Origin: a virus
Virus record (IMG/VR): IMGVR_UViG_3300025668_000661
Span: 1 to 31,316 of that record
Direction: 5' to 3' (one strand)
Length of the DNA: 31,316 nt
Shown here: positions 1 through 31,316 of the stretch, piece by piece
How positions within the stretch are numbered: the first letter of the stretch is position 1
How the letters are laid out: every line of letters begins with the position of its first letter
Notes under the pieces: generated by a model
The model's input: the letters and a program-made list of their open reading frames with translations, nothing else
Databases searched by the model: none
Told to the model about the DNA's origin: nothing
Program-made: the position numbers and the translations under genes

Positions 1-298
1 ATCGCAGTGTAGCATCGGGATGTTTGGCATAAACTTCTGCTGCTAGTGTATACCAACTTTGACTAAACTCTATATGCCCCTTTACTTCTGGCATAATAGC
101 TTCCATAGCAAGAACTTTCACTTGCGATGGCAGCGGATCTTTAGGACCAACTGTGCCGGCATTTGTACCTACATACCAATGTGTTTCTTTTGCAGCCATT
201 TCCCATGCTGCCTTGTGTCCTTTGTGTGGAGGATTGAATCTTCCAAATATAAGTCCTACTGTTTCACCTGGTGCTTCAAATAGTTGTCTTAGTTTCAT
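1..298 (-). CDS. Cytidylyltransferase-like nucleotidyltransferase, 3' end cut by window
   Basis: The gene starts with ATG at 298, overlapping the previous stop by one base (TAATG), and runs off the left edge after about 99 residues. Residues 15-28 read GLIFGRFNPPHKGH, the nucleotide-binding motif of the HxGH nucleotidyltransferase superfamily (NMN adenylyltransferase, phosphopantetheine adenylyltransferase and glycerol-phosphate cytidylyltransferase types). Such enzymes join a nucleotide to a phosphate-bearing substrate and release pyrophosphate. The second motif (ISSTxxR type) would lie outside the window, so the substrate cannot be assigned. The N-terminus MKLRQLFEA resembles the short T4 capsid-targeting peptide with a possible LxE/A cleavage site, so the protein may be packaged in the head. 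The superfamily is clear; the packaging is inference. Confidence 0.85.
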   Translation of the reverse strand, partial: MKLRQLFEAPGETVGLIFGRFNPPHKGHKAAWEMAAKETHWYVGTNAGTVGPKDPLPSQVKVLAMEAIMPEVKGHIEFSQSWYTLAAEVYAKHPDATLR

Positions 299-1086
299 TA
301 TGCTACGCCCGATCTATTATATGCTTCACGCCACTCTTCTTCTGACATAGGATAAACGTGTCCTGTTTCCCATCTTGCCATTGAAGTTGCTAGTGCAATA
401 GCAGCATCTTGATTTGCTAAAAAGTTAGCAACTGTTTCCTGAGTATCTATTCCTCTACTTTGCATATATCTTATATAACTTGTTACATTGTTATTGCCAG
501 TCCAAGTACTTAATGCATCAGCAAGTGTTTTTCCTCTATAAAGAGATCCATCTAGCAATGCAAATAGAGCTGCTGCGCCATTAATTTTATTTGGAAACAT
601 TGCTATTCTATGTCCTCCGCCAATTCTTGCGCCTGTGTCTTCTCCGCCAAAACGTCTTTGCCAACTTGCTGGATACATACCACCTGGATTGTTAAATCTT
701 ATTGTAGCAGCACGACTTTCTCTACCATTAAAACTTCCACTAGTTGGTTGTAAATCATCAACTGGTTGAATATCAATCTGTTGTCTTCTTGCTACTGCTG
801 TAGGGTTTTCTTTGGGTTCTGCTGTTTTTATTTGTTCTAGTTCTCTAGCTGACATAGAATTAGCAGGGGTGCTTATATTAAAGTCTGTTTTATATGCTGC
901 TACTGCTCTTGTAGTTCTTGGACCATATTTTCCATCTATACCTGTATTACCTACAGTGTATCCTAGTTCCTCTAGCTTGGTTTGTAAAGCACGTACAGCA
1001 TCCTTTTCTTCTTGCGGATAAGGAGGCCCGGCTTGTAATTCTACACCAACATTATTTTCTACAATTTTAAAATCATTGTATCTCAT
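298..1086 (-). CDS. Peptidoglycan-binding and lytic-enzyme-like virion protein
   Basis: The protein has 262 residues. I take ATG at 1086 because it forms an ATGA overlap with the stop of the upstream gene and gives the N-terminus MRYNDFKIVE, like that of its neighbour; an in-frame start at 1182 would lie deep in that gene. Residues about 28-70 form a PG_binding_1 repeat (VRALQTKLEELGY, then GIDGKYGPRT). A low-complexity linker follows. From about residue 128 the sequence has the NNPGG motif (132-136), a tryptophan shortly after it, and a downstream FPNKINGAAALFALL segment. This pattern is found in phage virion peptidoglycan hydrolases of the NNPGN (P5-like) type. It probably acts on the cell wall during entry or exit. 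The first ten residues resemble a T4 capsid-targeting peptide (cleavage after IVE). Catalysis is inferred from motif only. Confidence 0.8.
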   Translation of the reverse strand: MRYNDFKIVENNVGVELQAGPPYPQEEKDAVRALQTKLEELGYTVGNTGIDGKYGPRTTRAVAAYKTDFNISTPANSMSARELEQIKTAEPKENPTAVARRQQIDIQPVDDLQPTSGSFNGRESRAATIRFNNPGGMYPASWQRRFGGEDTGARIGGGHRIAMFPNKINGAAALFALLDGSLYRGKTLADALSTWTGNNNVTSYIRYMQSRGIDTQETVANFLANQDAAIALATSMARWETGHVYPMSEEEWREAYNRSGVA

Positions 1087-2216
1087 GACGGTGTCCATCT
1101 TTTTCTTGGCACTAATTTTACGTTTCCGTATTTTTTGCCCATATCGGCATAACGTACACGACCTTCGCCGTTGGTATCCCAAATATCGCCCTGCTCGCCT
1201 TCTAACTGATCAATAACTTCGTCTTTCATACGTTGTATCATTTTAACAAGTGAAAAAATACTATCTAGTGCATTATTATGTTGCTTGTTTAGATCGTTTA
1301 TTTTTTGTTGCTTTGGCGCACTAACTCTACTATTTTGTAGCCACTCGAAAAAATGCTGTTGACTTAAACTATCTAGTTGTTTGGCTTTTGCAGTTTGATT
1401 TACATAGGTGTAAATTATATTTTTTAGATCACTTAATCCTGCTACACTTTCTAAAAATGGATCAATTTTATTTTTAGCACTATTAGCAAATTGTTCAACT
1501 TTATCTATTGCACCTAAGTTTACATTAACTTTTTTGTTGTTGTAAACTGGACCTAATACAATTAAATCGTTTGTTTTGTCAAACGCACTAAAATCTTGCA
1601 TAGGTTCTTGTGAACTATCAGGTGCGCCAAATGTAGGAAAATATGCATGTCCTACTACCATTATTTTTGCACTGCTGATTTTCCTTCCAAGATCGCTATC
1701 TGCTTTTACATGATAACAAGTTTGAGATTTTGGATTAGGACAGAATGTATATACACCATTATCTTGTTCTGGTGGATTTAAAAACAGTCCGTCTGCGTAA
1801 ACATACCCAACAAAATCTTCGGGTGTAGCACGATCAAAAAATTCATAAAGACTAGCAAATTGATTACCAAATTCTTTACGTGCTTCAATTTCTTCTGGAG
1901 TTTTAGGCGAACCTGATTTATTAATAATAAAATCTGCTACTTCTTCTGGCGAAGTTGCAGCGGCACCTTTCGCCCAAGCATTATGTCCTGCTAATACAAG
2001 CGGCCCGCCCTTTTCAGCTCTACCCCAATATATTTGTGGATTGCCATCCCATTTCATGCGTATACTATTAGCACCGCTTTCTGTGGCAATATCTTTAAGA
2101 TGTTCTAAAGCTTCTATAGTTCCACTTACTCCATAGAAAAAAACTAGGTCTTCTAGATGATTAAATGCTCTACCTAATTGTTTTGCTTCTACTAAACGGA
2201 ACTCTTGATATCTCAT
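1083..2216 (-). CDS. Conserved T4-like phage protein with ligase-like KxDG motif
   Basis: This 377-residue protein begins MRYQEFRLVEA, closely matching the T4 internal-protein capsid-targeting peptide (basic and aromatic residues, then LxE/A). Residues 55-58 are KWDG, followed by a basic residue, like motif I (KxDG) of covalent nucleotidyltransferases such as DNA and RNA ligases. Residues 141-143 (ADG, in YVYADGLFL) could be motif III. EGRV at 351-354 and VKLV at 366-369 near the C-terminus resemble motifs IV and V. The gap between motif I and motif IV is much longer than in ordinary ligases and contains a helical, Gln/Lys-rich insertion at about 230-345. The family appears to be conserved among marine T4-like phages without a firm function. 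ATGA overlaps on both sides place it in one operon with its neighbours. A ligase-like fold is a hypothesis. Confidence 0.85.
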   Translation of the reverse strand: MRYQEFRLVEAKQLGRAFNHLEDLVFFYGVSGTIEALEHLKDIATESGANSIRMKWDGNPQIYWGRAEKGGPLVLAGHNAWAKGAAATSPEEVADFIINKSGSPKTPEEIEARKEFGNQFASLYEFFDRATPEDFVGYVYADGLFLNPPEQDNGVYTFCPNPKSQTCYHVKADSDLGRKISSAKIMVVGHAYFPTFGAPDSSQEPMQDFSAFDKTNDLIVLGPVYNNKKVNVNLGAIDKVEQFANSAKNKIDPFLESVAGLSDLKNIIYTYVNQTAKAKQLDSLSQQHFFEWLQNSRVSAPKQQKINDLNKQHNNALDSIFSLVKMIQRMKDEVIDQLEGEQGDIWDTNGEGRVRYADMGKKYGNVKLVPRKRWTPS

Positions 2217-2548
2217 TGATCTAATTCGTCCTTAATAATCTGCCCAGCTATAACACTACGTTCGCCTTTATTGATTAAAGTTTTTGGATCATGTGGTATT
2301 TTATATTTTTTACAATACTCTGTTATACCTGTATTGATCATCTTGTTTATAAGGTTACGATCAATTGCTTTGATATTTTTTTTGTTCAATTGAATATGGT
2401 CTGATATTGGAAAAAAATGTTTTCTATAAAACATAGGATCGTTACGCATAAAGATAACCAAATCTTCTCCTAAATCAAATGGCAACGGTTCAAAGATAGG
2501 TCTATCTTTGTCTATTTCCATATCATGAAATTCGTTAATTTTTACCAT
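2213..2548 (-). CDS. Small conserved hypothetical protein
   Basis: This is a 111-residue protein. ATG at 2548 overlaps the upstream stop by seven bases; an earlier in-frame start at 2563 would only add residues inside the neighbouring gene. It reads MVKINEFHDMEIDKDR, then a segment with VIFMRNDPMFYRKHFFP, and ends in a Lys-rich helical half. I recognise the FMRNDPxFYRK pattern as typical of small T4-like marine phage proteins of unknown function. There is no signal peptide, membrane segment or catalytic motif. The gene lies between the PG-binding head-associated protein and the KWDG protein in one tightly overlapping operon, which suggests a virion or head-related role. Its N-terminus (MVKINEFHDME) is a weaker match to a capsid-targeting peptide. 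Confidence 0.85.
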   Translation of the reverse strand: MVKINEFHDMEIDKDRPIFEPLPFDLGEDLVIFMRNDPMFYRKHFFPISDHIQLNKKNIKAIDRNLINKMINTGITEYCKKYKIPHDPKTLINKGERSVIAGQIIKDELDQ

Positions 2549-3834
2549 TTTCTGCAACTCCAATATCTTGCCTTATGACGCGGCCCCGGATTAGAACAGT
2601 TATGTCTTGCACGGAAACTTTTTCTACGTGCAGCATTACTTTTTTTGATTTTAGCACCTTTTTGTCCAAAGTTAACTTTGACTACATTGCCCTTTGGATT
2701 TTTAACGTATACTTTAAACTTCTTGGTATCGCCTTGCATAGGCTTGCCTAGTTTAACTTTACGACCTTGGTACTCTGCTTCATCTAATTCTTCGTCTTCG
2801 TTGTAATACAAAACTCCATAGTCTTCATAAAATTTATCATCATCGTCGTATGTTTGTTCTTCAATACTTTCTCGTGGTTCTGCTAATGTTCTTAATGCAT
2901 CCATTTCTTTTGACGTTAATACTATTCGCTCGTCAAATTCTACAGCTGCCAATGCTTGTGCAAATCGTCTGTCTCTTATTAGCTGTGCTATTTGTTGTCT
3001 TGCTTCTGCTTCAGATGGTCTTGAGTTTATATTACTAATAGTACTTGGAGCTGAAGGACCAGGGTCTCTCTCTATTCTAATTCCCTGACTAGTAAATAAA
3101 GGTCCTTCAGGATTTCCTGGAGGTGTACCAGATATAGGTGTTCTAGGCAATAATAACTTTGGATTGTTTCTATTACCAAAATCGCTTATAGTAACAACTT
3201 CGTGTGTTCTAATATATCTTCTATATAGTTCTGGAGTATAATCAAATACATAGTCATTTAATCGTCCAACTACTAGGCGTGTTACTTCTCTTGGATTTCC
3301 TGGTGTACCTACTTCATTTTCCCAGTCACCACCTTTGCGTAAGTTTCCAGAGTTGCGTGGGTTACCCATACTAGCTATAGCTGCTTGAGTTTGTCCTCCT
3401 GCTAATCCATCAACAGTAATACCGGCACGTCTTTGAAATGCTTTTAAAGCAGTTTCAGTTCCGCCTCCAAAAATACCATCAACTGGTCCCGGGTCAAATC
3501 CTAAGTCCTTTAGTTGCTGTTGCAATACTTTTACTTCGTCGCCTCTGTTACCTCTACGTAATGTAGCTTCTGATAATAAGGATTCGCTTATTTCTAACTC
3601 AAAATTGTCATGTCCTAAATCAAATAATCTCATGGTTATTTCCTCTACAAGTTCTTCTAATCTGTTTTCGTTAATAGTATTATGTAAATTATATTCTATT
3701 CCGCTACCGTTGTCGTAGTCAAAGGAATATGCTTCGGATATGCTTTCTGTAAGTATTCCGGTATTAATTTCTAAATTTTCATAAACTTTTTGTGTGTTTG
3801 TTTGCTGAGGAAATAAAATTGTAACAGTGTGCAT
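2542..3834 (-). CDS. PG-binding protein with basic C-terminal domain, probable processed head protein
   Basis: The protein has 430 residues. An acidic N-terminal region (1-89) ends in SLLSEA and is followed by a PG_binding_1 domain at about 95-155 (RGDEVKVLQQQLKDLGF, then VDGIFGGGTE). The middle region is Pro/Arg-rich and probably flexible. An acidic stretch ends in LDEA at 350-353. The last 78 residues are strongly basic and end in a Cys/Trp/Arg-rich module (RHNCSNPGPR, then RYWSCRKW) that I recognise from T4-like marine phage proteins. The LSE/A and LDE/A sites match the (L/I)xE specificity of the T4 gp21 prohead protease, so the protein may be cut into an acidic propeptide, a PG-binding core and a basic DNA-binding-like tail. 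The start is ATG at 3834 behind GAGGAG. Processing is inferred. Confidence 0.85.
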   Translation of the reverse strand: MHTVTILFPQQTNTQKVYENLEINTGILTESISEAYSFDYDNGSGIEYNLHNTINENRLEELVEEITMRLFDLGHDNFELEISESLLSEATLRRGNRGDEVKVLQQQLKDLGFDPGPVDGIFGGGTETALKAFQRRAGITVDGLAGGQTQAAIASMGNPRNSGNLRKGGDWENEVGTPGNPREVTRLVVGRLNDYVFDYTPELYRRYIRTHEVVTISDFGNRNNPKLLLPRTPISGTPPGNPEGPLFTSQGIRIERDPGPSAPSTISNINSRPSEAEARQQIAQLIRDRRFAQALAAVEFDERIVLTSKEMDALRTLAEPRESIEEQTYDDDDKFYEDYGVLYYNEDEELDEAEYQGRKVKLGKPMQGDTKKFKVYVKNPKGNVVKVNFGQKGAKIKKSNAARRKSFRARHNCSNPGPRHKARYWSCRKW

Positions 3835-3847
3835 TTATTATCACTCC

Positions 3848-4192
3848 TCAATGATTTAAAACTATAGATTGTACTGCACCGTCAGTCCAATTGCTTACAT
3901 AAGTTCGTACCCAAACATAGTTACCTGTGAAATTGTATATGTAACTTCCGTCACCATCTGTATTTTCGGTAGTAGGTAATGTAAACCAGTCTTCATCTGT
4001 AGGATCTGTTGCAAGTGTGCCTTGCATTACTACATTTCCTTTGAATCCGCTCACATTATACTGAACGCTGTGTAAACCGTCACTACGTCCGTAGTATCCG
4101 TCACCTTTAAATTTGTCACCAGTGATAGTCTCAGACGTACTATCTCCTGGATGTGTTTGATTAGATAAAATTATTTCACTTGTACTTGGCAT
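3848..4192 (-). CDS. Small beta-rich virion protein
   Basis: A 114-residue protein with no signal peptide and no membrane segment. It is rich in Gly, Thr, Asp, Tyr and Trp in an alternating pattern that suggests a beta-sandwich. It contains FKGNVVMQGTLATDPTDEDW and ends in VWVRTYVSNWTDGAVQSIVLNH, a pattern I associate with phage decoration, fibre or neck-type structural proteins rather than an enzyme. It starts at ATG 4192 without any visible Shine-Dalgarno sequence. A perfect T4-type late promoter core (GATAAATA, 4205-4198) places the predicted +1 on the A of the ATG, so the late mRNA may be leaderless. The late promoter supports a virion role; the exact position in the particle is unknown. 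Confidence 0.8.
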   Translation of the reverse strand: MPSTSEIILSNQTHPGDSTSETITGDKFKGDGYYGRSDGLHSVQYNVSGFKGNVVMQGTLATDPTDEDWFTLPTTENTDGDGSYIYNFTGNYVWVRTYVSNWTDGAVQSIVLNH

Positions 4193-4197
4193 AATAC

Positions 4198-4205
4198 TAT
4201 TTATC
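4198..4205 (-). promoter_or_regulatory. T4-type late promoter
   Basis: The minus strand reads GATAAATAGTATTATG, an excellent match to the T4 late consensus TATAAATACTATT. It overlaps the TAG stop of the upstream gene. Counting from the T4 numbering (motif -13 to -6), +1 falls on 4192, the first base of the start codon of the small beta-rich virion gene. Confidence 0.65.
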
Positions 4206-4882
4206 TATTCTGCTACATACACTAATTTCTCTAATCTAGCAATGTTATCGCCTACCATCAATTCTGCTATTAACAATGTTTGAGAATTTTTAACATAAAA
4301 GTAATATCCTTTGACCCATCCGTTATGCAAACATTCTTCTTTTGCAACGTCACCCATTTTTGCTAATTTTGGATTAGCATCTACCCATTTTGCTAAACTT
4401 GGTTGTCCTTTTTTAGGTCCTAGAGTAACTTTATACTGGTATTCCGGTTCTTTGTCAACTAAAATAATGTTTTTATCAGATTGTAGAGCAGCAAGTTTAT
4501 TAGGATTCGGCTCCCAAAAATTTGCCACTGCACATTGATTTATAATTTTTGTGCAAAAATCTCTATCATTTGTGTATATAAACAGGGTATTGACTTCAAC
4601 TCTAATTTTATAGCAATCGTGTTTTAACAGTATACGATAAAGATTTATAGCATCATAGAAGTTTGTCGTAGAGATAGGATAATTAAACCTACCTCTACTA
4701 ACAATCACTTGTTCGTCTGTACTACGAATGGTAGCGTTGAGTTCGTCAAGTACTTGTTTTGTCCAACTCAACTTACCAGCACGTTGTCGCTCTGTTCTAA
4801 AGTGACCCGCAAGTCCATTATAGATTTCTATTTTGTATATATACTCGCCATAATGTAATTTTTTAGTTTCACACAGCCTCAA
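4205..4882 (-). CDS. Conserved phage protein of unknown function
   Basis: A 225-residue protein that I cannot assign. It begins RLCETKKLHYGEYIYKIEI after a TTG start at 4882, 14 bases inside the end of clpA. No ATG lies nearby in frame, and the conserved-looking ETKxLHYGEYxYK segment would be lost by any later start. The middle is an alternating charged and hydrophobic globular sequence. The C-terminal half contains KVTLGPKKGQPSLAKWVDANP and then GYYFYVKNSQTLLIAELMVG, suggesting an alpha/beta fold. There are no membrane segments, zinc ligands or nucleotide-binding motifs. Translational coupling to clpA suggests that it is made together with the protease chaperone. An internal sigma-70-like promoter lies at 4430-4458. 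It may be involved in host takeover, but the sequence does not show this. Confidence 0.85.
   Translation of the reverse strand: MRLCETKKLHYGEYIYKIEIYNGLAGHFRTERQRAGKLSWTKQVLDELNATIRSTDEQVIVSRGRFNYPISTTNFYDAINLYRILLKHDCYKIRVEVNTLFIYTNDRDFCTKIINQCAVANFWEPNPNKLAALQSDKNIILVDKEPEYQYKVTLGPKKGQPSLAKWVDANPKLAKMGDVAKEECLHNGWVKGYYFYVKNSQTLLIAELMVGDNIARLEKLVYVAE
4430..4458 (-). promoter_or_regulatory. Possible internal sigma-70 promoter
   Basis: On the minus strand TTGACA (4458-4453) is followed after exactly 17 bases by TATAAA (4435-4430). It lies inside the coding sequence of the 225-residue unknown protein, pointing towards the small structural genes. The match is strong, but in AT-rich DNA a coding coincidence is possible, and those downstream genes already have a late promoter. 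Confidence 0.35.
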
Positions 4883-7115
4883 CAGTTACGGTTTCCTCTA
4901 TTAAATTCAATTTTTCACCATCGCTGTCTATTCTAACTTTACCACCGTCTTTAAGAGAACCAAATAACATAATTTTACTAAGCGGTTTTTTAATTTCGTT
5001 ATCAATTACACGCTGCAAAGGCCTTGCACCCATAAGAGGATCGAACCCACTATCTACTAGATAATCTAATGCCTCGTCTGACACTGTTACTTCAATCTTT
5101 TTAGCAGTAAGTTTATTTTTTAGTTCTAGTAAAAACTTGCCTACAATTTTTAGCATTACAGGCTTTTCAAGTTTACCAAATGTAATTACACCATCAAGCC
5201 TGTTTCTAAATTCTGGTGCAAAGTATTTTTTCAACTCCGAGTCGTCATATTCTTTTTGTAATGCTTCACCAAATCCTATGTTATTTTTTTCTGCTTCTTT
5301 TGCGCCTAAGTTTGTAGTTAAGATTAAGGTACAATTTCTACCATCAGCTTCTTTACCATTACTACCGGTAACTCTGCCATTATCCATTAATTGCAATAAG
5401 ATACTACTTACATCAGGATGTGCTTTTTCTATTTCATCTAACAACAATACACAATTTGGATGTTCTTGTAATTTTGTTATTAATTGACCTGCATCTTCTT
5501 CAAACCCAACATAACCAGGAGGAGAACCTATAAGTTTACTAATACTGTGTTTTTCTTGATACTCACTCATATCAAATCTTACAAGTTGTACACCTAGTTG
5601 AGATGCAAGTTGTTTTGCAAGTTCAGTTTTACCTACACCTGTTGGGCCCATAAACACATAACTACCAACAGGTTTGTCTTCTTCTTTTAAGCCTGCTTGA
5701 GCTACTAAGATTTTATCAACAATTGTATCAACAGCATTGTCTTGCCCGTATACATTTGCTTTTAAATTCTTTTCTAAATGTATAAGGTTTTCGCTTTCAC
5801 GTTCTTTTACTTGATCTTCTGGTATTTTTATCATTTTTGCAAGTTCAAATTGTACATTTTCTTTACCTACAACTTTGTCTTCTGTTTGATTATTAACCTT
5901 AAATCTGCTGCAAGCAACGTCAATAAGATCGATTGCCTTGTCTGGCAATTTTTTATCAGTTTGATATTTTATACTCAAGTCAACTGCTGCTTCAATAGCG
6001 TCTGCTGTGATTTGTGTTGCATGATAATCTTCGTAATATTTTTTTAGTCCTGTGAGAATTTTTACTGTGTTTTCTCTACTTGGTTCATCAATACTTACAC
6101 GTTGGAATCTACGCATAAGAGCTCTATCTTTTTCAAATGCTTTTCTAAATTCGTCCCATGTTGTACTTGCAATTACTTTTATGTTACCTTTTGCAAGTGC
6201 AGGTTTTAACATATTTGCAAGATCATTTGAATTACCTTGTCCGCTCGCTCCAGCACCACTAATCATGTGTGCTTCGTCAATAAACATAATTGTTTTGCCT
6301 TTTTTCTGCAATCCTTCGAGTACGAGTTTAAAACGCTCTTCAAAATCTCCTCTATATTTACTACCAGCAAGCATAGCACCAATATCTAAACTATAAACTG
6401 CATATTCTTTCAAAAACTCTGGTACATCACCGTTGACAATTTTATGTGCAAGTCCTTCTGCAATAGCAGTTTTACCAACACCCGGATCACCTACCATTAG
6501 TACATTGCTTTTTGTACGTCTTCCTAGTGCAAGTGCAACTTGCTCAATTTCCTCACTGCGTCCAATCACTGGATCAATTTTTTCAGCTTGTACTTCAGCA
6601 TTTAAATCTGTTGTAAACTCTTTAAGTGCTTTGTTGAGTTGTCCTACATTTGCATCACTTACTTCAGAATAAATGTCTTCAGAATCTGTACTAACATATG
6701 CACTAAATTTGTCTTTATTTACACCATTTTCTCTAAGTATATAGTTGCTATAAGATTTCTTTTCACTTAGTATGCTCATAAAAACATCAACAACTTCGAT
6801 GTTATTGCGTCCACTAAATAACACCTGTGTAAAAGCACGGTTAATTACACGTTCAACAACTGAAGTTTTTTTAGGCTTATATTTGCCTTCTGTTTCGATT
6901 TTAATATCGTCACATTTATTTTTCAAATACATTTCTGTAGTTTTTCTAATATGTGCTACATCGACACCAAAGCCAGTAAGAGTTTTTTCAAACTTCTCTT
7001 CACATAACATTGCAAAAAGTAGATGTTCTAAAGTTACGTATTCGTGCTTTAATTTTTTTGCATCATTTATCGCTTTATCGAATACAATTGCTACTTCTTT
7101 ACTTGGTTCAACCAA
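4869..7115 (-). CDS. clpA: ClpA-type AAA+ unfoldase
   Basis: This 748-residue protein is close to bacterial ClpA in length. The N-domain (about 1-145) has the Clp_N repeats. The first AAA+ module has Walker A GDPGVGKT at 209-216, the pore loop KYRG near 253 and Walker B IMFIDEAH at about 276-283. The second has Walker A GPTGVGKT at 490-497, pore loop GYVGFEE at 534-540 and Walker B VLLLDEIE. NNIGF at 611-615 matches the IGF/L loop with which ClpA and ClpX dock onto ClpP. There is no long ClpB coiled-coil middle domain. It should unfold proteins and feed them to a host ClpP; no ClpP or ClpS is in the window. The start is TTG at 7115 behind AAGGAG, eight bases inside the deformylase gene. A phage-encoded, apparently complete ClpA is unusual. 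Confidence 0.95.
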   Translation of the reverse strand: MVEPSKEVAIVFDKAINDAKKLKHEYVTLEHLLFAMLCEEKFEKTLTGFGVDVAHIRKTTEMYLKNKCDDIKIETEGKYKPKKTSVVERVINRAFTQVLFSGRNNIEVVDVFMSILSEKKSYSNYILRENGVNKDKFSAYVSTDSEDIYSEVSDANVGQLNKALKEFTTDLNAEVQAEKIDPVIGRSEEIEQVALALGRRTKSNVLMVGDPGVGKTAIAEGLAHKIVNGDVPEFLKEYAVYSLDIGAMLAGSKYRGDFEERFKLVLEGLQKKGKTIMFIDEAHMISGAGASGQGNSNDLANMLKPALAKGNIKVIASTTWDEFRKAFEKDRALMRRFQRVSIDEPSRENTVKILTGLKKYYEDYHATQITADAIEAAVDLSIKYQTDKKLPDKAIDLIDVACSRFKVNNQTEDKVVGKENVQFELAKMIKIPEDQVKERESENLIHLEKNLKANVYGQDNAVDTIVDKILVAQAGLKEEDKPVGSYVFMGPTGVGKTELAKQLASQLGVQLVRFDMSEYQEKHSISKLIGSPPGYVGFEEDAGQLITKLQEHPNCVLLLDEIEKAHPDVSSILLQLMDNGRVTGSNGKEADGRNCTLILTTNLGAKEAEKNNIGFGEALQKEYDDSELKKYFAPEFRNRLDGVITFGKLEKPVMLKIVGKFLLELKNKLTAKKIEVTVSDEALDYLVDSGFDPLMGARPLQRVIDNEIKKPLSKIMLFGSLKDGGKVRIDSDGEKLNLIEETVTVEAV

Positions 7116-7629
7116 CTGCTTGTCTCCTTAATTTTTTTCTTTTTCTTACTGCTATGTCATACGTAAGTTTGCTTACACGATTCATGTATTGTATACCGTG
7201 TAAATGATCATATTCGTGTAAAAATACTCTAGCATCTAATCCATCAAACTTCTCTTCTACATGTATAACACTTTTCATGTCACTTGTCAAGGTATCAAAT
7301 TCAACAATTACACTTACTGGTCTGTTTACTTTCAAAAATAGATCAGGATAACTTAGGCAACCTTCTAGACCTTTTTCTTTTTCGTTTGACATTCCTTTAA
7401 TCACCGGATTGATTACAGTTGTGATATCTCCGTGTGTTTTATTTTTATTAGTTCTCATAATAAAAATTTGGAAGGGAAATCCAACTTGATTTGCACTAAG
7501 TCCTAAGCCTTGCTCTTGTTTTAATATGTCTAGCATATCAAGAACTACAGGTGCAGGATGCATAGTTTCTAGATCAAACGGTTTTACTGCTTGGCTAAGA
7601 AGTGGATGAGGTCCTTGTATTAATTCCAT
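7108..7629 (-). CDS. def: Peptide deformylase
   Basis: The 173-residue protein has all three deformylase motifs: GLGLSANQ at 41-48 (usual GxGxAAxQ), EGCLS at 89-93 with metal-ligand Cys91, and HEYDH at 138-142 with catalytic Glu139 and two His ligands. It removes the formyl group from the N-terminal methionine of new proteins, using a bound metal such as Fe2+. The start at ATG 7629 gives the normal N-terminus (IQGPHPLL). It overlaps the end of dnaJ by 35 bases and has AGGAAT upstream. The C-terminus carries a short basic tail (RKRKKLRR). Phage deformylases are known in marine T4-like phages, where they are thought to help with rapid turnover or assembly of new proteins. Here the gene overlaps clpA. 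Confidence 0.96.
   Translation of the reverse strand: MELIQGPHPLLSQAVKPFDLETMHPAPVVLDMLDILKQEQGLGLSANQVGFPFQIFIMRTNKNKTHGDITTVINPVIKGMSNEKEKGLEGCLSYPDLFLKVNRPVSVIVEFDTLTSDMKSVIHVEEKFDGLDARVFLHEYDHLHGIQYMNRVSKLTYDIAVRKRKKLRRQAVG
7262..7290 (-). promoter_or_regulatory. Possible sigma-70 promoter for clpA inside def
   Basis: The minus strand has TTGACA (7290-7285), a 17-base spacer and TATACA (7267-7262) within the deformylase coding sequence. The predicted transcript would start near 7255, about 140 bases before the clpA start, allowing clpA to be expressed separately from dnaJ and def. It is a sequence match only. Confidence 0.4.
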
Positions 7630-8377
7630 TTTTTAATTCCTGTACTTTTTTTAATAATTCTATATCGGTTATATTTGGTGTTTCGCCTAATATTTGAACA
7701 TATAAATGTCCAATTTGATTTGTGTTAATTTGTGGTAATCCGTGTCCACTTAAACTTAAAGTAGTTCCAGGATTTAAACCTTTTGGTATTGTCAAATTAA
7801 CTGAGCTGCCTAAGAGTGTTTCTATTTTTATTGTTGTGCCTGTTATTAAGTCTAGTATACTACATCTTTTAATAATTTTCAAGTGATTATTTTCTCTTTT
7901 AAAAGTTTTATGTGGCTGTATAGATATTTTTACATACAAGTCCCCTCTAGGCATACTTGGATTTATATTATCTCCCATTCCTGCAAATCTTAATGTATCT
8001 CCGTTGTGTACACCAGGCGGTATTTTTATATTTGCAGTTTGATTTAGTCCATTACTTAGTGTGTATCTTCCTAATATTTCTTTGCCAGTCATAACATCAC
8101 GTAAATTTATTTTTACAGATAATAGTATGTCAGGATTTCTGTGGCGTCTTTGTTGTGCTCTACTGTTAAAATCAACTTTTGGTTTATTTTGTTCACGATC
8201 ATACATAAAACGCTTATCAGCATCTTTGAGCGTATCATAAGCAGCATTTATTTGACTAAATGTATTGTTATCGCCACCACGGTCTGGATGATGTTGCATC
8301 GCCAATTTTTTATATGCTTTTTTAATTTCATCTGGCGATGCTGATTTAGTCACGCCAAGCCTATTGTAATAGTCCAT
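7595..8377 (-). CDS. DnaJ/CbpA-type J-domain co-chaperone
   Basis: The protein has 260 residues. The N-terminal J domain (about 1-65) has the HPD motif at 30-32, which activates the ATPase of DnaK. The zinc-finger cysteine repeats of classical DnaJ are absent, and the Gly/Phe linker is nearly absent, so it is a type II (CbpA-like) protein. The two C-terminal substrate-binding domains are recognisable (VKINLRDVMTGKEI and VNLTIPKGLNPGTTLSLSGHG). It would direct host DnaK to phage or host substrates. The start is ATG 8377 (MDYYNRLGV). No Shine-Dalgarno sequence precedes it, and the start codon lies inside the right arm of a 14-bp hairpin. It overlaps the deformylase gene by 35 bases. Confidence 0.93.
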   Translation of the reverse strand: MDYYNRLGVTKSASPDEIKKAYKKLAMQHHPDRGGDNNTFSQINAAYDTLKDADKRFMYDREQNKPKVDFNSRAQQRRHRNPDILLSVKINLRDVMTGKEILGRYTLSNGLNQTANIKIPPGVHNGDTLRFAGMGDNINPSMPRGDLYVKISIQPHKTFKRENNHLKIIKRCSILDLITGTTIKIETLLGSSVNLTIPKGLNPGTTLSLSGHGLPQINTNQIGHLYVQILGETPNITDIELLKKVQELKNGINTRTSSTS

Positions 8378-8404
8378 GCAAATACTTATCGCATGAACTA
8401 TTAC
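8366..8404 (-). promoter_or_regulatory. Hairpin enclosing the dnaJ start codon, with late-promoter-like loop
   Basis: On the minus strand the arm GTAATAGTTCATGC (8404-8391), loop GATAAGTATTT (8390-8380) and arm GCATGGACTATTAC (8379-8366) form a 14-bp stem with a single G-U wobble. The right arm contains the dnaJ start codon (8377-8375). The loop holds GATAAGTA, one change from the GATAAATA late promoters in this window. If it works as one, +1 falls at 8377, so late transcripts would lack the left arm. Read-through transcripts would form the hairpin and hide the start. Confidence 0.6.
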
Positions 8405-8420
8405 AATTAGTTAGTAATGA

Positions 8421-8906
8421 CTACTTTTTCTTAGTGTATGCTTGCGCACCAAAGAATGCAGCAACAATACCAGCAACGGCAACGAAGTATGTTGGAGCCA
8501 TTGATCCTAGTGTTTTTTGTGCTTCATCTAGTCCCGCTAAACTTGCGCCTACAACTGCAAATGGATATAATAATAGTCCAAACAATGCAAACCAAGTCAT
8601 GTTACGCTGTGCATCACGCATTGCATCTTGATCTTCTAGTGCCTTGCGTCTAAACTCAAGTTCCATTTGTTTTTCTTCGTCGTCAACCTTGCCATCCCCA
8701 TTTAAATCTGCAGGATGATATCCACTTGCAACCTGTGGAGCCGGAGCTACTGCTACTGGTGATGCCACTGGCGCTGGTGTTGCTGATGGTTTTGCTACTG
8801 GTGATGCCACTGGCGCTGGTGTTGCTGATGGTTTTGCTACTGGTGCTGGCTTAGGTGCCGGTGCTGTGCTTTTGCCTTTTAAGTCTTCTGGCTTTTTCCT
8901 TGGCAT
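8421..8906 (-). CDS. EF-hand membrane protein with Ala/Pro repeats
   Basis: The protein has 161 residues. The N-terminal third is a Pro/Ala/Val/Lys-rich, probably extended region with a 14-residue tandem repeat (PVAKPSATPAPVAS). It is followed by one textbook EF-hand loop DLNGDGKVDDEE at 67-78, then a charged helix (about 79-102), and two hydrophobic membrane segments at about 104-124 and 137-157 ending in KKK. Relatives with the same EF-hand plus two-membrane-segment plan occur in T4-like cyanophages. Small size, two transmembrane helices and position next to lipase and spanin-like genes make a holin or holin-regulator role possible, but this is inference. ATG at 8906 follows GGAGGG at a good distance. 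Confidence 0.88.
   Translation of the reverse strand: MPRKKPEDLKGKSTAPAPKPAPVAKPSATPAPVASPVAKPSATPAPVASPVAVAPAPQVASGYHPADLNGDGKVDDEEKQMELEFRRKALEDQDAMRDAQRNMTWFALFGLLLYPFAVVGASLAGLDEAQKTLGSMAPTYFVAVAGIVAAFFGAQAYTKKK
8751..8845. repeat. 42-bp tandem repeat in the EF-hand membrane gene
   Basis: Two consecutive 42-bp units (8751-8792 and 8793-8834) read the same and are followed by an 11-base start of a third. The unit length is a multiple of three, so each copy encodes 14 residues of the Ala/Pro linker. The identity at DNA level suggests recent duplication by slippage. Confidence 0.85.
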
Positions 8907-8907
8907 G

Positions 8908-9669
8908 TTAACCCTCCATTTTTTCTATATTACCGATATATTCTGACATTGAGTGATCGCCAAAATTATCTATCTTGCCCTGTCTAATGCCCATATACAT
9001 TCCACGCCAACGATCCTTAATACGTTGCCATGTTGTCAATTTACGATACTTACCGTATGCATTCATATAATGCTCTGTACCATGATGGATAAATCCCATA
9101 ATTGCTAATGGTACTCTTGTTACAATGTCGTTGTTGTTTACCCATCTATGATGTACAACGCCTAAACTTTTGCAATATTTTTTCCATCCTACTCTTGGCG
9201 AGCCGTAAGTATATAATTCTTCTATTGGATTTATATCTTCATACAGATGGCAGCGACTTGCCATAATAGTAGCCATTGCAGCACCTAGGCTGTGTCCACA
9301 GAACCATAATTTTTTCTTTTCATTTGTTTTACGGTTAATATCTTCTAGCACCATAGGCCAAAGTTCATCTACTTCGTCTTTGAATCCTTTGTGTACACGA
9401 CTTACTGTTTCTGCAATTACAGGTACAGCATTTAAGTCGGCTTTAATATCATTAAATTCGCTTGGTTGTGTTCCTCGACAAGCAATCACTAGATCAGTTT
9501 TATTCATAAAGCGGTATGCTTGTGCGCCTTCTTTATTGTAAAACTCTACAGTAGTAAAGCCTAATTTACGAACAGCTTTTTTGACTTGTTCAATGTCGTC
9601 TTGATATGCTATACTTGCTAAATTAGCAAAAAGGAGACTACGCTCCTTAAAGTTCATCTCCGTTATCAT
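8908..9669 (-). CDS. Class 3 (fungal-type) lipase
   Basis: The 253-residue protein is a serine hydrolase of the alpha/beta type. The nucleophile elbow GHSLGAA is at 125-131 (Ser127). Asp181 in NNNDIVTRVP and His239 in GDHSMSEY complete the likely triad. VIACRGTQ at 61-68 is the usual oxyanion-strand region of the Lipase_3 family. The TYGSPRVG segment (164-171) is also typical. No signal peptide is visible, so it would act in the cytoplasm or from the inner face once membranes are opened. The substrate is probably a membrane lipid or lysophospholipid. It sits among membrane and lysis-type genes, so a role in lysis or membrane remodelling is reasonable. ATG 9669 has GAGGG upstream and overlaps the previous gene by 23 bases. 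Confidence 0.92.
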   Translation of the reverse strand: MITEMNFKERSLLFANLASIAYQDDIEQVKKAVRKLGFTTVEFYNKEGAQAYRFMNKTDLVIACRGTQPSEFNDIKADLNAVPVIAETVSRVHKGFKDEVDELWPMVLEDINRKTNEKKKLWFCGHSLGAAMATIMASRCHLYEDINPIEELYTYGSPRVGWKKYCKSLGVVHHRWVNNNDIVTRVPLAIMGFIHHGTEHYMNAYGKYRKLTTWQRIKDRWRGMYMGIRQGKIDNFGDHSMSEYIGNIEKMEG

Positions 9670-9949
9670 TTGTTTTACCCTCTAATTTGTTTAAACGCAT
9701 TTCTATTGCGTCAATTTTTTTAGTTATTTTTGGATATTTTTTACGCCAAGCATCTTCTGGCTGTTCTAGCCATGTCCATCCCCAACGCTCGACTAAAAAA
9801 TCCATTGCATTATCAAATTTAGCATAAAGCCACAAAGCCATACGAGTTGTACTAAACCAAGTTGAAAATGCTAGACCTATTATAGATCCTACTATTGCAG
9901 TATAGATCCATAATCGATCCCCTGCCATTTGTGTAATCATATCCCACAT
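9647..9949 (-). CDS. Small one-helix membrane protein
   Basis: A 100-residue protein with an N-terminal hydrophobic helix at about 13-33 (LWIYTAIVGSIIGLAFSTWF). It is followed by an amphipathic region rich in Trp and charged residues (WLYAKFDNAMDFLVERWGW), the motif QPEDAWRKKYP, and a C-terminal coiled-coil-like segment. I recognise the AFSTWFS and QPEDxWRKKYPxI patterns from T4-like cyanophage genomes, where the function is unknown. It is likely an inner-membrane protein with its C-terminus in the cytoplasm. It lies in the lysis region behind its own late promoter and overlaps the lipase gene, so it may help in lysis or membrane reshaping. The start is ATG 9949 behind AGAGGG. Confidence 0.88.
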   Translation of the reverse strand: MWDMITQMAGDRLWIYTAIVGSIIGLAFSTWFSTTRMALWLYAKFDNAMDFLVERWGWTWLEQPEDAWRKKYPKITKKIDAIEMRLNKLEGKTNDNGDEL

Positions 9950-9973
9950 ATAAAAGCCCTCTTATTATGTGTG

Positions 9974-9981
9974 TATTTATT
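9974..9981 (-). promoter_or_regulatory. T4-type late promoter
   Basis: The minus strand reads AATAAATACACAC, close to the TATAAATA late core. Predicted +1 is about 9968, giving an 18-base leader with AGAGGG before the one-helix membrane protein and the lipase. It overlaps the last codons of the upstream lipoprotein gene. Confidence 0.6.
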
Positions 9982-10366
9982 CGTTTACAACAGCGTTATC
10001 CATTGCTTGTTCTGCTTGTTTGTAATAGCCTTCGTATGCTGCTATGATTGCTTGCTGTTGTTGTACAAGCGCACGTATATCACTGAAGTTAAGTCCTAAG
10101 TCACCGTACCCGTCACCGGTTAGTCCATAGATAGCAAATGGTTTTCCACTTGCTGCAAGTTCGGCTATTACTGCATCAACATTACCTTCGTTGATAACAA
10201 TCCATTCTAGTTTGCGCATGTTGAGTTCGTCAACAGGAGGTAGAGACAGTGTAGGTTTTTCAATAGGTTTAGAACTTATTTCAATCTGCTGTGGCTGTGT
10301 TGAGCAAGCCGCGAGACTTATAAGTATCGTAAAGCCAAGGACACTCTTTATTAAAAGCGATGTCAT
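9977..10366 (-). CDS. Lipoprotein, probable outer-membrane spanin subunit
   Basis: This 129-residue protein starts at ATG 10366 behind AAGGAAC; this start gives a clean signal peptide. The sequence MTSLLIKSVLGFTILISLAAC has a lipobox LAAC with the lipidated cysteine at 21. The mature part is Pro-rich at first (KPIEKPTLSLPPVDEL), then a small globular domain, and ends in a Gln/Ala/Tyr-rich helix. The first part of the gene overlaps the end of the preceding coiled-coil membrane protein by 86 bases in another frame. This is the classic overlapping Rz/Rz1 arrangement, so it is a good candidate for the outer-membrane spanin that joins the two membranes at lysis. It is longer than lambda Rz1, and other lipoprotein roles remain possible. 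Confidence 0.85.
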   Translation of the reverse strand: MTSLLIKSVLGFTILISLAACSTQPQQIEISSKPIEKPTLSLPPVDELNMRKLEWIVINEGNVDAVIAELAASGKPFAIYGLTGDGYGDLGLNFSDIRALVQQQQAIIAAYEGYYKQAEQAMDNAVVNE

Positions 10367-10769
10367 TTTCTGCGTTCCTTTCCTTCTCATTCAATTCGGC
10401 ACCAGATAATAGTTCAAAACATCTACCTGCATTTTCAGTGCCTCTATTCACTGCACGTTCAATACCTTCAGCATTAGCTATTGCTGCTGCTGTCAAGTCT
10501 ATTTCTTGTAGTTTATCTGCAAGTCTCTGATTTTGTCTGCGTATACTTGTGTACGCCTCGTTTAATCTAGTGTTTTCTTGTTGGGCACTTGCATAACTTA
10601 CTTGCAAACTTTCCAATGCTGCTTCGTTTGTTTCTACTGCTATTTCTAGTTTAGCATTGTTTTCTTGTAGTATGGCCATGCGTTGTTGTGTGTCGTTGTA
10701 ATACCAGTAGCCTATGCCACCCATAATACACATCACTAAAAACATTACTCCTGCAAGTTTTATGCCCAT
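10281..10769 (-). CDS. Coiled-coil inner-membrane protein, probable i-spanin
   Basis: The protein has 162 residues. ATG 10769 is preferred because it lies after the endolysin stop, and it places the membrane segment right at the N-terminus; an upstream in-frame ATG at 10853 would sit within the endolysin coding sequence. Residues about 3-22 (IKLAGVMFLVMCIMGGIGYW) form one transmembrane helix with short N-in topology. A long coiled coil follows (about 25-95; QENNAKLEIA, then NTRLNEAYTSIRRQNQRLADKL), and the C-terminus is a compact Cys-containing region (GRCFELLSGAELNEKE and ECPWLYD). Such an anchored periplasmic coiled coil, overlapped by a lipoprotein gene and following an endolysin, is the plan of an Rz-type i-spanin. 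The assignment is by architecture. Confidence 0.85.
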   Translation of the reverse strand: MGIKLAGVMFLVMCIMGGIGYWYYNDTQQRMAILQENNAKLEIAVETNEAALESLQVSYASAQQENTRLNEAYTSIRRQNQRLADKLQEIDLTAAAIANAEGIERAVNRGTENAGRCFELLSGAELNEKERNAENDIAFNKECPWLYDTYKSRGLLNTATAD

Positions 10770-10780
10770 ACCTAAACCAC

Positions 10781-11644
10781 CTACCCTAATAACTTTCCCA
10801 GCGTGTTTGGTCCTACAATACCATCTGCTACTAGTCCGTTTGCTGATTGCCATTCTTTGACAAGTCTAGCAGTGCCTGGACCAAAGATACCATCTGCTGG
10901 TGAAATATTTAATATTTCTTGTACTTCTTGTACTAATGGACCACGTGAGCCTTGACGAATAGTTTGATTGGTATTCAACTCTTTTTCTTCTTCGACTTCC
11001 ATTTCCATATCGCCGCCTAGAACATCTAAAGCGTGTGCCCAATGCTTCTTGCGATCTTCTAGTCCAATAGTGCCACCATTGATACGTTTGGTCATTTTTA
11101 AAATGTCCATTGCATCACAATGTTTATTAATATTGTTTTCATCCCAGAACCAGCAAGCTGAATCTAGGGCGCCTTTTTTTGTTCTGACGTAGTCGACTGC
11201 TTCTTCTGGTGACATGTCAACGTCTTCTGCGAATTCAGTATAATTGTATCTGCCTGTAAGTTGAAGAATGCCACCGCCCCGAAATCTCCAACCGTCGCCG
11301 GAGGCACTATCACCGTTGTCCATTCTATTTGCGTAAATAACGTTCGCAATTTTTTCAGGTTGTCTATGATATTCATTTGCATCTCTCCCTGCACGTTTGA
11401 AATATTTTGGAAATATAGTGTTTAATGCTTTTGCACTATAATTCAAGTTCTCGCTTAGTACTCTAAAGCCTCCGGACTCGTGCCCACATTGTGCAATAAA
11501 GCCTGCTACTCTTGGTATTGTGTTTACGTCCCAGAGTGGAAGTATTTCGCACATAGCTTCATACCATTCTTCCCAGTCGCTTCTGTGGATTAGTTCTTCT
11601 GCCATCCACGGTTCAAAATCAAAATCAAAATCTTCTTTAGCCAT
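10781..11644 (-). CDS. GH19 endolysin with C-terminal PG-binding domain
   Basis: The 287-residue protein has a glycoside hydrolase family 19 catalytic domain at about 25-205. The catalytic Glu is in CGHESGGF (E56). The WRFRGGGILQLTGRYNY segment (119-135) is the conserved substrate-cleft motif of GH19 chitinases and phage lysozymes. After a short acidic linker (EMEVEEEKEL), residues 225-287 form a PG_binding_1 repeat (IRQGSRGPLVQEVQEIL, then PADGIFGPGTARLV). It should cut the glycan strands of host murein at lysis. No signal peptide is present, so export would need a holin. The gene is immediately followed by the spanin-like pair. ATG 11644 follows AAGGATT. Confidence 0.94.
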   Translation of the reverse strand: MAKEDFDFDFEPWMAEELIHRSDWEEWYEAMCEILPLWDVNTIPRVAGFIAQCGHESGGFRVLSENLNYSAKALNTIFPKYFKRAGRDANEYHRQPEKIANVIYANRMDNGDSASGDGWRFRGGGILQLTGRYNYTEFAEDVDMSPEEAVDYVRTKKGALDSACWFWDENNINKHCDAMDILKMTKRINGGTIGLEDRKKHWAHALDVLGGDMEMEVEEEKELNTNQTIRQGSRGPLVQEVQEILNISPADGIFGPGTARLVKEWQSANGLVADGIVGPNTLGKLLG

Positions 11645-11721
11645 AATTAATCCTTTTGTTTATTGCAGGCCTCACATCTGCATTTATTACAAATTTTTTT
11701 GTTATTATTGTTGGTGAGCTA
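11645..11721. other. Short gap without a gene
   Basis: These 77 bases hold the RBS of the endolysin gene (AAGGATT) and an AT-rich stretch with runs of T on the plus strand. I see no ORF and no convincing promoter or terminator in it. Confidence 0.6.
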
Positions 11722-12435
11722 TTATAGTCTTTCGACCACGAGTGTATATCCATTGTTTTCCAGTGTTAACGTTTTGTCACCATATTTAGTAACATTGTAG
11801 TCCCCAAGGTATTTAGTTAAAAAGAGCACCTCTGCGTAGTCATTCATGTTAATTTTTTCTTGCAAATTTTCAAGTATATTAACAGTAGGACCAAAATCTT
11901 TTACTTCAAACCCTACTGGATCGGCATAAACTTTTTTTACAATCAAATCATTTTCAATTAGACTAATTTTTTCTACAAAACTTTTATTAAAAAATTCTTC
12001 GTAACTTGTTTGTTTAGATTCCATCATACTAACTGTATATGTATTTGGATCTAGTGGTACTGTGGCCATTATTTCTTCTAAACTTACGTCTTTACTTTTG
12101 AAATTTTTATGATATCTAAATTTAAAATCTTGATCAGTTAGTTTAGAAACACCATCTACTATTTCCATTATTCTATCTGATATATGTCTATCACGATCAA
12201 TCTCTATAAAAACTTTGTAGTTACCGTCTTCAATAGTACCGGGGGTGTTATCTGCATCTAAAACAAATTCAAAACCAGTTTCTATAAAACGCACTAAATC
12301 TTTTGCTGCTTCTTCTTGTTTTACATCAAAACTCATTACAACAATATCTTCGTCACTGCCCATTTTACTTTTAAAACTATCTATTTCAAAAATATTATAC
12401 ACTAGATCTTTTAAATCGCCAGCTCTTAAACCCAT
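11722..12435 (-). CDS. Conserved T4-like marine phage virion-type protein
   Basis: A 237-residue acidic protein with no signal or membrane segments. It begins with GLRAGDLKDLVYNIFEIDSF and contains VVMSFDVKQEEAAKDLVRFIETGFEFVLDAD, followed by YKVFIEIDRDRHISDRIMEIVDG. These segments resemble a conserved protein encoded near structural genes in marine T4-like phages, whose function I do not know. It overlaps the upstream gene by one base (TAATG) and shares its late promoter, which argues for a late virion or assembly role. Predicted secondary structure is mixed alpha/beta, with a C-terminal strand-rich tail (LTLENNGYTLVVERL). There are no recognisable catalytic motifs. Confidence 0.85.
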   Translation of the reverse strand: MGLRAGDLKDLVYNIFEIDSFKSKMGSDEDIVVMSFDVKQEEAAKDLVRFIETGFEFVLDADNTPGTIEDGNYKVFIEIDRDRHISDRIMEIVDGVSKLTDQDFKFRYHKNFKSKDVSLEEIMATVPLDPNTYTVSMMESKQTSYEEFFNKSFVEKISLIENDLIVKKVYADPVGFEVKDFGPTVNILENLQEKINMNDYAEVLFLTKYLGDYNVTKYGDKTLTLENNGYTLVVERL

Positions 12436-12962
12436 TATACTGTACCTTCCATTCCACCAGCGTCTAGTCCGGTATCATTTATTTGTGCTGTATTTGCTTG
12501 TTGACTTAGTTGTACATCTTCTACTTCGCTTTTTTCAATTGCTTGTGATCCACCAAAAATATCTACAATTAATTTTTTTGGAATACGTATTTCAACAATC
12601 CAAATAGGGTGTTTATCTAATTTGCCTTTTTTAGTTCCTGGACGAAAATCATTAGGCGATTTTATCTGTCTAGCTCTTAACACATGACCTTTGGCAATTC
12701 TTACTTTACAATCGTAATCTAATAAACGTTTTGCACCGGCAGGATCTGGCATATTTTTGTAATCCCACATAAATGTGCATGATACCCAATGACGTTCAAT
12801 TTGTGGGCCACTTGCAAGTTCCCCTTCTTCCCAGTTATCGTATACATATACGCCTAACTCGTCAATTACTCTTTCAAAGTCTTTTAAAACTCTAAAAGAA
12901 TTATCGCTGTCATAGATTGTTTCTAAGTTTTTAATTATATCTAATGTGTCGAGAATTGCCAT
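12435..12962 (-). CDS. Conserved late structural or assembly protein
   Basis: A 175-residue protein beginning AILDTLDIIKNLETIYDSDNS. It has a Trp-rich middle (YDNWEEGELASG, then ERHWVSCTFMWDYKNMPDP), a basic segment RPGTKKGKLDKHPIWIVEI, and a low-complexity Gln/Gly-rich tail. The family appears widespread in T4-like marine phages next to structural genes; its precise place in the virion is not known to me. It starts with ATG 12962 behind AAAAGGAAA and is the first gene after a perfect late promoter core (GATAAATA at 12991-12984). This supports late expression and a structural or assembly job. No enzyme motif is visible. Confidence 0.85.
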   Translation of the reverse strand: MAILDTLDIIKNLETIYDSDNSFRVLKDFERVIDELGVYVYDNWEEGELASGPQIERHWVSCTFMWDYKNMPDPAGAKRLLDYDCKVRIAKGHVLRARQIKSPNDFRPGTKKGKLDKHPIWIVEIRIPKKLIVDIFGGSQAIEKSEVEDVQLSQQANTAQINDTGLDAGGMEGTV

Positions 12963-12983
12963 GGTTATTTCCTTTTACAGTAG

Positions 12984-12991
12984 TATTTATC
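12984..12991 (-). promoter_or_regulatory. T4-type late promoter
   Basis: The minus strand reads GATAAATACTACTG, a near-perfect match to the T4 late consensus. Predicted +1 is about 12978, giving a 16-base leader with AGGAAA before the 175-residue structural gene. It lies in the divergent region opposite phoH. Confidence 0.75.
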
Positions 12992-13048
12992 AAAAACTTT
13001 TTTACAGTAGATATTATTCAATGCGCACTTAACTTTTTGTTTCAGATA

Positions 13049-13113
13049 GTAAATACCATAGCAGGAGTGATTTCCTGCTTTGGAATCACCCTGCTAATCG
13101 ATCCATAAGGAGG
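13049..13113 (+). promoter_or_regulatory. phoH 5' leader: hairpin, strong RBS and possible late-type promoter
   Basis: The largest intergenic region (12963-13118) serves both directions. On the plus strand AGTAAATACC (from 13049) resembles the late core, with the -10-like part mutated. A hairpin follows: AGCAGG(A)GTGATT at 13060-13072 pairs with AATCACCCTGCT at 13084-13095 (12 bp, one bulged A, 11-base loop). AAGGAGG at 13107-13113 is a perfect Shine-Dalgarno sequence five bases before the ATG. I found no convincing -35/-10 pair. Confidence 0.55.
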
Positions 13114-13118
13114 TATTG

Positions 13119-13832
13119 ATGGGTAAAGCAAAAGCTAAAAAAATTAGTAACAATAATGTTGTTAAAATTAACAACTTTCTTCCACAAAAAACTCGTAACA
13201 TTACGCTGATTCCTAGGAATCGAAACCAAGAAAATTATGTACTTAGTTTGTTAGATGAAACTAAGAATATTGTATTTGGTATCGGTCCTGCTGGTACAGG
13301 AAAAACTATGTTAGCAGTACAAGCGGCTGTAAAAAGTTTTATAGAAAAGGATGTTGACAGAATTGTTGTAACTAGACCTGCTGTAAGTGCCGACGAAGAC
13401 TTAGGTTTTCTACCCGGCACACTAGAAGAAAAAATGGCACCTTGGACACGACCAATATTTGATGTGTTTAGAGAACATTTTTTTGCAAATGAAATTGAAG
13501 GTATGATAAAAGAAGGAGTAATTGAAATATCGCCACTAGCATATATGCGTGGACGAACGTTTAAAGATTCTTATATTATCGCTGACGAAATGCAAAATGC
13601 AACACCAAACCAAATGAAGATGCTACTTACTAGAATAGGAAGTGGTAGTAAAATGGCAGTAACAGGAGATCTTGCACAAGCAGATAGATTAAAAGACAAT
13701 GGATTAATTGATTTTACAACCCATTTAGAATCAAAGGAACTAAAATATATAGATGTATGTCAGTTCGAAAGTAAGGATATTGAAAGGCACGAGGCAGTCA
13801 AAGAAGTATTAGAGATTTACGGAGACACTTAA
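13119..13832 (+). CDS. phoH: PhoH-like ATPase
   Basis: This 237-residue protein is the only gene on the plus strand. Walker A is GPAGTGKT at 56-63, and the Walker B region is YIIADEMQN (152-160), with the PhoH family signature NATPNQMKMLLTRIG and the sensor segment VTGDLAQAD. PhoH proteins are RNA helicase- or RNase-related P-loop ATPases; phage copies are very common in marine phages, and their role in infection is unsettled (phosphate stress, RNA or fatty-acid metabolism have been proposed). The start is ATG 13119, five bases after AAGGAGG; a TTG directly before it is not needed. The first ~25 residues are Lys/Asn-rich and poorly conserved in type. The 3' end meets the opposing 83-residue gene with a four-base overlap. 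Confidence 0.96.
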   Translation: MGKAKAKKISNNNVVKINNFLPQKTRNITLIPRNRNQENYVLSLLDETKNIVFGIGPAGTGKTMLAVQAAVKSFIEKDVDRIVVTRPAVSADEDLGFLPGTLEEKMAPWTRPIFDVFREHFFANEIEGMIKEGVIEISPLAYMRGRTFKDSYIIADEMQNATPNQMKMLLTRIGSGSKMAVTGDLAQADRLKDNGLIDFTTHLESKELKYIDVCQFESKDIERHEAVKEVLEIYGDT

Positions 13833-14080
13833 TAAGAACGTATCGAAACAGGATGATTATATTTTTCATCCTGTTTCAATAACATCATAAGATACTCATT
13901 TTTAGTATAGATTAACGTCCAAGAACGCTCCTTGATTGGCGGCCTACCCATTGCGTCATAAAATATTTCGCCTTGCCAATATGTCTTTAACCAAATACGC
14001 TTTTTGCTCCAACTACTGCGTGTTGGCCACCATGCGTAATGTTGGTTCCATTCAACTTCTATTTCAACCGTTGGCGGCAT
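13829..14080 (-). CDS. Small hypothetical protein
   Basis: This 83-residue protein is unusually rich in Trp and Tyr (WNQHYAWWPTRSSWSKKRIW, then YWQGEIFYDAMGRPP). It has no membrane segment or cysteine motif and I do not recognise the family. It starts with ATG at 14080, 17 bases inside the end of thyX in another frame, and has no clear Shine-Dalgarno sequence, so it is probably translated by coupling to thyX. Its last codons overlap the end of phoH on the other strand and include a 12-bp inverted repeat (13845-13877). The close packing and sustained reading frame make it a likely real gene, although small size limits certainty. Confidence 0.7.
   Translation of the reverse strand: MPPTVEIEVEWNQHYAWWPTRSSWSKKRIWLKTYWQGEIFYDAMGRPPIKERSWTLIYTKNEYLMMLLKQDEKYNHPVSIRSY
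13845..13877. terminator. Perfect 12-bp inverted repeat at the phoH convergent junction
   Basis: GAAACAGGATGA (13845-13856), a nine-base AT loop, and TCATCCTGTTTC (13866-13877) form a perfect stem 12 bases after the phoH stop codon. Neither side has a long T tract, so it may act as a weak bidirectional terminator or an mRNA 3'-end stabiliser. It also lies in the last codons of the opposing gene. Confidence 0.5.
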
Positions 14081-14756
14081 TAAGTTCGTTTGCTAATGGA
14101 AATATTTCAGCAATAGCTTTTGCACAAGCGATTGCAATATCCATATGCTCTTTTTGTGTACCATTGGCACTACGTAATTCGATATAATGCACCCAACTAC
14201 GGATAGTACCATTCATATACAAACGTGTTTTAGTAAGACCTTCTGGCAATACTTTACGTGCTTGTTCTTTTGCAATGCCATTAGAAATTGCCCAATCATA
14301 TGCTTTACCTGCTGTATAAATTACATCTTGTTGTAATTCTTCCCATTTTGTAATTAGGTCAGCTGCATTGTCATCGCCAAGATCGATTTCTATAGAGTTT
14401 TGACGATTTTTTAGATCTTGTAATCTTGCTTCACTGGTAACAAACGCTTCTCCCATTTCACTAGGTTCTGCATAACGCTGCGAAAACTCTTGGAATGCAA
14501 AACTTCTATGTCGCACAATTTGATGTGCAATATCACGTGTTGTATCAATTTCTAAGACAGCATTAGCCATTTCTAAAGGAGACCAGTGCTGATGTTTAAT
14601 CAAATATTTAATTAATCGTTCGCTTGTTTCTTTGTTAATTTGTGCTGTTGGGTTAGAAACTTTTGCACAAAACGCAATTAAATCCTGTACGTTTTCTAAA
14701 CCTTCTGCTTTAAACTCTTCTGTGGGTTGTGTATAACTTACTAATCGAACGGCCAT
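14064..14756 (-). CDS. thyX: FAD-dependent thymidylate synthase ThyX
   Basis: The 230-residue protein carries the ThyX signature RHRSFAFQEFSQRY at 82-95 (RHRx7S type), with HQHWSPLEM at 55-63 as the second conserved segment. ThyX methylates dUMP to dTMP using methylene-tetrahydrofolate, NADPH and FAD, forming a homotetramer in the cytoplasm. The length is typical. It supplies thymidine for replication of an AT-rich phage genome. ATG 14756 has AGGAG nine bases upstream. The gene overlaps a 59-residue ORF by 16 bases on its 5' side and an 83-residue ORF at its 3' end, so all three are probably translated from one transcript with the ferredoxin block. Confidence 0.96.
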   Translation of the reverse strand: MAVRLVSYTQPTEEFKAEGLENVQDLIAFCAKVSNPTAQINKETSERLIKYLIKHQHWSPLEMANAVLEIDTTRDIAHQIVRHRSFAFQEFSQRYAEPSEMGEAFVTSEARLQDLKNRQNSIEIDLGDDNAADLITKWEELQQDVIYTAGKAYDWAISNGIAKEQARKVLPEGLTKTRLYMNGTIRSWVHYIELRSANGTQKEHMDIAIACAKAIAEIFPLANELNAANG

Positions 14757-14920
14757 TCAGCTAATTCTCCTTTTAAATTCGATAATCTTTGGCTTAAAAA
14801 ATTTATTGTAGTGTGTATATGACCAGTGTCATGCGGCTGCAATAAAGTTTTGTAATATTGTATTTCTTCTTCTAGTACATTTATACGCACTAGGTCATTT
14901 ATTAATGTTTGGTTGCTCAT
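14741..14920 (-). CDS. Small coiled-coil protein upstream of thyX
   Basis: A 59-residue ORF fills the apparent gap between the DUF6356-like gene and thyX. It starts with ATG at 14920, inside the end of the upstream gene (overlap 26 bases), and stops with TAG at 14741, 16 bases inside thyX. The translation includes LINDLVRINVLEEEIQYY, then LLQPHDTGHIHTTINFL, and ends KGELAEWPFD. The heptad-like Leu/Ile pattern suggests a short helical dimer. I recognise the VLEEEIxYYKxLLQPHDTGHI pattern as typical of small T4-like cyanophage ORFs of unknown function. Its overlaps on both sides fit the packing of the operon. Confidence 0.8.
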   Translation of the reverse strand: MSNQTLINDLVRINVLEEEIQYYKTLLQPHDTGHIHTTINFLSQRLSNLKGELAEWPFD

Positions 14921-15101
14921 CTAAAATCCTGCGCATTGTGTCACTTGCATACGTTTTAAAAAAACGTGGTCCGATACTATGTACTATAACAGCTAATACA
15001 ACAACTTGCAACCTAAAAGCAATGCCAAGGGCATGTTTCATGTGTTGCCATCCTGTCATGTTTACTGACTTTAAATGTAATTTACATTGTTTACTTAACA
15101 C
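14895..15101 (-). CDS. DUF6356-like small membrane protein
   Basis: This 68-residue protein has the pattern MTGWQHMKHALGIAF followed by a hydrophobic segment (LQVVVLAVIVHSIGPRFF) and KTYASDTMRRILDE, which matches the DUF6356 family of small phage and proteobacterial membrane proteins. One transmembrane helix spans about residues 30-50. The function is unknown. I choose the GTG at 15101, which overlaps the ferredoxin stop (TAGTG) and has GGGAG five bases upstream; ATG at 15059 is a possible internal start but lacks an RBS. It lies between the ferredoxin and the small ORF before thyX. Confidence 0.85.
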   Translation of the reverse strand: MLSKQCKLHLKSVNMTGWQHMKHALGIAFRLQVVVLAVIVHSIGPRFFKTYASDTMRRILDEQPNINK

Positions 15102-15442
15102 TAATCTCCCTTTCCAGGTGCTTCACTAAAATATTCCATTTTGCCTTCAACTCCGTGCCAATCTGCTGCATCTTCGGGTACATCTTCAGAACGCATCTCT
15201 GTGATATTAGGCCAAATGTCGCTCCATTTTTGATTAAATTCTACCCACTCTTTTGCACCTGTAGCACTATCGGGTAATATAGCATCAGCAGGACATTCGG
15301 GTTCACATACTCCACAATCAATACATTCAACTGGATTAATAACCAGCATATTTTCACCTTCATAAAAGCAGTCCACAGGACATACTTCTACACAATCCAT
15401 ATGTTTACATTTAATACACGAATCGTTAACTATATACGTCAT
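15101..15442 (-). CDS. fdxA: Seven-iron ferredoxin (FdxA type)
   Basis: The 113-residue protein has the full 7Fe ferredoxin pattern. Cysteines at 9, 12, 17, 21 and 25 are spaced as in Azotobacter ferredoxin I (one of them a non-ligand), with a CP after the fourth. Cysteines at 40, 43, 46 and 50 make a classical CxxCxxCxxxCP 4Fe-4S site. The C-terminal 55 residues ([19 protein letters not shown]) match the extension of alphaproteobacterial FdxA. It carries electrons at low potential in the cytoplasm. The start is ATG 15442 behind GGAG, 17 bases inside the nucleosidase gene. It probably came from a host alphaproteobacterium. A candidate electron acceptor is the radical SAM protein in the same block, but that link is inference. 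Confidence 0.95.
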
Positions 15443-16007
15443 TCAACATCTCCATAAACATTGTAGCACCGTTGGCAACATTTTGTTGCCATGTTTCTGC
15501 TGCATCCTCGTCTGCAAAATCGCTTACATACTTATAACACTCAAAATCAATTCCCATAGAATTTGCAGCCTTTCCTATGGCGTATGCTTCCATATCAACT
15601 AAGTCTACATTTGCATAATCAAACCAAGGATCATGATCCATTACAAAACTATCACCTGTACCTAATGTAATTTTTGTGTTAGTGTTAAGCATAATTGGCC
15701 CAGCAGTATCGTCCTTTTCAAACGGAGTCACACCTCTTGGAGCTTGCGGTTCGGCTAACATATCTCTTTGTAAAATTACATCTGGTTTTACAAGTTGTCC
15801 GATAAGATCTTTGTTACTAACAATACCAGCAGTACCGTAATTTATAATTTTTGTGCAACCTACTAGTTTTCCATATTTCATTGTAGAAATTGCAGCATTG
15901 ACTTTACCTACACCACAATAAGATATTTGAAAATTAGACTCCGGTCTCTTATCAAAAAAGTCATTGGTAGATAATTCATTTTCTAATGCTACTATTACCC
16001 AAATCAT
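15426..16007 (-). CDS. MTA/SAH nucleosidase-like protein (MtnN/Pfs family)
   Basis: The 193-residue protein has the PNP/UDP phosphorylase fold signatures of MTA/SAH nucleosidases: VIVALENEL at 4-12 (catalytic Glu region), CGVGKVNAA at 31-39, NYGTAG at 56-61, VDMEAYAI at 137-144 (ribose-binding Glu140) and YVSDFAD at 160-166 (catalytic Asp163). It is shorter than E. coli MtnN (232 residues), so part of the middle is trimmed. The enzyme cuts adenine from S-adenosylhomocysteine, methylthioadenosine or 5'-deoxyadenosine, relieving product inhibition of methyltransferases and radical SAM enzymes. The start is ATG 16007 in an ATGA overlap with the clamp loader gene; 17 bases overlap fdxA. A purine nucleoside phosphorylase activity is a less likely alternative. 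Confidence 0.88.
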
Positions 16008-16918
16008 AAAGCCCCCAATCTAATCAGTGTTGCTGCTAAGTTAATTTCTGGATCTACAACCAAAGTGTGATCTACCAATCCTTGCTTAATAATTAGCACT
16101 GCTTGATCCTGTTGCTCGTCTGTTCCGAACAACTCAATATTGTCATACAACCAACGATAGATCTCTTCCATTTCTTCTGCTCGTACAGTGCCACACAATA
16201 GCTTACGTGCATCTGTAATCTTGCCTGCTTTGAACAGTTCTACCATGTCCAGTTTCCAATCTGCTTCCCCACTATCGCCTTCGTTGGGTTTTGTAAGCAC
16301 ACCTTCTACACTGTTCATTTGTACTGTGTTGATACACTTACGCAAGTCTGGATATGTTGCTTTTACATATGTGTCAAGTGTGTCTAAGTCTGGAGTTACG
16401 CCTTCTGTGATAAGGATCTCTGCAACTCTAGCAGTAAACTCTGTTTGGTCAATCTTAGCAATATGAAAGCCTTGACATCTACTATGAATAGCAGGAATAA
16501 TTCTGTTTGGATAGTTACAAGTAAGAATAAAACGTGCAGTAGTATGATATTCTTCCATCACACCACGTAGTGCTGCCTGTGCGTTTGGCGACAAGTAATC
16601 AGCCTCATCTAGCAACACAACTTTAAAGTCACCAAATGGAATCATTTGCACAAATGCAACAATCTTATCACGTACATCATCTACACTGTTGGTTCGACTT
16701 GCGTTAATTTCTAGTATATCTAATGGATTTACATCAAGCTCGTTAAAAAGTAGTTTAGCAAGAGTAGTTTTACCAATGCCAGCATTGCCACTAAAAAGCA
16801 AATGCGGAATAGTTTTATCTTTAATCCATGTGTTAACTTGATTACGCTGTGCATCATCTCTAAACACATAACCTTCTACCGTCTTAGGACGATACTTTTC
16901 TACCCATAATTCTTTCAT
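16004..16918 (-). CDS. 44: Clamp loader large subunit (T4 gp44-like)
   Basis: This 304-residue AAA+ protein resembles T4 gp44 (319 residues) and RFC small subunits. Walker A is GNAGIGKT at 44-51, Walker B is VVLLDEAD (about 100-107), and the SRC motif (IPAIHSRCQGF) supplies the arginine finger. Residues 1-12 (MKELWVEKYRPK) match the gp44/RFC start. The C-terminal collar domain follows. It uses ATP to load the sliding clamp gp45 for the replicative polymerase. The usual partner gp62 is not next to it here; the nucleosidase follows instead. ATG 16918 directly follows the previous gene with only three bases between. Confidence 0.95.
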   Translation of the reverse strand: MKELWVEKYRPKTVEGYVFRDDAQRNQVNTWIKDKTIPHLLFSGNAGIGKTTLAKLLFNELDVNPLDILEINASRTNSVDDVRDKIVAFVQMIPFGDFKVVLLDEADYLSPNAQAALRGVMEEYHTTARFILTCNYPNRIIPAIHSRCQGFHIAKIDQTEFTARVAEILITEGVTPDLDTLDTYVKATYPDLRKCINTVQMNSVEGVLTKPNEGDSGEADWKLDMVELFKAGKITDARKLLCGTVRAEEMEEIYRWLYDNIELFGTDEQQDQAVLIIKQGLVDHTLVVDPEINLAATLIRLGAL

Positions 16919-16921
16919 TAT

Positions 16922-17458
16922 TTAATCCCATAAACTTTCATAATATTTTCCAAATAGTTTAAATCCATTTGAAATCCTTTCTTGATATTTTTTACGACCT
17001 TCCCAGTCATACTCTTTGGTATCGTTAGGGCCACGAACCATTTCGCTCATACCGTTTTCTAGCGTCTTCCACTGTATATCGCTAGTACCGCTTTCGAACT
17101 GTTCTTCCCAGCTGTCATCAACCTTGCTTTCAAACGCCCAAATCATTTCGTCTATAATCCAATCCCAACGCTTGTGGTGATTGTCGTCTGTGTCCCAATC
17201 GTTCTCCTTAGGAGGAGCACTAGTGCTGCGCAGTTCGTCAGGCACATCTTCATCATCTGTCCAAGGCGAACCATGTTTAGTTGCTTTGAGTTGTACAAGC
17301 ATAGGCAATATAATAGGAGCAAGAGTATCGTCCATGCTCCACGTATCATACTTGTGAATCTTTATACTTGTTTTTTGCTTAGGGGAATACCCAAACCAAT
17401 TGTATAACCAGTTGTGATAAAATCTATGACTAGGATACTTTCCAATCTTAACTTTCAT
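16922..17458 (-). CDS. Conserved T4-like marine phage protein, unknown function
   Basis: A 178-residue protein beginning KVKIGKYPSHRFYHNWLYNW. It continues KTSIKIHKYDTWSMDDTLAPIILP, LKATKHGSPWTDDEDVPDEL and NHHKRWDWIIDEMIWAFESK. I recognise this set of segments (DTWSMDxTLAxII, DDEDVPxEL, KRWDWxxDEMI) as a protein found in nearly all marine T4-like phages, near replication genes, with no known activity. It is rich in Trp and acidic residues. ATG 17458 follows GAGG at five bases; the GTG directly before it is an unlikely alternative. It lies just upstream of the clamp loader gene and probably in the same transcript. Confidence 0.9.
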   Translation of the reverse strand: MKVKIGKYPSHRFYHNWLYNWFGYSPKQKTSIKIHKYDTWSMDDTLAPIILPMLVQLKATKHGSPWTDDEDVPDELRSTSAPPKENDWDTDDNHHKRWDWIIDEMIWAFESKVDDSWEEQFESGTSDIQWKTLENGMSEMVRGPNDTKEYDWEGRKKYQERISNGFKLFGKYYESLWD

Positions 17459-17642
17459 CACTTGCCTCTATAATTAGTTTTAACCTTGCTATTTCGTTAG
17501 GAGTCATTTGTATTGTATCTAATACTTTATCTAAGTCTTTCATACTGTGCTTTTGAAACTGTTGCGTTTCTTCTGTTTCTACCATTTCAAAATTATCCGA
17601 TATAAGTTCTGCTATTATAGCAGTCTTTTCAAACTTTGTCAA
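17448..17642 (-). CDS. Small hypothetical protein with TTG start over a promoter
   Basis: A 64-residue protein, TKFEKTAIIAELISDNFEMV at the front and a helical, charged C-terminal half (DLDKVLDTIQMTPNEIARLKLI). I do not recognise a family. The TTG at 17642 has GGAG nine bases upstream, as at other TTG starts in this block, and overlaps the MazG-like gene by 14 bases. The same TTG is also the first part of a perfect -35 box (TTGACA) of a consensus promoter, so the N-terminal codons double as promoter DNA. If that promoter is used, transcripts start near 17607 and only the internal ATG at 17588 (45 residues) would remain. Confidence 0.65.
   Translation of the reverse strand: MTKFEKTAIIAELISDNFEMVETEETQQFQKHSMKDLDKVLDTIQMTPNEIARLKLIIEASDES
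17614..17642 (-). promoter_or_regulatory. Perfect consensus sigma-70 promoter
   Basis: On the minus strand TTGACA (17642-17637), a 17-base spacer ending in TGC, and TATAAT (17619-17614) form a fully consensus promoter with an extended -10. Expected +1 is about 17607. It would drive the conserved 178-residue gene, the clamp loader, the nucleosidase and fdxA as early genes by host RNA polymerase. It overlaps the junction of two small coding sequences. Confidence 0.8.
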
Positions 17643-17913
17643 TTAATGTACTCCACTTTTTAAGTTTTTCTTTTTTATAATCCGATCGATCGTGTAGTTC
17701 ACGCCAATCCGTAATTCCATGCCCTACCATAAGTTCAATCATGCAATGCACATCGCCAATTTCTTCTACTAGTTTAGCACGTTGATCTTCTTCGATTTGG
17801 TCGATACTATCATATTTGCGTAAAATTTTTGAGCATCGCTGTGTTAGTTCGCCACACTCTTCAGCTGTAATAATCATTAATTGTTGTAGTGTGTTAATAG
17901 GACTTTTATCCAC
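17629..17913 (-). CDS. MazG-like nucleotide pyrophosphohydrolase
   Basis: This 94-residue all-helical protein has the MazG pattern: EECGEL at 17-22, then KILRKYDS, and LVEEIGDVHCMIELM at about 48-62 with the second acidic pair (EExGD). These residues bind Mg2+ in enzymes that cut NTP or dNTP to NMP and pyrophosphate. Phage MazG proteins may reset nucleotide or ppGpp pools, or remove damaged dNTPs. The start is GTG 17913 with GGAG upstream, overlapping the previous gene by eight bases. A second, different member of this superfamily is encoded at 20162-20515. Confidence 0.85.
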   Translation of the reverse strand: MDKSPINTLQQLMIITAEECGELTQRCSKILRKYDSIDQIEEDQRAKLVEEIGDVHCMIELMVGHGITDWRELHDRSDYKKEKLKKWSTLIDKV

Positions 17914-18133
17914 AATTTACTCCAATGTTTTCTAGCATATCCTTAGCTTGAGACAAATTATTATTTTCTTGTTCTGCAAATTCTTGCATTAGCATGTCTT
18001 GAAGTACCAATGCCATTTGAAACTCGTCATCGCTTAAAGTTTCAAAATATGCAAATAACTCAGCTGTTGTATCTAGGCTCCACAACTTGTCTAAAATACG
18101 ACATTGTTGCTCAGTTAATCCGTCAATTCTCAC
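17906..18133 (-). CDS. Small acidic hypothetical protein
   Basis: A 75-residue acidic, helical protein starting RIDGLTEQQCRILDKLWSL. It is Met- and Gln-rich in the middle (DDEFQMALVLQDMLMQEF). I recognise the family only as a small conserved ORF of T4-like marine phages that follows the DexA-like exonuclease gene. The GTG start at 18133 overlaps the dexA stop (GTGA) and has AAGGAG eight bases upstream, which argues that it is translated together with the exonuclease. There is no catalytic or DNA-binding motif. Confidence 0.8.
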   Translation of the reverse strand: MRIDGLTEQQCRILDKLWSLDTTAELFAYFETLSDDEFQMALVLQDMLMQEFAEQENNNLSQAKDMLENIGVNCG

Positions 18134-18651
18134 AGACCTAACTCCTTGTATACCATTTGAACACCTTTGGCTTGGAAGTATGCGTCTGCTAGTGCATTGT
18201 GTAAATCGCTTTGCATAGCTTTGCGTGGATCTACTTTTGCCATTGAGAATAATGTACGGCTATCACGCACTTGCCAAAACTGCCATGGAATAGGTTTACC
18301 ACGTTGCCGCAACATATCTTCAATAATAGTAATATCAAAACCATAGCCGTGTCCCCACAGTACATCAACACCTACCATCCATTTGGGCAAGCTATCAAGA
18401 AACACATCAACGTGTTCACGCCCGTCTGTTCCAAATGCTTCGTCTTGCACCTTTTGATCCTGACGGCTCCACCAAGCAATAGTATCGTCGTTTACACTAC
18501 GGTCTTGACTATCCAAGTCTAGTTTGTAATAAAATTCGCTGTGAGGTTCCGAATTGTTATGAGGATCAAATTTTACCCCACCTACTGTGAGTACAGTTGC
18601 TTGCGGTGTAACGTCAAGCGTCTCGAGATCAATCATTGCGTGAGTTGCCAT
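18130..18651 (-). CDS. dexA: DexA-like 3'-5' exonuclease
   Basis: The 173-residue protein belongs to the DnaQ/DEDDh exonuclease superfamily. MIDLET at 6-11 carries the first two metal-binding acids (Asp8, Glu10), GYGFDITII at 102-110 gives the third (Asp106), and HNALADA at 151-157 gives the His151/Asp156 pair. Like T4 DexA it probably degrades single-stranded or host DNA in the 3' to 5' direction. The start is ATG 18651, overlapping the previous stop by one base (TAATG) behind GAGGA; an in-frame start at 18687 would lie in the upstream gene. The protein is smaller than T4 DexA (227 residues). Confidence 0.92.
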   Translation of the reverse strand: MATHAMIDLETLDVTPQATVLTVGGVKFDPHNNSEPHSEFYYKLDLDSQDRSVNDDTIAWWSRQDQKVQDEAFGTDGREHVDVFLDSLPKWMVGVDVLWGHGYGFDITIIEDMLRQRGKPIPWQFWQVRDSRTLFSMAKVDPRKAMQSDLHNALADAYFQAKGVQMVYKELGL

Positions 18652-18845
18652 TAAAAGTTTTCCTCTACTGCCTTTATGTGTTTGCACTTTTTAAATGCAG
18701 GACAGTCGCAACTAAAGCCTTTGTCCAACATTTCTATATTATATATACCCTTACTACCCTCGGCTTGCCAAATTGTACCGATTGCCCAATGTTTTTTTGT
18801 GTTAATAATATCACTTGGATATACTTTAGGTCCGTATTTTGACAT
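18651..18845 (-). CDS. SWIM-type zinc-finger small protein
   Basis: A 64-residue protein starting MSKYGPKVYPSD and ending CDCPAFKKCKHIKAVEE. The CxC(x6)CxH pattern is that of SWIM zinc fingers, which bind DNA or proteins. The segment GSKGIYNIEMLDKGFSCDCP precedes it. Such small SWIM proteins are common in T4-like cyanophages, with no known target. I choose ATG 18845; a GTG nine bases before it is possible. The gene follows a consensus promoter whose +1 would be near 18870, leaving a leader of about 25 bases, so it is likely the first gene of the early unit with dexA and the MazG-like gene. Confidence 0.85.
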   Translation of the reverse strand: MSKYGPKVYPSDIINTKKHWAIGTIWQAEGSKGIYNIEMLDKGFSCDCPAFKKCKHIKAVEENF

Positions 18846-18876
18846 TGCCGCCACTCTGCTTGGTTGTTATAAAATA

Positions 18877-18905
18877 GTTATAGCATATTACTTGACAGTT
18901 GTCAA
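18877..18905 (-). promoter_or_regulatory. Sigma-70 early promoter with palindromic -35 region
   Basis: TTGACA (18905-18900), a 17-base spacer ending TGC and TATAAC (18882-18877) on the minus strand form a near-consensus extended promoter. The -35 is one arm of an inverted repeat, TTGACA/TGTCAA (18892-18905), that could be an operator. A second TTGACA lies 12 bases upstream (18917-18912). The element overlaps the end of the radical SAM gene. Confidence 0.78.
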
Positions 18906-20003
18906 GTACTTTGTCAACATTGGATGAGCAAATGCGAGACTTTTATCAGTTGTCTTATCAAATTCCTCTGTAAATTTGCAAAACTTATCAAATAAATCTT
19001 TATCAAACTGATAATTAGAAAAATATTTTTTTATCATATTATTTTTACAAAGTTTTTTTACATAGGCTGGAGGCAACGCATTTAAAGATAAATGGCGTGG
19101 ACTTGTGCAAATAGTAAAATGTGGAGGAAATCCACCTTCTAAATACATGCGCCCAAAATTGTGTAATAAAGGTATTTGGTCAACATTTAAAGCATTTATT
19201 ACAGAATGTCCTGATACATTAAACCCATGCGATTTCCATAGTTCAACATTTTTTATTTTTTCTTTCCATATTGTACCTTCACGTATATATTCATCTCTAT
19301 GCAATATACCATCTACACTTATACATACATTTACATTTGCAAATTTTTTAAGATAAGAAAGATATTTGTGTGGAAAGAATGTTGCGTTTGTATTAGTAAA
19401 AAGAGTAGTTTTTGTTAAGTCTACTCTTGCATCTAAATATTTAAATAGCTTACCTATCTGCGGTGTAATAAATGGTTCGCCGCCTATGTATTTTATTATT
19501 TTTACATTACTTAAATCTACAGGATCAAACATTTCCTCTACGCTATTACTTATTCTAGCGCAATCTGTACTACCAAAATCTACAAAGTCCAACAAACGAG
19601 GATTTGTTTCTATACGTTTAATATAGTCTGTACTAAAGTTTGGCGCACACATTCTACAAGTTACATTGCAATCATTACCTAAACTTATTTCTATAAATTC
19701 AATTTCATCGTTTTCAGTTTTTTTATGCTTGATACTTCGATTGTTGCCAGTTCGTAGACTGTTGTTGTTGACTTGTTCACTTTCTTTACAGGCTTTACAA
19801 CCTTCGTGCCAGTCACCAGATTCCATTGTATTTTTTAAGTCTTGATATTCTGGTAAGTTTCTGTAATCATCAAACGTTATGCTTGTCCAATGATTGGATA
19901 TTAATGGATCTTTATTGCTGTTTGATCTATACATACAGCAAGGAATTCTATATCCATTAATATCTAAAGCTAAATGACTCTTATAGGCAAAACATTCAGG
20001 CAT
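18888..20003 (-). CDS. Radical SAM protein (twitch/SPASM-like)
   Basis: The 371-residue protein has the radical SAM cluster motif CNVTCRMC (Cys112, 116, 119), GGEP at 174-177 for SAM binding, and a barrel extending past CISVDG. The N-terminal PCC (21-23) and further cysteines near 69-72 (CKAC) suggest an auxiliary iron-sulfur site of the twitch/SPASM type. Members of this type modify peptides or other small targets after generating a 5'-deoxyadenosyl radical. The substrate is unknown; no obvious short precursor peptide is adjacent. ATG 20003 is chosen (eight-base overlap with the upstream stop); a TTG at 20048 adds 15 unlikely residues. It requires a reductant such as ferredoxin. Similar genes occur in marine T4-like phages. 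Confidence 0.9.
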   Translation of the reverse strand: MPECFAYKSHLALDINGYRIPCCMYRSNSNKDPLISNHWTSITFDDYRNLPEYQDLKNTMESGDWHEGCKACKESEQVNNNSLRTGNNRSIKHKKTENDEIEFIEISLGNDCNVTCRMCAPNFSTDYIKRIETNPRLLDFVDFGSTDCARISNSVEEMFDPVDLSNVKIIKYIGGEPFITPQIGKLFKYLDARVDLTKTTLFTNTNATFFPHKYLSYLKKFANVNVCISVDGILHRDEYIREGTIWKEKIKNVELWKSHGFNVSGHSVINALNVDQIPLLHNFGRMYLEGGFPPHFTICTSPRHLSLNALPPAYVKKLCKNNMIKKYFSNYQFDKDLFDKFCKFTEEFDKTTDKSLAFAHPMLTKYLTTVK

Positions 20004-20178
20004 TCTGGGCTCTGAATTTTTCGTAAAGTTTCCAACCTTCCCAAGCAAACACTAGCATCACACCTGTTATAAAGCCGCCGCCAAATAATGTTGCTAAGGC
20101 TAGTGTGCTTAGTAGATTAGCAAAGAACAGTATGACCGGAATGTCATACCATTCAAAGTTTTCAAATAAATTGGGCAA
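19996..20178 (-). CDS. Small membrane protein
   Basis: A 60-residue protein with one long or two short hydrophobic segments (IPVILFFANLLSTLALATLF, then GGGFITGVMLVFAWEGW) joined by a glycine turn, so it could form a helical hairpin in the inner membrane. It ends in charged KLYEKFRAQNA. The TTG at 20178 lies 17 bases inside the end of the MazG-like gene. No in-frame ATG precedes the first hydrophobic segment. The next gene, the radical SAM protein, overlaps it by eight bases. I recognise the pattern FENFEWYDxPV from T4-like cyanophages but not its function. Confidence 0.78.
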   Translation of the reverse strand: MPNLFENFEWYDIPVILFFANLLSTLALATLFGGGFITGVMLVFAWEGWKLYEKFRAQNA

Positions 20179-20515
20179 GCTCTGGAGCCTTCCATCCTTC
20201 TGGCTTTAGTACCTTGCCATCTTCACGCTTGCGAACTTTACCAGTGTCAGAATCGATTTTAGCAAAGTTAGTATCCATGACTTCTTTCCAAGCACCTTCA
20301 CCATTCCAGCCTGCTGCACGAATAGCACCCATAGTAACAACTAATATGTCGATGAGTGCGTCAAGTTGTTCGACTTTATCATCTGCTGCAACAGCTTCTA
20401 CAAGTTCACCTACTTCTTCATCAATAAGACTTAGATACATTTTGTAGTTTGATTCGCTTGGCGGTTGGTCACACGCTGTTGCAAATGTGTCAATATCTTT
20501 AAATACGTCTGTCAA
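20162..20515 (-). CDS. Phage PRA-PH/MazG-superfamily pyrophosphohydrolase
   Basis: This 117-residue protein is a second all-alpha NTP pyrophosphohydrolase. It has LIDEEVGELVEAV at about 30-42 (metal-binding EExxEL) and LDALIDILVVTMGAI at about 50-64. The tail KIDSDTGKVRKREDGKVLKP is typical of the phosphoribosyl-ATP pyrophosphohydrolase-like phage family. It probably hydrolyses NTPs or dNTPs (for example dCTP or a noncanonical nucleotide) to monophosphates. The start is TTG at 20515, seven bases after GGAG and just after the co-chaperonin stop; no ATG fits. It differs clearly from the 94-residue MazG-like protein. Confidence 0.88.
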   Translation of the reverse strand: MTDVFKDIDTFATACDQPPSESNYKMYLSLIDEEVGELVEAVAADDKVEQLDALIDILVVTMGAIRAAGWNGEGAWKEVMDTNFAKIDSDTGKVRKREDGKVLKPEGWKAPELAQFI

Positions 20516-20938
20516 TTATCTTGCTCCAAATGATTCTGGGCTTATTTCTGCCGGGCCATCGTCATACTCTGCTCCAAGTTGAACGTCATCTGGTTTTTTA
20601 TCTGAAACCATTAATACACTTTCGGCTTCTACCATACGTAGTTGTATTTCTCCGTTGCCTTCGTCCATATCGATACCACGAGTCCAACGTCCGTGTTCGA
20701 TTAAAATCCAGTCACCTATATCATAATCTTCTTTGTTTTCTGGACCTTTTGCATGTACTTGCGCCCAACGTGGATAGATACCTCTAGTTTCGCCATCGTC
20801 ACTACGTATGATAAGTCCGCCTTTTGTCTTTTGTTCGCCAAAATGCATATTGCTTACTATTACTCTATTTCCAATAGGAGTTAGTTTACCTTTAACTTTT
20901 GGGGTTATTTTATAACCGCCGGCCGAAAATTCTGTCAT
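20516..20938 (-). CDS. GroES/gp31-like co-chaperonin
   Basis: The 140-residue protein has the GroES order of elements. LTPIGNRVIVSN (about 19-30) corresponds to the RPLxDRVIV start; EQKTKGGLII (35-44) is the mobile loop that contacts GroEL; GDWILIEHG (76-84) and the QLRMVEAESVLMV strand match the ending of the fold. T4 gp31 replaces GroES so that the GroEL cavity can hold the large capsid protein gp23, and this protein is likely the equivalent. The C-terminal tail is acidic. It starts at ATG 20938 with AGAGGAAC upstream. Sequence identity to GroES is low, so the call rests on motif order. Confidence 0.78.
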   Translation of the reverse strand: MTEFSAGGYKITPKVKGKLTPIGNRVIVSNMHFGEQKTKGGLIIRSDDGETRGIYPRWAQVHAKGPENKEDYDIGDWILIEHGRWTRGIDMDEGNGEIQLRMVEAESVLMVSDKKPDDVQLGAEYDDGPAEISPESFGAR

Positions 20939-20947
20939 ATGTTCCTC

Positions 20948-21346
20948 TTATGTTTTCTTTATAAAGTTACCATCAGCGTCTTCAATCCATTCTTCTTTTG
21001 GTGCAGGGGTAGTTTTTGAACGTGTTGTTGTCTTCTTAACCGGTGCTGGTTCGTCGTCAAATTCTGCAAGTTCTTTTTCCTCTGCTTTACTAAGAGCGGT
21101 AGCTGGCGGCATTACTGCTTTACGTGTAGGTTCATCGACCACTGTTCCTGAATTGTAAAAGTCTTGAATTACTTCTTCTCGCTTTTTAACAATTTTACCA
21201 CCAGGGCCAAGTTCGTCTCCACGTGCATTTACTTTAGCATTACCTACCGCAGGTGTCAACTCATTTCTTTTGATTAACATATCTAAATCAATTTGTTTGC
21301 CTTGCATTGTGCGATAGACTTTAGCTTGTTTGTTTTTCATTGCCAT
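20948..21346 (-). CDS. Conserved T4-like marine phage protein
   Basis: A 132-residue basic and acidic protein starting MAMKNKQAKVYRTMQGK. The segment VYRTMQGKQIDLDMLIKRNE and AVGNAKVNARGDELGPGG are strongly reminiscent of a conserved protein of marine T4-like phages. The second half is low-complexity (Lys/Pro/Thr-rich linker, then EEWIEDADGNFIKKT). No function is known to me. I choose ATG 21346, seven bases after AAGGAGA, over a TTG at 21364. A late-type promoter variant (ACTAAATA at 21372-21365) lies 13 bases before the leader, suggesting late expression and possibly a structural role. Confidence 0.85.
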   Translation of the reverse strand: MAMKNKQAKVYRTMQGKQIDLDMLIKRNELTPAVGNAKVNARGDELGPGGKIVKKREEVIQDFYNSGTVVDEPTRKAVMPPATALSKAEEKELAEFDDEPAPVKKTTTRSKTTPAPKEEWIEDADGNFIKKT

Positions 21347-21364
21347 TATATGTCTCCTTAGCAA

Positions 21365-21372
21365 TATTTAGT
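21365..21372 (-). promoter_or_regulatory. Late-promoter variant
   Basis: The minus strand reads ACTAAATATTG, differing from GATAAATA at the first two positions. Predicted +1 is 21359, giving a 13-base leader with AAGGAGA to ATG 21346. The same octamer with the same leader length occurs at 23389-23382. Confidence 0.4.
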
Positions 21373-22012
21373 TTTTAAAAATGTCAACTAATGACTTATT
21401 ATGTTTATATAAAAGTGTTTTGGCTTCTAAACTGTAACCTGGAATAGGATCTGGATTGCCAGGATATTTAGGTGTTTCTTCACAAATTATAAATTCTTTA
21501 ATTTTCTTTCTTTTTCTAACAATTTTATTCCATTTTGGTTTATTAGATTTTACTATATATCTAAATCCGGCAAATTGTTGCCCTGTCCATGTTTTATTAC
21601 TTAGTTCTACATATAAGTTATCAACCCTATCGTGAAACCAATCGATAATTGGTACTACACTTTCACAACGTAAAACTGGCTGGTATTTTCTAAAATCGCT
21701 GGTATTTGATATATGTAAGTAAACATGAGTTTGATTTAAATTCAACTTATCAAACAATTCATAATACGATTCTGCATCGTTTCTATCTACTTTTATATCA
21801 AGATGATATATTTTTTTAGTTAAACACGCATCGTATTCTTTTTTGTTGTCTTCCGTCGGCGGCGGAAAGTCACACGTAGGTGCTATATACAAATCTTTAT
21901 AACCATCCATTCTTATTGCAATACTGTGTTCGTATAAAGGAAGATTGCTAAGAACTGATGCAAAAGCAAGTTCTTTTCTATTTTGCTCTTGTCCTTCGAT
22001 TATCTCTATCAT
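21368..22012 (-). CDS. Hypothetical protein paired with the DnaE-like gene
   Basis: A 214-residue protein I cannot assign. It begins IEIIEGQEQNRKELAFASVL, has a TCDFPPP motif at about 47-53, a TxVYLHISNTSDFRKY segment in the middle, a DRVDNLYVELSNKTWTGQQ segment, a basic stretch (KSNKPKWNKIVRKRKKIKEF) and a C-terminal helix. There are no membrane segments. It is linked to the preceding DnaE-like gene by an ATGA overlap (22009-22012), so the two are probably translated together and may act together in replication. Confidence 0.82.
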   Translation of the reverse strand: MIEIIEGQEQNRKELAFASVLSNLPLYEHSIAIRMDGYKDLYIAPTCDFPPPTEDNKKEYDACLTKKIYHLDIKVDRNDAESYYELFDKLNLNQTHVYLHISNTSDFRKYQPVLRCESVVPIIDWFHDRVDNLYVELSNKTWTGQQFAGFRYIVKSNKPKWNKIVRKRKKIKEFIICEETPKYPGNPDPIPGYSLEAKTLLYKHNKSLVDIFKN

Positions 22013-22539
22013 CGTAAAAATTCATGCCAGTCTAAATCATATTTAATACTATTGATCTTATGTACACCTATTAAGTATAACACATAACTCGCTACAGAGC
22101 TACCTCTGCCAACTCCCCATACGATATTGTTTTCACGCATAAAGTCTACAAGATAGATCATATAGCGTAGTAAGTCTTTCATGCCACGTTCTCTAAAAGC
22201 ATCTAATTCTTGCCATATACGATCTCGTACATGCTGTGGACAGGGTGTTTCTGCTTTACCTAATACGTATTCATATACGTTAATGTCTTTGTATTCATCA
22301 GGCATAAACCATTCACCTTGACATACACCGTCAAAAGTCTTTTGATCTACGTCTAGTGGAATATACTTTTGTAGTTTGTCAAAGCCTTGCTCTTCCATAG
22401 CAGTATTGAACTTGTCTACATCGTCTGATTCTTCGCATAATACCACATGGCACTTGTCAACATGACCCGAATAGATCATGTCAACTAAGTCTTTGTTAGA
22501 AAATCGTGGGATACCGAGAGAGTCTGTTTTCATTAGCAT
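22009..22539 (-). CDS. DnaE-like fragment (DNA polymerase III alpha relative)
   Basis: This 176-residue protein ends in GVGRGSSVASYVLYLIGVHK and YDLDWHEFLR, the highly conserved segment of bacterial DnaE (GxGRGSxxxSLVxYxLxI, then FDLLFERFL) that lies directly before the catalytic PDFDID motif. The front, including EYVLGKAETPCPQHVRDRIWQELDAF, resembles the preceding DnaE finger region. The catalytic aspartates are not present, so it cannot be a polymerase on its own. Similar short DnaE-like proteins are annotated in marine T4-like phages. Start candidates are ATG 22539 and ATG 22533. A sigma-70 promoter puts +1 close to 22539, so the transcript may be leaderless. Confidence 0.85.
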   Translation of the reverse strand: MLMKTDSLGIPRFSNKDLVDMIYSGHVDKCHVVLCEESDDVDKFNTAMEEQGFDKLQKYIPLDVDQKTFDGVCQGEWFMPDEYKDINVYEYVLGKAETPCPQHVRDRIWQELDAFRERGMKDLLRYMIYLVDFMRENNIVWGVGRGSSVASYVLYLIGVHKINSIKYDLDWHEFLR

Positions 22540-22545
22540 ACATAT

Positions 22546-22574
22546 ATTTTAGCTTACTTTTATTAGGTTGTCAA
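22546..22574 (-). promoter_or_regulatory. Sigma-70 early promoter
   Basis: TTGACA (22574-22569), a 17-base spacer and TAAAAT (22551-22546) on the minus strand. Expected +1 is about 22539, at the start codon of the DnaE-like gene. It overlaps the end of the upstream 77-residue gene. Confidence 0.65.
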
Positions 22575-22782
22575 GATCATTATCATCATTTTGTTGAGAT
22601 AATTTTGCTTTACTGCGCTGACGTTCTTCTAATTCTAATTTATATGAATCCATTAAAAGCATCATTTGATGACGTACTGATTCGTCATGTGTCATAAAAT
22701 ACATTCCGTTGAGTTTGTATAATTTTTGTTCAATTTGATGATCTGTGTATTTATCTAACTTTTCAGCGTGAGGGTGTATCAA
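22549..22782 (-). CDS. Small helical hypothetical protein
   Basis: A 77-residue, Lys/Glu/Gln-rich, probably all-helical protein (IHPHAEKLDKYTDHQIEQKL, then YFMTHDESVRHQMMLLMDSY, and KLELEERQRS). I recognise the xYFMTxxxxxRxQxxLxxDSYKLEL pattern from a small conserved ORF of T4-like marine phages of unknown function. TTG at 22782 overlaps the upstream TGA (TTGA) and has GAGG about ten bases upstream; no ATG is available at this position. It is probably co-translated with the preceding fibre-like protein. Confidence 0.8.
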   Translation of the reverse strand: MIHPHAEKLDKYTDHQIEQKLYKLNGMYFMTHDESVRHQMMLLMDSYKLELEERQRSKAKLSQQNDDNDLDNLIKVS

Positions 22783-23363
22783 CTAAAAGCTGCCTCGTAA
22801 GATAAAAATACGTTAGCGCCACCATCATAAGAAAATGCTTTAATTAATTTACTATTGGCTGCTACTGCTCCTGTTTGTATAACATTACCAGTCCATGCAC
22901 CATTGCCATCAGTTTTTAGAGTACCTGCGTTTTCTGTTACGAATGTTACCGCACGATCACTTACACCATCACCATAAACTTGCACACGCATTTCACAATA
23001 GCGTCCGCTGTTTGGCCAATCAGTAAATGTTAGAGTAATATCACCTTCAGCTTTAATTACATGATGATGTCCGGCAGTTAAACTTATGTTTGCTGCTGAT
23101 AAAATCCCATTTGTAAAAGCACTTGTATCTGCTTTTTCTACAGACTGAGCAAGATTCACGTTTTTTTGTTCAAAATTATTGTCAAACTCGTTTGTTACAT
23201 CTAATCTTGCACGATTTCCTTGTAATGATTCGATCTCTAAAATAGCATTTCTAAAGTTTTCTTTAATAATGTTAAAATTGTCACGAAATCCTTGACTATC
23301 ATTATCCTGACCTGCTACTGGATATTCTTCGTCAATTGTTGTATACGTAATGTTACTTGCCAT
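22779..23363 (-). CDS. Fibre-like virion protein
   Basis: A 194-residue protein beginning ASNITYTTIDEEYPVAGQDN and SQGFRDNFNIIKENF, a pattern typical of structural proteins of T4-like cyanophages that carry an N-terminal virion-attachment motif (xxxGFRDNFxxIKxN). The remainder is a beta-rich domain with AGHHHVIKAEGDITLTF and YCEMRVQVYGDG, resembling a fibre tip or receptor-binding fold. ATG 23363 is preceded by GAGAGGAAAA. A late-promoter variant (ACTAAATA) is 13 bases before the leader start. Its exact place in the tail is unknown. Confidence 0.85.
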   Translation of the reverse strand: MASNITYTTIDEEYPVAGQDNDSQGFRDNFNIIKENFRNAILEIESLQGNRARLDVTNEFDNNFEQKNVNLAQSVEKADTSAFTNGILSAANISLTAGHHHVIKAEGDITLTFTDWPNSGRYCEMRVQVYGDGVSDRAVTFVTENAGTLKTDGNGAWTGNVIQTGAVAANSKLIKAFSYDGGANVFLSYEAAFS

Positions 23364-23376
23364 ATTTTTTTCCTCT

Positions 23377-23404
23377 CAATGTATTTAGTTTAGATTATAC
23401 ATTG
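23377..23404 (-). promoter_or_regulatory. Hairpin overlapping a late-promoter variant
   Basis: Arms CAATGTAT and ATACATTG (8 bp, perfect) enclose a 12-base loop between the 1299-residue gene's last codons and the next fibre gene. ACTAAATA (23389-23382) spans loop and right arm; its predicted +1 (23376) falls immediately after the hairpin and just before GAGAGG. Read-through mRNA has the hairpin, late-initiated mRNA does not. Confidence 0.45.
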
Positions 23405-26400
23405 TATTTGTAATTACTGAACAGAATATACTGTTCATTGCTGTTATTTAATGTACTATCAATAATATATCTATCAATTTCATAATCTATTTGATTAAAA
23501 TTAAAATTGGTGCTATTAATATAATTATCAATATTGTCTTTTACAAAGTTACCAGTACCTGGCTTGCAATATGCTAATGGTAATGCAAAAACATATTCTT
23601 CGCTTGGTGCTCCTACTTCTTGTTGAGTTCTCATCCATAAAGGTAAGAAACTGTTATCTGTGATAATTTGATCAAATTGTTCGCTATCGTTTGGTAACGA
23701 TGTTTGAATAGTTTTAAGTCTTTCTCTCATGTTACTAATGTTACATATATGTCTTAAAATATCTTTGTTTTGTCCAGCAAGTATACCTGTATTATCAGTA
23801 GTGATTGTATTTCCGTCTGGCCTATGTCTATAGCTACTGCTAGTTGTAACAATACTACTACTGTTTTCAGTTATAGTAACATCTAAGCCTGTGCGTAGCG
23901 TTATCGTAAAACTAATACCCAACGATGGAACATTTAAAATATCATTAACTCCGCTGCTGTCTTCTGATCTTAAAACAATATCTAAACTAGATGAACTACC
24001 TACAAATTTTATAGGATTGCCATCTCTGCCTGCCAAAGCGTATGACGCTGCACTTGTTATAATGTCTGCACTATTATCATCTAAAATTTCTAGTTTTACA
24101 CTATCAATTGTAATTGGACTACCATATTTTGTTTTAAAGTTTTGTTTAGTTTTACCTTTTTTACTATCGCCTTTATCTATTAACTCTATATAGACTACTT
24201 CATAAACAACATCGTTTTGTCCTCGTTCTTTTGCAATAGCAGTCTTAACATTTCCAAAATAAAAGTTTTTCTTTTTGTGATTCAATGCCGTAGCACCAAC
24301 GTATTCATTTATGTTTGTAGTTTGTATGCCTGCATATAATAAACTTTTTAGATTTTTTTGCACACCAAAATTTCCATCTGCTGGACGGTATATGTATTGA
24401 GGTGTAAAGATCTCAACATTATTGATAAATTCGTTAAAGTAATTTCTTTGTTGCTTTGGTAAAAACGGTTTCATTGAAATATTTGTATATAGATTATTAT
24501 CAGGATCTAGAATATTAAGTTCAAATGTTTTTACTGCAATCTTATCAGCAAATTTATCTTTTACTAATACAACAAATTCATATTTACTGTCAAATCTTGT
24601 TGTTCCGTTATCTATTGTTGTTTGGTTTGTGTCGTACAAAGTTAGACCTGGAACACCTGCTACACCAAACTGTTGTATGGCACCTGTAATTTCGCCAGTT
24701 TTTTGTAGAGTTATTCCTGTAGGTAGTTTTCCTTTTACAATTATATATTCTAGTCTACCTAATCCTGTAGTAGTTTCTGCTTCAACTCTTAGGGTACTAA
24801 TTCTGTTGGCTTGTAAATTTGGTAGAAGTCTATCTGTTTTCCATATTAATTGTGAGTCAATTTCGCCTTGTAAATCTAGTGTAAAGGTTTTACGGACACT
24901 TACAATTTCTTGATCGATTGTTCTAATACGTTCTACTATGTTTGATCCATTTGGTGCACCGATAGCAATTGTAGAGTCGTTAGCTAATGTTCTGATTAAA
25001 TTTGAATCTAATATAACCTTGTTAAAATTATAAGTTTTGCTTATATCTAAGTCACTGCTATCTTCTTTATAAAATAATTTTTTTATGTCAAGTCTGCGAT
25101 TAGTTGCGGCAGTTTCTGGCAATCTAAGAATAATTCTAGTCTGCGATTCGACTGTAATGTATGCATCACCTGAGACACTATTATCTGATAAGAATCCTTC
25201 AATTGCTCTTGTAATTGATTCAGCTAACGTTTCGCCTTGTATAGCACCTTCTACCTCTAGTGCAGCACCGTCTCCTGACTCTACAGTATATTCTAAGTAA
25301 GGATTAATACTAGTAATTTTATATTCTTCATTTGCATTATAATTAATGTATCTATTTGTATAAAACAATTTACTTTTTTCGTCTATAGAATCGACAAAGA
25401 AATAGTTGTCTCCATTTACACCTTCAGTATATAATTTTAAATTTTGTGCTTGAAATGTTGGAAATAATGGTTCTGTTAGAGAAATAACATCATATTCTGC
25501 ATTACTATTGTTTACATTTTTTACCACATACGATCTGTTTTCAATTGTAATATTTCTAGCTCTCAGTAATTCTAAATCTCCTTCGGGTAATTTTGCTACC
25601 CTAATTGAACTAATGCCTGCTCTAATATCGTAATTTATAAGAGCATTTACTTCTACTATTTCATCATCGCTTTCGCTGCGTTCTGCTCTAATAGTAAATT
25701 TAAATTCTTTTTCTGATACTGGCTGATAACCAACTCTTCCTGCAATCTCTCCATTACTTCCATCTAACTCTAGTCCTGGTGGCAAAATACTTTCGCTTCC
25801 ATCATTGTTAATTGGTTCTAAAATATAACTTACTGTACCTAATAAAAGATTTGGGTCATATACTTCCATCGGAAGTGTTATGTAATTGTTTGCACGTTTC
25901 TTTCCTAAATAACTATTTGTTAACCATGTCGGAGATCTCAAGTATGTTGCATCAGCATTAAACACACCACTAGCAGATTTCATAATGGTATTATCAGCAC
26001 GTACAAAATCGTCACCTACTACAAATATATTAAATTTTCTTTTTGTTGTATTAACACCGTCATTTACACTTACAAAGAATTGATAATTTCTATTTAATTT
26101 TTTTGGTTGTTTTGTAGCTACACCAAATTCATAATTTTGAGCATCAAACAAATAACTATCAAACCCATCGCCGTCGGGTATACCCCAGTCAATTGGATAA
26201 GCATCAAATACATTTGTATCATATCCAGCTTCTGCATCTGCATCTAAAGCAAGTAATGGATCTACAAAGCCAGTGATTTTACCACTTTTGCTTAAAGTTA
26301 ATCCTCCGGGTAATTCTCCGTCACCGTCTGCAATAAAAAATTCTAATTCTTGTCCTGCACGAGTATCGTTGTCTTTGGCTTCTATTTGAAAGTCAATATA

Positions 26401-27294
26401 TGCATTATCTAATATATATGTTGTAGGCTCGTTAGAAGTAGGAGCAGATAGACCTGCTTCGTAATCTAACATTACAAAAGCGCCCTCGTTTCTATCAAAT
26501 CGTTTTATATTGAAACGAGTTGTATTAGCAAAAGTTTCTATCCATAATTCGTCATCGGCAGGATTAAGCGGTTCGTTAAAACTTACAGTAAAATCTTGTG
26601 TTAAAAATAACCCAAATTCAGAATCATATTTTCTAATTACAGGAAAGAATCCAGTATCCGAATTACCTAGCTTCCACCAATAATCCACTGTTGCATTAGG
26701 TGGTTGTGCAAATTGAGCTGTAACTCTATTTCCATTGTTAAAGTCTACACTAAGAACTTTTGTATCTAATTCATACCATCTGTCTTTTAATATATAAAAT
26801 TTACTTTCACCGTTATTAAACGATGCTACTATTGATGTACTATAGCTTTCTAATGTAGTAGGCTTGCCATTTACAACAGAAACTTGTTGATCTACATATG
26901 TAGTTCCGTTCCAATATTTTATACCCCATACTGTATTTGCAGCATCTAACCAATAACGTCCACTTGGTTCCGGTCCAACTTTTAGGTCGCCTTCGGGTGT
27001 TATAAATTCAACATCGTCAGGTCCATTGATAAACATCTTGAATGTTCTATCAGCAATACCTTCGTTTGATGTTGCTCTAATACAAAATTCAAAAGAGCTG
27101 TAAACACTTACTTCAAACGGATTACCTGTTAAATTATTTTCTATTAATGATATTCCAGGCGGCAATGCTCCTGAAATTACCTTTGTTGTTACATCGTCTG
27201 GATTATCTAAAGGCAACGGAATGTCTAGTGATATTCTCTCTTGAAATTCTCCAAAGCTATGTCCAGATCCAACTGTCCATTCTGGTAATGCCAT
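23395..27294 (-). CDS. Large Ig-repeat tail or baseplate-associated structural protein
   Basis: The 1299-residue protein is the largest gene. It carries repeated Putative-Ig (He_PIG-like) modules with the signature LPxGhxLxxxGxIxG: LPPGISL near 44, LPGGLTLSKSGKITG near 325, LPPGLELDGSNGEIAG near 501 and LPTGITLQKTGEITG near 853. Between them are beta-rich domains. Comparable large proteins in T4-like cyanophages are annotated as virion structural proteins, with roles in tail fibres or host contact. No signal peptide or membrane segment is seen. ATG 27294 has GGGAG six bases upstream. Only one base separates it from the preceding fibre-like gene. Confidence 0.9.
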   Translation of the reverse strand: MALPEWTVGSGHSFGEFQERISLDIPLPLDNPDDVTTKVISGALPPGISLIENNLTGNPFEVSVYSSFEFCIRATSNEGIADRTFKMFINGPDDVEFITPEGDLKVGPEPSGRYWLDAANTVWGIKYWNGTTYVDQQVSVVNGKPTTLESYSTSIVASFNNGESKFYILKDRWYELDTKVLSVDFNNGNRVTAQFAQPPNATVDYWWKLGNSDTGFFPVIRKYDSEFGLFLTQDFTVSFNEPLNPADDELWIETFANTTRFNIKRFDRNEGAFVMLDYEAGLSAPTSNEPTTYILDNAYIDFQIEAKDNDTRAGQELEFFIADGDGELPGGLTLSKSGKITGFVDPLLALDADAEAGYDTNVFDAYPIDWGIPDGDGFDSYLFDAQNYEFGVATKQPKKLNRNYQFFVSVNDGVNTTKRKFNIFVVGDDFVRADNTIMKSASGVFNADATYLRSPTWLTNSYLGKKRANNYITLPMEVYDPNLLLGTVSYILEPINNDGSESILPPGLELDGSNGEIAGRVGYQPVSEKEFKFTIRAERSESDDEIVEVNALINYDIRAGISSIRVAKLPEGDLELLRARNITIENRSYVVKNVNNSNAEYDVISLTEPLFPTFQAQNLKLYTEGVNGDNYFFVDSIDEKSKLFYTNRYINYNANEEYKITSINPYLEYTVESGDGAALEVEGAIQGETLAESITRAIEGFLSDNSVSGDAYITVESQTRIILRLPETAATNRRLDIKKLFYKEDSSDLDISKTYNFNKVILDSNLIRTLANDSTIAIGAPNGSNIVERIRTIDQEIVSVRKTFTLDLQGEIDSQLIWKTDRLLPNLQANRISTLRVEAETTTGLGRLEYIIVKGKLPTGITLQKTGEITGAIQQFGVAGVPGLTLYDTNQTTIDNGTTRFDSKYEFVVLVKDKFADKIAVKTFELNILDPDNNLYTNISMKPFLPKQQRNYFNEFINNVEIFTPQYIYRPADGNFGVQKNLKSLLYAGIQTTNINEYVGATALNHKKKNFYFGNVKTAIAKERGQNDVVYEVVYIELIDKGDSKKGKTKQNFKTKYGSPITIDSVKLEILDDNSADIITSAASYALAGRDGNPIKFVGSSSSLDIVLRSEDSSGVNDILNVPSLGISFTITLRTGLDVTITENSSSIVTTSSSYRHRPDGNTITTDNTGILAGQNKDILRHICNISNMRERLKTIQTSLPNDSEQFDQIITDNSFLPLWMRTQQEVGAPSEEYVFALPLAYCKPGTGNFVKDNIDNYINSTNFNFNQIDYEIDRYIIDSTLNNSNEQYILFSNYKYNV

Positions 27295-27295
27295 A

Positions 27296-27949
27296 TTAGC
27301 TCCCTACTGCACCAAAGTCAACTACGCTCCTTGAGGGTTCGGTAATACTTCCTAAATCAACATCTGTATCATTTAAAATGAAATCAAATATGCTTGTTCT
27401 AACATCACTAAATGCTCCAAAGTCCCACCCAAATGCCTTTTCAAGTTCTACAACAGGAATGTTTAAATTTATTGTAGATAAATTAAAGATACCGTTATTA
27501 TTAGCATTTAGTTGTCCTGCTAATTGCGGCTGTGTTTCGTGTTGTAGTTTACTATCTATTATTATTTTATTAGGTGTTGTATTTCCATCAACACTAACTC
27601 TTGCAGCGTTTCTGCCATCCACATTTATAATAGAACCTGCACCACTAATTATACTAGTGTCAGCATTGTCTCTAAAAATAAATTGTCCTGCAAGACTACT
27701 AATTTCTACTTCGTTTTCGTTTTCGGTTAATGTAATGGCATTACCCGCTGTTAATGTTTTAAATGCTAATTCTTGTCCTGTTTGGACTTTAAAAATTTCA
27801 GCACCTACGCCTGTATTAATTGCGGTAGTGGATTCTGTACGTAAATCTAAATCATCAAAGTTTTCGTTTACTTTGATGAATGCTTCTCTTAAATCATCCC
27901 CTGTACCGTCATTAGCTACTAAGCCCACGTTTATAGTTTGTAATGGCAT
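27296..27949 (-). CDS. Fibre-like virion protein
   Basis: A 217-residue protein that begins TINVGLVANDGTGDDLREAF and continues IKVNENFDDL; this NVGxxxNDGTGDxLRxAFxKxNENF motif is a hallmark of many phage tail-fibre or baseplate-attached proteins. The rest is beta-rich with repeated short strands (TAGNAITLTENENEVEI, ISGAGSIINVDG), probably a trimeric fibre. The C-terminus is acidic. A perfect late promoter core (27976-27969) precedes ATG 27949 with CGGAG as RBS. It is the first gene of a unit with the 1299-residue protein. Confidence 0.88.
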   Translation of the reverse strand: MPLQTINVGLVANDGTGDDLREAFIKVNENFDDLDLRTESTTAINTGVGAEIFKVQTGQELAFKTLTAGNAITLTENENEVEISSLAGQFIFRDNADTSIISGAGSIINVDGRNAARVSVDGNTTPNKIIIDSKLQHETQPQLAGQLNANNNGIFNLSTINLNIPVVELEKAFGWDFGAFSDVRTSIFDFILNDTDVDLGSITEPSRSVVDFGAVGS

Positions 27950-27968
27950 GTTTCTACTCCGTTTTTAG

Positions 27969-27976
27969 TATTTATC
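27969..27976 (-). promoter_or_regulatory. T4-type late promoter
   Basis: GATAAATACTAAAAA on the minus strand, overlapping the TGA stop of the subtilase gene. Predicted +1 is 27963, giving a 14-base leader with CGGAG to ATG 27949. Confidence 0.75.
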
Positions 27977-29561
27977 AAGTTCTAAGTGTAAGTCCATTAC
28001 GAGGCTTGAGTAAATTTGACATTGCAAAAGGAACTTTGTTATATCTGTTAAACATAATTCTATTTGGCGAACCGTGTAAACTACGAGTTTGATCGTAGTC
28101 AACTATACTTGCTGTATCATATATTATTCCATCTACCGCATCATCTTCGATTATTTGTTTTGCTTGTGCAGGTGTAAGACTTGAATCTTTTTGTAATAAA
28201 CATGCTATAACACCTGCAACTTGAGGTGACGCCATACTAGTGCCACTTATATTAGTTTGTCTAAAGCTGCTATTTTTTGAATACTCTGCATCAGCAAATT
28301 TATTTGTGTTACTTGTACAACTCATAATGCTTGAACCAGCAGCCCATATATTACAACCAGGTCCAGTGCAACTACTTGTAGAACGTGTATCCAAACTTCC
28401 AAATGTAGAAGAATTAATATTTCCTACTATCATTGCATCATTACTAAACGGGCTACTACCTCTATGATAAAAACTATCTCCTGACCCTGGACGATTGACA
28501 GTATTGTTATAATCAGGACCGTCCGGTACATCAATTTTAAATCTACTATTTCCAGCAGCGATACAAACATGTATTCCGTCGTCTATCATATCCTGAACAT
28601 CAGCATCAACACTAGCAACACGAACAGGCATTCTAGTTGTGTTGTTGTCACCGAACACAGGAATAATAATTCCTACAGCACTTTCCAACGTTGCGCTCGA
28701 ACTGCTATAATCGGTAGCAAAGTCCCATGCAGTGCCTCTATAATTTCCTGTTGTGATATCGGCAGGGTCTAAGTTGTATCCATACCCCCAACTCATATTT
28801 ACTACAGTTGGTCTTCCAGCATCGGCACCACTTTTTGAGTTATGCCACAGTCTAATAGTATCAAAGATATCACTTACACTAATACCTGTACCGGCGTCAT
28901 CTGCGCCTTCTAATCCGCTAACTTTTTGCGAATATACTCGAGCCCCTTTAGCCCATCCAAATGTCAACCCTGCTGCAATACCTCCACAATGTGTTCCATG
29001 CCCATCTGTATCTCTGTCGTGGTTAGCATTTTGCGTACCACTTACTCCGCTTGCTGTATACCAATTTATAGATCTATATCGTGTATTGCCAGCAGCATCT
29101 TGAAACTCTGGATGATCAGCTTGTAAGCCGCTGTCTTGTATTACAACATCTACGCCTTCGCCGTCAAAACTATAATTAATAGTATCCCCATCTGCGTTAT
29201 TGCCAGTAAAATCATACGTTTCACTCATATGTCGAAACAAGCCCCAGTTTTGAAAATCGCCGCCGTCACTTGTTGTTTTTGTAAAATTTCCAACTTGTTT
29301 TGCATTAAATCCTATACTAATGTCAGTACGATATTCTGCAGGAATTTCTACTGCTTCAACCCGAGGGTCTCTACGGATCATTGCAGCTTCTTCGTCGGTT
29401 AATGAAAAATAAGTTTGACGTCTACTTCCTGCTCTAGGATGTGCTATATCTACTTTCCTGTTAGGAATATTATCTAACAACGTATATCTAGTAAGATCAT
29501 CTTGTATTTGATCTATAGTTGTTCCTCTGTTGGCTATAACTGTATAGACCTTTTCAGTCAT
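27975..29561 (-). CDS. Subtilisin-like serine protease (S8) in the fibre cluster
   Basis: The 528-residue protein has a complete S8 catalytic triad: Asp143 in VVIQDSGL, His188 in DGHGTHCGG, and Ser442 in GTSMASPQVAG, with the oxyanion Asn338 in IAAGN. Residues 1-95 (YTVIANRGTT, then LTDEEAAMIRRDPRV) look like an I9-type inhibitor propeptide. No signal peptide is seen. It lies between tail-fibre genes in a late unit and overlaps the upstream gene by one base (TAATG). It may process fibre proteins, or may be a virion component that digests host surface proteins. ATG 29561 is chosen over an in-frame upstream start at 29600. Peptidase S8 genes occur in other marine T4-like phages, but their role is not established. 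Confidence 0.93.
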   Translation of the reverse strand: MTEKVYTVIANRGTTIDQIQDDLTRYTLLDNIPNRKVDIAHPRAGSRRQTYFSLTDEEAAMIRRDPRVEAVEIPAEYRTDISIGFNAKQVGNFTKTTSDGGDFQNWGLFRHMSETYDFTGNNADGDTINYSFDGEGVDVVIQDSGLQADHPEFQDAAGNTRYRSINWYTASGVSGTQNANHDRDTDGHGTHCGGIAAGLTFGWAKGARVYSQKVSGLEGADDAGTGISVSDIFDTIRLWHNSKSGADAGRPTVVNMSWGYGYNLDPADITTGNYRGTAWDFATDYSSSSATLESAVGIIIPVFGDNNTTRMPVRVASVDADVQDMIDDGIHVCIAAGNSRFKIDVPDGPDYNNTVNRPGSGDSFYHRGSSPFSNDAMIVGNINSSTFGSLDTRSTSSCTGPGCNIWAAGSSIMSCTSNTNKFADAEYSKNSSFRQTNISGTSMASPQVAGVIACLLQKDSSLTPAQAKQIIEDDAVDGIIYDTASIVDYDQTRSLHGSPNRIMFNRYNKVPFAMSNLLKPRNGLTLRT

Positions 29562-31087
29562 TATAAATTGCTCCAGTTGCTTCCATCGTAGAATTGACAA
29601 CGACCAGCATCGCTGTTTGCTATTAACATACCAAATACTGCTGAGATACCATTCCTTGTACTATTATCCATAACTGGTAATTGTAAAGGTCTAGGTGAGT
29701 TTATATTAGGTACATACATAAATCCGCCATTACCAGCGCCGTCTGCATTACTACTATAAAATGCTAATGTTTCTGCGTTGTCGTCATAGTACATATCACC
29801 TGTTGCACCAGAGATACCGCTTGGTGCGCCAGAGCTTGCAGGTACTTGGAATAATCCTGCAATTACATCTACTCTTCCTGTAAGTGATGCATTTAAAACA
29901 ATATCGCTACTACTTTCTAGTGTTGGTGTTCCTGTACTACCGCTATCAACTCTATCAGCTGTTATAGTACCTGTTACATCTAAGTCACCTGTGATATTAG
30001 CACCACTTGGTATATTCATAACATTGCCATCTGACGTGTCAATGTTAAAACCGGCAAGTGCTATTAGTCCACCACTCGGTGATACAGTAACAATAGTACC
30101 GCCTGCTAAATTTGTAAACAAATTTCCACTTACTGTTAAACTACCAGCAATTGCACTAGCACCTGATCCTGTAATATCTATATCAGTTGCTTCAAGTGAT
30201 CCTATTGTTGTTAAACCACCATTACTAACAGTAAGGTTATTTTGAAAATTTACTGCTACGTTGGTTGTTGCGCCTCTATCAGTAACACTTTGTAAGTCAT
30301 CTTCTTCTTCAGTTATGCCGCCGCCTGAACCTTGTTCATCGGCTGCCGATGTCCAGTTAGCACCATTCCATTTTAAAACATCACCAGTATTAGGTGTGCC
30401 TGTATTTACATCACCTAAGTTACCTAATGAATAAGTGCTTAAATCTACTGACGGTGCTTCCCCGGTATAATCAATTTGTATTCTACCTTGCCCGTTAATA
30501 GCAACACCAATATCATCACCGGCAACAATTTCTGGAAACGCAACTTGGAATTCACCAGTGTTGTTATCATAGGTAAATGCACCAGTTCCACTGTCGGCTA
30601 TTTTTGAAGCAGAAAGATCTGTTAAAAAACCGCCTCCGCCGCCTCCGGTTATAGTTTCAAATTGAAACTTTATATCTGATCCTTCTAATTTTCTAACAAT
30701 TAAAGTATCGCCGTCTGATGCTCCATCTAAACCTTCTAAGTCTGTTTGGTCTTGAATTCTGCTTACACCAAACTCTGTTGGTTTATTTTGAATAAAAGCC
30801 GGACTATTTTGGTTTTCTTCTGTCCAATTTGCTTTCGTCTGAGAAGTTAACGGCACAACTCCGTTTATTGTTAAACTTGTAGTATTAACTTCACTTAATG
30901 ATGTTACACCTGTTACACTAAGACCGCCTGTGATTGTTGCGTCTGCACCAACTGACAGCGCACTCGACAATGATAAGTCACTTAGATTAACAATACCTGA
31001 TCCTTCTAAGTCAATACTATCGCCTGTTGGTAGTTCTTTTATTTTACTATCAGTTGTATCTACTACTAGTGGAAATCTATTTGCCAT
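29561..31087 (-). CDS. Tail-fibre-like structural protein
   Basis: A 508-residue protein, low in Cys and rich in Gly, Thr, Ser and Asn. Residues 1-60 (VVDTTDSKIKELPTGDSIDL, then SGIVNLSDLSL) form the usual N-terminal part of T4-like fibre-type proteins. The middle has repeated short hydrophobic strands alternating with GS-rich turns (VTGVTSLSEVNTTSLTINGV, NLTVSNGGLTTIGSLEATDI), likely a triple beta-helix. A glycine run (ITGGGGGGF) lies near residue 150. The C-terminus (MLIANSDAGRCQFYDGSNW) is a short tip domain. It is preceded by a perfect late promoter core, and its stop overlaps the protease gene. No enzyme motif. Confidence 0.88.
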   Translation of the reverse strand: MANRFPLVVDTTDSKIKELPTGDSIDLEGSGIVNLSDLSLSSALSVGADATITGGLSVTGVTSLSEVNTTSLTINGVVPLTSQTKANWTEENQNSPAFIQNKPTEFGVSRIQDQTDLEGLDGASDGDTLIVRKLEGSDIKFQFETITGGGGGGFLTDLSASKIADSGTGAFTYDNNTGEFQVAFPEIVAGDDIGVAINGQGRIQIDYTGEAPSVDLSTYSLGNLGDVNTGTPNTGDVLKWNGANWTSAADEQGSGGGITEEEDDLQSVTDRGATTNVAVNFQNNLTVSNGGLTTIGSLEATDIDITGSGASAIAGSLTVSGNLFTNLAGGTIVTVSPSGGLIALAGFNIDTSDGNVMNIPSGANITGDLDVTGTITADRVDSGSTGTPTLESSSDIVLNASLTGRVDVIAGLFQVPASSGAPSGISGATGDMYYDDNAETLAFYSSNADGAGNGGFMYVPNINSPRPLQLPVMDNSTRNGISAVFGMLIANSDAGRCQFYDGSNWSNL

Positions 31088-31112
31088 TATTTTGTCCTTG
31101 TATTGTTATACA

Positions 31113-31120
31113 TATTTATC
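31113..31120 (-). promoter_or_regulatory. T4-type late promoter
   Basis: GATAAATATG on the minus strand, just after the stop of the upstream gene. Predicted +1 is 31107, giving a 20-base leader with AAGGA to ATG 31087 of the tail-fibre-like protein. Confidence 0.72.
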
Positions 31121-31121
31121 C

Positions 31122-31316
31122 TTACGGTGCTGAGCTCTTATATGGGTGACTTACAGGTAAATTACTTGTTAATCCCCATTTGTGAGCAAGGTAGCCTTCT
31201 GCTTTTTGTACATCTGTGATGTCTGTGCCGCCTGTGCCAGGAATACTTGCTACTGAGAAAAATTCTGCCATTCTGCCGGACATACGTTCGTTTGCTCTGT
31301 TGCGGAAGATACGTAG
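31122..31316 (-). CDS. C-terminal end of a lectin-like (LamG-type) virion protein
   Basis: Only the last 64 residues are in the window; the 5' end is beyond the right edge. They read RIFRNRANERMSGRMAEFF, then DVQKAEGYLAHKWGLTSNLP and VSHPYKSSAP. The pattern xxEGYLAxKWGLxxxLPxxHPY is the end of concanavalin-like/LamG-type domains found in marine phage and bacterial surface proteins. It is probably the adhesive tip of a structural protein, upstream of the tail-fibre-like gene. The stop is TAA at 31122-31124. Confidence 0.75.
   Translation of the reverse strand, partial: LRIFRNRANERMSGRMAEFFSVASIPGTGGTDITDVQKAEGYLAHKWGLTSNLPVSHPYKSSAP

Follow-up and report, generated by a model that had tools for sequence, protein, structure and literature searches.

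Three adjacent genes of an uncultured virus encode unrelated proteins (a cytidylyltransferase-like protein, a peptidoglycan hydrolase-like protein and a DUF6267 protein) that share a short N-terminal tag, and further tagged families are found in related phages. The three N-termini are probably capsid-targeting propeptides, and targeting to the head in the manner of T4, with cutting by gp21 and subsequent injection, is the best explanation for them. The original prediction was of a cluster of four proteins with such starts. This reading is retained for three of them, but the fourth (MVKINEFHDMEID) matches just the front part of the tag and is without the cleavage half.

The window, that is the whole analysed stretch of 31,316 bases of an IMG/VR viral contig, resembles a fragment of a T4-like phage genome. 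Its ORFs include recognizable genes for a clamp loader, PhoH, ThyX, a ClpA-like ATPase and tail and fibre proteins, no head genes were found in it, and gp21 (PF03420) was not detected across the 31-kb fragment. The genes of interest are located on the minus strand in the order 3834-2542, 2548-2213, 2216-1083, 1086-298 and 298-2, the last being truncated by the contig end (Table 1). The four tag-candidate genes overlap start to stop (ATGA/TAATG), as in one operon. Their N-termini start at positions 298 (MKLRQLFEA), 1086 (MRYNDFKIVEN), 2216 (MRYQEFRLVEA) and 2548 (MVKINEFHDMEID); the hydrolase ORF was listed from a TTG at 1182, upstream of the ATG at 1086 where its homologues place the start. 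The similarity of N-termini on adjacent genes was thus confirmed, since all four were read in the sequence and the first three are well above chance. Profile searches also bore out that the same pattern precedes unrelated domains by assigning the cytidylyltransferase-like protein (PF01467, 21.1 bits at a cut-off of 21; also phrog_3041 and phrog_395), the PG_binding_1 hydrolase and DUF6267.

Table 1 Features of the minus-strand gene cluster in the window (a slash in a tag marks the predicted cut)
Feature	Position	Strand	Remarks
Cytidylyltransferase-like (NMNAT-like) protein	2..298	-	Truncated by contig end; FGRFNPPHKGH motif
Tag MKLRQLFE/A	275..298	-	Predicted cut after E8, P3 = L
Peptidoglycan hydrolase-like protein	298..1086	-	Tag + PG_binding_1 + C-terminal 'NNPGGMYPASW' domain
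Tag MRYNDFKIVE/N	1057..1086	-	Predicted cut after E10, P3 = I
PG_binding_1 domain of hydrolase, residues 29-71	874..1002	-	PF01471, E=2.7e-9
Exchangeable catalytic cassette of hydrolase	304..819	-	blastn + Pfam
DUF6267 protein, KxDG motif (K55-W-D-G58)	1083..2216	-	PF19782, 67.7 bits, cut-off 27
Tag MRYQEFRLVE/A	2187..2216	-	Cut predicted behind E10, P3 = L; modelled as disordered
Small protein without family; N-terminus MVKINEF, front half of tag pattern only	2213..2548	-	
Multidomain protein without N-terminal tag	2542..3834	-	PG_binding_1 (97-153), C-terminal basic module (346-430)

The motif (L/I)xE, which is that of the T4 prohead protease, closes the three tags as LFE, IVE and LVE and is followed by A or N. 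A hydrophobic or aromatic pair lies three residues apart (Y3/F6 in two tags, L3/L6 in the third). With the T4 peptide MKTYQEFIAEA, the window tags have in common the YxEF/YNDF element and the (L/I)xE ending. Homologues of the fourth protein keep M-x-[KRL]-hydrophobic-x-[ED]-hydrophobic and have no consistent (L/I)xE, which leaves its assignment as a full CTS unsupported; no domain match was obtained for it in profile searches. In the untagged multidomain protein, LLSE/A precedes PG_binding_1 and LDE/A precedes the basic module, and these may be internal cleavage sites. Upstream of the basic module, [LI]xE was found at a distance of ≤5 residues in 17 of 24 distinct sequences, the remainder being mostly VDEA.

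Aligning the N-termini in related phages had been proposed as a check, and the alignment showed that the tag pattern is kept across homologues while the sequence is not. The comparison comprised 76-80 related loci, 80 viral-contig loci encoding a DUF6267 homologue. The DUF6267 domain begins with LGRAFNHLED, and the sequence ahead of it is freely variable and retains one pattern (e.g. MRYQELIEA, MRFNEFRRITEA, MRLREFFIKEA, MRAFEFIVEA and MKIAEIITES). Since homologous tags share descent, the counts given here are of non-independent events: M[KR]-hydrophobic-x-[EDQN]-hydrophobic-x(0-4)-E fits 29 of 34 distinct DUF6267 tags (0.24 expected by shuffling) and [LI]xE is present in 31 of 34 (7.2 by shuffling), whereas for the cytidylyltransferase, with 35 distinct tags in 80 loci, the strict pattern fits 22 of 34, the loose pattern 32 of 34, and [LI]xE is present in 33 of 34 (11.9 by shuffling). 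Several apparent DUF6267 exceptions carry the tag farther upstream, ahead of a fused basic module (MRLRELLSE/K-WSxKYKxSINC...GFSQKAHCAGRK). The residue at P3 is L or I in 30 of 32 distinct DUF6267 tags and in all 33 cytidylyltransferase tags (63/65 together; L+I background 14%), although the search pattern did not require L or I two residues ahead of Glu, and P1' in both families is mostly A. The varying length of the DUF6267 tag is a stronger argument than these counts. Tags of the same kind are carried by hydrolase homologues (MRFKELFEA, MRFSEINEA, MRFIELFEE and MKLRELFED), and tag-like starts of DUF6267 proteins were found in C48C1, Melnitz and HTVC008M (LDFKNFITE/Q, INFSKYITE/D and MYNDLLVE/D). 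Identical tags are encoded by several synonymous codings, which shows that the constraint acts on the protein and rules out a shared DNA element; shared ancestry of the whole tagged genes is ruled out by their unrelated domains.

In the AlphaFold2 model of the DUF6267 protein (mean pLDDT 88.5), a confident domain is preceded by disordered residues 1-15 with pLDDT <50, an arrangement which fits a removable tag. K55, W56, D57 and G58 of the KWDG motif are invariant in 38 DUF6267 sequences. The KxDG motif, together with weak fold matches to a viral RNA ligase (0.017) and a capping enzyme (0.09), suggests that DUF6267 is a putative covalent nucleotidyltransferase. It was not assigned as an RNA ligase, since the best PDB fold match, T4 RNA ligase 1, was not significant (E=0.27, poor superposition), and no significant match to the PDB was found by sequence. 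The modelled fold also matches proteins of S-PM2 and uncultured phages of about 590-600 aa annotated as cytidyltransferase-like, a hint that the two enzymes may be functionally linked. No mention of DUF6267 was found in the literature searched.

The hydrolase gene retains the tag and PG_binding_1 while its catalytic part is exchanged among relatives. Locus L003, whose DUF6267 protein is 99% identical to that of the window, is 96% identical to the window up to position 820 and again 92% identical from 304, and a PF07486 cell wall hydrolase domain replaces the window cassette between these points. PF07486 is also present in L004 and others, a phage lysozyme (PF00959) in L024, and an SLT transglycosylase in L010, where the start MKLLELTNAF fits the tag partially. 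Such a swap behind a constant tag is how a slot for targeted cargo should evolve. The C-terminal 'NNPGGMYPASW' domain of the window hydrolase gave no Pfam match and has only two relatives in the collection scan; naming it from a structure model was dropped (mean pLDDT 53, two sequences).

The machinery expected for such targeting is encoded by the three largest relatives, which carry gp21 (PF03420), gp22 and gp23. The cut site of the gp23 propeptide is FLTE/A in T4, whereas Melnitz has FLSE/A and the window clade YL[SA]E/[SAT] at the corresponding place. Every N-terminus of gp22 that was recovered, out of 80 clade gp22 loci, reads M[LI]DALKxLFEN (e.g. the scaffold MLDALKQLFEN), and a small core protein encoded between the portal and gp21 genes starts with MILRELFY. 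Both closely resemble the cargo tags MKLRQLFEN and MLLRELFEA, just as T4 gp22 (MLKEQLIAEA) resembles the internal protein start MKTYQEFIAEA. In the T4 CTS, residues 4 and 7 are responsible for targeting, and cutting depends on residues 8 and 10 (PMC9026906). Judged by these sequences, our hypothesis is that the cargo tag copies the assembly motif of the core proteins themselves. We tentatively extend this to the possibility that the tag is a portable mimic of scaffold and core N-termini which might provide aquatic T4-like phages with a generic address label for a modular payload of injected enzymes, including the hydrolase slot for swapped cassettes.

Virion proteomes of related phages provided a comparison with observed particles. 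Table 3 of the S-CREM2 (Kyanoviridae) paper gives 52 virion proteins (PMC10665884), and all 219 annotated S-CREM2 genes were translated for the motif scan. The T4-register motif was present at 6 of 219 gene starts and at none of 852 internal Met residues, and five of the six carriers are virion proteins (p=0.003): a SAM hydrolase (MKDFDSFLEEF), a 78-residue protein (MKDLHSFLTEQ), an APH-like kinase (MKRFDAFLTEE), gp136 (MQTFSMFFSED) and a cytidylyltransferase (MKNFSSFLTEA). When three cyanophage proteomes were pooled, seven tagged virion proteins were observed and 2.29 expected (p=0.003). A cytidylyltransferase/NMNAT homologue is reported in the virion data of S-CREM2, S-SZBM1 and S-SCSM1 (PMC10665884, PMC9146016, PMC9602691). 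The S-SZBM1 enzyme, tagged MRFRQFIIEA, is in the virion table, and the S-SCSM1 NMNAT, tagged MKSFLQFLKEA, is annotated as a virion protein. The untagged DUF6267 homologues (S-CREM2 gp87, S-SZBM1_141 and SSCSM1_257) are absent from all three virion lists. Hence in the same preparations the tagged cytidylyltransferase family was found, whereas the untagged DUF6267 family was not. Homologues of clade proteins with the basic module (S-CREM2 gp137 and gp160, S-SZBM1_139) are also virion proteins. Not every tagged protein was detected: none of three T4-register matches of S-SZBM1 is in its virion list, where the sole match is the cytidylyltransferase, which a looser pattern picks up; one T4-register match of S-SCSM1 was undetected in its proteome, and the small tagged family SSCSM1_30/SZBM1_191 was undetected in two proteomes. 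The S-CREM2 authors allow in their text for co-purified contaminants among virion enzymes (PMC10665884), and the passages of the three cyanophage papers available to us do not mention a targeting signal.

According to the proposed mechanism, the hydrophobic/acidic front half of the tag would bind scaffold gp22 and the small proteins of the internal core during prohead formation, and the tagged enzymes would thereby be trapped inside. The protease gp21 would then cut after (L/I)xE, removing a tag of 8-10 residues and freeing the enzymes, which would stay with the DNA and be injected at infection. The nucleotidyltransferase pair might act at an early stage on nucleotides or RNA of the host, and the peptidoglycan hydrolase might aid DNA entry; we are less sure of these functions of the cargo than of the targeting. 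The homologues in other phages give packaging good support. We infer cleavage from the motif, injection with the DNA would follow the example of T4 (PMC9026906, PMC3012670), and core binding in the window phage is likewise presumed.

It is also conceivable, but unlikely, that the tag targets the prohead core and that the cargo acts there in core assembly or packaging without being injected. The T4 internal proteins are part of the core as well, and the tagged clade proteins include several small, basic ones, but the nucleotidyltransferases and, in S-CREM2, the SAM hydrolase, the kinase and a Cas9-like nuclease have no known role in assembly. We consider it still less probable that the tag docks proteins to the tail, the baseplate, the portal or a shared assembly complex rather than directing them to the head core and being cut by gp21. 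Peptidoglycan hydrolases frequently belong to the tail or baseplate and the published proteomes do not separate head from tail; however, the ending (L/I)xE agrees with the gp23 cut site, the front half corresponds to gp22 and to the small core protein encoded in the head operon, and for the T4 relative of the tag a role as head signal has been proven by experiment (PMC9026906).

A biased N-terminal composition (Lys/Arg and A-rich codons downstream of the start) combined with chance, without any function, can practically be dismissed: MK and MR starts are common in AT-rich phages and the tags are short, but the internal-Met, within-peptide and column-permutation controls rule this out, (L/I)xE is nearly universal without having been demanded, and the same families are matched repeatedly in most genomes. 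Across nine genomes or genome fragments of the clade, 38 of 1246 chosen gene starts carried the clade pattern, as did 1 of 5631 internal Met residues, these counts and their p-values being descriptive because the pattern was defined after examples had been seen and some genomes are close relatives. Permuting the columns of N-terminal residues, which preserves the composition of the start sites, gave a mean of 1.35 matches and a maximum of 6 in 300 permutations. When the DUF6267 and cytidylyltransferase families were left out, 23 matches remained, 20 of them with (L/I)xE. In Felix O1 the pattern was found at 0 of 124 gene starts. A T4-register pattern was tried for the window clade and rejected, as it matched no gene starts because the clade tag is shorter at the front. 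Further tagged clade proteins are more hydrolases and small basic proteins, and one is possibly a metallopeptidase. A tagged LYHSTS... protein of genome G008 was not accepted as an ADP-ribosyltransferase, since the likeness was seen by eye and Pfam gave nothing.

The tags are analogous to the CTS of T4 IPI, IPII and IPIII (MKTYQEFIAEA) in that a short N-terminal peptide with an (L/I)xE cut site, and with hydrophobic residues three apart and an acidic or amide residue between them, precedes unrelated proteins. They differ in a front part that is shorter by one or more residues (Y3/F6 in place of Y4/F7). The T4 cargo consists of small anti-restriction proteins, whereas the window cargo consists of enzymes whose tag processing is predicted from sequence. 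T4 Alt, an ADP-ribosyltransferase, modifies host components after injection. It resembles the proposed window cargo as a head-packaged enzyme with a short N-terminal propeptide, removed by gp21 in Alt (PMC9026906), but it belongs to another enzyme family and is also cut at the C-terminus. The virion NMNAT/cytidylyltransferase of S-CREM2, S-SZBM1 and S-SCSM1 is homologous to the window enzyme and has a CTS-like N-terminus, whereas their DUF6267 proteins, unlike that of the window, are untagged and missing from the virion lists.

Highly diverse CTS-tagged internal proteins are already known from T-even phages (PMC3012670). No paper linking CTS with marine or cyanophage cargo was found beyond T4-centred reviews in the searched literature, which omits subscription journals; capsid targeting is a known mechanism which apparently has not been described in T4-like phages of the marine/cyanophage type. 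In studies of cyanophages, NMNAT-like enzymes, kinases and nucleases are repeatedly found in virions, their contaminant status and entry route being left undecided (PMC10665884, PMC9602691). A sequence signal predictive of packaging makes the choice between virion enzyme and contaminant testable. With it, DNA sequence suffices to read the payload of aquatic T4-like phages that have not been cultured, and the T4 capsid-targeting system is extended from small internal proteins of coliphages to an enzyme payload. The tags suggest that the window virus may carry a ready-made set of enzymes in its particle, to be delivered together with the DNA.

The catalytic domain of the tagged peptidoglycan hydrolase is swapped between the window and close relatives (L003, L004, L010, L024), the slot being occupied by a domain without a Pfam match (in the window), PF07486, PF00959 or SLT. 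PG_binding_1 is retained across the swaps, and the tag likewise in most relatives compared. In fusions with the KxDG-motif family DUF6267 (L050, L051, L069, L070, L077), the module WSxKYKxSINCxNPKGFSQKAHCAGRK lies immediately after the tag, N-terminal to DUF6267; other proteins elsewhere begin with the same tag and module. The cargo tags are resembled by the N-termini of the gp22 scaffold (M[LI]DALKxLFEN) and of a small core-operon protein (MILRELFY) in head operons L242-L321 and in clade genomes G001 and G002.

Further tagged or tag-like proteins were found (table). The G008 protein gave no match in Pfam; by eye it appears ADP-ribosyltransferase-like and may be compared with T4 Alt. The Cas9-like nuclease of S-CREM2, gp12, is present in virions. 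In the structural region, S-SZBM1_191 and SSCSM1_30 form a conserved family of small tagged proteins (start MK[ST]FK[SQ]F[LM]SESVNISGDFNGNLY) that went undetected in both virion proteomes (S-SZBM1, S-SCSM1). Separately, the subtilisin-like serine protease ORF of this T4-like phage has tail/fibre-like genes around it.

Coordinates and motifs of the features
Feature	Location	Motif
Protein with C-terminal basic module (phrog_7595)	window 2542-3834	...RKSFRARHNC...KARYWSCRKW
Hydrolase catalytic domain	window 304-819	
Subtilisin-like serine protease ORF	window 27975-29600	DSG, GHGTHCGG, SGTSMASP
Tagged protein	G008 39812-40594	MRYKEVIPEQ... with LYHSTS...ISFSR
S-CREM2 gp12	OR473000 10313-7704	tag-like LRFASFMAEA, residues 17-26 of annotated N-terminus

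The phrog_7595 module also occurs in L002-L079, C48C1 and Pelagibacter phages, usually just behind a junction [LI/V]DE|A or LEE|A, at which gp21 cleavage could possibly set it free.
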